From: Candidatus Poribacteria bacterium
Lineage (GTDB): Bacteria; Poribacteria; WGA-4E; WGA-3G
Direction of reading: 5' to 3'
DNA length: 64,000 nucleotides
NCBI GenBank assembly: GCA_026702755.1
Contig: JAPPBX010000120.1
Span: 1 to 64,000 of the forward strand
The notes beneath the pieces are model-generated. The model made no database searches, was not told where the DNA came from, and saw nothing but the letters and a program-made list of their open reading frames with translations. The position numbers and the translations under genes are program-made. Positions 1-64,000 of this stretch are shown here, piece by piece. Each line of letters starts with the position of its first letter. Position 1 is the stretch's first letter.

Positions 1-637
1 CACGCATCAAACTCAACAAATTATATCCAGCAATATAAATGTGACAGACTACTAGGCGGTTTGCGCCCATACTGATACCCGCACCTTCGGGATCGGCGTT
101 GGCGTGATACCACTTCTCTGCCTCTATGAACGCAGGATATACTTCGGTTAAGGGGCGGTTCGGATTATATTTCTCTACAATCTCGTCTGTGATCTGATAT
201 ATTCTTTCACGCATTTCGGGGTCAAGCTCTGCGGCATAAACCTCAATCAATTCAGGTGGGCATTGCAGGTGTTCGGGAACACCATCGGCAAACAACGGAT
301 TTGAGGACGTGCTAGTGGGGTTGACGAAATCCGCGGTTTCTATTGGTGTCTCAATAGCAGGTGGTGCTTCCGCCGCGGAAACCTCTGGCGGTTGTGAAAC
401 TTCCCCAGGCGCGTGTGCGGAATGCGGTTCAGCATGCCACACGTCACCATGCCAGTGTCCGCTTTCGGCAGTCTCCCCGGGCGGGGGCGGCTTCGGTGGT
501 GCAGGTTTCTCAACCTCAACAGGTTTATAGACTTTCACAGGTTCTTGCTTAGCAGCCTTGCGCCCATAAAACAGCCCGCAGCCCATCGCTACAAGCAAGA
601 GTATCAAAATCGGTATCCAAACTCTTTTTCTCAACAT
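1..637 (-). CDS. Lipoprotein, paralogue of the next gene (partial, runs off the left edge)
   Basis: An ATG at 637 preceded by AAGGAG opens a frame that stays open to the window edge (about 212 codons seen). The N-terminus has a basic start, a hydrophobic stretch and an AMGC lipobox, so it is probably an outer-membrane or periplasmic lipoprotein. A Pro/Glu/His-rich linker follows. Then comes the block NPLFADGVPEHLQCPPE and NPNRPLTEV, which also occurs twice in the gene at 642-2279. The two genes lie 4 nt apart on the same strand and are clearly a tandem duplication. The family and function are not recognised. The 3' end lies outside the window. Confidence 0.8.
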   Translation of the reverse strand, partial: MLRKRVWIPILILLLVAMGCGLFYGRKAAKQEPVKVYKPVEVEKPAPPKPPPPGETAESGHWHGDVWHAEPHSAHAPGEVSQPPEVSAAEAPPAIETPIETADFVNPTSTSSNPLFADGVPEHLQCPPELIEVYAAELDPEMRERIYQITDEIVEKYNPNRPLTEVYPAFIEAEKWYHANADPEGAGISMGANRLVVCHIYIAGYNLLSLMR

Positions 638-641
638 TTTT

Positions 642-2279
642 CTACTCCTTTCTGCTGTCATTTTTCAGTTTGTAAGCCCCGGTTGTGTAGGGGTTGATGT
701 TGTAGTCCCAGCCTTGCAGTGCCTCTAATTCCTCATCGGTGATGGTGTCAAGGTTGATACGAATGACTGCGCCTTCGGCGTTCTGATCGTCGATATCGCC
801 GATAGTGTAAGTATTCCTCACTCCATTCGTCCCCCATGTAAATTGATATCGCTCATTATTATCTATTCGGAAGGTGCGATCGCTATCGTCAGGCAACCTC
901 AATATATTTAAGTCGGGTGTCCGTTCACCGATCTCAATCATCCGCATATTCCAAGCACGCTCTGAATCCTCTTCAAACAGCGCGAAAATCTCAGGGAAAT
1001 CGAGTGTGAGTTGGACTAGCCAATCAAATCGTTCCTGCCCCAAACCTTCTCCTGCAAGGTAGGGAACGGCGTTAGATTTATACCATTTCTCTGCTGCAAT
1101 AAACAGGGGCCACACCTCTGTGAGCGGACGATTCGGATTCCACTTTTCAAGGATCTCTCTACGCGCCTGATGTATTCTTTCAAAAGTTTCGGGGTCAACT
1201 TCAAAAGGTCTGTTTTCAATACGTATGTCATAAATACCGACGATCTCCGGTGGGCATTGTAGGTGTTCTGGCACGCCATCGGCAAAAAGTGGGTTCGTAG
1301 AGGCACGTGTGGGATTCACGAAGTCCGGCGGTATTTTTCTCCGGGGCACATTTGTCGTGTAGGGGTTGATGTTGTAGTTCCAGCCACCCTGACTTGCAAT
1401 TTCGACATCTGTCATTTCGTCAATGTTGATGATTCGTTGACCATGGATAGGCGCAGATGGATCCGGGGGACCTAAATCATAAGATTTTACTGCCTCACGT
1501 CCCGTCTCAACGTCCATGACCTCCGTGAATCTGACGTGATACTTATAATTCGCTTTCATACGAAAGACGCGACCGTCATGAAGAACCGCAACATTCCAAT
1601 CTGGGTCTTTCTCGCCCGTTTCAACAGCCACCATATGCATAGCACGAGGTGAGTCTTCCTCAAAAAGAACCAATATTTCAGGAAAGTCAAGTATCAATTG
1701 TATTAGAACATCTATTGAGACTCCTTCTGATTTTAAGTGCTGCTGCCTTTCTATCGCCACATCCCAAATCTCTGGGAGCGGGCGATTTGGATTCCACTTT
1801 TCCTTGATTTCTTCCCACATCGTTTCAACAATGGAAACAAGCTCCTCTGTCACAGATTCGTCATCTACGCGAACACCAACCCATTCTGGCGGACATTGCA
1901 AGTGTTCAGGCACACCGTCGGCAAACAATGGGTTTGACGACTTACTGGTGGGATTGACGAAATCCGCTGTCGGTTGTGTTTCTGAAACAACGGCATCGCG
2001 TTCGGTAGGTTCTGCAAGTATTTGCGGTTGCTCGGAGACCTCCGCAGGCGCGTGTGCGGAATGCGGTTCAGCATGCCACTCGTCGCCATGCCAATGTCCG
2101 CTCTCGGCGGTTTCTCCAGGTGGCGGTGGTTTCGGTGTTTCTTTTCGCTCTACCGCAATGGGAACTTTGTAAACCTTTACAGGTTCTTGCTTGGCGACCT
2201 TGCGTCCATAAAACAGACCACATCCCATCGCTGGAAGCAAAACAATCAAAAGCGGAATCCACATTCTCTTTCTTAACAT
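642..2279 (-). CDS. Lipoprotein with two ~190-residue internal repeats
   Basis: A 545-aa protein with signal sequence and AMGC lipobox, a charged linker containing ESGHWHGDEWHAEPHSAH (His-rich), then two homologous units. Each unit begins FVNPT..S.NPLFADGVPEHLQCPPE, carries WNPNRPL.E and DFPEI..LFEEDS, and closes with GW.YNINPYTT. The units lie at roughly residues 105-320 and 320-535. The start has a good Shine-Dalgarno (AAAGGAG). It is followed 4 nt later by its paralogue and preceded by a small exported protein, so the three probably form one operon. I do not recognise the repeat family. The His-rich segment could bind metal, but this is only a guess. Confidence 0.85.
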   Translation of the reverse strand: MLRKRMWIPLLIVLLPAMGCGLFYGRKVAKQEPVKVYKVPIAVERKETPKPPPPGETAESGHWHGDEWHAEPHSAHAPAEVSEQPQILAEPTERDAVVSETQPTADFVNPTSKSSNPLFADGVPEHLQCPPEWVGVRVDDESVTEELVSIVETMWEEIKEKWNPNRPLPEIWDVAIERQQHLKSEGVSIDVLIQLILDFPEILVLFEEDSPRAMHMVAVETGEKDPDWNVAVLHDGRVFRMKANYKYHVRFTEVMDVETGREAVKSYDLGPPDPSAPIHGQRIINIDEMTDVEIASQGGWNYNINPYTTNVPRRKIPPDFVNPTRASTNPLFADGVPEHLQCPPEIVGIYDIRIENRPFEVDPETFERIHQARREILEKWNPNRPLTEVWPLFIAAEKWYKSNAVPYLAGEGLGQERFDWLVQLTLDFPEIFALFEEDSERAWNMRMIEIGERTPDLNILRLPDDSDRTFRIDNNERYQFTWGTNGVRNTYTIGDIDDQNAEGAVIRINLDTITDEELEALQGWDYNINPYTTGAYKLKNDSRKE

Positions 2280-2312
2280 ATTTTTCTCCTTTCGGTTGTT
2301 CGCCGCGCGTAT

Positions 2313-2498
2313 CTATCTCGTCTCCGTGTTGGGACAAATGATCGGTTGACACGGCGGCGGTTGTATTTCAGGGATACAAAATTCGGGGAACGGACGACAA
2401 GGTTCATCCGCAGCACGTGTAAGGTGCAGCGCGACGCTGAGTGTCGCCACGACGAAGAAAAGCGCGATGGGGACCCACCGCAAGAGGCGTGTTTTCAT
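2313..2498 (-). CDS. Small exported Cys/Pro-rich protein
   Basis: A 61-aa product. I choose the ATG at 2498 because AAGGAG lies 8 nt upstream; an upstream in-frame GTG (2507) overlaps that site. The protein has a basic N-terminus (MKTRLLRW), one hydrophobic helix (about residues 8-25) ending near ARA-like residues, then a short mature part with five cysteines and many prolines (PPPCQPIICP). It is probably secreted or membrane anchored. It is the first gene of the operon leading into the two repeat lipoproteins (33 nt to the next start). No family recognised. Confidence 0.6.
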   Translation of the reverse strand: MKTRLLRWVPIALFFVVATLSVALHLTRAADEPCRPFPEFCIPEIQPPPCQPIICPNTETR

Positions 2499-2609
2499 GT
2501 TAGGCACTCCTTTTGTAGGGGCTGGCCCCTATAAATAACACGCAACGAAACCCGTTAGCTGCTACAATAGAAACCAGCGCTGTCAAAACTACATCTTTTG
2601 GCAGTGTTA

Positions 2610-2680
2610 CGCGTGGCGGGTGCGGGAACACCTGCTGCGCACCCCGGAAACGGGGAGGCTGCCCTGACGCGATCCACGCG
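2610..2680. ncRNA. Candidate structured RNA (three-way junction) in the lipoprotein operon leader
   Basis: A closing helix CGCGTGG (2610-2616) pairs with CCACGCG (2674-2680). Inside are a 7-bp hairpin GCGGGTG/CACCTGC (2616-2635; shares base 2616 with the closing helix) and a 5-bp hairpin CCCCG-GAAA-CGGGG (2642-2655) whose loop is a GNRA tetraloop when read on the plus strand. On the minus strand the segment falls about 40-110 nt after the predicted transcription start, inside the 5' leader. It does not match any riboswitch or SRP consensus I know. Strand and function are undecided. Confidence 0.35.
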
Positions 2681-2723
2681 GTGTTAGCGAATATGCTTCA
2701 GCATGAAATCAACGTCATGAATA

Positions 2724-2752
2724 ATTATAAAAAAAAATGCAAAAATTGTCAA
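2724..2752 (-). promoter_or_regulatory. Sigma70-type promoter for the lipoprotein operon
   Basis: Read on the minus strand: TTGACA (2752-2747), a 17-bp spacer, TATAAT (2729-2724), an exact consensus match. The first gene starts at 2498, which leaves a leader of about 220 nt containing the foldable segment at 2610-2680. Confidence 0.75.
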
Positions 2753-2783
2753 GTTTAAAATTTGGCTTGGCGAAACACAACTT

Positions 2784-2904
2784 AGAACTTACGCATTCTA
2801 AAGTCCCTGATAAGGCGGATTTAAGGGGGTAAATACAACGAAATACTCTCACTGCGAGGCATTTTCAACAAAATGTGATGCTCTGTTCAACTTGTGTAAA
2901 TCCT
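2784..2904. mobile_element. MITE-like element, degenerate copy
   Basis: About 121 bp bounded by AGAACTTACGCA (2784-2795) and TGTGTAAATCCT (2893-2904), an imperfect 12-bp terminal inverted repeat. Its left half (TAAAGTCCCTGATAAGGCGG and following) is closely similar to the element at 22003-22122, whose terminal repeats are perfect. It has no coding capacity, so it would need a transposase encoded elsewhere. Confidence 0.6.
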
Positions 2905-3080
2905 ATAACTTTTACCGCGCGGCCGGCGAAACACTTTCCAAATCCTGCCCAATCTTACCACTTTTTCAGCGGTTTCTAATGAAGTTTGCGAAAGTAAATC
3001 AGTCCTGCAGTGAACCCCAACGCTTTTCTGTGTGCTTTTCTGAGATGTATCGGCTATTTCTGCTGTAGGAACAAGGTATC

Positions 3081-3101
3081 GGGATTCGGAGACCCTCCTA
3101 C
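3081..3101 (+). repeat. REP-like palindrome, copy 1
   Basis: GGGAT-TCGGAG-ACCC followed by TCCTAC. It belongs to a family also seen at 9494-9515, 21932-21953 and 29113-29134, with a shared TCGGAG loop and a stem whose bases change in compensation between copies. Confidence 0.6.
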
Positions 3102-3137
3102 GGGAGAACTAAGCCCCTCTCCTTCCCCTTAAATCCT

Positions 3138-3166
3138 TTGAGTTAAACGTTGAATTATGGTATCAT
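3138..3166 (+). promoter_or_regulatory. Likely sigma70-type promoter of the dehydratase gene
   Basis: TTGAGT (3138-3143), 17-bp spacer, TATCAT (3161-3166), ending 27 bp before the ATG at 3194. It may serve the three-gene group to 7002. Confidence 0.5.
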
Positions 3167-3193
3167 GCCACAAACCCTGAACGGAGCCAGACG

Positions 3194-4366
3194 ATGAAAA
3201 TCAAAGACATACAGACCGTCCGAATCAACGTGCCGCCGCGAGACATCAAACGCACAGAACCCCGCCGCGAAGTGTGGAGTTCCCACGCCGAAGTCGCAAA
3301 TCCGATGTCGCGCTACCCACAATACAAACGCCACCGTTCCAGTTGGATGCCGAAGAAGTGGGATACCGTTTACGTCAAAGTTACCGCTGAAGACGGCACT
3401 TGGGGTATAGGCGAAACCTCTTTCGGCACCCCAGTCGCTGCTATTATTGATGAACACTTTGCACCAATGCTAATTGGTGAAAACTGCTTTGCCGTTGAGA
3501 AGATTTGGGATATGATGTTCCGTATGTCCAAACCTTACGGTTCACAAGGCTTAACCAGTTGTGCAATGAGCGGGGTTGATATTGCCCTATGGGATCTGAA
3601 CGGCAAAATCAAGAACCAACCCGTCTATGAACTACTCGGTGGACCGCTACGTGAGAAGATGTTCGCTTACGCTACTGGCAACGATACCGATTGGCAGTTG
3701 GAACTCGGATTCAAGGCGGTGAAGTTGGCGTGTCCCTATGGACCAGTAGATGGCGAATGGGGCTTGAAAGAGAACGAAAAACTGGTCGAGAAAACCAGAG
3801 AAATGGTCGGCGACGACGTTGAAATTATGCTTGATTGCTATATGGCTTTCGATGTCGATTACACCATCCGATTGGCACACCGCCTCCGTCCGTATCGTCT
3901 TAAATGGATTGAAGAGTTCCTCATTCCAGAAGACATTGACGGTTTGGTGAAAGTTAAAGAGGCTGTCGATTGGGTGAGCTTGGCGAGTGGCGAGCATCAC
4001 TACACCCGTTTCCCGTTTCAGCAGATTATTGAAAGGCGGTGCTTGGATATTTTACAACCGGATACCTTCTGGGTGGGCGGCATCACCGAGTGTGTCAAAA
4101 TCTGCCATCTCGCAGATGCTGCAGGACTCACCGTTATCTTTCACGGGGGTGGGCTTCGACAATCGGGACTCCATCTTTCCGCCGCTATGCCCAATACGCC
4201 TTGGGTTGAATATTATCTTGGTGTCCCACCCGGGGTGCCGTTGGAGGAGACGATACTGTTTGACGGTGAATCTCTCCCGACAGATAGCTACATCTCTCCG
4301 AATGACGGTCCTGGACTCGGTTTACACATTGAAGAGGAGTGGCTAACGCCGAGAAATCCGCGATAA
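3194..4366 (+). CDS. rhmD: L-rhamnonate dehydratase-like enolase-superfamily enzyme
   Basis: A 390-aa mandelate racemase/muconate lactonizing enzyme family protein. It should dehydrate an acid sugar (L-rhamnonate to 2-keto-3-deoxy-L-rhamnonate) in the cytoplasm. Metal ligands are visible as D214 (MLDCYM), E240 (WIEEF) and E267 (GEHH), and the catalytic histidine as H317 (FHGGG). From memory of E. coli RhmD (Asp226, Glu252, Glu280, His329), these sit at a constant offset of 12-13. The N-terminal region with PMSRYPQYK and the DILQPD..W.GGITE block also match RhmD. The start is ATG 3194 with GGAG upstream. Other L-sugar acids remain possible substrates. The stop is 1 nt before the next start, so co-transcription with the chaperone gene is likely although the functions look unrelated. 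Confidence 0.8.
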   Translation: MKIKDIQTVRINVPPRDIKRTEPRREVWSSHAEVANPMSRYPQYKRHRSSWMPKKWDTVYVKVTAEDGTWGIGETSFGTPVAAIIDEHFAPMLIGENCFAVEKIWDMMFRMSKPYGSQGLTSCAMSGVDIALWDLNGKIKNQPVYELLGGPLREKMFAYATGNDTDWQLELGFKAVKLACPYGPVDGEWGLKENEKLVEKTREMVGDDVEIMLDCYMAFDVDYTIRLAHRLRPYRLKWIEEFLIPEDIDGLVKVKEAVDWVSLASGEHHYTRFPFQQIIERRCLDILQPDTFWVGGITECVKICHLADAAGLTVIFHGGGLRQSGLHLSAAMPNTPWVEYYLGVPPGVPLEETILFDGESLPTDSYISPNDGPGLGLHIEEEWLTPRNPR

Positions 4367-4367
4367 T

Positions 4368-5354
4368 ATGGGACGTTATATCACCTTTCTGTTGCTATTT
4401 TGTGTAAGCAGTAACGCTTATGCGCAAACGTTAATCGATTCTGTCATTGCGGTTGTCAATACGGATGCTATCACGCGCAGCGAACTTGAAAATGAATTTC
4501 GTATCGCTGCGCTCATGCAGATACGCACTGGTGCAACACCAACGACCGCCGAACGGCGCGCAGTACTTGATACTATCATTACCCGCAAATTCGTCTTACA
4601 AGCAGCTGAGCGACGCGGCATCGTTGTAACCCAACGCGACATGCGGGTAGCGGAAAAAATAGCGGAAATCCGTGCCGAATATGCTTTTGAGGGGGATCTT
4701 CAGAGCGTTTTACAGCAGTACCAGTTGGAAGAGGAAACGGTGAAAACGCAGGTCTATGAGCAGCTAATATACGACGAATTCTTTCGCCGTATATTTTTCA
4801 ATGCTGTCAACAGTGAGAAGGTCGCGAATTTAGCAAAGTCCTACTATGATGCGAATAGCACTGAATTTATTGTGCCCCCTACCGTCACCTTTAACTCACT
4901 ATTTATTATCATGCCGAAGGATAAATCCGCAGCAGAAAAGCAGGCTGCTGAAGATTTAGTGCAACAACTCAGCGAGCATTTGCAACAAGGTGAAACATTT
5001 AAGACTGTCTATGAAGCTTATAAAACACGTTTGGCACTCTGGATTGAGGAGTTGACACATGAGGTAGACACCCCGTTGGGCACCATTGTGACAGAATTGC
5101 AAATTTCTGAACGGAGTGCACCGCTCCCCGTTTCAGAGGGATATCAGATCGTCGAACGCGTTCGGAATAACCCGTCACGCCAGAAACCCTATTCGGAAGT
5201 CAGTGAGGAGATTTCAGAACGGATTCGTCGGGATTTAGCAGAAAGCGAGTTTGAGGCGTGGTTAACGGAACGAAAAGAAGAGGAGACATGGCATATTTTG
5301 GATGATGAACTTGTGCAGGCAGAAGGTGAGACGAGGCAAACAGATGTGGAATAA
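4368..5354 (+). CDS. SurA-like periplasmic chaperone / peptidyl-prolyl isomerase family protein
   Basis: A 328-aa exported protein with signal peptide (cleavage near AYA-QT, residue 19). Next comes IDSVIAVVNTDAITRSELE, the typical opening of the SurA N-terminal domain. The helical N-domain spans about residues 22-165. A parvulin-like region follows (about 165-290: PPTVTFNSLFI, LPVSEGYQIVERVR), ending in a helical tail with EI.ERIRRDL. Members assist outer-membrane protein folding in the periplasm. The parvulin domain looks divergent, so isomerase activity is uncertain. It starts 1 nt after the dehydratase stop and overlaps the TPR gene start. Confidence 0.8.
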   Translation: MGRYITFLLLFCVSSNAYAQTLIDSVIAVVNTDAITRSELENEFRIAALMQIRTGATPTTAERRAVLDTIITRKFVLQAAERRGIVVTQRDMRVAEKIAEIRAEYAFEGDLQSVLQQYQLEEETVKTQVYEQLIYDEFFRRIFFNAVNSEKVANLAKSYYDANSTEFIVPPTVTFNSLFIIMPKDKSAAEKQAAEDLVQQLSEHLQQGETFKTVYEAYKTRLALWIEELTHEVDTPLGTIVTELQISERSAPLPVSEGYQIVERVRNNPSRQKPYSEVSEEISERIRRDLAESEFEAWLTERKEEETWHILDDELVQAEGETRQTDVE

Positions 5355-7002
5355 CCCGCGCTTAAAGCAGACGAGGGATAGAATTGCTCAGAAGCCTATA
5401 TCTATGCGGTGGTGGAGGCATTTTGCCGTTGGAGTGCTGCTGTTTGTGTTTGCTGTGTCAGGATCGGCGGACGATATAGCAGATTATTCTAAAACGTTCC
5501 AGAAGCAGTTGAAGGACGCACAGCGTGCGTTTCAAGCGGAGCAGTGGCATGAAGCACGCCGTTTATACCGAGGTCTTGCCCAAGAGGCTCCTGAATTCCC
5601 GATTGTTTACATCGGTGAAGGGGATGCCGCCGCAAAACTGAAAGATTATCCCGCCGCTATTACTGCTTTTCAGCATGCTTTGCAACTTCTCTCAACACAG
5701 CCGCAAGGCGATATTGCAAGGGTGCGCTTAGAAATTATGGTGCAAGCCAAGCTCGCTGCTGCGTATCACCGCAACAAGCAGCTTGACCAAGCCGATACAT
5801 GGTTCCAAAGAGCCATCAAGGGTGCTGGTGAGGATGCCCCGGTGGCATGGTATGTCGCTTTGGGACAGATTGAAACAGAGCGTGGGAACTTGGAGCAGGC
5901 ACGCCGCTACTATATTGTCGCTGTGCAGCTGCACCCGGATACAACTGCTGCCTATAATAATCTCGGACATGTCCTGCTCAAGCTCAATCGCATTGACGAA
6001 GCCGATGCTGTCTTTCGGGAAGCACTCACCCAAGACGGGACGCTTGCCAGTGCCGCCTTCGGACGCGGTGAGGTCGGAGCAAGACGCGGGCAACTCCCTG
6101 TCGCCCAACGTTTTTATGAACGTGCTGTCCAACACGCACCTGACGAACCAATATTCCATAAAGCACTCGCAGATGTCCTCCATGATATGGGTAGCAACGA
6201 AGCATCTGAGGCTGCATTGACGCGTTACCGCCGAACCTTGACGGAACGCTACCGTCGTCAAGCGCATTGGTTCATTGAGAATGGACAGCCACAACGTGCC
6301 TTAACGCCCTTGAAGAAAGCACTTGAAACGGATGAGGCATTTATACCAGCCTTGAAAGATTATGCCTACGTTCAGATGCAGCTCGGCGAATTAGTGGATG
6401 CCAAGCAATCGTATCAACGTGTGCTCACCATAGAGCCTACTTCGCGGCAGGCACTTTTACATCTCGGTATGATAGAAGCCAAACTTGGGAATCAAGCAAC
6501 AGCAGTATCACACTATCTCACGCTCATCAAACATGAACCGGATTTTATGGATGCCTACGTGCAACTCGCAAATCTGCACGAGCGTTCAGGAGATTTGAAG
6601 GCTGCGGCGCAAGCACTGACAATGGGCATCCGACACGAACCGACATGGGCACCCGGATATTTGTGGCGTGGGAAGATTTATCAGAAACAGAACAAGTCCA
6701 ACATGGCAGAAGCCGATTTCCGAAAATCCATTCAACTCGCGCCAGATGTTCCATTTCCGAAAGAGGCGTTAGCGTCCCTGCTTGCAACGGAAAACAGGAA
6801 ACTCACTGAAGCACTGACCCTCGCCACCGCTGCTGTTGCGAGTGAGGGGCAACCTGCACACCGTGCCACGCTTGCCTTCATCTATTACCGACTCAACCGA
6901 ATTTCCGATGCGCGACGTGAAATTGGAATTGCCTTTACCCAAGTCCCTAATCATCCTTATGTTCTAAGAATTCGTTCGGAGATCCTAAAAACCGATCCAT
7001 AG
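5344..7002 (+). CDS. Exported tetratricopeptide-repeat protein
   Basis: About 552 aa. I use ATG 5344, inside the end of the previous gene. In-frame starts at 5302 and 5404 are possible, and 5404 would give the neatest signal peptide (MRWWRHFAVG followed by a hydrophobic run to SGSA). After the signal or anchor segment the whole protein is TPR units of about 34 residues (for example TAAYNNLGHVLLKLNRIDEA, DAYVQLANLHERSGDLKAAA). At least a dozen repeats are visible. TPR arrays are protein-protein scaffolds. Overlap with the SurA-like gene suggests a shared role in envelope assembly, by inference only. Confidence 0.8.
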   Translation: MWNNPRLKQTRDRIAQKPISMRWWRHFAVGVLLFVFAVSGSADDIADYSKTFQKQLKDAQRAFQAEQWHEARRLYRGLAQEAPEFPIVYIGEGDAAAKLKDYPAAITAFQHALQLLSTQPQGDIARVRLEIMVQAKLAAAYHRNKQLDQADTWFQRAIKGAGEDAPVAWYVALGQIETERGNLEQARRYYIVAVQLHPDTTAAYNNLGHVLLKLNRIDEADAVFREALTQDGTLASAAFGRGEVGARRGQLPVAQRFYERAVQHAPDEPIFHKALADVLHDMGSNEASEAALTRYRRTLTERYRRQAHWFIENGQPQRALTPLKKALETDEAFIPALKDYAYVQMQLGELVDAKQSYQRVLTIEPTSRQALLHLGMIEAKLGNQATAVSHYLTLIKHEPDFMDAYVQLANLHERSGDLKAAAQALTMGIRHEPTWAPGYLWRGKIYQKQNKSNMAEADFRKSIQLAPDVPFPKEALASLLATENRKLTEALTLATAAVASEGQPAHRATLAFIYYRLNRISDARREIGIAFTQVPNHPYVLRIRSEILKTDP

Positions 7003-7041
7003 AGACAATTTCTGAATAACGGCTTTTTTGTATATTTTTTC

Positions 7042-7070
7042 TTGAAAATTAAAGAGAAAAATAGTATAAT
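7042..7070 (+). promoter_or_regulatory. Sigma70-type promoter of the Asp/Met-repeat lipoprotein
   Basis: TTGAAA (7042-7047), 17-bp spacer, TATAAT (7065-7070). The leader to ATG 7222 is about 145 nt. The arrangement (promoter spacing, TTTGGAGA block, ATAGAATAAGGAG ribosome site) is repeated upstream of the gene at 8078. Confidence 0.75.
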
Positions 7071-7221
7071 TCACTAAAGTTGTATGGTACATAGATTTGG
7101 AGAGTCACGTTCTAACCTGAACGGGCTTTATTGTCTTGAAACTGCACCAAGAGATTCGAGACTCTTCCATAACTGCTTACTTTAAGTATATAAAAAGTAT
7201 ATAGAATAAGGAGCCCTAACA

Positions 7222-7629
7222 ATGTTAAAGTTTCAGATAGTTTTAATCGCCATTTTGGCATGTTGTGTTGCCTTTATATCCTGTGAACGAACTACGTCGA
7301 TGATGACACCAGTTACGGATGACATGATGGCAGATGATAGCATGTCGGACGACATGATGGCTGACGACATGATGGACGACGGCATGATGGACGACGGCAC
7401 GATGGCTGACGACATGATGGACGACGGCACGATGGCTGACGACATGATGGACGACATGGATGACATGGACGACATGGACGACATGGATGGCATGGACGAC
7501 ATGGATGGCATGGACGACATGGATGGCATGGACGACATGGACGACATGGACGACATGGATGGCATGGACGACATGGATGACATGGATGGCATGGATGGCG
7601 AGGGCATGAATGGCAACGGTATGAATTAG
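7222..7629 (+). CDS. Asp/Met-repeat lipoprotein
   Basis: A 135-aa protein with signal peptide and a lipobox-like FISC. After a short spacer (residues 25-35) almost everything from about residue 36 to 130 is built from Asp, Met and Gly: DDMMADD, DDGTMA, then MDDMDDMDGMDD tracts. The DNA is a degenerate tandem array of GACATGGAC/GATGGCATG units (about 7320-7605). A strong ribosome site (AAGGAG) lies upstream. The acidic, thioether-rich chain would be disordered and could bind Cu(I), iron or calcium. No activity is proven. The signal peptide and the beginning of the mature part (ERT..M.PVTDDMM) resemble the two-domain cytochrome encoded at 8078, so the two are related. Repeat length is likely to vary between strains. 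Confidence 0.75.
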   Translation: MLKFQIVLIAILACCVAFISCERTTSMMTPVTDDMMADDSMSDDMMADDMMDDGMMDDGTMADDMMDDGTMADDMMDDMDDMDDMDDMDGMDDMDGMDDMDGMDDMDDMDDMDGMDDMDDMDGMDGEGMNGNGMN

Positions 7630-7661
7630 CCCAATAGTTCATCTCACATCATTTCTGAAGA

Positions 7662-7701
7662 GGATCAGTGACTACATTCTATGGTTGCTGATCCTTTTTT
7701 T
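7662..7701 (+). terminator. Rho-independent terminator
   Basis: GGATCAG (7662-7668) pairs with CTGATCC (7688-7694), followed by seven T residues. It closes the Asp/Met-repeat lipoprotein unit. Confidence 0.75.
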
Positions 7702-7928
7702 ATCCGCAATCTACGATGATCAAATCTTTCTATCAGACTCACATCTTACGGTGAAATCTACAATTTGCCTAAATTGCTACCGCAATTTTTCAAGTTCACT
7801 GCTGTAGGAGCGATCCCTACCTAAAACGCGGCAGACATAGCCTTATCAGGCAATTAGCCGTTTCTCGTTCACCAACAGAGTGCATGTTTGTAGAAAACTA
7901 AAGAAAGCTATCTACGCTCTATTTTTTG

Positions 7929-7957
7929 TTGAGAATTAAATCCCAATATGATACTAT
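7929..7957 (+). promoter_or_regulatory. Sigma70-type promoter of the tandem P460-like gene
   Basis: TTGAGA (7929-7934), 17-bp spacer, TACTAT (7952-7957). The leader to ATG 8078 is about 115 nt and shares sequence blocks with the leader at 7071-7221. Confidence 0.65.
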
Positions 7958-8077
7958 TTGAAGTGAAGTTATGTAATATAAATTTGGAGAAGACCACAAT
8001 GAAGTGGATGGCTTTGCCGCTTTAAAGCCTACAACTCTTTTTCAACTTTTAAAATATAGAATAAGGAGCATTCAGTA

Positions 8078-9316
8078 ATGTTAAAACTTCAAGTCGTTTT
8101 CATTGCGATTTTAATCATTTGTGTCGCCTTGGTATCCTGTGAAAGAGTACAAAAAGTCATAGAACCGGTTGCTGATGATATGATGGCTACCGATGATATG
8201 ATGCCAGCTGACGACATGATGATGAATATGATGAAAGTGATGGACTCGAAAATGTACATGTCGTGGGCGAGTAAAGCACTTCCAGCACCGACGATGACCG
8301 TGGAAGAAGCTGCTGCAGCCATGGATTTCGCGGGAACCGGAGCAGCCCACAATCCAGGCAGCGATATTTTTACGCCACGTACCTTCTATATCAACGATAT
8401 TGGTGCCGTGGCGAACAAGGCAGGCACAGCATATCCCGCTGGGACCATGATTTTCAAAGAAATTATGGATGAGACCAACACGTTTGTCGATAAACTCGCC
8501 ATGATGATGAAGAGCGACGACCCGATGTATGCTAACCACAATGGGTGGGTCTACAGAAAATATGCTCGTCCCAGTGCGGATGCTGAGTATATGCAGGTCA
8601 GAGGCTCTAATCTGGCAGATGCAGGGAACGGCTGCCACGGCTGCCACGCCAAAGCCGATAACGACAGCGTCTTCGTCTCACTCTCCATGGATACCATGAT
8701 GGACATAGATCCTATAGCAGATGATATGGTGGCTGGTGATGACACGACTATGGACACGACCACGGACATGACTACCGACGCGCCTATGGACATGACTACG
8801 GACGCACCTATGGACATGATGATGAAAATGATGATGGACATGGAAACGCACAAGTCGTGGGACAGTGTTACGCTTCCAGTACCAGTGGGTACCGGAGCAG
8901 CTCACGGGACGGGAGCTCGTACTGTATATTTCAATGAAGCCGGTGCTATGGCAAACAGGGCAGGGACAGCTTATCCTGCAGGAACCATGATTGTCAAAGA
9001 GATCATGGATGCTACCAATACATTTGTCGAGAGGGTTGCAAAGATGGTAAAAACCGACTCAGCAGACCCGATGTCCGCAATGTACAAAGATCACGGCTAT
9101 TGGATGTACGTCCAAGTTAAACTCGACGCAATGTCAAATGTCATAGAAGGAGAAACAAAGGGCGATGTTCCTGGGGGCAGCAGTGCCGGTTGTCATGGAT
9201 GCCACTCAACAGCCGCTAATGACAAGGTCTTCGTACCGCTCTCTATGGCTGATGCTGCTGGCACGGATGGTGCCGCTACGGGCATGAATGATGCTGGCGA
9301 TGGTGCCGCCCAATAG
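8078..9316 (+). CDS. Lipoprotein with two cytochrome P460-like c-heme domains
   Basis: A 412-aa protein with signal peptide and a good lipobox (LVSC, Cys21), then an Asp/Met linker like the upstream gene (ADDMMATDDMMPADDMM). Two homologous domains follow at about residues 50-205 and 245-395. Each has TGAAH, R.(F/V)YFN(D/E).GA.AN.AGTAYPAGTMI.KEIMD, a GWVY/YWMY strand and a CxxCH heme site: C186-H190 and C372-H376. This order matches the cytochrome P460 / cytochrome c' beta family. A second Asp/Met/Thr-rich linker separates the domains. P460 enzymes oxidise hydroxylamine, while related beta-sheet cytochromes c' bind NO, so a periplasmic redox or nitrogen-oxide role is plausible. The heme-crosslinking Lys of true P460 cannot be confirmed without alignment. 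Confidence 0.75.
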   Translation: MLKLQVVFIAILIICVALVSCERVQKVIEPVADDMMATDDMMPADDMMMNMMKVMDSKMYMSWASKALPAPTMTVEEAAAAMDFAGTGAAHNPGSDIFTPRTFYINDIGAVANKAGTAYPAGTMIFKEIMDETNTFVDKLAMMMKSDDPMYANHNGWVYRKYARPSADAEYMQVRGSNLADAGNGCHGCHAKADNDSVFVSLSMDTMMDIDPIADDMVAGDDTTMDTTTDMTTDAPMDMTTDAPMDMMMKMMMDMETHKSWDSVTLPVPVGTGAAHGTGARTVYFNEAGAMANRAGTAYPAGTMIVKEIMDATNTFVERVAKMVKTDSADPMSAMYKDHGYWMYVQVKLDAMSNVIEGETKGDVPGGSSAGCHGCHSTAANDKVFVPLSMADAAGTDGAATGMNDAGDGAAQ

Positions 9317-9340
9317 TTCCATCTAACAACACCTATAAGG

Positions 9341-9391
9341 AAGGGATTGGTAACCGTATTTTGTGGTTATTAGTCCCTTTCTATTTTTCTA
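9341..9391. terminator. Bidirectional terminator between convergent genes
   Basis: AAGGGATTGGTAACC (9341-9355) can pair imperfectly with GGTTATTAGTCCCTTT (9365-9380), with a T-rich stretch after it on the plus strand and A-rich flanks for the minus direction. It lies between the P460-like gene and the convergent amylase gene. Confidence 0.65.
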
Positions 9392-9399
9392 CGAATGTT

Positions 9400-11181
9400 T
9401 TAGACAATGAACGCTCCACTCTGCGCTGCAAGCGAGACTTTTACGGAATCTCCTGATACTGTCACCTGATTTCCATTGAGGCGGTCTTCCAAGGTAGGAG
9501 CGATCTCCGAATCGCGACTCCCTCTCAACGAAATCGGGACATCAATCGTCTGAGAACATAGACTCGTATTCAATGCAACCAGGACTTTACTATCTGCTGA
9601 AGCCTGTAAATACGCATAAGTCCCCTTCTGAACGTTTAGATGAACAACTTTTCGCTTTCCCGAAGTAAGCACCGGAAACTGTTTCCGTAGTGCTCCCAAA
9701 CGTTGGAAATAAGCCAACAGGTTTTTATTCCCTTCATCCCGCCACGGTATCGGCAACCGCGCCTCCTCAAAACGTCCAAGCGGATTACGTTGTGAAACGC
9801 CCACCTCAGTACCGTTGTAAATTATAGGTGGTGCGGAAAGTGTGAACAGCACCAGTGCCGCCAATCGGACCTTTGCCTTATCTTCACCTGCCAAGTAGAG
9901 AATACGGGTCATGTCGTGGTTGTCCAAAAACGCGGGGAGAGAGAAATTTTTAGGAAAGTATCCCTCGTGTGCCGCTAAGAACGCCTCAAATTCCAGCAAC
10001 GTCGAGGTTTCGAGAACAAAGGTTCGCCGGAGGGCATCCGCAAGCAGGAAATCGAGACACCCATCAAAATGTGGGATATAGGACGCAATCACTTCCGAAT
10101 GGCTCACGACCTCTCCGAACAGAAAAGTGTCAGGATTCACCGCTTTGCACGCTTGGCGAAAATTTGCCCAGAACGTGTGCGGTGGACCCGGAGCATAGTC
10201 GAGTCGGTAGCCATCAATGCCGTTGCGTAGCCAATGCTGTGCGCACCTTAACAGATAGTCGCTCGCCGGTTTGTGCTTTAAGTTCAGTTGTGGCATCCCC
10301 TTTACACCGAAGAAGCTTGTGTATTCGTCGGGCCATCGCTGCCATGTATACCACCCCTGATACTCGCTGTCCTTCTCGCTTTGCGCTGCCTGAAAGGTTG
10401 GATGCTGATTGGACCAGTGATTCGCTACGAAATCGAGGATAACCCGCATATCTCGCTCATGCGCTTTTTTGATCAATTCTTTCAAGTCGCTGTTTGTACC
10501 GAATCGAGGTTCAACGGTGTAGTAATCTGTTGCATCGTAACCGTGATGTGATGGGCTTGCAAAGAGGGGTGAAAGCCAGATTGCGTTGCACCCAAGCGAT
10601 TGAATGTAGTCAAGTTTCTGAATTGCGCCGCAGAGCGTTCCTCCGAAAAACCCGGAAAGATTTGTTGGCTTTTTCCATGGTACACCGTCACCCGGATAAA
10701 ATCGGTCCAAGAAGATATGGTAGATAACCGCATCGCGTGCCCACATCGGTGGGTCATAGTCATCAACAAAGATAGCGAATTCAGTCGCTTCCGATAACAT
10801 CCGCGCTTGATTATCCGCGAAGATCCATCTGTCTGAACCCACGGTCCGTCCACCGATTCTGTAGCGCACCATTGTACCACTTGATTGTGGGGGAATCTGT
10901 CCGTACCAGTAGCGCACGTATCGCCATTCAAGCGTGTTCCATACCGATTCTCTCGGTACGAGTTCAAACATGATATCTTCGCCATCTGCATCCATCCAAC
11001 AACGAACCGAATCGTAAGGGATCCCACCGGACGTTGTCACGTGGAGGGTGATCGGTTGATTCGATGTAGGGCGTGCCAGCGATCCAGACTGCGACCTTAA
11101 TCGGTGAAGGTGCTTAATGCCCGCTAAGTTGCGCCGATGTTCAACAATACGGTTTTCAAAATTTCTTTGCGGACCAAACAT
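9400..11181 (-). CDS. GH13 alpha-amylase family glycosidase (cyclomaltodextrinase/neopullulanase-like)
   Basis: A 593-aa protein. An N-terminal beta domain (about 1-145) is followed by the GH13 barrel starting at WARDAVIYHIFLDRFYPGD. Catalytic residues are visible: nucleophile D328 (GYRLDYAPG), acid/base E357 (LFGEVV) and D423 (FLDNHD). The VxDxVxNH-type block appears as VILDFVANHWS. The C-terminal beta domain (about 515-593) carries an in-frame REP-like sequence (9494-9515) coding RDSEIAPT. There is no clear signal peptide, so it is likely cytoplasmic and hydrolyses maltodextrins or cyclodextrins. ATG 11181 has a weak GAAAGAGGAA ribosome site. It is transcribed alone. Confidence 0.85.
   Translation of the reverse strand: MFGPQRNFENRIVEHRRNLAGIKHLHRLRSQSGSLARPTSNQPITLHVTTSGGIPYDSVRCWMDADGEDIMFELVPRESVWNTLEWRYVRYWYGQIPPQSSGTMVRYRIGGRTVGSDRWIFADNQARMLSEATEFAIFVDDYDPPMWARDAVIYHIFLDRFYPGDGVPWKKPTNLSGFFGGTLCGAIQKLDYIQSLGCNAIWLSPLFASPSHHGYDATDYYTVEPRFGTNSDLKELIKKAHERDMRVILDFVANHWSNQHPTFQAAQSEKDSEYQGWYTWQRWPDEYTSFFGVKGMPQLNLKHKPASDYLLRCAQHWLRNGIDGYRLDYAPGPPHTFWANFRQACKAVNPDTFLFGEVVSHSEVIASYIPHFDGCLDFLLADALRRTFVLETSTLLEFEAFLAAHEGYFPKNFSLPAFLDNHDMTRILYLAGEDKAKVRLAALVLFTLSAPPIIYNGTEVGVSQRNPLGRFEEARLPIPWRDEGNKNLLAYFQRLGALRKQFPVLTSGKRKVVHLNVQKGTYAYLQASADSKVLVALNTSLCSQTIDVPISLRGSRDSEIAPTLEDRLNGNQVTVSGDSVKVSLAAQSGAFIV
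9494..9515 (-). repeat. REP-like palindrome inside a coding region, copy 2
   Basis: On the minus strand: GCGAT-TCGGAG-ATCGC then TCCTAC. The stem differs from copies at 3081 and 21932 (GGGAT/ATCCC) but is identical to the one at 29113. The whole unit is translated in frame within the amylase C-terminal domain without breaking it. Confidence 0.7.
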
Positions 11182-11199
11182 GGTTTCCTCTTTCAGAAA

Positions 11200-11233
11200 A
11201 TAAAAAAGCCGTGTAGCAGGTACACGGCTTTTC
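11200..11233 (-). terminator. Rho-independent terminator of the IPT lipoprotein gene
   Basis: Minus strand AAAAGCCGTGTA (11232-11221), loop CCTGC, TACACGGCTTTTT (11215-11203), then more T. It is a strong symmetrical hairpin 20 nt after the stop at 11254. Confidence 0.85.
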
Positions 11234-11253
11234 GATTTCGGTAGTGAGTTTGC

Positions 11254-12216
11254 TTACTTGTCACCCCAAGCGCGCCCGCGTGGAATTAGTAACAGTTGTC
11301 CTACGCTCAATCTCGTCCGGTCGAAGATGTAGTCATCTTGATTCGCGGCGACCAGTCGTGTCCACATCTCTTCGTTATCGAAAATCTCAGGACGTGCTGC
11401 GATGCGTTTGAGCGCAGCCTCGCCATTTGCTTCCTGAATGTCTACTTCTTGGACATGGTATTTGTAAAGCACTTCAGGACTCGTTATGCTGAAACTGAAG
11501 GTGTGTGAATTCGCAAGGGTATTACCAGCCATATCAGCGGCACCGGAGACGGTGACAGTGTACATGCGTCCTGCGCGCATCGGCATGTCGGATGTGAACG
11601 TCACAGAATCACCGGTTCCACTCACTGTCCCTGACAACGTTGCGTTCATCGGTTCACTCATCGAATCTTCTGTTTTCGTAACTGCTACATCCACAGAGAC
11701 GCTGTTACTATCAATAGGTTCACTGAACGAGACCGTCAGGCTGTTCATTACATTTAGAGAATCTTCGTATTCAGAGATGACGGTGCCATCGGCTGGTTCG
11801 TTCATCGTGACGGTTGGCGGTGTTGCGTCAGTGTAGGTAAATTGCTGTGAAAGTGTGACGGGAACTTCGGGTTTCCCTTTATTGATAACGACAACAGACA
11901 CAGATTGCCCCGCCATGCCATCGGGAGTCACTGCCGTGATTTGCGTTTCACTCGGAACAGTTACGCTTTGGGCGTTTTTCCCACCGAACGTCACAGTTAC
12001 GCCGTTTTTCATGTCAAATTTTTCACCGGTAATCTGCACGGTTGTCCCACCGGTCTCCGGGCCCTGCGTGGGGTTCATCCCGCTCGGTATCGGTTCTGGG
12101 TTACAGCCGCCGCAGCCCATCATCCACGTACAGATAATCGTGAGGACCGCAAACACGGCTCTTTTGGCGTAGCTTGCTAGCCAAAACTTGCTGTTAAAAG
12201 GGCTGGGTTTTTTCAT
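11254..12216 (-). CDS. Lipoprotein with IPT/TIG, Ig-like and LysM-like domains
   Basis: A 320-aa protein, start ATG 12216 with AAGGAGACC upstream. The signal peptide ends at an MMGC lipobox. Residues about 42-128 form an IPT/TIG domain (NPTQGPETGGTTVQITGEKF). Residues 130-245 form an Ig-like Big_5 domain (PPTVTMNEPADGTVI, AGRMYTVTVSGAADMAGN). The last 70 residues (YKYHVQEVDIQEANGEAALKRIA ... LSVGQLLLIPRG) look like a LysM-type peptidoglycan-binding end. It is probably anchored in the outer membrane and touches the cell wall. The codons for residues 8-18 (NSKFWLASYAK) coincide with a palindromic repeat (12162-12194) also found between genes at 13295. It is a single-gene unit with its own promoter and terminator. 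Confidence 0.8.
   Translation of the reverse strand: MKKPSPFNSKFWLASYAKRAVFAVLTIICTWMMGCGGCNPEPIPSGMNPTQGPETGGTTVQITGEKFDMKNGVTVTFGGKNAQSVTVPSETQITAVTPDGMAGQSVSVVVINKGKPEVPVTLSQQFTYTDATPPTVTMNEPADGTVISEYEDSLNVMNSLTVSFSEPIDSNSVSVDVAVTKTEDSMSEPMNATLSGTVSGTGDSVTFTSDMPMRAGRMYTVTVSGAADMAGNTLANSHTFSFSITSPEVLYKYHVQEVDIQEANGEAALKRIAARPEIFDNEEMWTRLVAANQDDYIFDRTRLSVGQLLLIPRGRAWGDK
12162..12194. repeat. Palindromic repeat, coding copy
   Basis: TTTTGGC-GTAGCTTGCTA-GCCAAAA plus CTTGCTGT. The second copy at 13295-13327 differs in about two bases. A half copy GCCAAAACTTGCTATTA lies at 12298-12313. This copy is translated in the signal peptide of the lipoprotein. Confidence 0.7.
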
Positions 12217-12364
12217 TAATTTGGTCTCCTTATTGGCAGAAGCAATCTCATTCCATATCGCGCCAAATCTTACGATTGAAAGTGGTGTAGTTCACTCGCC
12301 AAAACTTGCTATTAGAAAAAAGATTTCGTGGATTAGAGGGAGCCTCTAAATTACACCTTAATTT

Positions 12365-12394
12365 ATTATACACGTAAATCGGTACAGTTGTCAA
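12365..12394 (-). promoter_or_regulatory. Sigma70-type promoter of the IPT lipoprotein gene
   Basis: Minus strand TTGACA (12394-12389), 18-bp spacer ending in TG, TATAAT (12370-12365). The leader to ATG 12216 is about 140 nt. Confidence 0.75.
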
Positions 12395-12417
12395 CACTTT
12401 TTTCTCCTACAAGTGTC

Positions 12418-13266
12418 TTAACCGCGCCAAGTTGTCCGCTTTAACGGATCGCTAACAGCAACTGCTAACTCTGGACCGAAACCTTCTACTGATAGTTTTA
12501 CCGTATCCCCGTCGCCAACTGCGGTGAGTGCTTCATGGTGTGTTCCTGTGGATACAACATCGCCGGGTTCTAATGTTACCACGCTTGTTACTTCTGCGAG
12601 CAATTCGGGGATGAAACGTGCCATGGAATTCGTGGAGAAATCGTGTTGCAAACCGTCGTTAATCCAGAGTTGCACGCCGAGCGCGTTCGCGTCCTCTACT
12701 TCGTCAGCGGTGACGAGTGCTGGTCCCATTGGGGCAAACGTGTGCCAGCTTTTCCCTAAGAAGAAACCACCGGGCAACCCGCGGGCAGACACGTCAATGA
12801 ATTGCGTATAACCAAATACACAATCTAAAGCATTGTCTTCGGATAAATGTTTGGCTGTTTTGCCGATCACGATGGCTAATTCTGGCTCAAAGTGAAACAC
12901 GGTTACGTCTGCTTCTGGGAGTTCCACTGTATCCTTTGTGGCGATGATACCGGTCGGCGACTTCAGAAAGGCATTGAAATCTCCGCGCGACGGACTATCG
13001 GGTTCGATGTAATTGCCAGCAAGGCAGACGAGTTGCCCGGGACGTGGGAGCGGTGCTTTGAGACTGACGCTGTCTAAAGCGATTGCAGTTCCATTTTCGG
13101 CCGCGTCTGCTATTGTTGAACCAAGATTGTCAAAGTCCTCAATCACCATTTGTATTAGTTCTTGCGGTGTGTGGGACGAAAGTCCACTCAATGCATCGCT
13201 GATGTTAACAATCCCGTTTTCTGTTATTACACCGAGTTGGTAGTCATTAAAGAAGGCAAGTTTCAT
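12418..13266 (-). CDS. Fumarylacetoacetate hydrolase (FAH) family protein
   Basis: A 282-aa protein of the FAH superfamily (hydrolases, decarboxylases and isomerases of beta-diketo acids). Metal ligands are visible as E127 and E129 (HFEPEL) and D158 (GYTQFIDVSAR), with K172 (FLGKSWHTFAPMGP) as the conserved lysine. The end has GDVVSTGTHHE, typical of the fold. In the usual order from DlgD-like reductase to Gfo/Idh dehydrogenase to FAH on the same strand it probably handles a keto-acid intermediate of sugar-acid breakdown. The exact substrate cannot be read. The gap to the upstream gene is 57 nt and contains a palindromic repeat. Confidence 0.8.
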   Translation of the reverse strand: MKLAFFNDYQLGVITENGIVNISDALSGLSSHTPQELIQMVIEDFDNLGSTIADAAENGTAIALDSVSLKAPLPRPGQLVCLAGNYIEPDSPSRGDFNAFLKSPTGIIATKDTVELPEADVTVFHFEPELAIVIGKTAKHLSEDNALDCVFGYTQFIDVSARGLPGGFFLGKSWHTFAPMGPALVTADEVEDANALGVQLWINDGLQHDFSTNSMARFIPELLAEVTSVVTLEPGDVVSTGTHHEALTAVGDGDTVKLSVEGFGPELAVAVSDPLKRTTWRG

Positions 13267-13294
13267 TTAGGTTGTTGCTCCTCTGTTAAGGCAC

Positions 13295-13327
13295 TTTTGG
13301 CGTAGCTTGCAAGCCAAAACTTGCTAT
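13295..13327. repeat. Palindromic repeat, intergenic copy that supplies a stop codon
   Basis: TTTTGGC-GTAGCTTGCAA-GCCAAAA plus CTTGCTAT, nearly identical to 12162-12194. Its last bases (CTA at 13324-13326) form the TAG stop of the Gfo/Idh/MocA gene on the minus strand. Confidence 0.7.
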
Positions 13328-14427
13328 GAAATTACAAGCGGATGGCTCCGCTCCTTTAGCGGCAGTTGCACCTTTGTTCCGCTGAAATGCGAAACGTATG
13401 TCGCGCTCACGCACTCAAGCGAGGTAAGCGCGTTGCGTCCGCCGAGTTCTGGTTGACTTTTGTTAAGAATCGCATCTCGCATATTTTTCGCACTCCAAAT
13501 CGTGTGGCGGGACTGCCACGCTTTTCCAGAGATCAGAAACGCTGATGCGTCAAGTTCTATCTGTTCCCACGCGGGTGTATGTGCTGCAAAAGACACATCG
13601 AACGGACAGTGCCACATTTCATCTATACCCGTGTCTGGATTCGGTTTTATCATCAATTGCCCCTCCGAACCGAGTAGGTGTGGTCCCATCATCCATCCGT
13701 GTCTGGGTTCGCGGCAGTAGAGTTCCATGATACCGTAGGCACCGTTTCCACCTCCGATGTGCACGAGCATTGTGTCTCCCGCAACGATGCCGTTGTCGCG
13801 TCGATCCGTTTTGCACAACTCGCTGCTGTGCATAATATCCGTTTCCGTTACATCGTGTCCCTGATATGTGATATGTGCCTGGATCCAAGAGATGCCGTCC
13901 AAGAAGAAATCCATCTCATCAAAATAGTGCACCCCCATCTCCATCAACTCGAATCCAGCTTCGCGTCCTTTGCCGACTTCGCGAATTGAACGAAGTTCAC
14001 CGATTTTACCCGCATTGATGAGGGATTTCGCGTGCCGAAAGAGCGGTGTGAATCGGAATTGATGACTGACTGCCAAGTGCACGCCCGCTTCACGACATGC
14101 CGCGAGCATTTGGTCTGCCGTTTCTAAATCAACAGATAGCGGCTTCTCACATAAAACGTGGATACCCTCTTTTGCGGCTGCAATCGCTATCGGAGCATGT
14201 AAGGGGGCATGCGTACACACGCTCACGATATCCAAGGCTTCGCGTGCGAACATCTCTTCATAGTCGGCGTATCGGTTTGGGACATTGTATTCGTCGGCGC
14301 GAGCGTTAAGCGCATCACGGTTTATATCGCACATTGCGACCAGATCGACTCCCTCTAAGTTCGCGTGTGCGCCGGCGTGGCTCCGGCTAATCCCGCCGCA
14401 ACCGACAATTCCTGCCCGTAATGTCAT
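13324..14427 (-). CDS. Gfo/Idh/MocA family NAD(P)-dependent oxidoreductase
   Basis: A 367-aa protein. The Rossmann motif is G9-C-G-G12 (GIVGCGGISRSH) and the family signature is E94-K95-P96 (VLCEKPLS). The second domain (about 130-340) has the usual mixed sheet, with a candidate catalytic GVHYFDEMDFFLD segment. Members oxidise or reduce sugars, inositols and sugar acids with bound nicotinamide. Neighbours (FAH family, DlgD-like) point to sugar-acid catabolism. A good ribosome site (CAGGAGAAACTC) precedes ATG 14427. The stop codon is provided by a palindromic repeat. Confidence 0.85.
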   Translation of the reverse strand: MTLRAGIVGCGGISRSHAGAHANLEGVDLVAMCDINRDALNARADEYNVPNRYADYEEMFAREALDIVSVCTHAPLHAPIAIAAAKEGIHVLCEKPLSVDLETADQMLAACREAGVHLAVSHQFRFTPLFRHAKSLINAGKIGELRSIREVGKGREAGFELMEMGVHYFDEMDFFLDGISWIQAHITYQGHDVTETDIMHSSELCKTDRRDNGIVAGDTMLVHIGGGNGAYGIMELYCREPRHGWMMGPHLLGSEGQLMIKPNPDTGIDEMWHCPFDVSFAAHTPAWEQIELDASAFLISGKAWQSRHTIWSAKNMRDAILNKSQPELGGRNALTSLECVSATYVSHFSGTKVQLPLKERSHPLVIS

Positions 14428-14526
14428 GAGTTTCTCCTGAATCCAGTTTGTGCGTGCTAATTTAGGGCGTATGCGGGTTCTGTGTTAAAGTGTATTATAC
14501 GCTGATGGAAAAAGAGTGCAAGCAAT

Positions 14527-15546
14527 TTATCCTGTCCCGTTCCTGTTCATCTCCAGCAATTCCTGCCATTGCGCCTCGTCCACAAGTACCCCTTTTTCAA
14601 GGCTTTCCTGTCGTGTCCGTAGCATACCTTCTCCCGGATACCTGACACTCTCATCTTCATCTAATGGAGTTGCCGTGTGGAAATCGTCAATGATTGCCGC
14701 CACCGTTTCGTCTAACGCTGCTTGTCCCATCATTCCAGAGGCGTTAATCGCAATATACACCTGAGAAACGGCATATTCCGAGCCTTGCTTTCCGATTTCG
14801 TGTGTCGCTCGTCCGCCTGAGATGACGGATGCCATCGTATCGAGCACCAGTGCCAAGCCTGATCCCTTCCAGTAACCGATAGGGAGTGCCCTGGCAGAAT
14901 CAAGAATTTCTCCGGGTTCAACCGTTAGTTCACCCTTCGTGTTGTAACCACCCGGTAAGGGGAGTTGTTTCCCTTGCAGCTTGAGCACTTCCAATTTTCC
15001 GTTTGAGTATTGACTCATCGCCATGTCCAGCAGAATGTGTCCACCTTCTCTTGGAATACCAATCGCCATGGGATTGTTTCCAATCTTTTTTTCGGCAGAA
15101 CCCCACGGCGGCATGAGTCGCGTCGTGTTGGTCCAGCATATCCCGATGTACCCGGCTTCCGCGGCTTGTAGCGCGTAAGCACCGCCGCGCATCCAGTGAT
15201 TCGTATTTGAAAGCCCGACACATCCAATGCCGTGTATTTCAGCGAGTTCTGTTGCCCGTTGCATGCAGAAATGGGCGTTGACAAGTCCTACTCCCATCTT
15301 GCCATCCCACCGTTCTAATGCACCGAAACCCTCGGTTTTCTCTGGTTGCGCACGGAAATCGATCTGTTTGCTCTCCAGTCCAGCAACGAATCCAGGAAAA
15401 CGATTGAGTCCGTGGGAGTACACGCCGTCGCGCTGATTCTCGGCGAATAGCCTTGCACATAACATCGCTCGCTCGTCGGTAAATCCGACAGTTGCGAGCA
15501 CACTATAAAATTCATCACATAAAGTTTGGAAAGGCACACGTTTCAT
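14527..15546 (-). CDS. dlgD: 2,3-diketo-L-gulonate reductase-like (malate/L-lactate dehydrogenase family)
   Basis: A 339-aa protein of the LDH_2/MDH_2 family. It matches my memory of E. coli YiaK/DlgD over long stretches: GVYSHGLNRFPGF (catalytic H45), NTNHWMRGGAYALQAAE, GYIGICWTNTTRLMPPWG, LPIGYWKGSGLALVLD. The E. coli enzyme reduces 2,3-diketo-L-gulonate with NADH. The same or a similar diketo acid is a fair guess here. It is cytoplasmic and lies upstream of the Gfo/Idh and FAH genes on the same strand with about 100 nt between, so one catabolic unit is likely. Confidence 0.8.
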   Translation of the reverse strand: MKRVPFQTLCDEFYSVLATVGFTDERAMLCARLFAENQRDGVYSHGLNRFPGFVAGLESKQIDFRAQPEKTEGFGALERWDGKMGVGLVNAHFCMQRATELAEIHGIGCVGLSNTNHWMRGGAYALQAAEAGYIGICWTNTTRLMPPWGSAEKKIGNNPMAIGIPREGGHILLDMAMSQYSNGKLEVLKLQGKQLPLPGGYNTKGELTVEPGEILDSARALPIGYWKGSGLALVLDTMASVISGGRATHEIGKQGSEYAVSQVYIAINASGMMGQAALDETVAAIIDDFHTATPLDEDESVRYPGEGMLRTRQESLEKGVLVDEAQWQELLEMNRNGTG

Positions 15547-15597
15547 ATGCTATAATAGACTGTTGTTCCAGCGTTAGCTGCTGTTATATTGCGGGTG

Positions 15598-16455
15598 TTA
15601 CCACATTTCGACCCATTGCGTGAAGGGTGTCACGGGTTGTGTTTCGCTACGGATGACCCACTTGAAATCGGGATCCTGCCAGTAAATTGTGCCTGGGTGA
15701 TCACCGTCACGGAGATAGCGAATGTCAATCGCCCAACGGACGATCTGGCTGGTAGTATGTGGTAACGAGCGGTGAAGTGTCAGGTTGTGGAACACTAAGG
15801 CATCCCCTAATTCCATAGGACACGTCACGACACAAGAGTCCTCGATAAGTTCGTCCATTACCTCAAGAAATTTCCCTTCCCGTTCTTCTGTGTGATGGTT
15901 GACGACACCTAATCGATGTGAGCCTGCGACCACTTGTAGACAGCCATTCGTCTCATCGACTGGTACCAATGGTATCCATGCAGTCGGAATGAGCGAAGTT
16001 TCGCTGACTGTGCCAAAGTAGCCGCTGTCCTGATGCCACGGGACGACGGTCAATTGCTGACCGGGGAGTTTCGGACGCGCATTGAAAACCGGATGTCCGA
16101 TGACATCTGTGCCTGTGAGTTGCCCGATTGCATCCACGAGGCGCGGCGCGTGGTGCAGCTCGAAAATTTCAGATGTCGCAACTTGGTTACGCCAAGAACG
16201 ACCAAAGCGGTTGGCATGTTCACCGGCGACCTGCACGAATCGCGTTTCAAAAGGAAGTTCTGATCCTTCATCTTCGATGATCCCATCCGCTTTCAACTCG
16301 CGAATTATGCCATCTACGACACCAGCAAAACTATCCCGCACACCGTTGATGGCAGATTCCGGAACAACGTTTTTCAGTAGTAAGTATCCATCATTTTCCC
16401 ACTGATCCATCTGTTCAGGCGATAGTGGCGTTAACCGTTCTTGATTGGTACTCAT
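15598..16455 (-). CDS. Phytanoyl-CoA dioxygenase (PhyH) family protein
   Basis: A 285-aa Fe(II)/2-oxoglutarate-dependent oxygenase. The iron triad is visible: HxD in VPWHQDSGYFG and the distal His in LVFHNLTLHRSLPHT, followed by an Arg (IVRWAIDIRYLRDG) for 2-oxoglutarate. One of three PhyH members in the window. The substrate is unknown; the family is highly expanded in Poribacteria and hydroxylates diverse small molecules. The start lies 3 nt after the stop of the Uma2 gene, so the two are translationally coupled. Confidence 0.85.
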   Translation of the reverse strand: MSTNQERLTPLSPEQMDQWENDGYLLLKNVVPESAINGVRDSFAGVVDGIIRELKADGIIEDEGSELPFETRFVQVAGEHANRFGRSWRNQVATSEIFELHHAPRLVDAIGQLTGTDVIGHPVFNARPKLPGQQLTVVPWHQDSGYFGTVSETSLIPTAWIPLVPVDETNGCLQVVAGSHRLGVVNHHTEEREGKFLEVMDELIEDSCVVTCPMELGDALVFHNLTLHRSLPHTTSQIVRWAIDIRYLRDGDHPGTIYWQDPDFKWVIRSETQPVTPFTQWVEMW

Positions 16456-16458
16456 CCG

Positions 16459-17325
16459 TTAGCTGCTCCTTGCTTGTAAGCGTGTGAGTTCCGCTTGGAG
16501 TCGTGCGTTCTCCGCTTCCGCCTCCTGTCGCGCGATGGCCTCCTGCTCTGCGCGTGTTTCTGCGGTTTCTGCGCGTGCTTCTGCGTTCTCTGCGCGTGTT
16601 TCTGCGGTTTCTGCGCGTGCTTCTGCGTTCTCTGCACGTGCTGACGCTAATTCCGCTTGTGCTAATGCTGACTCGGCAGGTGTCTGGAGCCAAGCATCAC
16701 CAACTGGATCGTAAATACCTAAACCCATAACATCGGCAGGGAAATCTAAATTCGGGACAGGGGAATGCAGCCAACGTCCCACATCACCAATATGGAAATC
16801 TAAATTCAGGGCAGGGGAATGCAGCCCACCATCCACATTTGCAGAAATTGGGACGTATACACCATCAACCAAGGTAAAACCCATCAGCGGCGATGGCAAA
16901 TATAACCCCTCTATGTCACATAAGAAGTAGTCTTGGATGCCCAATGAAGCATAAAGTTCCATCTTGTGCCCTAAGTCGTTTTGATATGTGTTTTTGCTGG
17001 AAAACTCCATCGCGAAATCGGGGACCTTGCCCTCTACCCAGACGAGATAGTTCCCTCGGGGTTTCTTGCCTAAGCCGAAGGCAACCAGCACATCGGGTGA
17101 AACCGATTTACGCGGGTCACCCTCCACATAATACATGAGTATATCGCCGGAGACATAAGCACCCGGATCTTGTTTGAAATATTCGTCAAAGACTTGTAAC
17201 GTCCGCATGAGGATTCGTCTGTGAAGATCGCTCACTGCCATCGGTTCTCCATCTTCTTCAGGGTAAAATATTGACGCGTCTGTAGGAGCAGAAGGGATGT
17301 GCTCCTCTTTTTCATGGATTGCCAT
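16459..17325 (-). CDS. Uma2-family (DUF820) nuclease-fold protein with coiled-coil tail
   Basis: A 288-aa protein from ATG 17325 (AAGGAG upstream; a 30-residue N-terminal extension is open but unlikely). Residues about 20-150 are the PD-(D/E)XK-like Uma2 fold: SPDVLVAFG, YLVWVEGKVPDFAMEFSSKNTY, DLGHKMELYASLGIQDYFLCD. A middle part repeats LHSP.(L/P)NLDF twice. The C-terminal 75 residues are an Ala/Glu/Arg coiled coil containing an exact 42-bp tandem duplication (ENAEARAETAETRA twice). These proteins are common in cyanobacteria and Poribacteria; their role is not established. It is coupled to a downstream PhyH gene. Confidence 0.8.
   Translation of the reverse strand: MAIHEKEEHIPSAPTDASIFYPEEDGEPMAVSDLHRRILMRTLQVFDEYFKQDPGAYVSGDILMYYVEGDPRKSVSPDVLVAFGLGKKPRGNYLVWVEGKVPDFAMEFSSKNTYQNDLGHKMELYASLGIQDYFLCDIEGLYLPSPLMGFTLVDGVYVPISANVDGGLHSPALNLDFHIGDVGRWLHSPVPNLDFPADVMGLGIYDPVGDAWLQTPAESALAQAELASARAENAEARAETAETRAENAEARAETAETRAEQEAIARQEAEAENARLQAELTRLQARSS
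16547..16630 (-). repeat. Two identical 42-bp tandem repeats in the Uma2 gene
   Basis: Bases 16547-16588 and 16589-16630 are identical and keep frame (14 codons each). A third diverged partial unit follows at 16631. This suggests recent slippage or unequal recombination in the coiled-coil part. Confidence 0.9.
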
Positions 17326-17402
17326 CGGTGTTTCTCCTTTTCCGTAAGATGCGTGAAAAACAGGTGTTAAGCGTTTAAATAAGGATTTATATTGCATTCT
17401 TA

Positions 17403-17431
17403 AGTATATCCACAAATCGCGATGTTGTCAA
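17403..17431 (-). promoter_or_regulatory. Sigma70-type promoter of the Uma2-PhyH unit
   Basis: Minus strand TTGACA (17431-17426), 17-bp spacer, TATACT (17408-17403), about 78 bp before ATG 17325. It faces away from the promoter at 17473. Confidence 0.7.
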
Positions 17432-17472
17432 ACAATTTATTACAATCACCGCCGCTGAACACGGCAACACAG

Positions 17473-17501
17473 TTGACATTTCGGTTAGAAAATGATACCC
17501 T
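17473..17501 (+). promoter_or_regulatory. Sigma70-type promoter of the dimethylformamidase-like gene
   Basis: TTGACA (17473-17478), 17-bp spacer, TACCCT (17496-17501), 22 bp before ATG 17524. Confidence 0.55.
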
Positions 17502-17523
17502 ATGCATCAAAGGAGGACGCATA

Positions 17524-18897
17524 ATGGCAACTTTAACGCAGACCGAAAACCAGATCAGACCGTTGTATATTGATGGATACACCCACCAACTCAGTTATGC
17601 ACCCGGTGAGGAGATTGCGTTCCATATCTCAACGAGTGCAGAAAATTACTCACTTGAGATTGCTCGTATCGGTGCGACGCGCGAGGTCGTTTGGCATCAA
17701 GATGGACTTCCCGGTGAAGCACAACCGATTCCCGCAGATGCGTCATCGCAGGGATGTGGATGGTCCCCTATCTTTACGCTTGAAGTCCCTGAAACATGGC
17801 AGAGCGGTTACTATGAAGGGACGCTCCGGGCAACAGACGGTGGGGGTGACGTTGTCTATCGGAACCATCGCACTGCTGAAAGCACGCTATTTTTTATTGT
17901 CCGTCCCGCGAAACCGGGAGAGAATACCCCAATACTACTTCAACTCTCTACCAATACCTATAACGCCTACAACAACTGGGGTGGCTTCAGTCTTTATGGG
18001 TATCATGGCGCAAGTAAGATACAGGGGAATCGCGTCTCGTTTGACCGACCCACTCGCGGCATCTTCAGTAATTGGGAATCCGCTTTTGTTGTCTGGGCGG
18101 AGCAGAACGGGTATACGCTTGATTACGCTGCGAACTCCGATTTAGAATTTCACCCTGAAATGTTGGAACATTACAAACTCGTCTTGAGTGTCGGGCATGA
18201 TGAATACTGGTCTGCTCCGATGCGCGATAGTCTTGAGGCGTTTATCGCAAATGGTGGGAACGCTGCCTTTTTTAGTGGAAATTCCGTCTGCTGGCAGGTC
18301 CGCTCTGAAGATAACGGCAGAGCACTCGTCTGCTGGAAACAGACCTACAATCAAGATCCAGTCTACAAGACTGATGATTATAGTACCCTCAGTACACTAT
18401 GGAGCCACTATCTGGTAGGTCGTCCTGAAAACGAACTGACTGGTGTCGGTTTCCTTCAAGGCGGTTATCACTTGAGTCATGGACAGTTTATGGATGGTGC
18501 CGGGGAATATACGGTCCATCGTCCAGAACATTGGGTATTTGAAGGAACAAACCTCGCGCGAAATGATGCCTTTGGTGGAGAAAATACCATTGTCGGCTAC
18601 GAATGCGACGGATGTGAGTGGACCCTTGTAGATGGCTTGCCGGTCCCGACCTATAACGACGGCACACCTGACAGTTTCACAATCCTTGCGACGGCTCCCG
18701 TCCGTTGGCATCCTGATGATTGTGAATGGTACGAACATTGGGAAAGAGGGAGAACCGGTGCCGCAACGATGGGTATCTATACACAAGGTGGGACCGTCTT
18801 TACGGCTGCCACAACCGACTGGTCGCACGGGTTAGCCGGTGGTGATCCCATGGTTGAACGCATCACGCATAATATTCTTCGCCGACTTTCAGTATAA
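17524..18897 (+). CDS. N,N-dimethylformamidase large-subunit-like protein
   Basis: A 457-aa protein, start ATG 17524 with AAGGAGG upstream. An N-terminal Ig-like domain (about 18-130: IDGYTHQLSYAPGEEIAFHIS) precedes a flavodoxin/glutaminase-like alpha/beta domain with YNAYNNWGG, LVLSVGHDEYWS and FFSGNSVCWQVR. This layout resembles the beta (large) subunit of N,N-dimethylformamidase and related DUF proteins. No small alpha subunit gene is adjacent, so amidase activity is doubtful. A related carbohydrate-binding role is possible. No signal peptide is seen. It ends 18 nt from the convergent permease gene. Confidence 0.65.
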   Translation: MATLTQTENQIRPLYIDGYTHQLSYAPGEEIAFHISTSAENYSLEIARIGATREVVWHQDGLPGEAQPIPADASSQGCGWSPIFTLEVPETWQSGYYEGTLRATDGGGDVVYRNHRTAESTLFFIVRPAKPGENTPILLQLSTNTYNAYNNWGGFSLYGYHGASKIQGNRVSFDRPTRGIFSNWESAFVVWAEQNGYTLDYAANSDLEFHPEMLEHYKLVLSVGHDEYWSAPMRDSLEAFIANGGNAAFFSGNSVCWQVRSEDNGRALVCWKQTYNQDPVYKTDDYSTLSTLWSHYLVGRPENELTGVGFLQGGYHLSHGQFMDGAGEYTVHRPEHWVFEGTNLARNDAFGGENTIVGYECDGCEWTLVDGLPVPTYNDGTPDSFTILATAPVRWHPDDCEWYEHWERGRTGAATMGIYTQGGTVFTAATTDWSHGLAGGDPMVERITHNILRRLSV

Positions 18898-18915
18898 GCA
18901 CGCGTGTTGTTGAGT

Positions 18916-20364
18916 TTATATCTCTTTGCGCTGAAATAAGACATGTGCCGCCGCAAATAACGCTATAAAAAAGAGCAACAACAGCGTCACGTCCAGGATC
19001 GCGCCTTTGAATGCTTCTCCTAAACGTACTTGATCCTGAAATTTGGGAACGCTTTCAAAAGAGACGGGTTTATCAGACATACCTTCCCTGACGAAAGGAA
19101 CGTGTGGACTGTCTGGATCCGCGCGATCGGCAGAGATGAGAAAATCATTGAAGGCATCGGCATAACGCTCGACGTTTTCTAAGAAATTCAGATGTCTTTG
19201 AAACCCCGTTCCGGCGAGAGATTCAATCGCGTATTGGGCAATTGCTGTCGGTGAGATACGATTGAACTCTCTCGCAATCTGAATCTGGTTTATTTGTGCG
19301 TTTAAGTATGCTCTGTGTAATTTTGCGCTTTCTCTTGCCTCCTCGTTTAGAAACTCAGCCCAGAGTAGTGTTGCGGGTGTCGGTGGACGTTCACGCGTAG
19401 GAGCTTCATCTTCTAATCCGCGTGCTATGTAGCGTTCTTGGAGTCCACTACGTCTGAAATATACTGGGCTCGGACCCCGACGGATTGATGGCTGGTTCAA
19501 CCCACTCATGATTGTGCCAAGCATTGACGGCACGAGAATAACCCAAATTACCCATATCAGTAGCAGAATTACAAGGCTTGTTGAAGCGTTATTAACGAGC
19601 GTGGATATGAGAAACCCTAAGGCGATAAAGACAGAGATATACATTAAACCCACGACGAAAATACCGCTGATTCTGCTCCATTCTTGGGCATTGAGTTGAA
19701 GCGTTCCAGAGAGATATAGTAACAGGAGATTAATCAACACACCGCTCATAAAAACAGTACCGAGACTAATAAGACAGCTTAAAAATTTACCAGTGAGTAC
19801 CGTCCGACGCGCAACAGAATTGGATAACGTTAATCGGAGGGTACCATGTTCCACTTCACCAGAAATCGCGTCAAATGTAAAGACGAGCGCGAGAAAACTT
19901 AGAACATTGGAGATAATGAGAATCCAGTCGATTTTTAAGAACACCGGGAAAATATCTTTCGCTTTTATGGGTGGGAATCCACTATATTTCAGTCGCCAGA
20001 TACCGGAGACGTTGTAGGTGTTCCCGTTTATAACCGGGTTCCTTCCCCATCCTGCGCTTTTTCCTGATGCGAATTTCGGCAGATTATTTTCACTGCCGTG
20101 TGCACAGAAAGAGAGTGGTGAAGGTTTCTTGTGAAGTTCACCCGGACCATTCAAAACGAGTTTATAGAGGTTACTGCTGTTCTGCTCAAGTCTTGCTGAG
20201 TAAGCTGAAACCTTCCGTCCATATTCTACTTGGCGTGTTTTATATTCGTCAATGTGCCCTACGGCGTTAACGAGCATTAGAAAAACTATGAGCAGCATCG
20301 CGAGTGCGAAACGGAGGCTGTTTACTTGCTCAAATAATTCTCGTTTCACAATATGCCAGAGCAT
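18916..20364 (-). CDS. ABC-2 type transporter permease (second of a pair)
   Basis: A 482-aa membrane protein. One N-terminal helix (about 18-36) is followed by a ~130-residue extracytoplasmic part, then five or so helices (about 145-290, DAISGEVEHGTLRLTLSN between them) and a long loop before a final helix at the C-terminus. The EVEHGTLRLTLS motif is typical of ABC-type permeases of the NosY/DUF3526 type. It begins 1 nt after the stop of a paralogous permease gene. No ATP-binding subunit lies nearby, so the ATPase must be encoded elsewhere. Confidence 0.8.
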   Translation of the reverse strand: MLWHIVKRELFEQVNSLRFALAMLLIVFLMLVNAVGHIDEYKTRQVEYGRKVSAYSARLEQNSSNLYKLVLNGPGELHKKPSPLSFCAHGSENNLPKFASGKSAGWGRNPVINGNTYNVSGIWRLKYSGFPPIKAKDIFPVFLKIDWILIISNVLSFLALVFTFDAISGEVEHGTLRLTLSNSVARRTVLTGKFLSCLISLGTVFMSGVLINLLLLYLSGTLQLNAQEWSRISGIFVVGLMYISVFIALGFLISTLVNNASTSLVILLLIWVIWVILVPSMLGTIMSGLNQPSIRRGPSPVYFRRSGLQERYIARGLEDEAPTRERPPTPATLLWAEFLNEEARESAKLHRAYLNAQINQIQIAREFNRISPTAIAQYAIESLAGTGFQRHLNFLENVERYADAFNDFLISADRADPDSPHVPFVREGMSDKPVSFESVPKFQDQVRLGEAFKGAILDVTLLLLFFIALFAAAHVLFQRKEI

Positions 20365-20365
20365 C

Positions 20366-21841
20366 TCAGACCTCCTGCCGACTGAAAACCGCGAAGGTAA
20401 TCATAAATAGCATTGGATTCAAAAGGAACAGTAGAAATAGGTCGCGGAGTGCCCGGTTCCTGGTATCCTCAAATACACTCGGTGGTTGATAAGAGAATCG
20501 TGGGACATCATCCCATCGGACGACCCCTTTATCACTCGCAAACCATTGCCGTGAACCGAACGCCTTTTTATCGTAGAAATAGTCCAATATTGTTTCCCGA
20601 TAGTGTCGTCCTGCTTCAAAAAAGTCTTGCATTCTCGCCAACCCTGTACCTGCCCACGCTTCTGTTGAGAGGTGATATAAGCCTGCCGGTGAAAATCGGA
20701 GCGCGTTTCGGGCGATACTTGATTTACGAATATAGGTTTCAGAAAAGGCTTTCTCGCGTATCCGCCAGACTATGCCAGCAGTCCGAATCCGACCGGATGT
20801 TAGTTCTTGGAAATAGGCTTTAACAGTGGGGACATAGATCTCCGATGCATCTGGGATGAACGTAATATTTTTCTTTAAATGCGTGTAACTGGAACTCCCA
20901 GCACCTGACTCGCTGCCCTTTAGTAACGACGGGTTCTTAAACGGATCCCCAGGTGCTTTTTCATTCCAGTAAAATTGTTCCAGGATCTGTTCAATTGCTT
21001 GATCCGCTTGTCTTACCCTCTCTTCCGTATCAATGAAGCGATTGACGAGGAACAGACTTACATTTGGATAGAGCAGGGTCAACGCCACCCAAATAAACAT
21101 TGAAACGATAAGGGAGGTCGCTGTGCGGTGAATCACGCTGGAGATAAACAATCCGATGAGATAGAACGTAGAGGTATAGATGACTGTTGTGAGAAGGATA
21201 CCGCCAATCCGGAGGAAGTCATCCGCATCATAATGAATGGCATTAGATTGTAGTTGCACCAGCAATGCTAACAGGAAACTTATCAGTAATGGAAGGGTCA
21301 GGCATAGCATGGCACCTAAATACTTTGACAATACAATCAATCCGCGTCCGACCGGGTTGACAAGGATTAGACGTAAGGTGCCATTCTCGCGGTCGCCAGC
21401 GATTGCATCGTACGCGAAAACCAGAGCGAGAAGGCTAAAAAGGATTTGAAAGACGGATACCAAATCTATATCGGAAAGCAGATAGCGGAAAGGGTTACTG
21501 AAGCCTGTGTGACGACTGACATTACCCCATAAGAATGGGACCTCTCCAATCTTGATTTGGAGCGAGTTTTTCACCCGCTTGTCAAGTCCCTGATTAAAAA
21601 GGCTCAGTGGGTTGGGGGCTCTGTCGAGGGACGGCATGAAAGATGAATACGTTCTTCCGCTAAAGTTACCTTCTTGGTGTTTTTGGAAATCTTCATTATA
21701 ACTCGCGAGTCTCCGCTCATAATTGTCCGTTAAGACGATGCTCCCCGCAAGCACAAGAGACATAGATGCAATAACCGTAACCAAAAAGCGGAACGTCATT
21801 AAATTCATTAAGAGTTCATGTCGAATCAGCGTCCAAAGCAT
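20366..21841 (-). CDS. ABC-2 type transporter permease (first of a pair)
   Basis: A 491-aa membrane protein from ATG 21841 (CGGAGAAT upstream). Same architecture as the next gene: MLWTLIRHELL start, first helix at about 20-38, large extracytoplasmic loop, DAIAGDRENGTLRLILVNP between helices, four to five further helices and a last helix at the C-terminus (DLFLLFLLNPMLFMITFAVF). The two genes probably form a heterodimeric permease. Substrate unknown. Confidence 0.8.
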   Translation of the reverse strand: MLWTLIRHELLMNLMTFRFLVTVIASMSLVLAGSIVLTDNYERRLASYNEDFQKHQEGNFSGRTYSSFMPSLDRAPNPLSLFNQGLDKRVKNSLQIKIGEVPFLWGNVSRHTGFSNPFRYLLSDIDLVSVFQILFSLLALVFAYDAIAGDRENGTLRLILVNPVGRGLIVLSKYLGAMLCLTLPLLISFLLALLVQLQSNAIHYDADDFLRIGGILLTTVIYTSTFYLIGLFISSVIHRTATSLIVSMFIWVALTLLYPNVSLFLVNRFIDTEERVRQADQAIEQILEQFYWNEKAPGDPFKNPSLLKGSESGAGSSSYTHLKKNITFIPDASEIYVPTVKAYFQELTSGRIRTAGIVWRIREKAFSETYIRKSSIARNALRFSPAGLYHLSTEAWAGTGLARMQDFFEAGRHYRETILDYFYDKKAFGSRQWFASDKGVVRWDDVPRFSYQPPSVFEDTRNRALRDLFLLFLLNPMLFMITFAVFSRQEV

Positions 21842-21931
21842 TGGGTATATTCTCCGTACGATACAACTTTCACCTATACATCTGCTTGGATGCACTTTTC
21901 AAGCGTTTAGCGGAATTAGGGTTGGAGGGTC

Positions 21932-21953
21932 GGGATTCGGAGATCCCTCCTAC
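21932..21953 (+). repeat. REP-like palindrome, copy 3
   Basis: GGGAT-TCGGAG-ATCCC then TCCTAC. The perfect stem differs from the GCGAT/ATCGC stem of copies 2 and 4 by a compensating base-pair change. Confidence 0.7.
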
Positions 21954-22002
21954 AAATGTGTTGCCAATTGTATGATGACGTGCTATCCTATGTAACATGG
22001 AT

Positions 22003-22122
22003 AGGACTTACGCATTCCTCTTAAAGTCCCCCTGATAAGGGGGATTTAGGGGGTTAAAAATACAGAAATTACCGATTTTTTGCGTCTGAATGTCCGATAC
22101 TTTCTCAATTTGCGTAAGTCCT
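22003..22122. mobile_element. MITE with perfect 12-bp terminal inverted repeats
   Basis: Ends are AGGACTTACGCA (22003-22014) and TGCGTAAGTCCT (22111-22122), exact inverted repeats, 120 bp in total. Inside lies TAAAGTCCCCCTGATAAGGG and following, shared with the degenerate copy at 2784-2904. No open frame fits inside. No clear target-site duplication is seen. Confidence 0.75.
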
Positions 22123-22176
22123 GATGGAAAAGGAAACGCTAATCCTTCAGCAACGTCAATAGGAGATTTGAACGTC

Positions 22177-22986
22177 ATGCAAAAGGTTGCTGTTATCACT
22201 GGCGCAGCAAGCGGCATCGGGCGCGGACTGGCGGAACGGTTCGCAGCAGAAGGTATGAGGGTCGTCATCGCTGATGTTGAAGACCAAGCGTTAGCCGAAC
22301 TTGAAGCGGACTTAAAAACTAACGGGGCAACTGTTCTCACCGTCAGGACGGATGTCTCAAACGCCGCCGAGGTCGAAAACCTTGCGGTGCAAACGCTGGA
22401 CACTTTCGGCGCGGTGCATATCCTCTGCAACAATGCTGGTGTTGTCTGTAGTCGTCCTATCTGGGAGCATACCCTTGCCGATTGGGAATGGGTGTTGGGC
22501 GTTAACCTGTGGGGCGTAATTCACGGTATCCGGGCATTTGTGCCACGTATGCTTACACAAGGGGACGCGTGCCATATCGTAAATACGGCTTCTATTTTGG
22601 GGTTGGTAGGTGGGAGCGGCGAAGGCATCTATAAGGTAAGCAAACATGGTGTCGTCGCGCTTTCCGAAACCCTCGCCGATGAATTGGCACAGAAAGGTGC
22701 TAATATTCAGGTACATGTACTTTGCCCGGGATGGGTCCGCACAGGTATTCTGGATTCCGCCCGAAACCGTCCGGACACATTACAAAATCCAAAAGTGGAA
22801 ACGCTCCCACGTCAAGAAACCATCGGTGGTTCTCGAAACGTCCGCGCCGAGATGGAGGCGGGGATGTCCCCCGCAGAAGTAGCCGAGCATGTCTATAACG
22901 CTATCCAGAACAGCACCTTCTATATTCACACACATCCTGAGCACAAAGCATGGATTCGCCAGCGTATGGAGCGTATTCTTGCATAG
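22177..22986 (+). CDS. Short-chain dehydrogenase/reductase (SDR)
   Basis: A 269-aa classical SDR. Start ATG 22177, because the cofactor motif begins at residue 8 (ITGAASGIG) and AGGAG lies upstream; a longer frame from 22090 runs through the MITE and is unlikely. NNAG is present, and the catalytic triad is S139, Y152 and K156 (Y-KVS-K). It reduces or oxidises an alcohol/ketone with NAD(P). The D in VVIADVE after beta-2 suggests NAD preference. Substrate unknown. It stands alone. Confidence 0.85.
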   Translation: MQKVAVITGAASGIGRGLAERFAAEGMRVVIADVEDQALAELEADLKTNGATVLTVRTDVSNAAEVENLAVQTLDTFGAVHILCNNAGVVCSRPIWEHTLADWEWVLGVNLWGVIHGIRAFVPRMLTQGDACHIVNTASILGLVGGSGEGIYKVSKHGVVALSETLADELAQKGANIQVHVLCPGWVRTGILDSARNRPDTLQNPKVETLPRQETIGGSRNVRAEMEAGMSPAEVAEHVYNAIQNSTFYIHTHPEHKAWIRQRMERILA

Positions 22987-23065
22987 TTTCTGCGTTAAAA
23001 TATAGAAAGTAAAATGTCTCTTTTTTCTTGACAAAAAAGTGGAAGAGGTGTGAAATATTAAAAGA

Positions 23066-23085
23066 GGGGCGATGTGGGTCGCCCC
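23066..23085. other. Hairpin downstream of the SDR gene
   Basis: GGGGCGA-TGTGGG-TCGCCCC, a perfect 7-bp stem about 80 nt after the SDR stop. No T-tract follows on the plus strand, so it is not a standard terminator. It may stabilise the 3' end or be a small repeat. Confidence 0.4.
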
Positions 23086-23187
23086 ATACCAACCAAATGA
23101 ACTGAGTAAATTTGGTCATTTTGTGTCGGCATTCTTATTTTAAACTGCTCGCCATAAAATGTCAACCCAATTTTTATGGAGGAAAAA

Positions 23188-23967
23188 ATGGCGATAAAAG
23201 ACGGATTTTTCGTTGCGGATTGCGTTGAATTTATGAGTCGTATGGATGAAGGAGTCGTTGATTTGACTGTGACTTCTCCGCCTTACGATAATTTACGGGA
23301 TTATAAAGGTTATTCGTTTGATTTTGAGAATATTGCAAGGCAGTTGTATAGGGTGACAAAGTCGGGTGGAATTATTGTTTGGGTAGTTGGCGATAAAATT
23401 AAAAAAGGTCGCTCACTTACCAGTTTCCGGCAAGGTCTGTTTTTCCAAGAAATTGGTTTCCAAATGCACGACGTTATGATTTATCAGAAGAAAAACACGC
23501 CTTTTATGCGAAGTAATGCCTACACGAACTGCTATGAATTTATGTTCGTGTTATCAAAAGGGAGGCCAAATACCTTTAATCCGTTAAAGGTCGAAACAGC
23601 CAGACATGGACCAGAAATGCTTGTCTATAACAAAAAATCTGATGGTATAAACAAAAAGACGCTCAAGGAGCTGAAAAAGGAAAAGACACGTACTAACATT
23701 TGGTCCTATGCTGTCGGTCTTGGAGGCACTACAAGCGATAGGATAGCTTTCAAACATCCAGCCGTTTTCCCCGAAGGGTTAGCGGAAGATCACATTTTGT
23801 CTTGGACAAATCCAGGAGATCTTGTGTTTGACCCTATGTGTGGAAGTGGCACAACAGGAAAAATGGCACTCATACACAGACGCAGATTTATGGGGGTTGA
23901 CATTTCCGAAGAGTACATTGCCATCGCAAAAAAACGTATAGAAGCACTAAACTTAGAAATGCTATGA
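23188..23967 (+). CDS. DNA methyltransferase (N4-cytosine or N6-adenine, beta class)
   Basis: A 259-aa protein from ATG 23188. GGAGG sits 5-6 nt upstream and itself lies in the longer frame from 23176. Motif IV T29-S-P-P-Y33 comes before motif I D215-PMCGSGTT, the beta-class order. The middle region (about 90-190: FMRSNAYTNCYEFMFVLSKG, TNIWSYAVG) would carry target recognition. TSPPY points to an N4-cytosine or N6-adenine enzyme. Its last 4 bases (ATGA) overlap the start of an HNH protein gene, which suggests a type II restriction-modification pair. Base composition here looks more AT-rich than the neighbours, compatible with recent acquisition. Confidence 0.85.
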   Translation: MAIKDGFFVADCVEFMSRMDEGVVDLTVTSPPYDNLRDYKGYSFDFENIARQLYRVTKSGGIIVWVVGDKIKKGRSLTSFRQGLFFQEIGFQMHDVMIYQKKNTPFMRSNAYTNCYEFMFVLSKGRPNTFNPLKVETARHGPEMLVYNKKSDGINKKTLKELKKEKTRTNIWSYAVGLGGTTSDRIAFKHPAVFPEGLAEDHILSWTNPGDLVFDPMCGSGTTGKMALIHRRRFMGVDISEEYIAIAKKRIEALNLEML

Positions 23968-24560
23968 AAATAGATGATTTTGTTATTGCAACACAACCTA
24001 TCAATGGAATTGTTGTGAATTCCGTTGGGATAATCAATTCAATTTGTGAAAAAGGTGTACAGGTCTATTTCATTGGGAGAAATGAGGTCGTAATAGCACC
24101 ATTTAATTCTCTTCAAGTTATAAATATTGGTGAAACTGGAGAGGAGTACTCGGTCAAAATTTGCAACGTCTGTCACATTCTCAAACCAAAAGATGAGTTT
24201 GACAGAAATCAAACCAATGCCAGCGGAAGACCTACCACACGCCCAAGTTGTAAAAACTGTCGGAAAGTTATTGAGGGAGAAAAAATGCCGACATCAGAGC
24301 GGAGGAAGATGAATGCAAGACGACCGTCGGATCAAACGGTTTTTATATGCCCCATCTGTGAGAAACGGACAATTGTAGACGTAACTGCAAAGATTGTTGC
24401 TGATCACGACCACGACACAGGAGAAGGACGCGAGTGGATCTGTGATAGTTGCAACACCGGTTTAGGTAGATTCAAAGACAACATTGCGATTTTAGAAACG
24501 GCTATTGAATATCTGAAACGTTTTGAAGACGATGAATCAGAGGATTCGGATTCACAATAA
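23964..24560 (+). CDS. HNH / endonuclease VII-like nuclease, candidate restriction enzyme
   Basis: A 198-aa protein in three parts. Residues 1-60 are a small beta-rich domain (DDFVIATQPINGIVV, VQVYFIGRNEVVIAPF) that looks SH3-like. Then comes a four-Cys zinc ribbon C67-x2-C70 ... C96-x2-C99. The HNH/recombination endonuclease VII-type core has C129-x2-C132, D147-H148-D149-H150 and C160-DSC163-N164-TGLGRFKDN. The core would cut DNA with one metal ion, H148/N164 being likely catalytic. It overlaps the methyltransferase by 4 nt (ATGA), so the two are co-translated. A phage-type HNH is an alternative reading, but the tight coupling favours a restriction enzyme. Confidence 0.75.
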   Translation: MKIDDFVIATQPINGIVVNSVGIINSICEKGVQVYFIGRNEVVIAPFNSLQVINIGETGEEYSVKICNVCHILKPKDEFDRNQTNASGRPTTRPSCKNCRKVIEGEKMPTSERRKMNARRPSDQTVFICPICEKRTIVDVTAKIVADHDHDTGEGREWICDSCNTGLGRFKDNIAILETAIEYLKRFEDDESEDSDSQ

Positions 24561-24597
24561 AGTGTAGAGTTATTATCTTTTGGAGGGAATCTATATT

Positions 24598-25536
24598 ATG
24601 AGAACGAAAATCACGTTTTCGACAATTAGTTTTGTGATGTTGCTGATCGCGAGTTTATCCTTTTCCACATCGGTTTTCGCACAGCAGGCACTGGAGAATT
24701 CTATAACAAAAGACATCCCGTTGACGCATCCACATATTGATGGTGATGGTGTGCTAACGTTAGACCTATCTAAGGATTTAGGGCTAACCGCCGACAAAGT
24801 TGTTGAATTCGTCAATGCTCTATCTGTATCTGCAGGAGAGACTGGGACACTTGAAGTTGCTACTAAGGGTGGTACAATTGCACTGCTGAAACCAGCAAAT
24901 TCTTCCATTCATCCCAAGGCACTTGTCCTTCGCGAGATCAAAACTGAACTCGTAGCAGAAGTAGCGGGCGTGGATGGTAAAGATGAAGAGTTTATATTTC
25001 GATTGACACCGCAACCTTTTCCAGACGAATCAATTATCCAGATTAAAAAAGTTGTCTTAATTAAGCTTTACAATACGACCAAAAGTCGAATCAACCTCCA
25101 GGATTGGCAAATTCGATTCACCTCTGGTGTGAACCCCGATGCAACAACTGAAAGGGTTATTGACACAATGAGCAATGTGGATGAAAAGACTTGGGCGCAT
25201 GGCAAACAGCACGATGCACAAAATATATTCTCTGTAAAGAGTCTCATAATGTCTCGTCAGATTGATTTTAAGCTTCTTACCGATCCAATGAAGACAAAGG
25301 ATGAGCAGTTATCAGCTATTTCAGATGGCACTCTGCAGACAGGTTGGAATATCAACATGAAGCCTGTTAAGCCTGAGCCGGTTGGGAATGGATTACCCCA
25401 ATGGATTGAAATTTACAACCGCAAGGATGGAGCAACAACAATCCGGGTTGAGATGCGTGAAACTGATGAACCTGTAGTTCCCCCTGAAAATCCAGAAGTC
25501 ATTATTGATCCTGCACCGCCAACTGAAGATTTCTAA
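24598..25536 (+). CDS. Exported protein, lamin-tail-like
   Basis: A 312-aa protein from ATG 24598 (TGGAGGGAAT upstream). Signal peptide of about 29 residues (ends VFAQ-QA). The middle (about 140-215) contains VVLIKLYNTTKSRINLQDWQI, and near the end PQWIEIYNRKDGATTI. Such phrases occur in lamin-tail domains of Poribacteria-type surface proteins. The tail is acidic and Pro-rich (VPPENPEVI). Probably secreted or surface located; function unknown. It follows the restriction-modification pair by 37 nt and may be read through from it. Confidence 0.65.
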   Translation: MRTKITFSTISFVMLLIASLSFSTSVFAQQALENSITKDIPLTHPHIDGDGVLTLDLSKDLGLTADKVVEFVNALSVSAGETGTLEVATKGGTIALLKPANSSIHPKALVLREIKTELVAEVAGVDGKDEEFIFRLTPQPFPDESIIQIKKVVLIKLYNTTKSRINLQDWQIRFTSGVNPDATTERVIDTMSNVDEKTWAHGKQHDAQNIFSVKSLIMSRQIDFKLLTDPMKTKDEQLSAISDGTLQTGWNINMKPVKPEPVGNGLPQWIEIYNRKDGATTIRVEMRETDEPVVPPENPEVIIDPAPPTEDF

Positions 25537-25573
25537 AAGAATTAAGCAAGACTCGTTTTGTAATTTTTCTACA

Positions 25574-25602
25574 GGGGCGGTGCTTCTGTGCCGTCCCTTT
25601 TA
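25574..25602 (+). terminator. Rho-independent terminator
   Basis: GGGGCGGTGC - TTCT - GTGCCGTCCC (25574-25597, with G-U pairs) followed by TTTT. It closes the exported protein unit. It lies just outside the 3' end of the small minus-strand gene. Confidence 0.7.
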
Positions 25603-25626
25603 GTTCGGTTTGAAGCGTCGCTGTCC

Positions 25627-25797
25627 TTATAGTTTCTCTTTTAAGAAACTGAGTGCCTCGTCAAGAATCAATAAGAAGAAACCTCCGTAAATTATTATTA
25701 CGGCTTCAAAACCAGACAGTCCGACACCGTTTGTGATTGATGCAATAACAACAAGCAGCATTAGGATATAAATAACGGCTTGTCTGAAAGTTCGCAT
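25627..25797 (-). CDS. 56-residue membrane protein
   Basis: ATG 25797 has AAGGAG 6 nt upstream and the frame ends TAA at 25627. The product starts MRTFRQAVIYILMLL, has two hydrophobic helices (about 8-24 and 28-45) and a charged tail DEALSFLKEKL. It lies 12 nt after the alcohol dehydrogenase stop on the same strand, so it is probably the last gene of that unit. No family recognised. Confidence 0.6.
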   Translation of the reverse strand: MRTFRQAVIYILMLLVVIASITNGVGLSGFEAVIIIYGGFFLLILDEALSFLKEKL

Positions 25798-25809
25798 GAT
25801 GTCTCCTTG

Positions 25810-26892
25810 TTAAGTCAAATCAAGCACACTCCGTGCGACTTCACCTTTTGCCAAAGCCTCAAATGCATCGTTAATCCCTTCCAGGGGATAGGTGCGCGTG
25901 ACGAGTTCGTCCAGTTTGAGTTGTCCGCCTTTATAGAGCGAGACCAAACGCGGGAAGTCCACATGTGGGCGCGCGGTTCCATACATCGAACCGATAACCA
26001 TTTTCTCCGGCATCAGCATCCGTGCGTCGAATTCGACAGGGGTGTTCTCGGGTGCGTGTCCGACGAAAACCGTCAGACCTCTGCTCCGTGTGCAGAGAAT
26101 CGCTTGCCGGAATGTTTCACCGATCAACCCGATTGCCTCAAACGCATAATGGACACCACGTCCATTCGTAATTTCCCTAATCTGTTCTACGGGGTCTGCT
26201 TTGGCGGCGTTAACGGTGTGGGTGGCACCGAACTGCCTACCGAGTTCAAGTTTGTTGTCGAGTACATCGACTGCGATAATCGGTTCGCCGCCAGAAAGGG
26301 CAGCACCTTGGATGCAATTGAGTCCGACCCCACCGCATCCGAAGACAGCGACTGAACTGCCGGGCGCGACTTGTGCTGTATTGATAGCCGCACCAACACC
26401 CGTCATTACGCCACACCCGATGAGCGCGGCTTGGGCAAACGGCATGTCCTTATCGATAGGAACAACTGCATCCTGTGGGACAAGCGTCTCAGTCCCGAAC
26501 GTTCCTAATCCGGACATCTGGTCTATCTCTCGTCCACTCGATTTTATAGCCGGTTTGCCTGATCCGTCAGCGGGAAGCGCACACAAATTCGGATATCCTT
26601 TCTGACACATCTCACAGTATCCACAGTTCCGTTTCCATGAAAGGATAACATGATCGCCGACTTCCACTTGAGTTACATCGCTTCCGATCTCTTCTACAAC
26701 ACCAGCACCTTCATGTCCCAGGATAACAGGTAACCTGACGAAGGGCCAATCCCCCTTAACGACATGCCAATCGGAATGACAGACACCACTCGCTACCAAT
26801 CGCACCCGTACCTGATTCGCACTTGGACGCGGTAGGTCAAACTCTTCAATTTTTAAATGCGTGTCGGTTTCGTATAATACTGCAGCTTTCAT
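25810..26892 (-). CDS. Zinc-dependent alcohol dehydrogenase
   Basis: A 360-aa medium-chain dehydrogenase. Catalytic zinc ligands are C38 (GVCHSD) and H60-E61 (GHEGAG). Structural zinc cysteines are C90, C93, C96 and C104 (CGYCEMCQKGYPNLC). The Rossmann motif is VAVFGCGGVGLN with an acidic residue after beta-2 (IIAVDVLDNK), indicating NAD. It is close to the class III / aryl- and formaldehyde-type branch, but substrate cannot be read. Cytoplasmic. ATG 26892 has CGGAGGAACCCC upstream. Confidence 0.85.
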   Translation of the reverse strand: MKAAVLYETDTHLKIEEFDLPRPSANQVRVRLVASGVCHSDWHVVKGDWPFVRLPVILGHEGAGVVEEIGSDVTQVEVGDHVILSWKRNCGYCEMCQKGYPNLCALPADGSGKPAIKSSGREIDQMSGLGTFGTETLVPQDAVVPIDKDMPFAQAALIGCGVMTGVGAAINTAQVAPGSSVAVFGCGGVGLNCIQGAALSGGEPIIAVDVLDNKLELGRQFGATHTVNAAKADPVEQIREITNGRGVHYAFEAIGLIGETFRQAILCTRSRGLTVFVGHAPENTPVEFDARMLMPEKMVIGSMYGTARPHVDFPRLVSLYKGGQLKLDELVTRTYPLEGINDAFEALAKGEVARSVLDLT

Positions 26893-26928
26893 GGGGTTCC
26901 TCCGAAGTTTTATATGGCGAGATCCAAT

Positions 26929-27489
26929 CTACTTTCGCTGAAAATAGAGGCTGTCCTGAAGGAAAGGGATTAAAGCAAAAGTTATTGCTTGCGTGTAATT
27001 TTGGAGTCTATCTATTTCTCCGTTTGTAAAGAATCCGCTGGCACTCTGTTTCTCTTTTGTGTTGGTATCTTTCGCGAGTTCATCAATAATGTGTGCTAAT
27101 TCGATACCTGCCAAAAATTTCTCTACGATCCAGTCAGGCAATTCGTACAATCCACTCGTGCTGAAACTGTCTCGGTGCTGCGAATCCAGTATATGGATGA
27201 CGGTAAATTGGAACCACCTTTTGTGCAATTGAAGGACTCCACCTTCAATGCCGACAAAAAAGTCAGCATTGAGGCACTGTTCATCGTTGATCCGTTTTGC
27301 GTGTTCCGCACGGTTCTTGGCACCTGTGAATGTGTCTTCATTAAAAGGCTGGACGGAAACGCCAGAATCGACACGTAATCCCTTGATCTCCACAGGTTTG
27401 AAAAATTTTGAAAAACTTCGTCTCGCACTCTCAATTTTTACTTTGTTTTCTGAACCGATTAGAATTTTAGTGGGGGTCATAGGTATCAT
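26929..27489 (-). CDS. yjjX: Inosine/xanthosine triphosphatase (YjjX/DUF84 family)
   Basis: A 186-aa protein from ATG 27489 (AAAGGTGAT upstream; ATG 27480 also possible). It starts with TKILIGSENKVKIESARRSF, then VDSGVSVQPFNEDTFTGAKNRAEHAK and FFVGIEGGV, all hallmarks of the YjjX NTPase family, which removes non-canonical ITP/XTP from the nucleotide pool. E. coli YjjX is near 170 aa, so the length fits. Cytoplasmic house-cleaning enzyme. Its promoter region is back to back with that of the lipoprotein at 27630. Confidence 0.8.
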   Translation of the reverse strand: MIPMTPTKILIGSENKVKIESARRSFSKFFKPVEIKGLRVDSGVSVQPFNEDTFTGAKNRAEHAKRINDEQCLNADFFVGIEGGVLQLHKRWFQFTVIHILDSQHRDSFSTSGLYELPDWIVEKFLAGIELAHIIDELAKDTNTKEKQSASGFFTNGEIDRLQNYTQAITFALIPFLQDSLYFQRK

Positions 27490-27528
27490 TATATCACCTT
27501 TAGAAAAAGATACAAAGCGGATTTTAGA

Positions 27529-27558
27529 TTGACATCTGTCCCCTAAAAACGGTATAAT
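27529..27558 (+). promoter_or_regulatory. Sigma70-type promoter
   Basis: TTGACA (27529-27534), 18-bp spacer, TATAAT (27553-27558). It drives the lipoprotein gene at 27630 (AGAGGAG ribosome site) and perhaps the downstream permease. Confidence 0.75.
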
Positions 27559-27629
27559 AAACAGGTGAAGTGGGTTTCTATAGGAAATCTGCAAGCTGCC
27601 CTTAAAAAATGTGAAAGAGGAGAATTAAC

Positions 27630-28148
27630 GTGTTTCGTTTTAACTTGCCTCGCAAGTTTATACTAAAAGGTCAGAGAATCGCGTTCGTTGGTATCTGCGT
27701 TCTTGCTATGTTTTCGTGTGGGAGCGGCGTGATTCAGAATTTTGAGGGCATCCAACTTCAATCGGACCCGCGCGTTGACAGGATCGATCTACGGATTTAT
27801 CTGGTTGACAAAAATGGAATACCGCTGATATGGAACCAAAGCATTCTCAGCCCAAGTGTCGGCGTGAGTACGATCTCTGAGGCGGACTTTACCACCAGTG
27901 CCCAAGTTTACTCCATGCGCAATGGGGTGCAACATAAAAAGGTCTACGATGGACGACTCATTGATCTCCGTTGGTCTCAGGAACTCAATCGACTCGATCG
28001 GCTCATGACCGCAGAGATTCCACGCTACTTAATAGAGGAAGATCCAGAGCGCGATACACCTTTAGGGATCATCACCGTTGAAATCCAGACGGAAAAACAG
28101 GGGCCCTTCTCGGATACCTTAGAAAGAACCGCCATCTACAAGTATTAA
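27630..28148 (+). CDS. Lipoprotein of unknown function
   Basis: A 172-aa protein starting at codon GTG 27630. Signal sequence of about 29 residues with lipobox MFSC. The mature part is a beta-rich domain (VDRIDLRIYLVDKNGIPLIW ... TPLGIITVEIQT) reminiscent of a C2-like or Ig-like fold, but no family is recognised. It is followed 108 nt later by an ABC permease gene on the same strand. Confidence 0.7.
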   Translation: MFRFNLPRKFILKGQRIAFVGICVLAMFSCGSGVIQNFEGIQLQSDPRVDRIDLRIYLVDKNGIPLIWNQSILSPSVGVSTISEADFTTSAQVYSMRNGVQHKKVYDGRLIDLRWSQELNRLDRLMTAEIPRYLIEEDPERDTPLGIITVEIQTEKQGPFSDTLERTAIYKY

Positions 28149-28220
28149 GATGGTTGTCAATTATCGGTTACAAGAGGATTCTGTTAGACGAGGGGAAACG
28201 CCCAAGCAAAAACACCTCCT

Positions 28221-28245
28221 AACTGAAAACTGACCACTGAAAACT
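28221..28245. repeat. CTGA-type short repeat
   Basis: AACTGAAAACTGACCACTGAAAACT, an imperfect tandem of ACTGA-AAA/CC units between the lipoprotein and permease genes. Similar CAGT/CTGA-rich tracts occur at 36235-36266. Confidence 0.45.
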
Positions 28246-28256
28246 ACTAAAAAAAT

Positions 28257-29102
28257 ATGCCTATTCACACGCAGGACTACCGACATTGGGAAGGAAAACT
28301 CAACCCCAGCCATTATACACGCTGGTGGATTATTGCAAAAGCAGAACTGAAACTGCTTGCACAACGCAAAATTGTCCGACTCATCGTTGCTATTCCGCCC
28401 GTAATCTACATCTTGGCTCACGCCGTAATTATCTATATCGTTAATCAGTTTCCAGGTTCCGTGCTTCCAATCAACATTGACGTTGTATTTTTCAAAAATT
28501 TCCTATTTAACGCCTCACTTTTCATCGCACTGATTGCTGTTTTTGGGGGGTCCGGGTTAATCGCCACGGATCTGAAGAACAACACGCTCTCCCTTTATCT
28601 ATCCAAACCGATTTCATGGATCGATTACCTTATAGGGAAATTTGCTGTCATGGGTATATTGCTTAGCTGTCTTACACTGATCCCAGGGCTTTTGTTGTTT
28701 CTTGAACACGTGCTGTTAACCGATACCTCCTTTCTAAAAGAGAATTATTGGATGCCTTTTTCAATCATCGCCTATTCCATAATTATCATCCTCGTTTCCA
28801 GCCTGTTGATGTTGGTGTTTTCATCGCTCACCTCAAACTCTCGCTATGCCATAATAGGCTTCTGCGCTGTGTGGTTCGGTACGCCTGTTATCTATGAAAT
28901 CCTCAAAGTCATTACACGCACCAGCAAAGTGGCTTTAGTGTCTATTTGGGCGAACTACGATATTCTCGGCACAGCCCTATTTGCCGTTTCACGTAACTAT
29001 GCCGTGCATTGGGTCTGGGCACTCCTCACCCAAGTTGCCCTGATAGCCCTCTGTATCTTCGTTCTTCACCGTCGGATCCGCGCTGTCGAAATTGTTAAGT
29101 AA
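28257..29102 (+). CDS. ABC-2 type transporter permease
   Basis: A 281-aa membrane protein with six predicted helices (about residues 44-64, 85-105, 130-150, 175-195, 202-220, 250-268). The GSGLIATDLKNNTLSLYLSKPISWIDYLIGKF stretch is typical of ABC-2 permeases. No Shine-Dalgarno is evident before ATG 28257 and no ATPase gene lies next to it. The lipoprotein upstream may be co-transcribed. Substrate unknown. Confidence 0.75.
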   Translation: MPIHTQDYRHWEGKLNPSHYTRWWIIAKAELKLLAQRKIVRLIVAIPPVIYILAHAVIIYIVNQFPGSVLPINIDVVFFKNFLFNASLFIALIAVFGGSGLIATDLKNNTLSLYLSKPISWIDYLIGKFAVMGILLSCLTLIPGLLLFLEHVLLTDTSFLKENYWMPFSIIAYSIIIILVSSLLMLVFSSLTSNSRYAIIGFCAVWFGTPVIYEILKVITRTSKVALVSIWANYDILGTALFAVSRNYAVHWVWALLTQVALIALCIFVLHRRIRAVEIVK

Positions 29103-29112
29103 CTATTGCATC

Positions 29113-29134
29113 GCGATTCGGAGATCGCTCCTAC
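29113..29134 (+). repeat. REP-like palindrome, copy 4, between convergent genes
   Basis: GCGAT-TCGGAG-ATCGC then TCCTAC, filling most of the 35-bp gap between the permease and amidohydrolase stops. In this position it could stop or stabilise both transcripts. Confidence 0.7.
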
Positions 29135-29137
29135 GGG

Positions 29138-29998
29138 TTACCGTAATCTGGCACCGTTCGCATCCCACATCTCAGACTCCGAATAAACTTGCGGCGGCGT
29201 TAGCGGTGTTAGCGTTGGCACCCAGTCCGCGCGGAATTGCTGAACCAATCGTACTGCGTTCTGGTAGGCGATCTGTTCCTTCGTTTGATCGTCAATCTGT
29301 GCAGATTCGATCTGTGCTTGGACGAGCCGAAAATCGTAGTACGGCAGATCGCTGCCGAACATAATTCTATCTTTGTTGAGATTATTGACGAGATGCACGA
29401 GATCCCAACTTGCATCTGCGCCTTCCGGTTTTTGCGCGACATCAAACCAGATATTCTCCTGTTTTCCACACTGCTCGATAGCATCAAGATGCCCCGCTTT
29501 GTTCATTGAAACATGCCCGATGATAAACGTTATTGACGGGAACCTTCGGGCGTAAGCAGCAATATTTTGAGTGGAACCTGCCTGATGGAGTAGACATAGT
29601 CCATTGTGCATCGCTACCACTTCCAAGAATCCGTAGAGTTCACCACCGAGTGAATGTCCAGAGAGTCCCGGATGGCACATAAATCCGACTAAGCCATCTT
29701 CCTGCATGGCTCTATCTAATTCGTCACAGCCTGCCTGCTCGTGTCGAACTTCGGCCATCCCAAGTCCAATCGGAAAGCGTTCTGGATACAGCCTGCATGC
29801 ATTGGCGATTGTCTCGTGTTGCGCGCGTGTATCCAGAACGCCACGTGCCTGTGGGGAGCCGCCTGTTGGGCACGGAATCGCCCCGATAACGTTGGCGGAA
29901 GCCATCCGCGCGAGACAGCGTCCGACACTCTGACCCACAGTCGGTGCGCGTGATACCGTCATGCCGATATGACAGTGTACATCAAAATACGGGTACAT
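29138..29998 (-). CDS. Amidohydrolase-family metal-dependent hydrolase
   Basis: A 286-aa TIM-barrel protein of the Amidohydro_2 type. Metal-binding HxH appears at DVHCHIG (about residues 6-12), with later histidines in GFMCHPGLSGHS, LLHQAG and FIIGHVSMNKAGH, and the terminal Asp in IMFGSDLPYYD. Relatives hydrolyse or decarboxylate small cyclic or aromatic acids. It lies 21 nt after the stop of nothing on its strand but 21 nt downstream of the PhyH gene (30020) in transcription order, so a PhyH-amidohydrolase unit is likely. Confidence 0.8.
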   Translation of the reverse strand: MYPYFDVHCHIGMTVSRAPTVGQSVGRCLARMASANVIGAIPCPTGGSPQARGVLDTRAQHETIANACRLYPERFPIGLGMAEVRHEQAGCDELDRAMQEDGLVGFMCHPGLSGHSLGGELYGFLEVVAMHNGLCLLHQAGSTQNIAAYARRFPSITFIIGHVSMNKAGHLDAIEQCGKQENIWFDVAQKPEGADASWDLVHLVNNLNKDRIMFGSDLPYYDFRLVQAQIESAQIDDQTKEQIAYQNAVRLVQQFRADWVPTLTPLTPPQVYSESEMWDANGARLR

Positions 29999-30019
29999 AG
30001 GTTATCCTTTCGGAAGAGA

Positions 30020-30787
30020 TTAAAATTCCGGGACAGGTGCGTATGTATTAAAACCGTCTGTCCTATCTTCACCTTGCAGCAGATAAATATGGTGCTTGCG
30101 CCGCCACTCCGCACCCGGATAACGAACATTCGCAGGCATGTAGCGCATTGTATAGCCACATCGCCGTTTCTGTGAGACGTTCGGGCTGGAGTTGTGGATG
30201 GTCCACGCATCGTGAAAATGAGACTCACCGACTTCCAATTCCAAATTGACCACTTTTGATGTATCGAGGTCTGCCTCCACAACTTCGCTTCCGAAGAGAT
30301 TATTTGTGCGATCAACCTCTTCATAGCGACGATCACGTAATCTGTGGCTGCCGGCGATGACGCGCATACAACCGTTTTCAACCTTCGATTCATCCACGGC
30401 TAACCACATTGTGATAACGTGCATCGGATCAAGAGACTTACCCCAGTAAACACCGTCTTGGTGCCATGGAACTGCCATGCCATCGTGTTCCCGTTTGCTG
30501 ATGAAATGGCTCGACCAGAGGACAATATCCGGTCCGATAAACCGTTCGATGACTTTCAACACCCGTGGATGCGTCAGGTATTTGAACAAAAAGGGATGCT
30601 CGAAATGCGGTACATCCATCTGTTCTGGACGTCTACCTTCCGGCAGATTCTCAATCATCTCGTCCACGTAGTCTCGGAGTGTATCCAACTCCTCTTTCGT
30701 GAAGATGCGTCCAAATGTAATATACCCATTTTCGTTGTAAAATTCGACCTGCTCGTCAGAGACACTCGTTTCCAGTTGCCAATCCAT
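30020..30787 (-). CDS. Phytanoyl-CoA dioxygenase (PhyH) family protein
   Basis: A 255-aa protein from ATG 30787 (TGGAGGTAAG upstream). It starts with the typical EQVEFYNENGYITFGRIFTKEEL, and has the iron motif HxD in AVPWHQDGVYWG, the distal His in FHDAWTIHNSSPNVS, and the 2-oxoglutarate Arg in KRRCGYTMRYMP. The CMRVIAGSHR motif is typical. Substrate unknown. Transcribed with the amidohydrolase 21 nt downstream. Confidence 0.85.
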   Translation of the reverse strand: MDWQLETSVSDEQVEFYNENGYITFGRIFTKEELDTLRDYVDEMIENLPEGRRPEQMDVPHFEHPFLFKYLTHPRVLKVIERFIGPDIVLWSSHFISKREHDGMAVPWHQDGVYWGKSLDPMHVITMWLAVDESKVENGCMRVIAGSHRLRDRRYEEVDRTNNLFGSEVVEADLDTSKVVNLELEVGESHFHDAWTIHNSSPNVSQKRRCGYTMRYMPANVRYPGAEWRRKHHIYLLQGEDRTDGFNTYAPVPEF

Positions 30788-30930
30788 TTTTCTTACCTCC
30801 AAGATTATGTTAGATTTTGGCACAAAAGTGCCTCGGATGTCAAGCAATTTTTCAGTTTCCAAGTCCATTTAACTCTCCGTTTTAGGTAGAGCGTCGGGAT
30901 CCAGGAATCCGTCTTACTGAAGAACTGAAC

Positions 30931-30959
30931 TTGACAAATCGCTGTGCTTGTGATAGACT
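30931..30959 (+). promoter_or_regulatory. Promoter very close to the glycerate kinase start
   Basis: TTGACA (30931-30936), 17-bp spacer, TAGACT (30954-30959). The ATG is at 30967, so the start of transcription would fall at or next to the start codon, giving a leaderless or nearly leaderless message. No Shine-Dalgarno is visible. Confidence 0.6.
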
Positions 30960-30966
30960 TTCGGTT

Positions 30967-32115
30967 ATGAAGATTATAGTTGCGCCTGATTCATTCAAGG
31001 GGAGCGTGAGTGCGCTTGAAGCCGCGTATGCAATCGAGCAGGGACTCCGTCGCGTGTTTCCCGATGCCGTTATTGAAAAAATTCCGATGGCGGACGGTGG
31101 CGAAGGGACGGTGCAGTCGCTCGTTGATGCCACCGGTGGGCATATTCAAACACATCGTGTGGTTGCGCCTCTCGAAAACGAGGTTGACGCGCAATTCGGT
31201 ATCCTTGCAGGTGAAGAAACCGCTGTCATTGAGATGGCATCTGCCTCCGGTCTCACACTTGTTCCAGCGGATAAACGTAATCCACTTCGCACGACGACCT
31301 ACGGCACTGGACAACTTATCCGCGCTGCTTTGGAAGCAGGATGCAGACGCTTAATCATCGGTATCGGTGGGAGTGCTACAAACGACGGTGGTGCCGGAAT
31401 GGCGGAGGCACTCGGTGTACGATTACTGGATGCCGACGGCGCGCAGATTCCGCGCGGTGGGGCAGGGCTTGGACAGTTAGCGTCGATAGATATAACGGGT
31501 TTACACCCCGCTATCGCTGAAACCGAAACAGTCGTCGCGTGTGATGTCAACAACCCTTTGACCGGTCCCGATGGTGCATCGCACGTTTATGGACCGCAGA
31601 AGGGTGCTACGCCTGAAATGATTGAAACCTTGGATCAACATCTCGCACATTTTGACTCCGTCTTGACGCGGACTCTCGGAAAGTCCTTCAATGATGTTCC
31701 GGGCGCGGGCGCGGCTGGTGGGTTAGGTGCAGGGTTGATGGCATTTCTCAACGCGGAATTGCAACTCGGTGTTGATATTATGATTGATGCCGTTAACCTT
31801 GAAGAACGGGTGAAAGGTGCGTCCGTTGTTTTCACGGGTGAAGGGCAACTGGACTTTCAGACAGCGTTTGGGAAAACACCTGTTGGGGTTGCAAAGGTCG
31901 CGAAGGCACGTAATATCCCTGTCATTGCGATTGCTGGCGGCATCGCTGAAGGGGCTGAGGCGGTTTACGACGCAGGTATTGATGCAATGTTAGGCATCGT
32001 CCAAGAGCCGATGTCTCTTGAAGAGGCCGTCGGAGACGCGTCGCGGTTGATCGCTGACACAGCAGAACAGGCTGCACGGTTAATTAGAATTGGCCAGGGT
32101 GAACTTTTTAGGTAG
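30967..32115 (+). CDS. Glycerate kinase (GarK/GlxK family)
   Basis: A 382-aa protein. The conserved start MKIIVAPDSFKGS.SA.EAA fixes ATG 30967. Further signatures are KIPMADGGEGTV, IGIGGSATNDGGAGMA, DVNNPLTGP.GA, PGAGAAGGLG and FTGEGQLD.QT..GK.P.GVA. It phosphorylates D-glycerate to 2-phosphoglycerate, linking sugar-acid breakdown (galactarate, glyoxylate routes) to glycolysis in the cytoplasm. Length agrees with the usual ~380 aa. A strong hairpin terminator follows. Confidence 0.9.
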   Translation: MKIIVAPDSFKGSVSALEAAYAIEQGLRRVFPDAVIEKIPMADGGEGTVQSLVDATGGHIQTHRVVAPLENEVDAQFGILAGEETAVIEMASASGLTLVPADKRNPLRTTTYGTGQLIRAALEAGCRRLIIGIGGSATNDGGAGMAEALGVRLLDADGAQIPRGGAGLGQLASIDITGLHPAIAETETVVACDVNNPLTGPDGASHVYGPQKGATPEMIETLDQHLAHFDSVLTRTLGKSFNDVPGAGAAGGLGAGLMAFLNAELQLGVDIMIDAVNLEERVKGASVVFTGEGQLDFQTAFGKTPVGVAKVAKARNIPVIAIAGGIAEGAEAVYDAGIDAMLGIVQEPMSLEEAVGDASRLIADTAEQAARLIRIGQGELFR

Positions 32116-32187
32116 GTTAAGGCTAAGGTAAAAGAAAAATGGGAAGGGCGGAAGGATGGAAGAGTTTGACTGGAAGGATGGAAGCGT

Positions 32188-32229
32188 GAAAGAATGGAAG
32201 CACTCCATCTTTCCATTCTTCCTTTTTTC
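32188..32229. terminator. Terminator between glycerate kinase and sulfatase genes
   Basis: GAAAGAATGGAA (32188-32199) pairs with TTCCATTCTT (32211-32220), then CC and six T residues. It sits between two convergent genes. The surrounding DNA repeats GGAAGGATGGAAG-type purine-rich units. Confidence 0.65.
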
Positions 32230-32257
32230 CATCCTCTTTTTCCAATCAATATACATC

Positions 32258-33595
32258 TTACGTTGGCAATACCGGCGTGTCTTTCATGAAATCGTCCGTC
32301 TCGATTTGCCACATTTGCATATCTGCAGCAAGAGACCGAATGCGGTCAGCATGCTCAGGTAGATCGGCAAGGTTTGTTGTCTCCCAAGGATCCTCAACTA
32401 AATCGAAAAGTTGAATGCAATCTGTACCTTTACCCGTTTCTTTGGAGATATAATAGCGGATGAGTTTCCAACGTCCATCGCTGATAGTGCGATGGATGTC
32501 TCTATACGCCGCGAAGACTGTCGCTCGGACCCGGTCTACACAGCCTTCCATCAGTGGGGCTAAACTCTTTCCTTCAGTCGTATCTGGGCATTCAACATTG
32601 GTCAGGTCGCAGACAGTGGGAAAGACATCGTACAGATAGGTCAGTGCATCGACTGTTACGCCTTCTGGAACTCCTGGACCCGCGAATATCGATGGGACGC
32701 GAATGCTGTGGTTGTAGAGATTCTGTTTGCCGAGCAGACCGTGTTGTCCGACAGCGAGTCCGTGGTCGGCGGTGTAGATGACTATCGTGTTATTGAGCTG
32801 TCCGGTGGCTTCCAATGTGCTGAGCACGCGCCCCATTTCAGCATCCATGTGGGTAATCATCCCGTAATAATCGGCGATGTGTTGTTGAACGATCTCAGGG
32901 GTGCGTGGGAATGGTGCTAATACTTCGTCTCGGATACGCATTTCGCCATTGTCGAATGGGTGTTCTGGAACGAAGTTTTCCGGGACAGGTATATCCTCTG
33001 GTGGATACATCGTCGCGTATTCTCCAGGTGCTGTTCTCGGATCGTGTGGTGAAGTAAATGAGAGGTAGAGGAAAAATGGATCCGTTTCGTCGTAGTTTTC
33101 TATAAATTGCACGGCGGCATCTGTAAACAATTCTGTAGAAAACTTTTCTCCAATGTACCTGTCGTCATTCGGATATTTTCCTGTCGGATCGAAATCGAAA
33201 ACGGGTACTTTATATTGATCGCTCATGCCACCAAAGAAGATCTTAGCACCCTCATCGAAACTATTGGTAAACGTTTGTCGGTCGTTGTGCCATTTGCCGC
33301 TAAAAAATGTATGATACCCCGCCTCGCGCATGACCTGTGGCCAAACCGCCAAATCGGGGTTAAGCTGGTTTCCACCGCTACGGAACAGGTTCGCGCTGGT
33401 AAGGACAGCCGCGCGGCTTGGTACACAGACCGCGCCAACGAGGGAACCCATGATGTGTGTTTGGCGAAAAGTCGTTCCACGCGTCATGAGTGAATCCAGG
33501 GTCGGTGTTTTCACGGTCGGGTCGCCCATGCCGCCAATGGCATCCCACCGATGGTCGTCGGCGATCATGAAAAGAATATTCGGTTGTGAGGACAT
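32258..33595 (-). CDS. Sulfatase (arylsulfatase family)
   Basis: A 445-aa protein from ATG 33595 (CAAGGAAAAATT upstream). Metal-binding D13/D14 lie in NILFMIADDHRWDA. The formylglycine motif is C57-VPS-R61 (C-x-P-S-R). The YTADHGLAVGQHGLLGK block supplies the second metal site, and CVD..LFDLVEDPWETTNLAD the C-terminal part. No signal peptide is seen, so it may be cytoplasmic. It would hydrolyse a sulfate ester of a sugar or organic compound. It needs a formylglycine-generating enzyme, not present in the window. Confidence 0.85.
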   Translation of the reverse strand: MSSQPNILFMIADDHRWDAIGGMGDPTVKTPTLDSLMTRGTTFRQTHIMGSLVGAVCVPSRAAVLTSANLFRSGGNQLNPDLAVWPQVMREAGYHTFFSGKWHNDRQTFTNSFDEGAKIFFGGMSDQYKVPVFDFDPTGKYPNDDRYIGEKFSTELFTDAAVQFIENYDETDPFFLYLSFTSPHDPRTAPGEYATMYPPEDIPVPENFVPEHPFDNGEMRIRDEVLAPFPRTPEIVQQHIADYYGMITHMDAEMGRVLSTLEATGQLNNTIVIYTADHGLAVGQHGLLGKQNLYNHSIRVPSIFAGPGVPEGVTVDALTYLYDVFPTVCDLTNVECPDTTEGKSLAPLMEGCVDRVRATVFAAYRDIHRTISDGRWKLIRYYISKETGKGTDCIQLFDLVEDPWETTNLADLPEHADRIRSLAADMQMWQIETDDFMKDTPVLPT

Positions 33596-33696
33596 ATTTT
33601 TAATTTTTCCTTGCGGTTCGGTCAGGTGGGTTTTACTTATAAAGTGCCTCTCCGTAGATCCGTTCTCCAAATGTAAAGCATTCTCACTGCGAAGCA

Positions 33697-33722
33697 AAAT
33701 TATGCCATTTAAGGCATAATTT
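33697..33722. repeat. Perfect 26-bp palindrome between divergent genes
   Basis: AAATTATGCC-ATTTAA-GGCATAATTT, 10-bp arms. It lies between the sulfatase (starts 33595, minus) and galactonate dehydratase (starts 33850, plus). It may be an operator or a transcript-end hairpin. Confidence 0.6.
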
Positions 33723-33849
33723 CATTACGAGCTACGGGTTGTGAGGCTACCAAAAAAGAAACATCAAAATTACCAAACAGAGTTGAAACCTAATCAGAAA
33801 CCACCGCGTAATGAAATGGAGCGGTGACCAGGAGGCCATAGTTAAAAGA

Positions 33850-34995
33850 ATGAAAATTGCTACGATTGAACAATTCTACCCACGTCGCCGGATGCGCCTT
33901 GTGAAAATTACAACGGACACCGGTATTGTCGGATGGGGAGAAACTACGCTTGAAGGTAAACCCAAAAGTACTTGGGCGGCTGTTGAAGAACTTGCCGACT
34001 ATTTTATTGGTAAAGATCCGTTACGTATTGAACACCACTGGCAGCACGTTTATCGCTCTGCCTTTTTCCGAAGTGGGAATATCCTCATGTCTGCCTTGTC
34101 CGGTATTGATCAGGCGTTGTGGGACATCGCTGGTAAATATTACAATGTGCCTGCCTACCACCTCTTAGGGGGTGCTGTGCGAGACCGTATCCGCGTCTAT
34201 GCACACTGGGGCATCGGCAGTTTAACGGACGAAGGCAAAGCGGCTGCCAAAGAACGCCTTGAATTCTTACAACAGAAAGGCGGTTACACAGCATTTAAGA
34301 GCGGTCCCGGCGGCAAGTGGCGTGGACATGAACCTCCCTCGGTGATTGATGAATTTGTAGAACGCGCCTATCTTATGCGCGAGTGGGTCGGTCCTGACGT
34401 TGAACTCGCCTTTGATTTCCACGGTAAGATGACACCTGCTCTTGCGGTTGAGATTTGCCATGAACTTAAAGGGATGCGTCCGATGTTTGTCGAGGAACCT
34501 ATTCCGCAGGAAAATGTTGACGCGCTCAAACTGGTATCCGACCATGTGCCGTTTCCGATTGCGACGGGAGAACGGCTGCTCACCCGTTGGGGGTTTCGCG
34601 AGATTTTTGAGAAACAAGCGGTCGCTTACCTACAGCCCGATACTTCACACACTGGTGGCATTACTGAACTGAAAAAGATTGCGAACACGGCGGAGATTTA
34701 TTATATGCATATCGCTCCGCATTGTGCGATTGGACCGGTTGCCTTTTCTGCTTCCCTTCACGTCGATGCCGTTGTGCCGAATTTCCTGATCCAAGAACAG
34801 ATTGACGCCGGGTTAGGGGACGGTCTATTCACCGAGGATTGGCAGGTTACAGACGGACACATTGAATTGCCAACAAAACCCGGACTTGGCTTTGAGATTG
34901 ACGAAAAGGAAGCGGAACAAACGCTTGATACCTACCCTGAAGAACTCGGCGGCGAGTACTATTATGACACCGATGGCAGCGTAGCGGATTGGTAG
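33850..34995 (+). CDS. dgoD: D-galactonate dehydratase
   Basis: A 381-aa enolase-superfamily enzyme converting D-galactonate to 2-keto-3-deoxygalactonate. Predicted catalytic residues D189, H191 (DFHGK), E215 (FVEEP), E241 (TGERL) and H291 (HIAPH) follow the E. coli DgoD pattern (Asp183, His185, Glu209, Glu235, His285, from memory) at a constant offset of 6. GHEPPSVIDEFVE and SHTGGITELKKIA also fit. ATG 33850 is preferred, although the AGGAGG site is about 15 nt away and 33811 is an alternative. Length agrees with the ~382 aa of E. coli. Divergent from the sulfatase. Confidence 0.85.
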   Translation: MKIATIEQFYPRRRMRLVKITTDTGIVGWGETTLEGKPKSTWAAVEELADYFIGKDPLRIEHHWQHVYRSAFFRSGNILMSALSGIDQALWDIAGKYYNVPAYHLLGGAVRDRIRVYAHWGIGSLTDEGKAAAKERLEFLQQKGGYTAFKSGPGGKWRGHEPPSVIDEFVERAYLMREWVGPDVELAFDFHGKMTPALAVEICHELKGMRPMFVEEPIPQENVDALKLVSDHVPFPIATGERLLTRWGFREIFEKQAVAYLQPDTSHTGGITELKKIANTAEIYYMHIAPHCAIGPVAFSASLHVDAVVPNFLIQEQIDAGLGDGLFTEDWQVTDGHIELPTKPGLGFEIDEKEAEQTLDTYPEELGGEYYYDTDGSVADW

Positions 34996-35028
34996 AGTTT
35001 GGCTGTCGGAAACCGTCAGCAATGAGTA

Positions 35029-35049
35029 GGCGAGGTTTTCAACCTCGCC
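35029..35049. repeat. Perfect inverted repeat after the galactonate dehydratase gene
   Basis: GGCGAGGTT-TTC-AACCTCGCC, 9-bp arms. It is followed by A residues, not T, on the plus strand, so a standard terminator role is unclear. It sits between convergent genes. Confidence 0.55.
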
Positions 35050-35091
35050 ATCAAAAAATTGGAAGATTTTTCTTGTAACTCGACCTACGCT

Positions 35092-35838
35092 TTAAACGAC
35101 CTGTTTGCGGTTTGCAACGTAAGGCGGTTCCAACATTAATTTCTGGTCTTCGTCCGACATCAGGTTGCGAAGTTCGTCGTCGTATCTGCCTTGACCCCAT
35201 GAGGCGTGCCCTGGTGAATACTTGAACAAAATCGAGCGTCGCTCGTGCGATGCAATCCACGGGAGCGTGCCGTGTGTCAATGCCTCCGTGAAGATGACGA
35301 CATCTCCGGCTTTCTGATGCACCGGTGCCATACAAGTTTTGTTGTCTACCACCGGTCGGAACTGCGACGGACACGGGTAGTTGCTCTTGTGGCTGCCGGG
35401 GATACAACAGAAACCGCCATGCTCCGGAAGCATATCGGTTAGTGCCCACGAGGCGACAGTTAACCCATTATACATCCGATCATTTCGGAAGACATAATAC
35501 TGCGCTGGGTCATAAGGTGTACCACCGCCGTGGAGTGTCCCGCCCGGATTGCCTTCTATCATTAAGATGCCGTAGACGTGATCCAACCGAAATTTTGGAC
35601 CGACAATCTCTGCTAAAAATGGCATGATACGCGGGTGATTAAGGAGTTTCCGAAACGCGTCGTTCTCCCAATTCAAGAAGCCACCAAATCTCTGTGAATA
35701 GACATCATCGTCTACTGGAGCTGGATAGTCTTGGGCATCGATGAGGGCGTTCAGTTCCGAGAGTTCGTCTGCCCCCAAAACGTTTTCGATGTTGACATAT
35801 CCCCATAAGTCGAATAGGTATTTTTCTTCGGGGCCCAT
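35092..35838 (-). CDS. Phytanoyl-CoA dioxygenase (PhyH) family protein
   Basis: A 248-aa protein from ATG 35838 (CGGAGGTG upstream). It starts with YLFDLWGYVNIENVLGADELSELNA. The iron site is less typical: TLHGGGTPYDP probably supplies the first His, with D of YDP, and VVIFTEALTHGTLPW the distal His, followed by RRSILFKYSPGH with the Arg. GGFCCIPGSHKS is typical. This subtype (no classic HxD) is common in Poribacteria-like genomes. Substrate unknown. Upstream of a NIPSNAP gene in window order, 54 nt apart on the same strand. Confidence 0.8.
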   Translation of the reverse strand: MGPEEKYLFDLWGYVNIENVLGADELSELNALIDAQDYPAPVDDDVYSQRFGGFLNWENDAFRKLLNHPRIMPFLAEIVGPKFRLDHVYGILMIEGNPGGTLHGGGTPYDPAQYYVFRNDRMYNGLTVASWALTDMLPEHGGFCCIPGSHKSNYPCPSQFRPVVDNKTCMAPVHQKAGDVVIFTEALTHGTLPWIASHERRSILFKYSPGHASWGQGRYDDELRNLMSDEDQKLMLEPPYVANRKQVV

Positions 35839-35892
35839 TAAGACACCTCCGTTAAAGGTAGCAGGCACACGCCGTGTGCCGTAGTCTCTGTC

Positions 35893-36216
35893 TTACTGAT
35901 GTGCCGAGCGCGAAGTGGGTTCAAGCCGTGTAACAACGATTTGTTCTCTGTCGATCAGTTCGCCGACGCGCGGTGAGATTTCGTTTACCCACCGGTCATC
36001 TTCATAAACGGCTGCGTAGAGTTGTTCTCGCTGCGCTTCACTCTCAAAACGGCGAATCCAGACGTAAAGATCGTCCTCTTCTTCACCGATAAAACTACCA
36101 ATCACAACCATCCCTTTAGAAATCTGGAACGGGAGGATCGTTTCTTCCATGTATTCCACCCAGTTTTCGTGTTGACCGGGTTTCGTTCTATACTGTCGTA
36201 GTTCAAAAAAAGCCAT
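35893..36216 (-). CDS. NIPSNAP family protein
   Basis: A 107-aa ferredoxin-like dimeric alpha/beta barrel protein. It has FELRQYRTKPGQHENWVEYMEE at the start and VIGSFIGEEEDDLYVWIRRFES in the middle, both typical of NIPSNAP. These small cytoplasmic proteins often accompany degradative or oxygenase genes; the exact role is not known. ATG 36216 has AAAGGAG upstream. The PhyH gene follows 54 nt later, so an operon is likely. Confidence 0.85.
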   Translation of the reverse strand: MAFFELRQYRTKPGQHENWVEYMEETILPFQISKGMVVIGSFIGEEEDDLYVWIRRFESEAQREQLYAAVYEDDRWVNEISPRVGELIDREQIVVTRLEPTSRSAHQ

Positions 36217-36234
36217 AAAAATCTCCTTTTAATA

Positions 36235-36266
36235 GCGGTCAGTTGTCAGTCGTCAGCGGTCAGTCA
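36235..36266. repeat. CAGT-rich short tandem repeat
   Basis: Imperfect repeats of GGTCAGT/TGTCAGT/CGTCAGC between the NIPSNAP and HEAT-repeat genes, akin to the CTGA tract at 28221-28245. Confidence 0.45.
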
Positions 36267-36357
36267 AGAGAGCGTTGTGGTAAGTAAAATGTTCGCAATT
36301 GCCACACGCGTTACTGACTGCTGAAGGTTTCCGACAGCTTCCGATAGCCATTTTACG

Positions 36358-39300
36358 TTAGGTCCGGTTATAGCCGTAGCTTTTGCCTGTAATTTCAAAA
36401 AGTGCTGCTGCTGCTTGGAAGTGAATTTCTGCATCCTGGTCTTGAAGAATCAATTCCAGGAGGGACACTGCGTTGGCGTTTTTCGCCTCACCGAGTGCTT
36501 TGATAGCATCAAGTTGGAAGCCTCTTGTGACTTTGGCTTCATACAACGCGGTTAATTTTGCTACCAACGCGTTGACCGCCTTGTCTGTTCCAATCTTGCC
36601 CAATGCGCGCGATGCATCGCGACGAATCTCCACATGATTGTCATCGTTGTTCATCACTTCGATAAGTGCGTCAGTTGTTGTAATGTCTGTCAATTCACCA
36701 AGCCCTTGAGTTGCTGCTCGACGGACATCCTTATTGACTTCGGTTTCACCCTTCATCATCTGAACGAGTTCTGGTATGAGTTCACTGATTCCAGCTTGCC
36801 CAATGCTAAGTGCTGTGGCTTTTCGGGTATCCACATTCGGATCGGCTAATCGTTGTTTAAGTTGTGAGATGTCCAAAGTGAAGTCATCTGTATCACACCT
36901 GCCCAAGGCAACCATTGCAGCATTTTTGACAGCGACATCTTCCCATTCATCTTCAGCTCGGGCAGCCATTTTTGGTGCGACAAACGCCGGTAGGTCGAGT
37001 TTTTTAGCGGCGTTGACAAAGACCTCCCAACTCCAGTTCCGTTTCAAATCGTCTGCACCAATGGCTTTTCTGTTTACAGCGTCCTCAAGGGCGACAATAT
37101 ATTCAGTGTCGTCAACAAGTCGTCTCCCGACGGCTTCCGCTGCGCGTGTACCACCAATTTCCCCCAGTGCTATTGCGGCTTTTGTCCGTGCGGAAGCGTT
37201 CGCTAATGCTGCTGTACCCGTATCCATAACTATCCGCTTGTCTTCCAAAATAGCGATGAGTTTAGGTATTGCCGCTTTGCTTTCGAGTTTACCCAGAGCA
37301 ACAATAGCATTTTTCGAGATGTTTCCGATTCGGCTGTCTAAAGCGCGAAGCAACACAGCTTCGATTTCTTTATTAGTGGTGACACCAATGTTTCCTAATA
37401 CTGCAACTGCTGTGTTTCGGACTGCATCCGTTTCCAAAGGGTTTTCAACCATGGTTATCAGTTTAGAAACGGCTTTTGCATCCTTAAGTTTCCCAAGGGC
37501 AGCCGCTGCTTGCAATCGAATCTCAGCGTTTTCGTCCTCAAGTGCAGCCAGCAGTGGTGCAGAGGCACGTTCATCTTTAAGGGCTCCAAGCGAAAACGCT
37601 GCCGCGGCACGAATGGATTTCATTTCATCTCTGTTTTCAAGAACGGCTATTAAGGGTTCAACTGCCTTGCGTTCTTTAAAGCCACCTAACGATTCTGCAG
37701 CACGCCTTCGGACGACATAACTCGGATGTTTCAATTCTTCGAGCATCGCATCAACAGCGACTTTTTTCGCAGTCGCCCCGAGAATATGAACGAGTGCCCA
37801 TCGAGTCCACTCATCATCTGCAGATTTAAGAGCATTGAGCGCAAATTCCGCTGTTGGGATGTTTCCATCTTTGATTAATGCACCGATAACCTGAGCTTGA
37901 ACAGATTGCACTTCGTATCCATCATCAAAACTTCCTAAGCCCTTTTTAACGATGTCAACAAGCCCTTTATCCCCGGCTTGAATCTCTCTGAGTGCGACTG
38001 CTGCCTGGAGGCGGGTTGTTTCATACTTATCGCTACGTAGGACATCTAACAGCGGATCCACAACCTTTTGCCCTTTTATTTTCCCAAGAGCAATAGCGGC
38101 TTCCTGTCGGACAGCACCTTGCTTATCTTTCTTCAAAGCAGTAACAAGGGGGTCAATTGTGGCATCACCCTTGACTTCACCGAGTGCCCATGCGGCACTT
38201 TGTCGCACCGTTGCCCGTCCGTCGTCCTCAAGTGCGCGAACGAGGGGTTCTATCACAGTATCGCCTTTGATGATACCGAGTGCGCGTGCGACTTCACTCC
38301 GCACGAGACTTGGGATCGGTTTGAGTTCACCCCATGTCCGGTAGTTTGCACGCGGATAGTCAGGGGTCCACTGGATCTGGAAGGAATCGACCTGTGTTCG
38401 GAGGGCATCAAGCGTTTTATACTCACGTTTCATGTGCCGCTGAAAGTCTGAGATTTCGTCAAACTGTGTAGACAATACCCAGATTAACACTGGAATGCTT
38501 TCAGTGGCTTGGATTCGACTCAGTACCTTGACAGCGTTGGAACGTATGACAGGGCTGGTTTCGTCACTGAACATCAGAAGTAGCATCGATTGTGTCGCTT
38601 GTTCAGGTTTGAGTTGCCAGAGTGCCTCAATAGCGGCGGTACGCACAGTTTCACGCATCTGTTTGTCCATTGCCATGATAATCAACTTTTGGACGGCATC
38701 TTCTGTAGATACGTTGATTTTTCCAAGTGCTTCCGCTGCTTGCGTCGCTGTGGTATCGTCATAAGAGAGTGCGTTCGTAAGAGCGATGACTGTCCTGTTA
38801 TTCTCACCACGTGCCCGCATATTACCGAGCCCAACGGCTGCAATTGCCTTTACCTCTTTATATGGATCGCTGTCCAATGCCTCAATCAGTGGAACAATTG
38901 CGCGCCGGTCACCGATTTGCCCGAGCGCATCAGCGACCTTGACCCGAATTTCATCTGTCCCGTTTTTGAGCGCGTCAATCATCGGTAGAACAGCAACACC
39001 GCGCATCTCGACGAGTGCCGCCAACGCTTTATCTTGCAACTCTTCGTTTGCTAGCTCGTCTATCAGTGGCTCTACTCCATCCTCCGATTTAAGCAACCCG
39101 AGTGCTTGAATCGCGGCGGATAAGGTTCCAATCCTATATTTTTTCATCCACAAACCGTCAATATAAGCACTTGCGATGTATTGGTATTCTGTGGTGAAGC
39201 CGGTATCCTCATCGGGGATGAGGTTTCGCGCTTTCGTGTCCAATATTTCAAGTAGCGGCGCAGTGGCGGGTTCCCCGATACGATTGAGCGCATCTATGGC

Positions 39301-40224
39301 TGTATTTTTGACATAACTGTTTGGATCTGCGAGCAATCTGATAAGATCGGGGATAGCGTTTTCCGCTTGGATGCTTCCGAGTAGTTTTGCGGCGTGCATC
39401 CGAACCTGCGCGCTGTTGTTTCTGAGAGCGAGTTGGAGTCCCGGCACAATAGATGCAGGGTCGGAGACTGCCCTCATCGATTGCTCAAGCGCAACGATTG
39501 CCCTATACGCGACCTCCGGTGCGTTTCCAATGTTAGCGAGTACTTCTTCAAAGACCGGAATGAGTTCGGGGTTCCGCATCGCACCGAGGTGGCGTATCGC
39601 CTCTTTTTGTATTGCTGTATCCTTATGTTGTATTGCCTGCCGCAATAGTTCAACAACTGCTTCCCCATTTCCGAGTTTTGCGGTAAGGTCTGCGACAGCT
39701 GCGCGTGCTTCCGGTTGATAGCATTTTTCTGCGGCTAAAAGCCCTGTAACGACAGCAGCATCTGTGTATGCTATGAGTTCAGGGAGTAGTTCTGCGCGTT
39801 TTTCGACGGCTTGCGCAAGCGATACGGCGAAGAGTCCAGAGATAGAGTGTTGTGAGCGGACGAGTCTTTCTTGTCGATCAAGCTCGTCAGAATCTGGATC
39901 TTCCTGTAATGAGATAGCAAGGATGTCCGCAGTCAATGTATCAAGATAAGCGTTTGATGCTGCAATCGCTTCGTGCCAGCTTTCCGCTTCGGTGCGCGTC
40001 CGATTTTGTAGGAAAGCCTTCAGGTGTTGTGCCTCCTGATTTCCAGCGTCTGTTCTTTGAACGGCTGCTTCTGCAGCGGTATAATCCGCTCGAACGATAG
40101 CGGCTCGCGCTTCAATAATGTCCCTATTCTCTTTCTCACCACACCCTATTACGAGGACAATAGTTAAAATGAGTAAGAGATGGATGCAGATTTTCAATGT
40201 ATTACATAAGAGATGTTGTTTCAT
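36358..40224 (-). CDS. Giant HEAT-repeat (PBS lyase-like) lipoprotein
   Basis: A 1288-aa protein with signal sequence and lipobox VIGC (about residue 28). A helical N-terminal part (30-150) leads into more than 25 HEAT units of about 31 residues (for example DKRAIVPLIEALDSDPYKEVKAIAAVGLGN, RAVVRQSAAWALGEVKGDATIDPLV-type blocks). Such solenoids are binding scaffolds. An outer-membrane or periplasmic anchor is implied. Function unknown. It lies 51 nt downstream of glyQS on the same strand, and its repeat array is likely to misassemble. Confidence 0.85.
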   Translation of the reverse strand: MKQHLLCNTLKICIHLLLILTIVLVIGCGEKENRDIIEARAAIVRADYTAAEAAVQRTDAGNQEAQHLKAFLQNRTRTEAESWHEAIAASNAYLDTLTADILAISLQEDPDSDELDRQERLVRSQHSISGLFAVSLAQAVEKRAELLPELIAYTDAAVVTGLLAAEKCYQPEARAAVADLTAKLGNGEAVVELLRQAIQHKDTAIQKEAIRHLGAMRNPELIPVFEEVLANIGNAPEVAYRAIVALEQSMRAVSDPASIVPGLQLALRNNSAQVRMHAAKLLGSIQAENAIPDLIRLLADPNSYVKNTAIDALNRIGEPATAPLLEILDTKARNLIPDEDTGFTTEYQYIASAYIDGLWMKKYRIGTLSAAIQALGLLKSEDGVEPLIDELANEELQDKALAALVEMRGVAVLPMIDALKNGTDEIRVKVADALGQIGDRRAIVPLIEALDSDPYKEVKAIAAVGLGNMRARGENNRTVIALTNALSYDDTTATQAAEALGKINVSTEDAVQKLIIMAMDKQMRETVRTAAIEALWQLKPEQATQSMLLLMFSDETSPVIRSNAVKVLSRIQATESIPVLIWVLSTQFDEISDFQRHMKREYKTLDALRTQVDSFQIQWTPDYPRANYRTWGELKPIPSLVRSEVARALGIIKGDTVIEPLVRALEDDGRATVRQSAAWALGEVKGDATIDPLVTALKKDKQGAVRQEAAIALGKIKGQKVVDPLLDVLRSDKYETTRLQAAVALREIQAGDKGLVDIVKKGLGSFDDGYEVQSVQAQVIGALIKDGNIPTAEFALNALKSADDEWTRWALVHILGATAKKVAVDAMLEELKHPSYVVRRRAAESLGGFKERKAVEPLIAVLENRDEMKSIRAAAAFSLGALKDERASAPLLAALEDENAEIRLQAAAALGKLKDAKAVSKLITMVENPLETDAVRNTAVAVLGNIGVTTNKEIEAVLLRALDSRIGNISKNAIVALGKLESKAAIPKLIAILEDKRIVMDTGTAALANASARTKAAIALGEIGGTRAAEAVGRRLVDDTEYIVALEDAVNRKAIGADDLKRNWSWEVFVNAAKKLDLPAFVAPKMAARAEDEWEDVAVKNAAMVALGRCDTDDFTLDISQLKQRLADPNVDTRKATALSIGQAGISELIPELVQMMKGETEVNKDVRRAATQGLGELTDITTTDALIEVMNNDDNHVEIRRDASRALGKIGTDKAVNALVAKLTALYEAKVTRGFQLDAIKALGEAKNANAVSLLELILQDQDAEIHFQAAAALFEITGKSYGYNRT

Positions 40225-40275
40225 GTTTTTCTCCTGTCGTAGCGGCAGGCGCGCTTAGCCGTTCTTCCAAGTTTT

Positions 40276-43200
40276 TTACTCCCCAGCGATCACGAGTTTC
40301 GTCAAGTCTGCGACAGCATGGATATTTTGCGCGATTCGGTTCAACAATGCCAATCGGTTCGTACGCAGTGCTGGTTCTTCTACCATAACTAAGACATCGT
40401 CAAAGAATGTGTCTATTGCGGGTTGTAAAATGGCGAGTTGCGTTAGCAGCTTAGCATAGTCACGTTCCTGAATATTTTCTTGGAAATGTGGTTCTGCCTC
40501 AGTGATACAGGCGTACAGCTGCTTTTCAGCAGCGTCGCACAGAAGCGCGGCATCTACAGTTTCTGGCGCGTTTGGTGGTAGAATTCTCAGCACTCGATTG
40601 AGTGCATTATATACTTCCTCAAAATTTGGTGTCAAGCGAAATTCGGCAAGAACACTGGCACGTTTGAGAATATCGATGATGTCAACATCGCCGACTGCTA
40701 AAACGGCATCGGCAAGGTCGGGGGCGTATTGCTGTGCTTCCTGCAGGATAACGCGTAGGCGTTCCTTGATGAAACCCAAAACGCTTGTTTTTGTATCGTC
40801 GGCTAATTCGACGGTGTAAAGGGAGATTGCTTCTTCAACAACAGCATCTAAAGAGAGCGGCAGTTTCCTGTCTTGGAGAATTCGGATTGTGCCAAGGGCA
40901 TGCCGTCGTAGTGAGTAGGGGTCTTGTGAACCCGTGGGGCGTTCTTCTATGCCGAAATATCCGACAATGGTGTCAAGTTTGTCAGCGATGGCGAGCAATG
41001 TGCCGACTTCGGTTTCGGGCAGCGGTGTATCCGCGCCAAGCGGTTGGTAGTGCTCCGCGATGCCAGCGGCGACGGGTTCAGACTCCCCTGAGTTTAGGGC
41101 GTAATAGCTTCCGGTGATTCCCTGCAATGACGGGAATTCGATGACCATGTGGGTCGTCAAGTCTGCCTTACAGAGCCACGCTGCGCGCTCCCCATGGCTA
41201 ACAGTCGTTTCTTTCGCATTTAACGCTTCCAAAATAAATCGCACCAACGCTTTGAGCCGTTCCGCTTTGTCTAAGAGTGAACCGAGTTTCGCATGAAAGA
41301 CAACCGCCCCCAGACGTTCAACTTTATCGGCAAGACTGGTTTTCTGGTCTTCGCTATAAAAGAACTCAGCATCGTTGAGTCTTGCGTGCAGCACACGCTC
41401 ATTCCCATGTCGAACACCGTCGATATTTCCGTCTGTTCCATTGGAGATGGTAATAAATTTCGAGGCAAGGGCAGACTCATCTTTCCACATCGGAAAATAA
41501 CGTTGATGCTTTTTCATCGCGGTAATCAGCACTTCAGGTGGTATTTCCAAATGCGACTCACTGAAATTGCCAACGATGGGCTGCGGGTTTTCTACGAGAT
41601 AGTTCACCGTATCCAGTAGTTCATCATCTACTTTTGGGAGACAGTTTTCAGCGTCTAAAACGTCTCTTACCTGTTTTTCAATGGTGTGCCTACGTTCTTT
41701 CGGACAGGCAATGACACCGGCATTACGCAGGTTTTCAACGTAAGCCTTTAAATCGGCAGATGCCAAAGTTATCGGTTCGGGATACAAGGAACGGTGTCCA
41801 TAAGTTAACCGTCCTGCGTCTGCAGCACCGTAACTGCAGTTGATGACCTCATCCCCCAATAGTGCCACAAGCCATCGGATAGGACGCGCGAAGCGAGCGA
41901 ACGCACGCGGTTCTTCGGATTTGGTTTCCCAACGCATGGTTTTGGGGAAACGGAGTTCCTCAATCCATTCGGGCAGGAGTGGTTGCAATACTTCTGATGT
42001 GGGTTCCCCCGTTTCGAGTTTGGAGGCAGCCACGTACTCGCCTCGTTCGGTATCAACGATACGCAGTGCTGAGAGTTCAACACCCTGTGTCTTTGCGAAG
42101 CCAATAGCCGCTTTGGTAGGCTCGCCGTTTTCGTCGTAGGCGATACGTTTTGGGGGGCCCACCACCTCTGTTTCTTGACTTTCTTGAAGGGTCTTTATGT
42201 CCTTGATACTGAGCGTAAGGCGGCGCGGTGTGCCGAGTGTCTCAATTTCACCAAACGAGATTCTATGATTCGTAAGGGATTCGGCTGCGATCTTATGTAG
42301 CTGCTCAAGGACAGGTGGTACGTAACTCGCGGGGATCTCTTCCGTACCGATTTCAAACAAGAGATCGGCGGTTTCAGTACTGTTAGAAACCGCACCTACC
42401 GTGGTGGAGGCTGGTTCGGTGCAGTTGGAAACCGCGCTTACCATGGTAGGAGTTGCCTCCGTGCTGAAGCGTCCCATGAGCGGATGTTCCATTTCTTCAC
42501 GCTGCTTGACATACGCACGTGCGATCCGCTGTGCAAGTCGTCGCACGCGTTCAATGTAACTCACCCGTTCCGTGACACTGATGACCCCGCGCGCATCTAA
42601 CATGTTGAAGGTGTGCGAGCATTTCAAGACATGATCGGTTGCCGGTAGCACTAACCCCGCATCTAAACATGCATAAGTTTCCTTCTCGTAGGTGCTGAAC
42701 AGGTCAAAAAGCATCTCTACATTTGCGTGCTCAAAGTTATAAGTCGAGTATTCTATCTCGCTTTGGCGGTGGACATCACCATAGTTAACGTGTTCATTCC
42801 AGCGGATGTCAAAGAAGTCGTCAACATCTTGCAAGTAGAGTGCGATGCGCTCAAGTCCGTAGGTAATCTCGGCACAAATCGGATCGAGATCAATGCTCCC
42901 CATCTGTTGGAAGTAGGTGAACTGCGTGACTTCTGCACCGTTCCACCAAACCTCCCAACCGAGTCCAGAGGCACCGAGTGTCGGGGATTCCCAATCGTCT
43001 TCAACAAATCGGATGTCATTTTTGCGAGGGGAGATACCGAGACTATAAAGGCTCTCAAGGTAGAGGGGCAGCACGTTTTCAGGTGCTGGTTTCAGTATCA
43101 CCTGATATTGATAATACGCGCCGACGCGGAAAGGGTTTTCGGCGTATCTGCCATCAGTGGGACGACGGACGGGTTCTACATAGGCTGTCTGCCACGGTTC

Positions 43201-43335
43201 TGGACCGAGGCATCGCAAAAAGGTTGCAGGATTGAATGTCCCTGCACCGACTTCTATATCGCACGGTTGTTGGATAATGCAGCCGTGGTCTGCCCAAAAT
43301 TTCTCTAACGCTAAAATTATTTCTTGAAGAGTCAT
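40276..43335 (-). CDS. glyQS: Fused glycyl-tRNA synthetase, alpha and beta chains (GlyQS)
   Basis: About 1019 aa from ATG 43335 (a 26-residue longer frame exists but [19 protein letters not shown] is the normal GlyQ start). Residues 1-290 are GlyQ ([45 protein letters not shown]-type block; [24 protein letters not shown]). Residues 291-318 are a linker made of two 14-residue repeats. From about 321, GlyS begins with [13 protein letters not shown], with the HD-like and anticodon-binding parts to the end. It charges tRNA-Gly in the cytoplasm. Most bacteria have separate glyQ and glyS; fused forms are known in chlamydiae. No second glycyl-tRNA synthetase is in the window. Confidence 0.9.
42382..42465 (-). 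repeat. Two diverged 42-bp tandem repeats coding the GlyQ-GlyS linker
   Basis: Units 42382-42423 and 42424-42465 share the G-T-T-(A/G)-G-A-A-A-C-C-G-C pattern and encode [14 protein letters not shown] and [14 protein letters not shown]. They form the joint between the alpha and beta parts of the synthetase. Confidence 0.7.
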
Positions 43336-43384
43336 ATCTGTTTTTTCTTTGCACACTCCATTTTGAATTGATTGATGCACATTT

Positions 43385-43413
43385 ATTGTAACATAACAGG
43401 TTTCTTTAAGCAA
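43385..43413 (-). promoter_or_regulatory. Likely promoter of glyQS
   Basis: Minus strand TTGCTT (43413-43408), 17-bp spacer, TACAAT (43390-43385), 50 bp before ATG 43335. Confidence 0.5.
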
Positions 43414-43438
43414 AGGATTTTCAAGGCGTAAATTTTCA

Positions 43439-43468
43439 TTGCATTTTCAAAGGAAAATGGGATATAAT
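43439..43468 (+). promoter_or_regulatory. Likely promoter of the HigA-like gene
   Basis: TTGCAT (43439-43444), 18-bp spacer, TATAAT (43463-43468), about 79 bp before ATG 43547. Divergent from the glyQS promoter. Confidence 0.5.
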
Positions 43469-43546
43469 AGTTGATCAACGGATTTATTTCTCAGATGTTC
43501 TTCTGCTTTGTGGTGGAGACAAGGCATCACAAGCGTGGGATATTGA

Positions 43547-43936
43547 ATGCGCAAAAACCTATTGGCGAGAATACAAGAAGACATACCCATGAGAGAAATG
43601 GGAAACTGGCGCGAGTACCAAATTGAAAGACTGGCTAAAGACCGGGAGGCAGCAATTGACTATCTCCAGTTGACATTGGAGGAATACCTTATTGATGGTG
43701 ATTTGCCTTTTTTTCTAAAAGGACTCCAGACCTTTGTAGAATCACAAGGTGGAGTTTCTGAACTTTCCAAACGCACCAATATTGAACCTGAAATTTTCTT
43801 GGATGTGTTATCCAATGGAAATGCCCCACGGTTAGACATGCTCAGAACTATTCTGAACGCGCTTGAGTGTCGGTTATCAATTGAACCCCAAGCGCGTGTG
43901 AACATCAGTCTTGAAACTGCTACTGATTCACCGTAA
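43547..43936 (+). CDS. HigA-type addiction-module antidote protein
   Basis: A 129-aa protein. The order WREYQIERLAKDREAAIDYLQ-, DLPFFLKGLQTFVESQGGVSELSKRTNI, EIFLDVLSNGNAPRLDMLRTILNALECRLSIEP matches the probable addiction module antidote family (helix-turn-helix DNA-binding antitoxin). A RelE/HigB-type toxin gene normally precedes it but none lies between 43414 and 43546, so it is an orphan. Start 43547 or the internal ATG 43589 (MREMGNW) are both possible. It may act as a free transcription regulator. Confidence 0.7.
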   Translation: MRKNLLARIQEDIPMREMGNWREYQIERLAKDREAAIDYLQLTLEEYLIDGDLPFFLKGLQTFVESQGGVSELSKRTNIEPEIFLDVLSNGNAPRLDMLRTILNALECRLSIEPQARVNISLETATDSP

Positions 43937-43967
43937 GCCTGAAAATATGTAACCATAGGAGAAAAGC

Positions 43968-44624
43968 ATGAAGCAGATCGTAAGAATCGCCTTACTCAGC
44001 CTTACGCTTTTCGGTTTCCTTGTACTCGGAAACCATACTGTGCGCGCCGAAAATCAATCCGACTCGGAGCCGAAGGTTCAACGCAGTACGAAAAAGAAAC
44101 CGCAGCTCCGCCGTGCAACTGTTAAGAAACAGAAAAAGAAATCGGAGAAGAAAAGGGTGAGAAACACACGCCGTATCACCAATCTCCGGAAGACTTGGGC
44201 ACGAAACCGCGCGAAACAAACGCGCCAAGACCAACGCACATCTGTGCCAGCAGAAACGCGAGTGCGTCAGCCTGCTGATCCCGCCGCTACGCTTCAACCG
44301 CAGGATGCCGTGAGGCTCGGTCTCCAATCGCCGGAGTCTGTGTTACCGCAACCGTTTTACGTCGATATACAAAGCGACGGCGATAGACACAGGCTCGATG
44401 TGGGTGTTCAGACCGAAGACGGTTCGGCTCTTAGTTTCCATGTGGCGGAAGAAGCCAGCACAGAAGGGATCACCAAAAGTGTTGGTGTGGGCGGGTCAGT
44501 CACCTTTGACGAGATGCCAGGGTTTATCACGCGGACGCGCGACATCTTATTTTATGTCCCGAAAAAGATCGGTGCCGGTGTCGTGTATTTCGGCAGAGGG
44601 GTCAAGCGTTTATTCTCGTGGTAA
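43968..44624 (+). CDS. Exported basic protein of unknown function
   Basis: A 218-aa protein, ATAGGAGAAAAGC before ATG 43968. Signal peptide ends near VRA-EN (residue 27). Residues 35-95 are extremely Lys/Arg-rich (KKKPQLRRATVKKQKKKSEKKRV), suggesting nucleic-acid, LPS or wall binding. The rest (about 125-218) is a beta-rich domain with FYVDIQSDGDRHRLDVGVQ. No family recognised. It lies 31 nt after the HigA-like gene, probably one transcript. Confidence 0.65.
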   Translation: MKQIVRIALLSLTLFGFLVLGNHTVRAENQSDSEPKVQRSTKKKPQLRRATVKKQKKKSEKKRVRNTRRITNLRKTWARNRAKQTRQDQRTSVPAETRVRQPADPAATLQPQDAVRLGLQSPESVLPQPFYVDIQSDGDRHRLDVGVQTEDGSALSFHVAEEASTEGITKSVGVGGSVTFDEMPGFITRTRDILFYVPKKIGAGVVYFGRGVKRLFSW

Positions 44625-44705
44625 GTGTTAAGTCGGATATAATTGCCTCAAGTGCTACACTCACAAAGCCATTGTCTGCTATCCGCTTTTGTACTGATAT
44701 AAATT

Positions 44706-45020
44706 CTAAACATCATTTCCCTCCGAAACGGATTCCAACCAATCAATAGCAGCCTTTTCATCTTGTTTGAGCAAAAAAACTTGTCTTAACTTTACTGATT
44801 TTGTGGTCTGAATAAACGGTAGCACTTCAAGCATTTTTGCATGGGCAGATTCTAAAATCGAATCCCGAATGAAGGTACTGGCATTTAAAATTTCAATACC
44901 GATGAGTTCACCGTCCGCGTTTAATTCGGCAGTGATATTAGGACTGAGTTCAAGACTGTTGCTTTCTGGTTCCTCGGAAATCGCCAGATGCAGTATATCC
45001 TCTTTCTCAAAGTAGACCAT
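44706..45020 (-). CDS. DUF2283-domain protein
   Basis: A 104-aa protein. MVYFEKEDILHLAISEEPESNS..L.PNITAELNADGELIGIEILNAS is the DUF2283 pattern; a C-terminal extension (about 60-104) is helical. These small cytoplasmic proteins have no known function. No Shine-Dalgarno of note. It has its own promoter at 45088-45115. Confidence 0.7.
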   Translation of the reverse strand: MVYFEKEDILHLAISEEPESNSLELSPNITAELNADGELIGIEILNASTFIRDSILESAHAKMLEVLPFIQTTKSVKLRQVFLLKQDEKAAIDWLESVSEGNDV

Positions 45021-45087
45021 CTTTGTTTTATTTAAGAGTGTACCTTCCTGTCCTAATTCGCGTCAGCATATCCCCATTTTTATTGAC

Positions 45088-45115
45088 ATTATACCTTATT
45101 TTAGGATATTGTCAA
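45088..45115 (-). promoter_or_regulatory. Sigma70-type promoter of the DUF2283 gene
   Basis: Minus strand TTGACA (45115-45110), 16-bp spacer, TATAAT (45093-45088). It directly follows the sulfatase stop at 45117. Confidence 0.65.
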
Positions 45116-45116
45116 C

Positions 45117-46523
45117 TCATTTCAATAATGACCAGTCGGGTTCGTCTTCTGGGTCGCCGAGGGGACCATGGGCGTTACGAACAATGCGGCGTTGCGCGTC
45201 GTACCAGTCCATATAACTGGTTGCGGGTTGGAGTTTGTCGTTGCGGGTATCCATCAGGCTGGTGAGGGTGTTCTCCATTTTATCTGCCAACGCTTTTGCT
45301 TCGGGTTTGTCAATCAGGTTGTTCATCTGCAGCGGGTCTGTCCCTACGTTATACAGTATACGTTTGCCGTCGAGCCAGCGTGCGTAGCTGTGTGTCTTTG
45401 TGCGGACACCGCGCCACTCGTTACCATCGATGAGATAATCGTAGGTAGATCCGAAGTTCATCGTCAGGACTGCATCTTGTTCAAAGGCATCGGTTTCACC
45501 GCGCCAAGACGCTGATAGATCGTAGCCTTCCACGGTTCGAGGTGGCTGAATGTCGCACAAACCGCAGAGCGATGGAAACAGATCAACAGGGGATGTGAGT
45601 GTGTCACAGGTGCGGTGGTTTCCATCGAAAACACCGGGCAGACGCATAATCAACGGCACTTTAATGGATTCTTCATAGGGTTCTCGCTTCGCCCAGAAAT
45701 TGATGCCTTGCGCGCCGCCTTGCGTTCCGTGGTCGGATCCGAAGATGAGTAGTGTATTTTCGACACGTCCCGTCCTTTCGAGATACGCCATCAGTTCACC
45801 GAGCATATCGTCCACCGTTAACGTCATTGCGAGATAGTGTCGGTAAATTTCTAACGACTGTTCTTTAACCGAATCAGGAACGTTTTTTGGGAGTTGGAGT
45901 TCAGTAGGCAGCCGATCGTAGTATTCCTGCGGTGCAAACTCATAAGGTGTGGAGTGTGCTTGATGAGGTGAGATAAACAGACAGAATGGTGTATCGTTCT
46001 CCATATCGTCCATGAATTGAAAAGCGTATCGGTTCAGGGCATCGGTTTCGTAACCCTCCCATCTTTCGTTCCGCCAGTCTGTGTCGAGGTTCACAGTGCC
46101 GTTGAAATAGTCGGTATGGAAATTGTAGCCGCGCCAATGTTGGAAACCGAGGCGATCGCGTCCTTCAGGGACGTAATCACGTCCGCCGATTTCTGGGAAT
46201 GAACCGGTGTGGAGATGCCATTTGCCGACCCACGCCGTTCGGTAACCGTTTCGACTGAAAACGTCTCCGAATCCTATTTCATCGTGTCGGGTTTTGACGA
46301 AGTTAATGAGATGTCCGGTCGTTTGTGGGTGTCGTCCGGTGAGTAGCATGGAGCGGTAAGGCGTGCAGACGGGCGCAGTAGCAATCGCGTTTGAAAAAAC
46401 GGTGCCTTCTTGCGCAAGTCGATCGATATGCGGTGTTTCAATCTGTGTGTCACCGTATACCGGTAACGAATAGGCACGGATCTGATCGGCGAGAAGATAA
46501 ACGATGTTCGGTTTGTCTGTCAT
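45117..46523 (-). CDS. Sulfatase (arylsulfatase family)
   Basis: A 468-aa protein. NIVYLLADQIRAYSLPVYG gives the N-terminal metal site; formylglycine motif C53-TPY-R57; second metal site in LLIFGSDHGTQGGAQGINFWAK; long helical C-terminus. No signal peptide, as with the first sulfatase at 32258. Substrate unknown; it would remove sulfate from a sugar or other organic ester. It probably stands alone, 65 nt downstream of the retropepsin gene. Confidence 0.85.
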   Translation of the reverse strand: MTDKPNIVYLLADQIRAYSLPVYGDTQIETPHIDRLAQEGTVFSNAIATAPVCTPYRSMLLTGRHPQTTGHLINFVKTRHDEIGFGDVFSRNGYRTAWVGKWHLHTGSFPEIGGRDYVPEGRDRLGFQHWRGYNFHTDYFNGTVNLDTDWRNERWEGYETDALNRYAFQFMDDMENDTPFCLFISPHQAHSTPYEFAPQEYYDRLPTELQLPKNVPDSVKEQSLEIYRHYLAMTLTVDDMLGELMAYLERTGRVENTLLIFGSDHGTQGGAQGINFWAKREPYEESIKVPLIMRLPGVFDGNHRTCDTLTSPVDLFPSLCGLCDIQPPRTVEGYDLSASWRGETDAFEQDAVLTMNFGSTYDYLIDGNEWRGVRTKTHSYARWLDGKRILYNVGTDPLQMNNLIDKPEAKALADKMENTLTSLMDTRNDKLQPATSYMDWYDAQRRIVRNAHGPLGDPEDEPDWSLLK

Positions 46524-46588
46524 ATTTTTCGTAGGGTTTGCAAGTTTCCAAAACCTGCTTTTGGCAGTGATGTTCCTTCAGGACAGGA

Positions 46589-46984
46589 TTAGTGTGGACG
46601 AAGTTCAATCGTTCCGGTTGAGAATGAAATATTGACATCAAAATGCCTCAGAAAATTCAGACCTAATACACCATCTATAATTGAATCTTCAGGTAGATCA
46701 TGGCATAAGACATCAATATTCTCAACAATCTCCCCAATTGCTGTCAGTTTCCGTACGGTAATGCGTTTCATTAACTCAATGCCACTGCCCGCGAGAATTT
46801 CCTCTTCTCTTGAGTTTGAGAGATCATATCCTAAATCTAAAGCAATTTTTGTTGGAATTGAGGTAGTTGAAACTCCAGTATCTAAAGCCACAAGTAGATC
46901 CCGGAAGTTATCCGCATTGATGCCTTCAACTTTAAGAGGTAGAACGATTAACCCAAACGAGAGATTAAAGGGAATACGCGCCAT
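46589..46984 (-). CDS. Retropepsin-like aspartic protease
   Basis: A 131-aa protein with one active-site motif D35-T-G37 (ALDTGVSTTSIP) and the C-terminal IDGVLGLNFLRHFDVNI flap/hydrophobic-Gly signature of clan AA (retropepsin fold). It must dimerise to act. Start ATG 46984 overlaps the stop of the preceding gene (TAATG), so it is translationally coupled to the 75-aa protein. Cytoplasmic, no signal peptide. Target unknown. Confidence 0.75.
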   Translation of the reverse strand: MARIPFNLSFGLIVLPLKVEGINADNFRDLLVALDTGVSTTSIPTKIALDLGYDLSNSREEEILAGSGIELMKRITVRKLTAIGEIVENIDVLCHDLPEDSIIDGVLGLNFLRHFDVNISFSTGTIELRPH

Positions 46985-47211
46985 TATAATAAATAACCCA
47001 TCCCTTCTGGAGGTTTACCAATATAACGTATTGCTGCACCGTCTTTGTACTGCCCGGAGGCGTTATAAATATCTGTCCGGGATTTACTATGGACTAAGAC
47101 GCGTCCTGATAACAGTTCGGTATTTTCGCTATGTTTGCAATCAACGATGAAGAGCCATTCATCGGGATATTTCTGTTCCATCTCTTCAAGTGTCAAGTGC
47201 TCGTTTGCCAT
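46984..47211 (-). CDS. 75-aa protein coupled to the retropepsin-like gene
   Basis: The product starts MANEHLTLEEMEQKYPDEWLFIVD and contains LLSGRVLVHSKSRTDIY. It is an acidic, single-domain protein with no recognised family; such small proteins often sit upstream of retropepsin-like genes. TGGATAAAAATGG gives a weak ribosome site. Its stop shares one base with the next start. A substrate, regulator or partner role is possible. Confidence 0.65.
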   Translation of the reverse strand: MANEHLTLEEMEQKYPDEWLFIVDCKHSENTELLSGRVLVHSKSRTDIYNASGQYKDGAAIRYIGKPPEGMGYLL

Positions 47212-47269
47212 TTTTATCCACTCCTTCTCAAAGGGTGCTCAGAGGGTGTTAATGAATTGATACGTATCT

Positions 47270-47299
47270 ATTATAGCATAATAACTTCTGTTTTGGCAA
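47270..47299 (-). promoter_or_regulatory. Likely promoter of the retropepsin pair
   Basis: Minus strand TTGCCA (47299-47294), 18-bp spacer, TATAAT (47275-47270), about 60 bp before ATG 47211. Confidence 0.55.
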
Positions 47300-47401
47300 A
47301 GGTTTCAGCGCGCTCAGAGGTATTCGATTTTTAGTCGGACTTGGGCAGCTGGTTCACAAATTCTCTGATAAGAGGGATTCAAGGGAAAATAAAAAGAAAA
47401 A

Positions 47402-47616
47402 TTAAAGTCGGTCAAATTCGTCTGGTGTTAACCCCGCGTGTCGTAGAATAGTCCGCAACGTTCCAACTCGGATTTCACGATGATTTGGAACCATCACTGT
47501 CCGAACTTCATTTCACTTTCACGGACAAATTTTACATGACTGCCGCGTTGATGAACTATAGTAAACCCTGCTTTTTCGAGTTTGCGTTTAATCTGCCGAT
47601 AGGGGAGCGGTTTCAT
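47402..47616 (-). pseudogene. hicA: hicA toxin gene with a frameshift
   Basis: From ATG 47616 the frame reads MKPLPYRQIKRKLEKAGFTI and then HQRGSHVKFVRESE, a normal HicA start with the GSH motif. It then runs into MKFGQ and TGA. In another frame the match continues with EVRTVMVPNHREIRVGTL, RTILRHAGLTPDEF and ends TAA at 47404-47402. The span is 215 nt, not a multiple of 3, so one base appears lost near 47512-47518. The HicA mRNA-nuclease toxin is therefore probably inactive, unless the shift is programmed or a sequencing error. It overlaps hicB by 29 nt. Confidence 0.75.
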
Positions 47617-47821
47617 TAAAACTGATGTTAACCTCAAATTTGCGGATCTTAGGCATCACAGTTGGACGTGGCGGCTCGAAATAGAGTTCTAACGCCTCTC
47701 TGAGATTGTTAATTGCCTCGTCTTCACTTTTGCCTTGGCTAGAAACATCCACTTCCAAGCATTGCGCAATAAACCATTTGTCTTCTTGCGTGATGCTCGT
47801 CGTAAAAGTTTGCGTTTTCAT
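47588..47821 (-). CDS. hicB: HicB-type antitoxin
   Basis: A 77-aa protein of the HicB fold: KWFIAQCLEVDVSSQGKSEDEAINNLREALELYFE is the family core. The family partner is the HicA double-stranded RNA-binding toxin, whose gene overlaps on the same strand (toxin second). There is no added helix-turn-helix, so it would only neutralise. GGGAGAGAAA gives the ribosome site before ATG 47821. Confidence 0.8.
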   Translation of the reverse strand: MKTQTFTTSITQEDKWFIAQCLEVDVSSQGKSEDEAINNLREALELYFEPPRPTVMPKIRKFEVNISFNETAPLSAD

Positions 47822-47884
47822 TTTCTCTCCCGCGATTTTCGGCTCGCGATACCCTTCATAATTAATCTCCCGTTTCCATAGTAC

Positions 47885-48949
47885 TTAGAACTGTAACCCC
47901 AAACTCACTCGGTGTGTCTGTTGTAGATGTCCGAAATCGGCGTAAGCATAGTCGAGGGAAAGGACCCTTTTACCGAGATTCAGATGGATACCCAAGCCGA
48001 GTGTAAGTCCCTCTTCATCGTCGCTGCGGTCTTCTCCTAATCGGAATTTGTAGCCCCCACGAATTGCCGCCATTTTTCTGTACCAGTACTCCATACCGAT
48101 GTTCAGGCGTTCGCTGTTGTCGTTGGGATGGTTGGCATCAAGCGCGAGGGTAAGGAGATTGTCCCCAGAATCAACGACATCATAAGCGATACCGAGCCGA
48201 AAATTGGAAGGCAATGGAAACTCGATAGTCTCTAAAGCTGCCTTTCGTGCCGGATTCGTTGTAGCTGGAAAGGGACGATAGTCTGCTGTCCTCGGATCAC
48301 CCGCGACCTCAGCACCGCTTGCCAGATTCGGACCGCTGAAGCGCATTTCCGGTCCAAAGTTCGAGAAACACATACCAATGCGTAAGCTCCGCCAGCCCGT
48401 ATGATACAGCGTGCCGACATCAATTGCCACACCTCTGGCACTCTCCCGATGAATCTGTTGGTGGATGTATTTGGCGTTGATACCGAAGGAGAGGTTAACG
48501 CCAGATTCCTTTGCGTAAAGTTGTCTGGCGTATGCTACTGAGATTGCGGTATCATAAGCGGAGTACCAAAGCCCAGTGCCATCAGGCTTTGCGAGTGTGG
48601 TGATCTCGGTATCAGGGACATTGAGGAATGTGACGCTTGCTCCCAAAGTGCCGATCTTTTCTATTGGAGTAGCAAAGGCTAAATAGTTGTAGCGAACATC
48701 GGCAAGCCAAACCGTGTGGGTGTCTGATAAACTGGTTTTTTCGAGTTGGCTTATCCCTGCTGGATTCCAGTAGATACTGGTTACATCGTCGGCAAGCCCA
48801 CCAAATGCACCGCCGAGACTGTCCACGCGCGCGCCCGGACCGATTTTCAGAAATTGTGCACCAGCTGTACCGACATTGGTTGTAGCATGACTCGGAATAA
48901 CCCACATTAAAAGAAGAATGAATAAAAGAGCATAAATTGTATGTCGCAT
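47885..48949 (-). CDS. PorV/PorQ-like outer-membrane beta-barrel protein
   Basis: A 354-aa protein. Signal peptide (about 22 residues, cleavage SHA-TT), then TAGAQFLKIGPGARVDSLGGAFGGLADDVTSIYWNPAGISQLEK, the family start of PorV/UPF0164 proteins. Repeated amphipathic strands follow, ending in an aromatic LQF terminus suited to a 14-stranded barrel. In type IX secretion PorV helps deliver cargo. It lies 22 nt after the 996-aa secreted protein gene on the same strand, consistent with a shared export route. Confidence 0.8.
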   Translation of the reverse strand: MRHTIYALLFILLLMWVIPSHATTNVGTAGAQFLKIGPGARVDSLGGAFGGLADDVTSIYWNPAGISQLEKTSLSDTHTVWLADVRYNYLAFATPIEKIGTLGASVTFLNVPDTEITTLAKPDGTGLWYSAYDTAISVAYARQLYAKESGVNLSFGINAKYIHQQIHRESARGVAIDVGTLYHTGWRSLRIGMCFSNFGPEMRFSGPNLASGAEVAGDPRTADYRPFPATTNPARKAALETIEFPLPSNFRLGIAYDVVDSGDNLLTLALDANHPNDNSERLNIGMEYWYRKMAAIRGGYKFRLGEDRSDDEEGLTLGLGIHLNLGKRVLSLDYAYADFGHLQQTHRVSLGLQF

Positions 48950-48971
48950 TTAGTTCTCCTGTTCCTCCGTG

Positions 48972-51962
48972 TTATCGAATAATGGCAAATCTACCGACTT
49001 TATTACCGACAACTGCGTCGCTTTGGTCTCGTGCTTCGACGTGGTAGATATAAATACCGCTTGCGAGTGCCTGATTATAGCGGTTGAGGAGTTCAAACGA
49101 TGCTGTTCCACCCTTGTCCCCTTGTAACGAACGGTCGTCTGGAGCGACATCTGGATGGTAAGCGGCAGTGCTTTCATGTTCAAGTTTCTGGACGAGTTCA
49201 CCTGCTAATGTATAGATCCGAATGGTACACCGTGGTGGGAGGCGCGTAAAGAAAATCTTGTCTGTTCCTTCTGAGAGCACCGCTCTGTTCGTGACGAAAT
49301 AGGGGTTCGGTACCACACGAATTCGCCCAAGGTCAGCTTCAATGTTTGCAGCGGCAAGGGTCTCCTCTTTTGTTGTCAGAAGAAATTCATCGCCGTCTTG
49401 TGGCGCGCTGACACCGCCCATTTCAACAGTAAAGGCATCACCTGCGGAGATTTCACCGTTCGGGTCTTTTATAAACACATATCCGCCTCGAACGTAAATC
49501 CGGAAGAAACCCGGTGTCTCTGCTGGAACGTATTCATCACGCCAGCCGGTGCCTGTCAGAATAGCGTATCCGTCGACGCGCTCGGCGTTGAATTGGATTT
49601 CTTCGCTTGTGTTTTCATCCATCACCTTGACGTGTGTATCGTCAGTAAACGTGATTGAATAGGTATGTGGACGGTAATACGTTGACCACCAGACGTTGGG
49701 CCATGTGTTCTCACCAAAACCGGGCGATTGAATATCTACTGACCAATCTGTTACTGTGCCCGCCGTCAGTTTAACGTCGTTGATCGGATTTTCCATTGGA
49801 GTTCCATAGGACACATCAACCCCTGTTATCTTCAGAACGATGCCATCAAACATCGGCGAAAGGGCTTCAGCGGCTTCCTGATGCTCCGGGTCATACCAGT
49901 CAAAAAACTGTTGCTCGACGACGGTTTCGTTTGTCGTCGTGTTGACAATTTCATAAGCAGGTGGCTGATACCCGGGGCCCGTGATGTATCCCGCGGGACC
50001 TGTCTGTTTCGCGCCCGACCAGACAATCTTGTATTGATGACCTGTGACCTTGTTTGGTGCGAGTACCATCGGTTCGACAGTAACGCTTCCCTGTCCCTGC
50101 TGTTGTATTTCAGCAGTAGGTTCCCGGTATCCAGCAGGTTCGGCGCGCGGCACAACATGAACCATTGTCTCAATCTGACTGCTCTCCATTGCAATCAGCC
50201 CTGCTTTAGGGTTGCCTGTGTCGTAAGAAGTGACGGCGTAGGTGTATTCAAGTCCGTTGGTTAAGCCTGCGTCGGTGTAGAAGTTCTTGATGCCTGCATC
50301 TTCACCGAGTGCCTGTGAGGGCGTGGAAACGACGCGGAAGATGTCACCAGCGACGGGTGGTCCTGAGGGACCATCGGAAATCTGCACGTAGAGTCCACCG
50401 AAATAGATACGGGCACCAGAACGATACGTTCCATCAGGATACGGTTCACCTGTATTTGGATCTTTGATGACAACATATCCACCACCATTTGCTGGAAAGG
50501 CGGGGTTGTGTGCCATAACTTCCCACAGCGTTGTGTTAACGACTTCAAAGGTTGTGCTGGAGTTGAATTTGATCATATAAACAGCACTTTTGAAGAAACT
50601 CGCAAAGAAAGGTTCGTCGCCCATACTTTCAATGACGGCATCCGACTTTTTACCGACATGGGACACTGTAAAGAAATTACCCGTTGCACTCGGCTTGTCG
50701 AACTCCATCAGCATTGTCCAATCTTCGACCGGATCACCAGTGGATTCATCATAAGCAACATCGCGCCTATAAACTCGGTATCCCTCGAAGATTTTCTCTG
50801 GGTCAGTCACATCAACATATTCTTCGATATTTTTACTGACACCTGCATCAACCCAACGTCCTTCGCTTTCCCAAACGAGTGTCACCTGTCCATCCGCAGG
50901 ATAAGCGGAGACCAGTGGTGAGGGCGGCGGTGCCGGAGCAACGTAGCCGTCATCATACAACTTCTGTGCCCAGTCTGCGGAGGCTTGCAAACCTGCAAGT
51001 CCTTCACCGATTGCCACAGCGATAATAATGTTGAATGACTCTCCCGGGGCAAGCGATTCAACCGGTCCATAAGATTGGATAAAGCGTTGATCGTCATAGT
51101 TTGCCGGAAGTGGTTCCACACCCGGAGTGCTGATGAGCGCGTACATTTCTGCATCGGTCGTTGGGTCTGTGGAGATTGTAATCCGCTTGTGCGCCGCGAA
51201 AGGAATTTTTGCCGCCGGATCCTCCGCATTCTCCCCGATATACGCATCCAAGACCCGTAAGCCGATGTAACCGGGGGCGGAGGCGTTGGAGAATCCGTAG
51301 GAGAGGTAACGGTTAGGATGATCTACTGGATTGAGAGCATCTGGTGTCTGATCCAATGCAACGAAGTCGTCAGCGGAGTAGCTTGCTGTCCCCGTCTCAT
51401 TACTGGAGATGTCCACATCGTATCGAAACGCCATGAATACATCCTCAAGGACATCAGTGCCAGCATTTTTGACGTTATACTCAAGAATAAAGAAATCGTA
51501 GAGAGGTGCGTAACTCCACTGAAATCCATGCACTTCAAGTTCTAAACCGAGAATCAAATCTTTATTTGCATCAGGGTTCATGTCAGAGCATTTGAACATG
51601 ATGGCTTGGTTCGTCGGTGTCCCTTTCGTCGTCACACCGGGTTTGTTTGAAATAACTTCTGGCGCGTCATCGGTGGGCCAAATTTCACTTTGTCTACCAT
51701 CTGCTTCAGAAACGCCAATCTCTCCATTCTTTTTTGCCCCGATCCAGATATCGCCTTCAAAGATGTAAGAATCGTTTGTTCCAGCGGGCCACCATCCCGA
51801 GGGATTGGCAGTCGGGTTACTCGGATACCCGACGACTGCAGTGTTAAAGATAGCAGACGATAAATTGCCTACATCGAGTGCTTTCCAATCCACTTGTGCA
51901 CTTGTAGGTAGTGCTATGAGTGCTAAAATTGTGGATAGATAAATATATCGTAATAATTTCAT
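48972..51962 (-). CDS. Large secreted protein with type IX-like C-terminal sorting region
   Basis: A 996-aa protein with signal peptide (cleavage TSA-QV, residue 22). The body is beta-rich with fibronectin-like parts (PLVSAYPADGQVTLVWES, about 345-360; NGLEYTYAVTSYDTGNPKAG). The C-terminus (about 905-996: RVVPNPYFV, PPRCTIRIYTLAGELVQKLEH, ASGIYIYHVEARD, GRFAIIR) has the FlgD-Ig/Por-type sorting pattern. It is likely exported to the cell surface. The function of the body is unknown. The PorV-like barrel gene follows directly. Confidence 0.8.
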   Translation of the reverse strand: MKLLRYIYLSTILALIALPTSAQVDWKALDVGNLSSAIFNTAVVGYPSNPTANPSGWWPAGTNDSYIFEGDIWIGAKKNGEIGVSEADGRQSEIWPTDDAPEVISNKPGVTTKGTPTNQAIMFKCSDMNPDANKDLILGLELEVHGFQWSYAPLYDFFILEYNVKNAGTDVLEDVFMAFRYDVDISSNETGTASYSADDFVALDQTPDALNPVDHPNRYLSYGFSNASAPGYIGLRVLDAYIGENAEDPAAKIPFAAHKRITISTDPTTDAEMYALISTPGVEPLPANYDDQRFIQSYGPVESLAPGESFNIIIAVAIGEGLAGLQASADWAQKLYDDGYVAPAPPPSPLVSAYPADGQVTLVWESEGRWVDAGVSKNIEEYVDVTDPEKIFEGYRVYRRDVAYDESTGDPVEDWTMLMEFDKPSATGNFFTVSHVGKKSDAVIESMGDEPFFASFFKSAVYMIKFNSSTTFEVVNTTLWEVMAHNPAFPANGGGYVVIKDPNTGEPYPDGTYRSGARIYFGGLYVQISDGPSGPPVAGDIFRVVSTPSQALGEDAGIKNFYTDAGLTNGLEYTYAVTSYDTGNPKAGLIAMESSQIETMVHVVPRAEPAGYREPTAEIQQQGQGSVTVEPMVLAPNKVTGHQYKIVWSGAKQTGPAGYITGPGYQPPAYEIVNTTTNETVVEQQFFDWYDPEHQEAAEALSPMFDGIVLKITGVDVSYGTPMENPINDVKLTAGTVTDWSVDIQSPGFGENTWPNVWWSTYYRPHTYSITFTDDTHVKVMDENTSEEIQFNAERVDGYAILTGTGWRDEYVPAETPGFFRIYVRGGYVFIKDPNGEISAGDAFTVEMGGVSAPQDGDEFLLTTKEETLAAANIEADLGRIRVVPNPYFVTNRAVLSEGTDKIFFTRLPPRCTIRIYTLAGELVQKLEHESTAAYHPDVAPDDRSLQGDKGGTASFELLNRYNQALASGIYIYHVEARDQSDAVVGNKVGRFAIIR

Positions 51963-51990
51963 AAATTGCTCCTATGAAGATATATGATTA

Positions 51991-53799
51991 TTATTCGTGA
52001 ACTTCCGTAATTTCATAAACCCGATACCGTTGTGTTTTTCCATTTCCAACATCTATCTCACCTTCAATGAACAGCGGATAATTGTATGCTGTTTCTTTGA
52101 CAGAGAAGATGTAGGGAATTGCCCCTGCTTCACGTGCTATTTTGGCTTGATTCTTGAAATCGCGGGGCTCTTTTCTATGCACATTGTGAATCTGATACGT
52201 TGACCGGTCGGCGTAGTACATTAGATCGAAGTGTGCGCCGACGCGTTCATCGTCAAGAAAGAAACAGGCGTTTTCTGGCATCTCACGTTGGAGACGGGGT
52301 CCGCTCTTTTCATATAGCGGGATTTTGCTATTGCGCTCCGTGACTTTGTATGCAGCATCTATATAACCTCTTACATAGAATAAGGCAATCAGCAGTGCGA
52401 CTATACGGAGTCCAAGCCATAGCCACTTTTGCCAATTATACCGGCGAACCAGCATATATACACCCGCGAAAATCGCGAGCAGGATCCCAAATCCGAGCAG
52501 CTGCTCAACAATCCAAAAATTCGTCTCAATAAAGGGCGCGAATTTCTTCAGTCCGTCAAACTGATCTCGTCCTTTGACCAGGGTGCGTCCACCGGAGATG
52601 ATAGTAATCACTAACATTCCTGCACACCAAATTGAGGTGTAAACCCAGTCCCGCCGCTGCCATGCGCGACTGATGACCGCTGCCAAGCAGATGAGTAGCG
52701 GTGGCACGGCAATCATTGTCGCTGAGGGCGTTTTTGTCTCCGCGAGTGTGTGCGGAACGATAACGCCGATACCCCACGCCAACACGAAAAGTTCGGCTAA
52801 GTTCCAGCGTTTGAACATAACCACCAGCAGACACAAGACCGCTGCAACAAGCGCAGCATAGAACACCGGATAGAATAGCGGCATGTAGTCAAATAACGGT
52901 CGATCCCAACTCGCGCCCCAGCTTTCAACGTCTGTGTTAAGATGGTCAAGAACGCGTTTATGTTCCCATAAGAATTCCTTTCGGTAGTAAATCAGGCAAT
53001 AGATAACCCACGGCGCCACTGTCGCAATTGCCGCCAAAAGTTGTATACCGATGTCGCTGAGCCGAATCTTTGCGTCTGCCGCCTCGTTTTGTGTGCTGTC
53101 ATCCGATAGGTATCTCTCGCGATAAATCTGTTTACCTCGTGCGACGCACCAAACAACAAGCGCGATCCCGAAGGTAATGCAGGCGAGGTAGCTTTTTGAG
53201 AGGTACGCGATCCCCATCGCGACACCAGATAAAATATAATTCCTCCGTTTTCCGGTCCGAACTGCGCGAAGCAGGAACCAACACGAAACCTGCACCCAGA
53301 GTAGTAAGGCGATGTCGATATGGTCCGAATAGCGATAGCCATGAACGGACGCAAAGAGAAAAGGATTGAATCCGTGAAGGAACGCTGCAATAAGCCCCGC
53401 TCGTTTGTCAAAAAGATCTGCGGCAGTCCGAAATGTCAACCACGTCGTCACGACAAGACTGATGACAGATGGCAACCGGAGCGCGAACGTGTTAATACCG
53501 AAAATCAAGTGCGAGATCCAGATTGTCCACATGGCGACAGGCGGTTTATGCAGCCAGATGTGGTTCTCGCCCCACCCTTTATAGTCATACGGGAGCCAAG
53601 GTTGATCGTAGAGCGTGAATTTGAGCGGATGTTTCGTCAAATTCCGTGCCACGACAGCGTGAAAACCTTCATCCCAATAGGTGATCCCGCTATGTCCGAC
53701 GTGCCTCAACACCAGAACACCAGAGGCGATCAGGATGCAAAGTAGGATAATTTTTGTAACCGTGGATTCGCTTTTGAAGTTGACACCCGCAAAATTCAT
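51991..53799 (-). CDS. GT39/ArnT-type membrane glycosyltransferase
   Basis: A 602-aa protein with about 12 hydrophobic segments. The first periplasmic loop has the DE catalytic motif (TYWDEGFHA, about residue 42) and LHKPPVAMW, as in dolichyl-phosphate mannosyltransferase and ArnT families. A soluble C-terminal domain (about 500-602) is also seen. It should move a sugar from a lipid-linked donor to lipid A, a protein or another surface acceptor. It lies 28 nt before the secreted protein gene in transcription order, suggesting a link between surface glycosylation and the exported cargo. Confidence 0.8.
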   Translation of the reverse strand: MNFAGVNFKSESTVTKIILLCILIASGVLVLRHVGHSGITYWDEGFHAVVARNLTKHPLKFTLYDQPWLPYDYKGWGENHIWLHKPPVAMWTIWISHLIFGINTFALRLPSVISLVVTTWLTFRTAADLFDKRAGLIAAFLHGFNPFLFASVHGYRYSDHIDIALLLWVQVSCWFLLRAVRTGKRRNYILSGVAMGIAYLSKSYLACITFGIALVVWCVARGKQIYRERYLSDDSTQNEAADAKIRLSDIGIQLLAAIATVAPWVIYCLIYYRKEFLWEHKRVLDHLNTDVESWGASWDRPLFDYMPLFYPVFYAALVAAVLCLLVVMFKRWNLAELFVLAWGIGVIVPHTLAETKTPSATMIAVPPLLICLAAVISRAWQRRDWVYTSIWCAGMLVITIISGGRTLVKGRDQFDGLKKFAPFIETNFWIVEQLLGFGILLAIFAGVYMLVRRYNWQKWLWLGLRIVALLIALFYVRGYIDAAYKVTERNSKIPLYEKSGPRLQREMPENACFFLDDERVGAHFDLMYYADRSTYQIHNVHRKEPRDFKNQAKIAREAGAIPYIFSVKETAYNYPLFIEGEIDVGNGKTQRYRVYEITEVHE

Positions 53800-53885
53800 C
53801 TCTTATGTCGTAAATCTGTCTGAAATAGTTGTGTCCCTTTTAACGCTTCTTCAGTTCCATTTCTGTCTTCTACAATTTTGGACGC

Positions 53886-54509
53886 TCACAGGATGCGTTG
53901 AAATAACAAAGACATCGCAATTCCACCAATGACCATAAGTATACCCATAACCAAAAAGAAAATACAAGCGGTCAGATTCGTATCGGCGGATGAAACTCGA
54001 AAATGCTCGTTCATTGCATCAGCGATCTTTTTAAGGAGCGAACTGTGTCCACGCTGTTTGATTTTGATCTGCCCCGATCCCATCCATGACTGAATGGATA
54101 CTTGTAAGTCGACTTCAACAGAGGTAAGTCGTATTGTAGAAAGCGTTTCTTCGTAGGGTAAGTCTAACTTCTGTAAAGATGTAAGGAGCGCGTCACGAAA
54201 CGACGTATCTGTAACTGCGTATGCGACGTAACCCCTCAAGGCAAAACACATCATCACAAGGAGAAGCGTAAATATGGCGGGGTTTAACCACTTTATTATA
54301 AATGAACTATCCCCTGGTAGAAAGACAGGTATTAAAATTGCTGGTACAAGACCGATGAACATCACTAACAGCAGCCATCTACTTGAAATTAAAAAAGGAC
54401 GCTTCGTGAGGATACCTCGCAGCCCAATCACAAAGAAAAAAACTGCGAAAATCCCGAACCAAATTGGAACCATAATCGAAAATAGCGTGATGTAGAAGTC
54501 AGAATCCAT
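53886..54509 (-). CDS. Membrane protein of unknown function
   Basis: A 207-aa protein from ATG 54509, six bases after AGGAGG (the alternative starts TTG 54515 and ATG 54512 sit too close). Four hydrophobic segments: about 9-28, 40-60, 70-90 and 182-202. Between them is a soluble part (100-170) with a beta region SVEVDLQVSIQSWMGSGQIKIKQRG. No family recognised. Confidence 0.65.
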   Translation of the reverse strand: MDSDFYITLFSIMVPIWFGIFAVFFFVIGLRGILTKRPFLISSRWLLLVMFIGLVPAILIPVFLPGDSSFIIKWLNPAIFTLLLVMMCFALRGYVAYAVTDTSFRDALLTSLQKLDLPYEETLSTIRLTSVEVDLQVSIQSWMGSGQIKIKQRGHSSLLKKIADAMNEHFRVSSADTNLTACIFFLVMGILMVIGGIAMSLLFQRIL

Positions 54510-54535
54510 CATCAACCTCCTTTGGCGCGTGACTT

Positions 54536-55075
54536 TTATGAATTAAGATTGAACGAGCACAGCCTTTGACAACCTGTAGCGGAAACCTTCACCACGCCAA
54601 TTTCTCCAACTTTCGTAGAAGTCGGTAAAGCAATTCGTCGACAAACGGTTACTGCTTCAACAATCTGTTCTTCTGACAAACCGAAAGCGAGTGTGCAGTG
54701 CGGCACCCACCGTCCAACAGTGTAATATTCCCGTTGTTCCGCTGCGTACTTTTTGAAAATTTTGTGAAATGTCTTGTGTAGATTAAGCAGCTGCTCAGTG
54801 ACCGTTGCACCTAAATAAACGACCCCTTCCGATGTAGAGAAGATACCTATGTTTGGAAACGACAATCGAAATGGTGCAACACCCATCGCAAAGGTTGACA
54901 ATTCCTGTTCAAGTGAATCTGTTTCAAGATGGTCGCAAACCCCAAGAGATATATGTGGACGGTAACCCCCTTTGGGCATAGAATCGCTAATCTCTGCGTC
55001 ATCAATCGCTTTCCATACATCACGGATGCATTCTTCGGTTGAGGGGTCAAAATACAGTTCAACAACAAATGGCAT
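54536..55075 (-). CDS. 2H phosphoesterase (2'-5' RNA ligase family)
   Basis: A 179-aa protein with the two HxT/S motifs of the 2H superfamily: H41-I-S43 (RPHISLGV) and H126-C-T128 (PHCTLAF). These proteins act on cyclic phosphate or 2'-5' linked RNA. Length is typical. Cytoplasmic, single gene. Substrate is unknown. Confidence 0.8.
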   Translation of the reverse strand: MPFVVELYFDPSTEECIRDVWKAIDDAEISDSMPKGGYRPHISLGVCDHLETDSLEQELSTFAMGVAPFRLSFPNIGIFSTSEGVVYLGATVTEQLLNLHKTFHKIFKKYAAEQREYYTVGRWVPHCTLAFGLSEEQIVEAVTVCRRIALPTSTKVGEIGVVKVSATGCQRLCSFNLNS

Positions 55076-55118
55076 ATATAATCTCGAAAATTTTGATTAC
55101 TCTGCACTACAATAAGTG

Positions 55119-56237
55119 CTACAGATCAGATTCGTTAATCTTGTTATAGATGTCGGTGCCCATGTTGACTAATTTCTCGCGGATTTCATCCCAATCTTCT
55201 GGATGGTCTTTACCTTTGTTAATGACATGAAACCGAACCATTGCACGTTTACGCGATTCGCGGGGATCGTAGTCGTAATCTGCTTCCGGGAACAATGCGA
55301 TAATTTCGTCTCGACGCTCAATTCTGTTCTCTCCCCAACAGAAAAAAGAAACATTACTGTAATTCTTACGACAACCGAGTATTATTCCCACGCCGCGGCC
55401 GCGGATCCGCTTTGAAATCCATCCGTCTTCTCCAATAGGCACGGGTTTACCAGCAAATAATTCTCCAAATTCACCACTACGGATCGGCTGCCAGAATTCG
55501 CTATACCCAGCTTCGGCTTTCTTCTCGGTTTGGATGTCTATATCTGGTGCAAGACGAACAATGTTTGTTCCAGCAGCATATCGCTCTCCACGCGCACCTC
55601 TTTTCCAAATGTACTTGTCAACAGCTCGGACAGAGACACCCACACGTTCTGATGCTGCTTCTAACAGGAGAAGGGACTCAATATCTGAGACCTTTCGGTT
55701 TAAAGTATCAGATAAGAATCTGATAATGTGCACGTCCGGTTTTGTGGTATTTGCACCGAAAAGCATTCGGAGGTACTGAAAGCCAGCAAGTTTAAAATGC
55801 TTGATATTTAACCCATAACACTCCTCAGGTCTGGCTTGAATTGCCCATTGTTTAAGGAACTCTTTTTCGGGAACCGTTGGAATTCTTTCTACAATTTGGC
55901 AGACAAACTTTACCACTTCCTGAAGCATTTTTGGCTTCACCTTGGAATTGTGATTAAGCTCATCAATCATGAAAGCATCAGGCGATTGACAGTTTGCCAT
56001 GAGATTCGCTAAATCGTTGATCTGTTGTATATCAGGATGTTTGTTCCTGAAATTTTTCAGTCGAGGAATCACGAATTTGTCATAATTTCTGCGAAGTGAT
56101 AGAACGCAGTCGATCACCTTAATAGCAGTAGGTTGGGGATTCACCAAATCTTCCGGGCTTGGAAGATCCGATGCAAATTTTGCTACCTCAGTTACTACCG
56201 CAGCTACATCAGTTTCTGCAATGTTGATTTCTCTCAT
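55119..56237 (-). CDS. Unusual protein: helical glycosylase-like N-part plus DUF4268-like C-part
   Basis: A 372-aa protein, AAAAGGAGAG before ATG 56237. Residues 1-215 are helical; the stretch HFKLAGFQYLRMLFGANTTKPDVHIIRFL (about 145-175) recalls HhH-GPD DNA glycosylases (K-PDVH-x2-RFL). Residues 245-365 (SEFWQPIRSGEFGELFAGKP; NVSFFCWGENRIERRDEIIALFPEADYDYD; RKRAMVRFHVIN; DDWDEIREKLVNMG-type) resemble DUF4268, a domain met in restriction-related or defence proteins. The two-part layout suggests a DNA-processing or defence role by inference. No partner methyltransferase is adjacent. Confidence 0.55.
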   Translation of the reverse strand: MREINIAETDVAAVVTEVAKFASDLPSPEDLVNPQPTAIKVIDCVLSLRRNYDKFVIPRLKNFRNKHPDIQQINDLANLMANCQSPDAFMIDELNHNSKVKPKMLQEVVKFVCQIVERIPTVPEKEFLKQWAIQARPEECYGLNIKHFKLAGFQYLRMLFGANTTKPDVHIIRFLSDTLNRKVSDIESLLLLEAASERVGVSVRAVDKYIWKRGARGERYAAGTNIVRLAPDIDIQTEKKAEAGYSEFWQPIRSGEFGELFAGKPVPIGEDGWISKRIRGRGVGIILGCRKNYSNVSFFCWGENRIERRDEIIALFPEADYDYDPRESRKRAMVRFHVINKGKDHPEDWDEIREKLVNMGTDIYNKINESDL

Positions 56238-56251
56238 TTAGAACTCTCCTT

Positions 56252-56359
56252 TTAAAAATCCAGACTCACACCCATTATAATCAAGCATAGAGAACTCCAC
56301 GACAGCGGGTGTAAATGCTTCTTATCGTCAAGCAGGATATCGTATTGATCATACGTCAA
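56252..56359 (-). pseudogene. Relic of a TonB-receptor C-terminus (36 codons)
   Basis: Translating the minus strand gives LTYDQYDILLDDKKHLHPLS, then WSSLCLIIMGVSLDF and stop. It aligns without gaps to the last residues of the TonB receptor at 56668-59742 (VTYDRYGIPLTSRKHSHPLS, WSSPRLIMMGVSLDF). The duplicated tail lies next to the stop of the gene at 56363-56644. It is a decayed second copy. Confidence 0.8.
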
Positions 56360-56362
56360 TAA

Positions 56363-56644
56363 TCAGACTGCCTGACTCCTCTGGGAAATGGTGTTACAAA
56401 GCCTATTCCGCTCCTCAATAATTGTTTGTGAGACAGGTTTCCCCTTGACCTCAATGAGTTGCCGTTCAATTGTGTCAGTGACAGGAGGGTTCTTCACTTC
56501 TTTAACTAAGCCTTTCGATAGCAAGACTTGATGAAATACTTCCAGTTTATCAGCTTCGTCCTGCTCTTTCAATAGTCTCCGTAAGTGATACCGATCGGTC
56601 GGACTTAACGTCTTTATTGCTTCTGCGATTTCTTGCATTCGCAT
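56363..56644 (-). CDS. 93-aa helical protein sited between a TonB receptor and its duplicated tail
   Basis: ATG 56644 (AAGGGG upstream). The start MRMQEIAEAIKTLSPTDRYHLRRLLKEQDE resembles small proteins with a loose DUF-like head seen in toxin-antitoxin or regulator contexts. The rest is charged and helical. It begins 24 nt after the TonB receptor stop and ends 3 nt before the relic. No family assigned. It looks like an insertion between the two copies of the receptor's end. Confidence 0.55.
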   Translation of the reverse strand: MRMQEIAEAIKTLSPTDRYHLRRLLKEQDEADKLEVFHQVLLSKGLVKEVKNPPVTDTIERQLIEVKGKPVSQTIIEERNRLCNTISQRSQAV

Positions 56645-56667
56645 TGTTTGCCCCTTATTATCTTCAA

Positions 56668-59600
56668 CTAAAAGTCCAGACTCACACCCATCATAATCAA
56701 GCGTGGAGAGCTCCACGACAGCGGATGCGAATGCTTCCGGCTGGTAAGCGGAATCCCGTATCGGTCATACGTCACCGGATCAAGGAGATCGTCCAGATTT
56801 TTGGTGTTGAAGACGTTCCGAATGTCCGCAAAGAAGGTATAGGTCAACCCACCAATCCGGCTCCGTTTGCTGATAAGCGCGTCAACATTATAGGTCGGCG
56901 GATACCGCTTCGAGTTGATGTCGGGTTTGGTCGGTGAGCTCGGATTGGGTGTATAAGGTAAACCGCTCCCGTACCTGCCAATCAGGTTGACAGAAGAATC
57001 GAAGGGCAGTTGGATATCCAGCATTCCTGAAAAAATGTGTCGCTGATCCCATGCTAATGGGTGGCTTTCCGTTACATCGGGCTGCTGCCGGTAGTAGGTG
57101 AGGTAGCCCAGATTTCGGCTGGAGCCTTTCCCCTTCGCGACGGAGTAGGTGTAACTGAGCAGTCCGGAGACCGGACTCCCACCTGTACGCCACTTGCGAA
57201 TGGTGAGTTCAAATCCCTGCACCCGACCATAGATGCCGTGGAGCATACCCTCGAATTCACTATTAAGGAAGTAGCTGTAATCGTTGGTAATATCGACATG
57301 CACGCTGTTAACGAGTTTATTGATGTTCTTGGTGAATCCGGTGATGTCAATCGTTAGGTCATCGGTGAATTGCCGGATGACCCCGACTTCGTAGGCGATA
57401 GTTCTCTCTGGCTCCAGATTGGGATTACCCCTTCTTCGGATTGCACCCCGCATATCAAAACTAAGATTTTCGTAGAGATCATCACCCCGTGGAATCTGGT
57501 AGTAATGTCCATAAGTAAAGTGCAGCTTTGACCGATCGGTAACTGGGAAGGAGATGCCGAGACGTGGCGCGATCATGTGTTTGGTGGAAGACTCAACCGG
57601 ATCTTTGATAATCGGTAGCCCGACTTTATAAGTGCTTTTGTCCAGTTTGATTGTACCATCGTCGTTCAGTTCCAATGGGTCAAACGGGTCCTTGGGAAAG
57701 CTGCCATCTGGATTATACAGATCATATCGTAATCCAGCGTTGACGATCATGCCTTCATATTCCATCTTATCTTGCACATACGCACTTATGGAATGAGGCT
57801 GGACTTCATAATACTCCATGTAGAGGTTGGAACTTCCGTAATTTGTTGCACCGAGATTATAGAGGTCATATCCCAAGAATTCAACACCTGTCTGGATTTG
57901 ATGGTTCGCCGTAACTTGGCTGGCAAAATCCGCTCTCAATATTGAGGTTGTTGCATTGCTGGAACCCCAGGAATTGTTATCTCCGGCAACGAAGTAGGTG
58001 GTATCGTTGTATGCCTGTTGGAGCGGGTTTCTAATCCTACCTTCTTCTTGGTTCTGCGCAAAGGATTTTTCAGGGTCCCAAGCGTTTTCGTCAAATGTCT
58101 TCTCCAACGGATCCCACACTTTCGGATCACCCTCAACAAACTTTTTGGTGGACGGATCCCACCATTTTCCGGGTTGCTTGCTCTCACCTGATCGTTGGAA
58201 TTGACCAGCGGTCAAGGTGTAAAAGGTTCCCGAGTTGATGTTATGTGAAAGTCGCACGGATATATTCCGCGCGTCCGAGTTTGACACTGGCGCAGCACTG
58301 GGCCAAAAACGTGCTGAACCGCCATAGGAATGGCTTTCCCCGCGATTGAAAAGTCCGCTCGCGGTGAGTTTGATACTCGGTGTTACTTCAAACTTCAGTT
58401 TTCCCTGAAAGATATATCCGGTTCCACCACTATTCGGAAAAAAACTGTTATTCCGACTTATCTGGCTGGAGGCGGCGAACGTTAATCGATTGCCCCATAT
58501 CGGACCGCTGAGCGCAAATTCTCCAATATGGCTCGGGGAGAGGTCGTACTCTTTCGTATCGTTGAACAATTCGCTATACTGCTCCAGATCCACGATATAG
58601 CCGTCCAACAAGGTAACCTGTTTCTTCTCATAGTCGATAACGGTGCCATCGGCATCTTTGTAAGGTTGGCGTGTCATGACCACTTCGCCTGTCTCTTCAT
58701 TTATCTGTGGCTCACCTGTTTCCGAATCTATCACGGGTTGAAGTGGGTTCTCTGTCCTGTCGGCATACACGCCGGGATAAATCTCTGTGAAGACGACCTG
58801 TTCATCGCCTTCTCGTTCTGCCAATTCCGCAACTGTAACGTCCTGCCCACGATACGGCGTTTGATAATCGTAGGGTTGACCGAAGAAGATACCCCTGAAG
58901 GGTTCAATCGCAACGGGGCGGAATCCATTATCCGGATCAAGCCATGGACCGTATAACGCGTCCCCGTGGTGCGTTCCCCACTGCCCGACTCGGTAACGAA
59001 TTCTACCGGAGAATTTGTTTGTTCCAACCTTCGTGATGAGATTAATGATACCGGATTGCGCATCGCCGTGTTCGGCATTGAATCCACCCGTGATGACTTC
59101 CATCTGCTCAAGGGAATTCGTGCCGATGCTCAAACCCAAACTTCTGCTGATCGGGTTATTGATTGGGATACCGTCAATAAGGTATCTGATCTCCATCGAT
59201 CTGCCACCGCGGACATGGGCTGTACCGGTCGAGTTCAGCACAGCAACGCCGGGGAGGGTTTGTAGAATGCCATTTACCGTATCGCGGGGCATCGCCTCAA
59301 TATCTTCTGATTCAATGATTCTTGCAGTCTGTGTAACATCTTTCTTAATCAGTGGTTTGGTGGCTGTTACCGTTATCCCTTCGAGTGTGACAACCTCAGA
59401 TGCCTTCAAGGTGAAGTCTAAGGTTGTGGTAAGTCCTGCGAGTACTGTCGCACCTTCCACCGTTTCGGAGGTGTAACCGGTCAATTCAACTTTTACGTTG
59501 TAACCGCCGGGTGGGATATTGGTCATCACATAGTAGCCAGCATCGTTTGTCGTTGCGGTGCTGCTTGTTCCGACGATTGTCACTGTGACATTTGCCAACG

Positions 59601-59742
59601 GTTCGTTTGTCGCTTCAGTGGTGATGACACCAGAAATTTTTCCGGTGATCGCAGCAGGCACTCCTTGGATGCCTACTATCACCATACCTACTATAATTAG
59701 CGCGAATAGCACCGTTTTTTTCAATATATTATGCTTTTTCAT
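56668..59742 (-). CDS. TonB-dependent receptor with CarboxypepD regulatory-like domain
   Basis: A 1024-aa outer-membrane protein. Signal peptide (about 31 residues), CarboxypepD_reg-like domain (about 35-115: ISGVITTEATNEPLANVTVTIVGT), plug (about 130-240: LQTLPGVAVLNSTGTAHVRGGRSMEIRYLIDGIPI), then a 22-strand type barrel to the terminal aromatic GVSLDF. The architecture is that of SusC-like and related receptors for sugars, siderophores or oligopeptides. No SusD partner is present. AGAGGAAAT before ATG 59742. Confidence 0.85.
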   Translation of the reverse strand: MKKHNILKKTVLFALIIVGMVIVGIQGVPAAITGKISGVITTEATNEPLANVTVTIVGTSSTATTNDAGYYVMTNIPPGGYNVKVELTGYTSETVEGATVLAGLTTTLDFTLKASEVVTLEGITVTATKPLIKKDVTQTARIIESEDIEAMPRDTVNGILQTLPGVAVLNSTGTAHVRGGRSMEIRYLIDGIPINNPISRSLGLSIGTNSLEQMEVITGGFNAEHGDAQSGIINLITKVGTNKFSGRIRYRVGQWGTHHGDALYGPWLDPDNGFRPVAIEPFRGIFFGQPYDYQTPYRGQDVTVAELAEREGDEQVVFTEIYPGVYADRTENPLQPVIDSETGEPQINEETGEVVMTRQPYKDADGTVIDYEKKQVTLLDGYIVDLEQYSELFNDTKEYDLSPSHIGEFALSGPIWGNRLTFAASSQISRNNSFFPNSGGTGYIFQGKLKFEVTPSIKLTASGLFNRGESHSYGGSARFWPSAAPVSNSDARNISVRLSHNINSGTFYTLTAGQFQRSGESKQPGKWWDPSTKKFVEGDPKVWDPLEKTFDENAWDPEKSFAQNQEEGRIRNPLQQAYNDTTYFVAGDNNSWGSSNATTSILRADFASQVTANHQIQTGVEFLGYDLYNLGATNYGSSNLYMEYYEVQPHSISAYVQDKMEYEGMIVNAGLRYDLYNPDGSFPKDPFDPLELNDDGTIKLDKSTYKVGLPIIKDPVESSTKHMIAPRLGISFPVTDRSKLHFTYGHYYQIPRGDDLYENLSFDMRGAIRRRGNPNLEPERTIAYEVGVIRQFTDDLTIDITGFTKNINKLVNSVHVDITNDYSYFLNSEFEGMLHGIYGRVQGFELTIRKWRTGGSPVSGLLSYTYSVAKGKGSSRNLGYLTYYRQQPDVTESHPLAWDQRHIFSGMLDIQLPFDSSVNLIGRYGSGLPYTPNPSSPTKPDINSKRYPPTYNVDALISKRSRIGGLTYTFFADIRNVFNTKNLDDLLDPVTYDRYGIPLTSRKHSHPLSWSSPRLIMMGVSLDF

Positions 59743-59913
59743 AAGTACATTTCCTCTTTTCTAATGCTTGAATAGTCAAGTATCTGGACTTAGACACAGT
59801 GTTTTAGATGAAAAAAATAGATTAAATAATCCGACAAGGAATAGATGGAAACCTTCCGTATTAACTCAATTGGACAAAACAATAATTTCTATTGCAGAAA
59901 GTCATGCAAAGAT

Positions 59914-60681
59914 CTAACCTAACACACTTTCAATGAATCTAAGGCTTTTTAAATTCCGTTCGGTATGATATTCAATGAAACTGCCGAGGGCGCGTTTAAG
60001 TTCGTTATGATTGCGGGTGGAGGCGCGAATTCGGTTGAACCGCTCCCACTCAGATTTCCGAAGCATCTTTAGCAATTCACGACTGCCCGGTGCGATTGTA
60101 AAGGCAGCACCGTCTCGGTTTTTGCAATCGCCGCAAAGTACACCCCCGTACCGAACACTGAACGCGATGCCGAATTTCTCTGTGCCTGCACCATTTACGC
60201 CTGAACCGCAGTGTACACAACGCGAAAGTTCCGGCCCGTAGCCTGCACAGTCCAAAAATTTAATTTCAAACCCTCTTGCAAGCAATGGAACATCGTCCAC
60301 ATCGACTAAAAATTTATAGGTGGTTCGGAGGAGATCGAAAATTTCAGGGTTAGCGATGCCTTCTGATGCGATACTATCTACGAGTTCAGCGAAATAGCAG
60401 CCGTAAGTGATGCGCGTGAAATCGGAGCGGATTGTATCAAATCCGTTAATCAGATTGAAGTCGGTGATGTTCTGTAATTCTCGGTTTTCTCGGTGTTGGA
60501 AGATAAGCATTCCGTGGTTGAGGAGCTCTAAACTCCCGCCAAGTTTGCTTTTCGGACTTTTCACGCCGTAGGCGACCGCTTTGACCTTCCCGAAGTCAGG
60601 CGTGTAGAAGGTAATTATTTTGTGGAATTCTTTAAGCGGGAAGGTGCGAATGACAATCGCTTGGGTCTTTTGGGCTGCCAT
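59914..60681 (-). CDS. recO: DNA repair protein RecO
   Basis: A 255-aa protein. N-terminal OB-fold (TQAIVIRTFPLKEFHKIITFYTPDFGKVKAVAYGVK), helical core, and the RecO zinc site C-x2-C ... C-x2-C (SRCVHCGSG ... VLCGDCKN). RecO loads RecA on gapped DNA together with RecR. It often clusters with ybeY and phoH, as here. Length fits the family (about 240-260 aa). Confidence 0.85.
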   Translation of the reverse strand: MAAQKTQAIVIRTFPLKEFHKIITFYTPDFGKVKAVAYGVKSPKSKLGGSLELLNHGMLIFQHRENRELQNITDFNLINGFDTIRSDFTRITYGCYFAELVDSIASEGIANPEIFDLLRTTYKFLVDVDDVPLLARGFEIKFLDCAGYGPELSRCVHCGSGVNGAGTEKFGIAFSVRYGGVLCGDCKNRDGAAFTIAPGSRELLKMLRKSEWERFNRIRASTRNHNELKRALGSFIEYHTERNLKSLRFIESVLG

Positions 60682-60745
60682 GTTTTTTAGGTGTAGACGC
60701 GTTTTGGGCTTGCTATGTGGACGCGTGCTAATTAAAAAAATAGAA

Positions 60746-60820
<75 letters not shown>

Positions 60821-60886
60821 ATCTGTATGTTTAATTATACCTTCTCTGATAGGTTTTGTCAAATTAATCCAATTTTTTAGGGCTTT

Positions 60887-62182
60887 TCAAGAAGTACCGC
60901 CTATGTTGATATCCGGCATCTGGATATGAATCCTGTGGATGCGTCGCTCATCCGCCTCAAATATGGTGAAGCGGATACCGCGGAAGGTAAATGTATAGCC
61001 TTGTTCAGGCACACGCCCGAGGTGATCTACAACGAACCCGCCGATTGTATCGATGTTTTCCGCTTCAAATTCTGTGCCGAGTCTTTCGTTCAAGTCCATA
61101 AGATTCAATCTCGCATCAACCGAATAGGTGTTGGCATCCATCTGGATGTAGTCATCCTGTTCGTCTATTTCATCTTCATCTTGGATTTCACCCACAATTT
61201 CTTCGATGATATTTTCCAGCGTCACTATTCCAGCAGTGCCGCCGTATTCGTCCACAACGATTGCTATATGCTGTTTATGTGCCCGAAGTTCCCTGAAGAG
61301 TTCCGAAATGTTCTTACTTTCCGGTGTGAAAAAAGGACTCCGATCGACGATGAGTTCTCTTAGATTGATCGGCTTGTCTTTTGCCCAGCAATCCAGCATG
61401 TCTTTAACGTGCAAAATTCCGACGATGCGGTCGATGGTTTCTTCGTAGATCGGAATACGCGTGTGTCGGCAGGTAATCGTTGTCTGTAGCACTTCAGCGG
61501 CGGGTGTATTGGCTTCGAGACAGACCATATCAGTTCGCGCGACCATAATTTCTCGGACAACTTTATCTGGTAAATCTAAAATCCGAGCAATCATTTCTCG
61601 ATCGTCGGGTTCTAAGATTTCTTGGCTATCGGCGACGTTGTCGAGTGTTTCTAAAACCTCTGGGGATACGAGGCTGTCTTGGGCTGAGGTAACCTTGCCC
61701 CCGAAGACTCGGACAATGAGATTTGCGAGGAAATTTAGTGGGATTAAAACAACAAACCCGCCCCAGTAAATCACGCGGAGAACGCTGAGCGCTCGGATGG
61801 TTGCTTCCCCTGTGCTGCCCTGGACATAGTTTTTAGGGAACAATTCGGTAAGGATGACGAAACATGCGACTGCCAGTGCTGCATTTGCCACTGGATACAC
61901 CAAATATTGGTCTTTCCAAAACGTCATGAATACCATAACGCTTACCACTATCAAGATCGTTTTTGCCGTGATGATAGTCAGCGAATAGCGACGTGGATTG
62001 CGCAGCAGCGAGGTTAAGAGTTCGTAGCGTTTCCCGCCTTCCTCGGCAAACTTGAGAATATCGTCCCGCGTTAACCGGGCAAGCAACGCTTCAGCAGCTG
62101 AAAACAGCGCACTGAGAATTAGAAGTATGCCTAAACTAACGAGTTTGATGATTAGGTTTAGGTCGTCCAAACGTAAGATCAC
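60887..62182 (-). CDS. CNNM/CBS-domain transporter (hemolysin C / CorC family)
   Basis: A 431-aa protein. Four hydrophobic segments and the CNNM domain (about 1-190: LSALFSAAEALLARL, LTELFPKNY), two CBS domains (about 205-330: ARTDMVCLEANTPAAEVLQ, HKQHIAIVVDEYGGTAGIVTLENIIEEIVGEI), and a C-terminal HCC/CorC_HlyC domain (about 345-425). Members are linked to Mg2+ export or homeostasis. It lies 54 nt after ybeY in transcription order, consistent with the phoH-ybeY-CBS gene set. Confidence 0.85.
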   Translation of the reverse strand: MILRLDDLNLIIKLVSLGILLILSALFSAAEALLARLTRDDILKFAEEGGKRYELLTSLLRNPRRYSLTIITAKTILIVVSVMVFMTFWKDQYLVYPVANAALAVACFVILTELFPKNYVQGSTGEATIRALSVLRVIYWGGFVVLIPLNFLANLIVRVFGGKVTSAQDSLVSPEVLETLDNVADSQEILEPDDREMIARILDLPDKVVREIMVARTDMVCLEANTPAAEVLQTTITCRHTRIPIYEETIDRIVGILHVKDMLDCWAKDKPINLRELIVDRSPFFTPESKNISELFRELRAHKQHIAIVVDEYGGTAGIVTLENIIEEIVGEIQDEDEIDEQDDYIQMDANTYSVDARLNLMDLNERLGTEFEAENIDTIGGFVVDHLGRVPEQGYTFTFRGIRFTIFEADERRIHRIHIQMPDINIGGTS

Positions 62183-62235
62183 GCTCCTTATAACGGACCA
62201 ACTTTGTGGCGTTCAGAAGCCGGTGGATAATCGCG

Positions 62236-62691
62236 CTACGGTGCCTGTAATAGACAGAAGATGGCTTTCTGTTTCTCAAACATGATTGTTGCTTCGTCTT
62301 GCGTTTGATGGTCATATCCTAATAGATGTAGTGCCCCGTGTATTGTAAGCATTGCAACTTCGGTTTCAATGCTGCTGGAGGTCCCGCTGAGTCCCTCATC
62401 CGCTGTTGCGGCGTGTCGTGCTGCGGTTTCAAGGGATATAACGAGATCTCCGAGTAGGTTCGGGTTCAGAAGGTTATCTTCACCTTCGCGCATTGCAAAC
62501 GCCAGTACATCGGTCGGTTTATCGATTTTTCGATAGTCGCGATTGAGGTTCCTTATGTCGTTATCATCTGTCAAGAGGACACTGACTTCGCACGCTTCTG
62601 CGTCATGTGCCTTCAATGTTGCACGCACCGCGCTGTAAACCACTTCCACATCAAAGGTAGTGTTGCTACTCGTATTGGTAACACGAATCAA
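62236..62691 (-). CDS. ybeY: Endoribonuclease YbeY (16S rRNA 3' end maturation)
   Basis: A 151-aa protein with the zinc motif HGALHLLGYDH (about residues 117-127), the usual three His ligands, and TDVLAFAMREGED and LGDLVIS upstream as in the family. Begins 5 nt after phoH, typical of the phoH-ybeY operon. Acts on rRNA during ribosome quality control. Confidence 0.9.
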   Translation of the reverse strand: MIRVTNTSSNTTFDVEVVYSAVRATLKAHDAEACEVSVLLTDDNDIRNLNRDYRKIDKPTDVLAFAMREGEDNLLNPNLLGDLVISLETAARHAATADEGLSGTSSSIETEVAMLTIHGALHLLGYDHQTQDEATIMFEKQKAIFCLLQAP

Positions 62692-62696
62692 AACAG

Positions 62697-63716
62697 CTAT
62701 CCTTCTTCGGTAGACACATCCGGTGGACCTACGCCATTATTCCGTTTTGTGTTTTGCGGTGATGCCTGCTCATAAGCCTCGACAATGCGTTGAACCAATT
62801 CATGTCGGACGACATCGACTCTGGAAAAATAGATGAACTGGATTCCGTTGATTCCCGAAAGCACTTCTTGTGCATCTGCGAGCCCTGAAACTTTATGTGT
62901 TGGAAGGTCCGTCTGTGTGATGTCGCCTGTAACCACAGCTTTAGAATCAAAACCGAGACGAGTCAAGAACATCTTCATCTGTTCTATCGTCGCGTTTTGT
63001 GCTTCATCGAGGACAACAAACGAATTGTTAAGGGTTCTACCTCGCATAAACGCAATGGGTGCGACCTCAATGACGTTCCGCTCGATGTATTTGTCGAGTG
63101 TTTCTGGTGGCATCATATCGTAGAGCGCGTCATACAAAGGGCGTAGGTATGGATGCACCTTATCTGCGATGTCGCCGGGTAAAAAACCGAGGCGTTCACC
63201 GGCTTCAACGGCAGGACGTGTCAAAATGATTCGACTCACCTGTCCGCTTTTAAGCGCGGAAACAGCCATAGCCATGGCAAGGTAAGTTTTGCCTGTACCG
63301 GCGGGTCCGATGCCGAAAACAAGGTCGTTGTCTTTGATCGCCTCAACGTACCTTTTCTGCCCAGCCGTTTTGGGGCGGATGACCCCACGTTTTGAGAATA
63401 CTGGAATCGACTCAGCTCCGATTCCACTTGGGATGTCTTGTTCATCCGTATCCGATGCGCGAATTACGTAGCTAACATCGGTCGCTTCAATGCGTTCTCC
63501 TTTCCGGATGCGGTGAAGTAGTGATTCGAGAACCGTTGTCACCCGGTTAACTTCTGTAACGTTTTCACCGATGACAGCGATGCTGTCACTTTTCAAAACA
63601 ACGCGCACGTCAAATCCATCTTCAATCATTTTTAGAAAGGCATCACTTTGCCCAAAGAGGGCTTGCACTTCAGCGTTGCTCTGTATGGGAACACCCTTAG
63701 ATTCTTGTTTCTGCAA
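62697..63716 (-). CDS. phoH: PhoH-like ATPase (PhoH/YbeZ)
   Basis: A 339-aa protein. Walker A GPAGTGKT (about 138-146), VVLDEAQNATIEQMKMFLTRLG as Walker B, TGDITQTDLP as sensor. The start is probably TTG 63716, since no ATG fits before the conserved core (GGAGG lies 13 nt upstream). YbeZ-type RNA-helicase-like protein that partners YbeY in rRNA quality control. First gene of the ybeY cluster. Confidence 0.9.
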   Translation of the reverse strand: MQKQESKGVPIQSNAEVQALFGQSDAFLKMIEDGFDVRVVLKSDSIAVIGENVTEVNRVTTVLESLLHRIRKGERIEATDVSYVIRASDTDEQDIPSGIGAESIPVFSKRGVIRPKTAGQKRYVEAIKDNDLVFGIGPAGTGKTYLAMAMAVSALKSGQVSRIILTRPAVEAGERLGFLPGDIADKVHPYLRPLYDALYDMMPPETLDKYIERNVIEVAPIAFMRGRTLNNSFVVLDEAQNATIEQMKMFLTRLGFDSKAVVTGDITQTDLPTHKVSGLADAQEVLSGINGIQFIYFSRVDVVRHELVQRIVEAYEQASPQNTKRNNGVGPPDVSTEEG

Positions 63717-63903
63717 TAGGATTCTAATCCTCCAGATTTTTTAGATGGGAAACCAGTGGGTTTTACCGTGTGTTCTGTCTAACTTAGCGCAATTGCAAAA
63801 AAAAGTCAAATTTCAGACATTACGCAAATTTGTTTCTCTTGCCGTCAAGATTTCGAGCTATGCCAGCCAAAACCGTTTGCGCACTTCCTATTCAACTGCT
63901 TTT

Positions 63904-63932
63904 ATTGTACAAAATCTTGCAACAAAAGTCAA
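63904..63932 (-). promoter_or_regulatory. Likely promoter of the phoH-ybeY operon
   Basis: Minus strand TTGACT (63932-63927), 17-bp spacer, TACAAT (63909-63904). Leader to the TTG start is about 185 nt. A weaker copy TTGACT..TAAGTT occurs at about 63780-63808. Confidence 0.5.
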
Positions 63933-63952
63933 GTGCATTTTTACGGGCATTC

Positions 63953-63990
63953 GGGCGTAAAGCCCAATGCTTTAGCTTTGGGATATAAGC
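63953..63990. other. Possible IS200/IS605-type end or palindromic remnant
   Basis: GGGC-GTAAA-GCCC (63953-63965) and CCCAATGC-TTTA-GCTTTGGG (63963-63982), the latter an 8-bp stem with one mismatch and a TTTA loop, as in the ends of IS605-family elements. No transposase is visible before the window ends. Confidence 0.35.
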
Positions 63991-64000
63991 CCGCTGAGTG

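Follow-up and report, generated by a model that had tools for sequence, protein, structure and literature searches.

A probable Hpy99I-type restriction-modification operon at an insertion hotspot of Poribacteria

Introduction

In a poribacterial genome, a DNA methyltransferase gene overlaps the gene of a small zinc-containing nuclease related to endonuclease VII, which raises the question whether the two form a restriction-modification system and, if so, of what descent. The pair lies in a window of 64,000 nucleotides (Candidatus Poribacteria bacterium, assembly GCA_026702755.1, contig JAPPBX010000120.1, positions 1 to 64,000), to which all coordinates given here refer. We regard the two genes, M and R, as an operon of the Hpy99I family, a type IIP restriction-modification system gained by horizontal transfer (probability about 0.93). 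Its layout is already known; the novelty resides in the leader preceding the operon, in the hotspot where it is inserted and in a second, related pair (M'-R'), the nuclease of which has no SH3 head.

The gene pair and its kinship to Hpy99I

M (23188..23967, forward strand) encodes a beta-class DNA methyltransferase of 259 amino acids (Pfam N6_N4_Mtase, 5e-43), and R (23964..24560, forward strand) an Hpy99I-type beta-beta-alpha-Me restriction endonuclease of 198 amino acids, recognised by phmmer against PDB 3FC3 and by PADLOC. The genes share the nucleotides ATGA at 23964-23967, and the ribosome-binding site of M is a GGAGG at 23178-23182. The initial annotation had proposed exactly these two overlapping reading frames, and both are borne out by Pfam matches and by dN/dS, which among three Poribacteria (the window, G041 and G043) amounts to 0.04-0.06 for M and 0.07-0.10 for R; M and R are genuine genes under purifying selection. 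The AT-richness pointed out at the same time is real as well, the G+C content being 40-41% in M-R and 35% in the leader, compared with 52% in the flanking dehydrogenase genes.

In M, motif IV (TSPPY) stands ahead of motif I (DPMCGSGTT), the order of the beta class. PADLOC assigns the protein to oMTase (1.5e-80) and MTase_II (1e-63), and it is 64-73% identical to the products of M genes situated beside Hpy99I-type R genes of other phyla.

Over its whole length R is orthologous to Hpy99I, a type IIP enzyme. Three Pfam domains, all past the cut-off, follow each other in the order known from that enzyme: an SH3-like barrel (residues 1-51, 23964..24116, forward strand; SH3_17, 'Restriction endonuclease SH3 domain', 2e-11), a first beta4-alpha2 repeat with the zinc ligands C67, C70, C96 and C99 (residues 55-105, 24126..24278, forward strand; His_Me_b4a2, 5e-21) and a second repeat forming the beta-beta-alpha-Me catalytic core (residues 120-188, 24321..24527, forward strand; Endonuclease_7, 2e-19), with zinc ligands C129, C132, C160 and C163 and the catalytic residues D147, H148 and N164. 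The match to Hpy99I (PDB 3FC3) has an E-value of 3e-70 (phmmer, Protein Data Bank); residues 2-188 of R align without gaps to residues 13-199 of the structure, with 58% identity overall; the SH3 barrel reaches 46%, the first repeat 63% and the second, catalytic repeat 71%. D147, H148 and N164 correspond to D148, H149 and N165 of Hpy99I (numbering after PMC3765158; roles of these residues in PMC3765158 and PMC4081073), and in a family alignment of 42 sequences the catalytic D, H and N (42 of 42) as well as the eight zinc cysteines, arranged in two CxxC...CxxC sets, are invariant; 66 columns are conserved to at least 95% across phyla. PADLOC classifies R as REase_II (1e-72). The domains, the match to 3FC3 and the corresponding residues together therefore contradict the earlier remark that a restriction enzyme with this precise layout was not known. 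The accompanying description of R was right about the SH3-like head and the endonuclease VII core, but its single four-Cys zinc ribbon has to be replaced by two Cys4 sites.

The likeness to R.Hpy99I and M.Hpy99I of Helicobacter pylori J99 (type IIP, CGWCG) thus comprises the domain order, the catalytic and zinc residues and the beta class of the methyltransferase, that of H. pylori being of the m4C type. The window pair differs in belonging to another phylum, in having its specificity assigned by homology and in carrying a conserved leader with opposed promoter-like sites, found only in the Poribacteria members. An Hpy99I-type enzyme is hereby placed in a phylum distant from Helicobacter, and cognate pairs occur in Bacteroidota, Spirochaetota, Campylobacterota, archaea and others.

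Linkage of M and R

Among 43 genome loci with relatives of R, 42 have M within about 1 kb. M lies upstream and in the same direction at 19 loci (Poribacteria, Helicobacter, Brachyspira and proteobacteria), the two genes are convergent at 22, mostly in Bacteroidota and archaea, and divergent at a single locus; these layouts cluster on the R tree and on the M tree alike (0 of 500 shuffles gave values as low). A methylase likewise adjoins 12 of 13 relatives in Helicobacter (PMC6083498). The closest relative of R, with 89% identity, belongs to a Poribacteria genome. In one pair (L002) M is 85% and R 89% identical to the window genes, while in a poribacterial contig of 62 kb (L003) M is 86% and R only 67% identical; M or R thus seems to have been exchanged separately. 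As a side observation, beta-class methyltransferase matches number 16-30 per genome at E 1e-3 in G041, G043, G011, G072 and G073, which are rich in such enzymes.

Expected activity and alternative readings

The SPPY motif is typical of m4C methyltransferases. Since M contains it and M.Hpy99I (jhp0756) of H. pylori J99 makes m4C in CGWCG (PMC3936762), protection and cleavage of CGWCG would be the expected activity of the pair. M would be translated first and is predicted to convert CGWCG to its N4-methylcytosine form; an adenine methylase is unlikely, because the central W would let adenine mark one strand only. R, translated by way of the overlapping ATGA, would form a homodimer that encircles DNA and cuts unmethylated CGWCG, each subunit contributing one beta-beta-alpha-Me active site and two structural zincs, with D147 and N164 holding the metal and H148 activating the water molecule. 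Unmethylated foreign DNA would be cut and host DNA spared. We infer recognition, m4C formation, dimerisation and cleavage by homology, and CGWCG is the likely specificity.

A recognition sequence that has drifted away from CGWCG, within the same family and mechanism, is one alternative, and we consider it unlikely. It may draw on the 58% overall identity of R to Hpy99I and above all on the SH3 barrel, whose 46% leaves room for an altered specificity, as well as on the host genome, where CGWCG is hardly avoided: in 370 kb, 690 sites are observed and 745 expected (about 1.9 sites per kb). This observed/expected ratio of 0.93 lies, however, within the range of five relatives without R (0.88-1.03), so that site avoidance was dropped as an uninformative test, and its near-absence speaks neither for nor against CGWCG. 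Against drift stand the more strongly conserved beta4-alpha2 repeats, the 66 columns maintained across phyla and the identity of M to its partners in other phyla, which would be high if the targets differed. Decay, with M left as an orphan methylase beside an inactive R, is quite improbable: relatives do show it, R being frameshifted in L008 and L042 and truncated in L039, and several R' copies having stops or missing zinc cysteines, but R of the window is intact, possesses every catalytic and zinc residue and has the low dN/dS given above.

Another reading, in our view a highly improbable one, takes R for an endonuclease VII of homing, packaging or resolvase type whose position beside a methyltransferase is fortuitous. 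The catalytic half of R does match phage families (PHROG 2633, 3e-24), and partial matches occur in 288 phage records; yet none of these spans 80% of R, they fall on residues from about 40 onward and are mostly 30-36% identical, whereas the SH3 head and a linked M occur together in more than 40 genomes. Phage T4 endonuclease VII and phage F-CphI, members of the DHHRN family (PMC6083498), are comparable to R in the catalytic motif and in the fold of the C-terminal half, but lack the SH3 head and a methyltransferase partner and function as resolvase or homing enzyme. A scan of viral contigs yielded no relatives of R, and a plasmid search gave short matches and no full-length relative. The outcome named beforehand as speaking against restriction, a nuclease of phage packaging or homing that has no methyltransferase beside it, was looked for in phages, plasmids and viral contigs and not found; with a chromosomal M partner and no full-length relative in any of these sources, we rejected it in favour of an Hpy99I-type restriction-modification pair.

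Acquisition at an SDR-ADH hotspot

The M-R unit, consisting of leader, M and R (approximately 22996..24561, forward strand), follows a gene for an SDR-family dehydrogenase (SDR, 22090..22986, forward strand; Pfam adh_short) which is conserved across the genus. Downstream come a gene for a Lamin-tail-like (LTD) secreted protein (24595..25536, forward strand), present in four of 38 genus genomes, and, as the right border, a zinc-type alcohol dehydrogenase gene (ADH, 25810..26892, reverse strand; Pfam ADH_N/ADH_zinc_N) convergent with SDR. SDR was matched in every genus genome searched and has ADH as its convergent neighbour in most. In seven of them the two stop codons are 6-30 bp apart, representing the empty site; in G017 and G011 the gap holds the LTD gene alone, which in G017 directly follows SDR, M-R being absent. 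M-R occupies this spot in the window, G041 and G043, with an identical left junction in the window and G043; seven genomes have there an opposite-facing M'-R' pair, and one the tail of M' alone. The SDR-ADH gap is a genus-wide insertion hotspot. That the system has been acquired, as initially suggested, agrees with the empty sites of relatives and with the pairing at 42 of 43 loci.

Between the window and G041, the synonymous distance is 0.39 for R, 0.93 for SDR, 0.88 for ADH and 1.5 for M. As the value for R is less than half of those for the two flanking genes, and that for M is larger, the distances suggest that the unit has undergone lateral exchange and internal recombination. By eye, no target-site duplication was seen at the junction of the M-R insertion. 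In two other loci (L090 and L103) the 3' end of ADH is duplicated next to the cargo, which hints at a target-site duplication there. Empty site, M-R, M'-R' and decayed copies constitute a natural series in which entry and exit of compact restriction-modification units can be followed at one spot.

The gap also carries other cargo (window 22987-25809; loci L086-L119), including a small lipoprotein-like open reading frame and, in L090, L095 and L103, a pair that by eye resembles toxin-antitoxin genes of the DUF4258/YgiT type. On the left side, a dispersed, roughly 120-bp repeat (window 22001-22124) recurs with 87-94% identity in at least three other sampled host contigs, with partial copies elsewhere, and enters the annotated start of the SDR reading frame, whose true start is probably at 22177.

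A second pair without the SH3 head

R' has about 126 amino acids; the SH3 head is absent, and both zinc repeats and the D-H...N residues are kept. Its AlphaFold model is of moderate confidence (pLDDT 82, pTM 0.57), and the sole significant structural match of this model is Hpy99I (E 3e-8). In a scan of the phylum R' is limited to two Poribacteria genera, where full or near-full copies adjoin M' and begin at a GTG within the end of M' (L045-L050, L172-L191; for example, L047:1516-1893). The M protein of M-R and M' of G011 are 46-47% identical. Decay is visible here too: R' of G013 contains a stop, and from R' of G005 zinc cysteines have been lost. The head-less R' raises the question what the SH3 domain is for.

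G041 holds M-R and also an M' followed by a tandem of two R' copies; a relic of M is present as well. The tandem copies (L191 / L193, G041:C16:34632-35392), which follow M', differ from each other and could act as a heterodimer.

The leader and a predicted antisense RNA

The leader of M, about 130 bp in length, shows unusual conservation. Over the 178 bp upstream of M, identity is 89% to G043 and 83-87% to the two copies present in G041, although synonymous sites are near saturation. A stretch of 111 bp recurs, with 82% identity, in the M' leader of G011. Five leaders were compared, one being a relic and two coming from one genome. For transcription of M-R, a promoter-like site is predicted at 23028..23056 (forward strand; TTGACA-N17-TGAAAT); it agrees with the consensus in 10 of 12 positions, and its location is conserved in G043 and G041, less well in the other leaders. 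It is opposed by a reverse promoter-like site, TTGACA-N17-TAAAAT (23137..23165, reverse strand; 11 of 12), which attains 10-11 of 12 consensus positions in all five leaders, a level reached by none of 300 column shuffles.

The reverse site faces an inverted repeat, GGGGCGA-TGTGGG-TCGCCCC (23066..23085), which on the minus strand is followed by a T-rich tract and appears terminator-like in a terminator scan; the tract is short in some leaders. G043 shows a compensatory change from C-G to U-A in the repeat. We rejected a dispersed genomic repeat as its explanation, since it has one copy in the 5.84-Mb genome. From the conserved reverse promoter an antisense RNA of about 70 nt could arise (23058..23131, reverse strand), predicted by folding to form two hairpins and complementary to the leader at the 5' end of the M-R mRNA. 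Its folding z-score is -3.8, and none of 200 shuffles folds as well; covariation is slight, with two pairs showing double changes in five sequences. Rfam contains no family for the leader, giving chance matches far below the cut-off.

From these features we infer that M-R might be controlled by two promoters facing each other, together with a short antisense RNA. EcoRI and Eco29kI offer a precedent, being regulated by convergent promoters and short antisense RNA (Rna0 of EcoRI has 88 nt; PMC3874152). In these systems R comes first and the reverse promoters lie within the R gene, whereas the reverse promoter predicted in the window precedes both genes, within the leader, and M comes first. The leader is a candidate for control by antisense RNA independent of a C protein. 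Only tentatively, and at rather less than even odds, do we propose that M-R is switched by a leader antisense RNA ending at the hairpin and that this cassette has been exchanged between M-R and the M'-R' pair of G011. The leader relic, which retains the first codons of M, is located in G041 (L123:63-310, G041:C82), away from the intact M-R of that genome.
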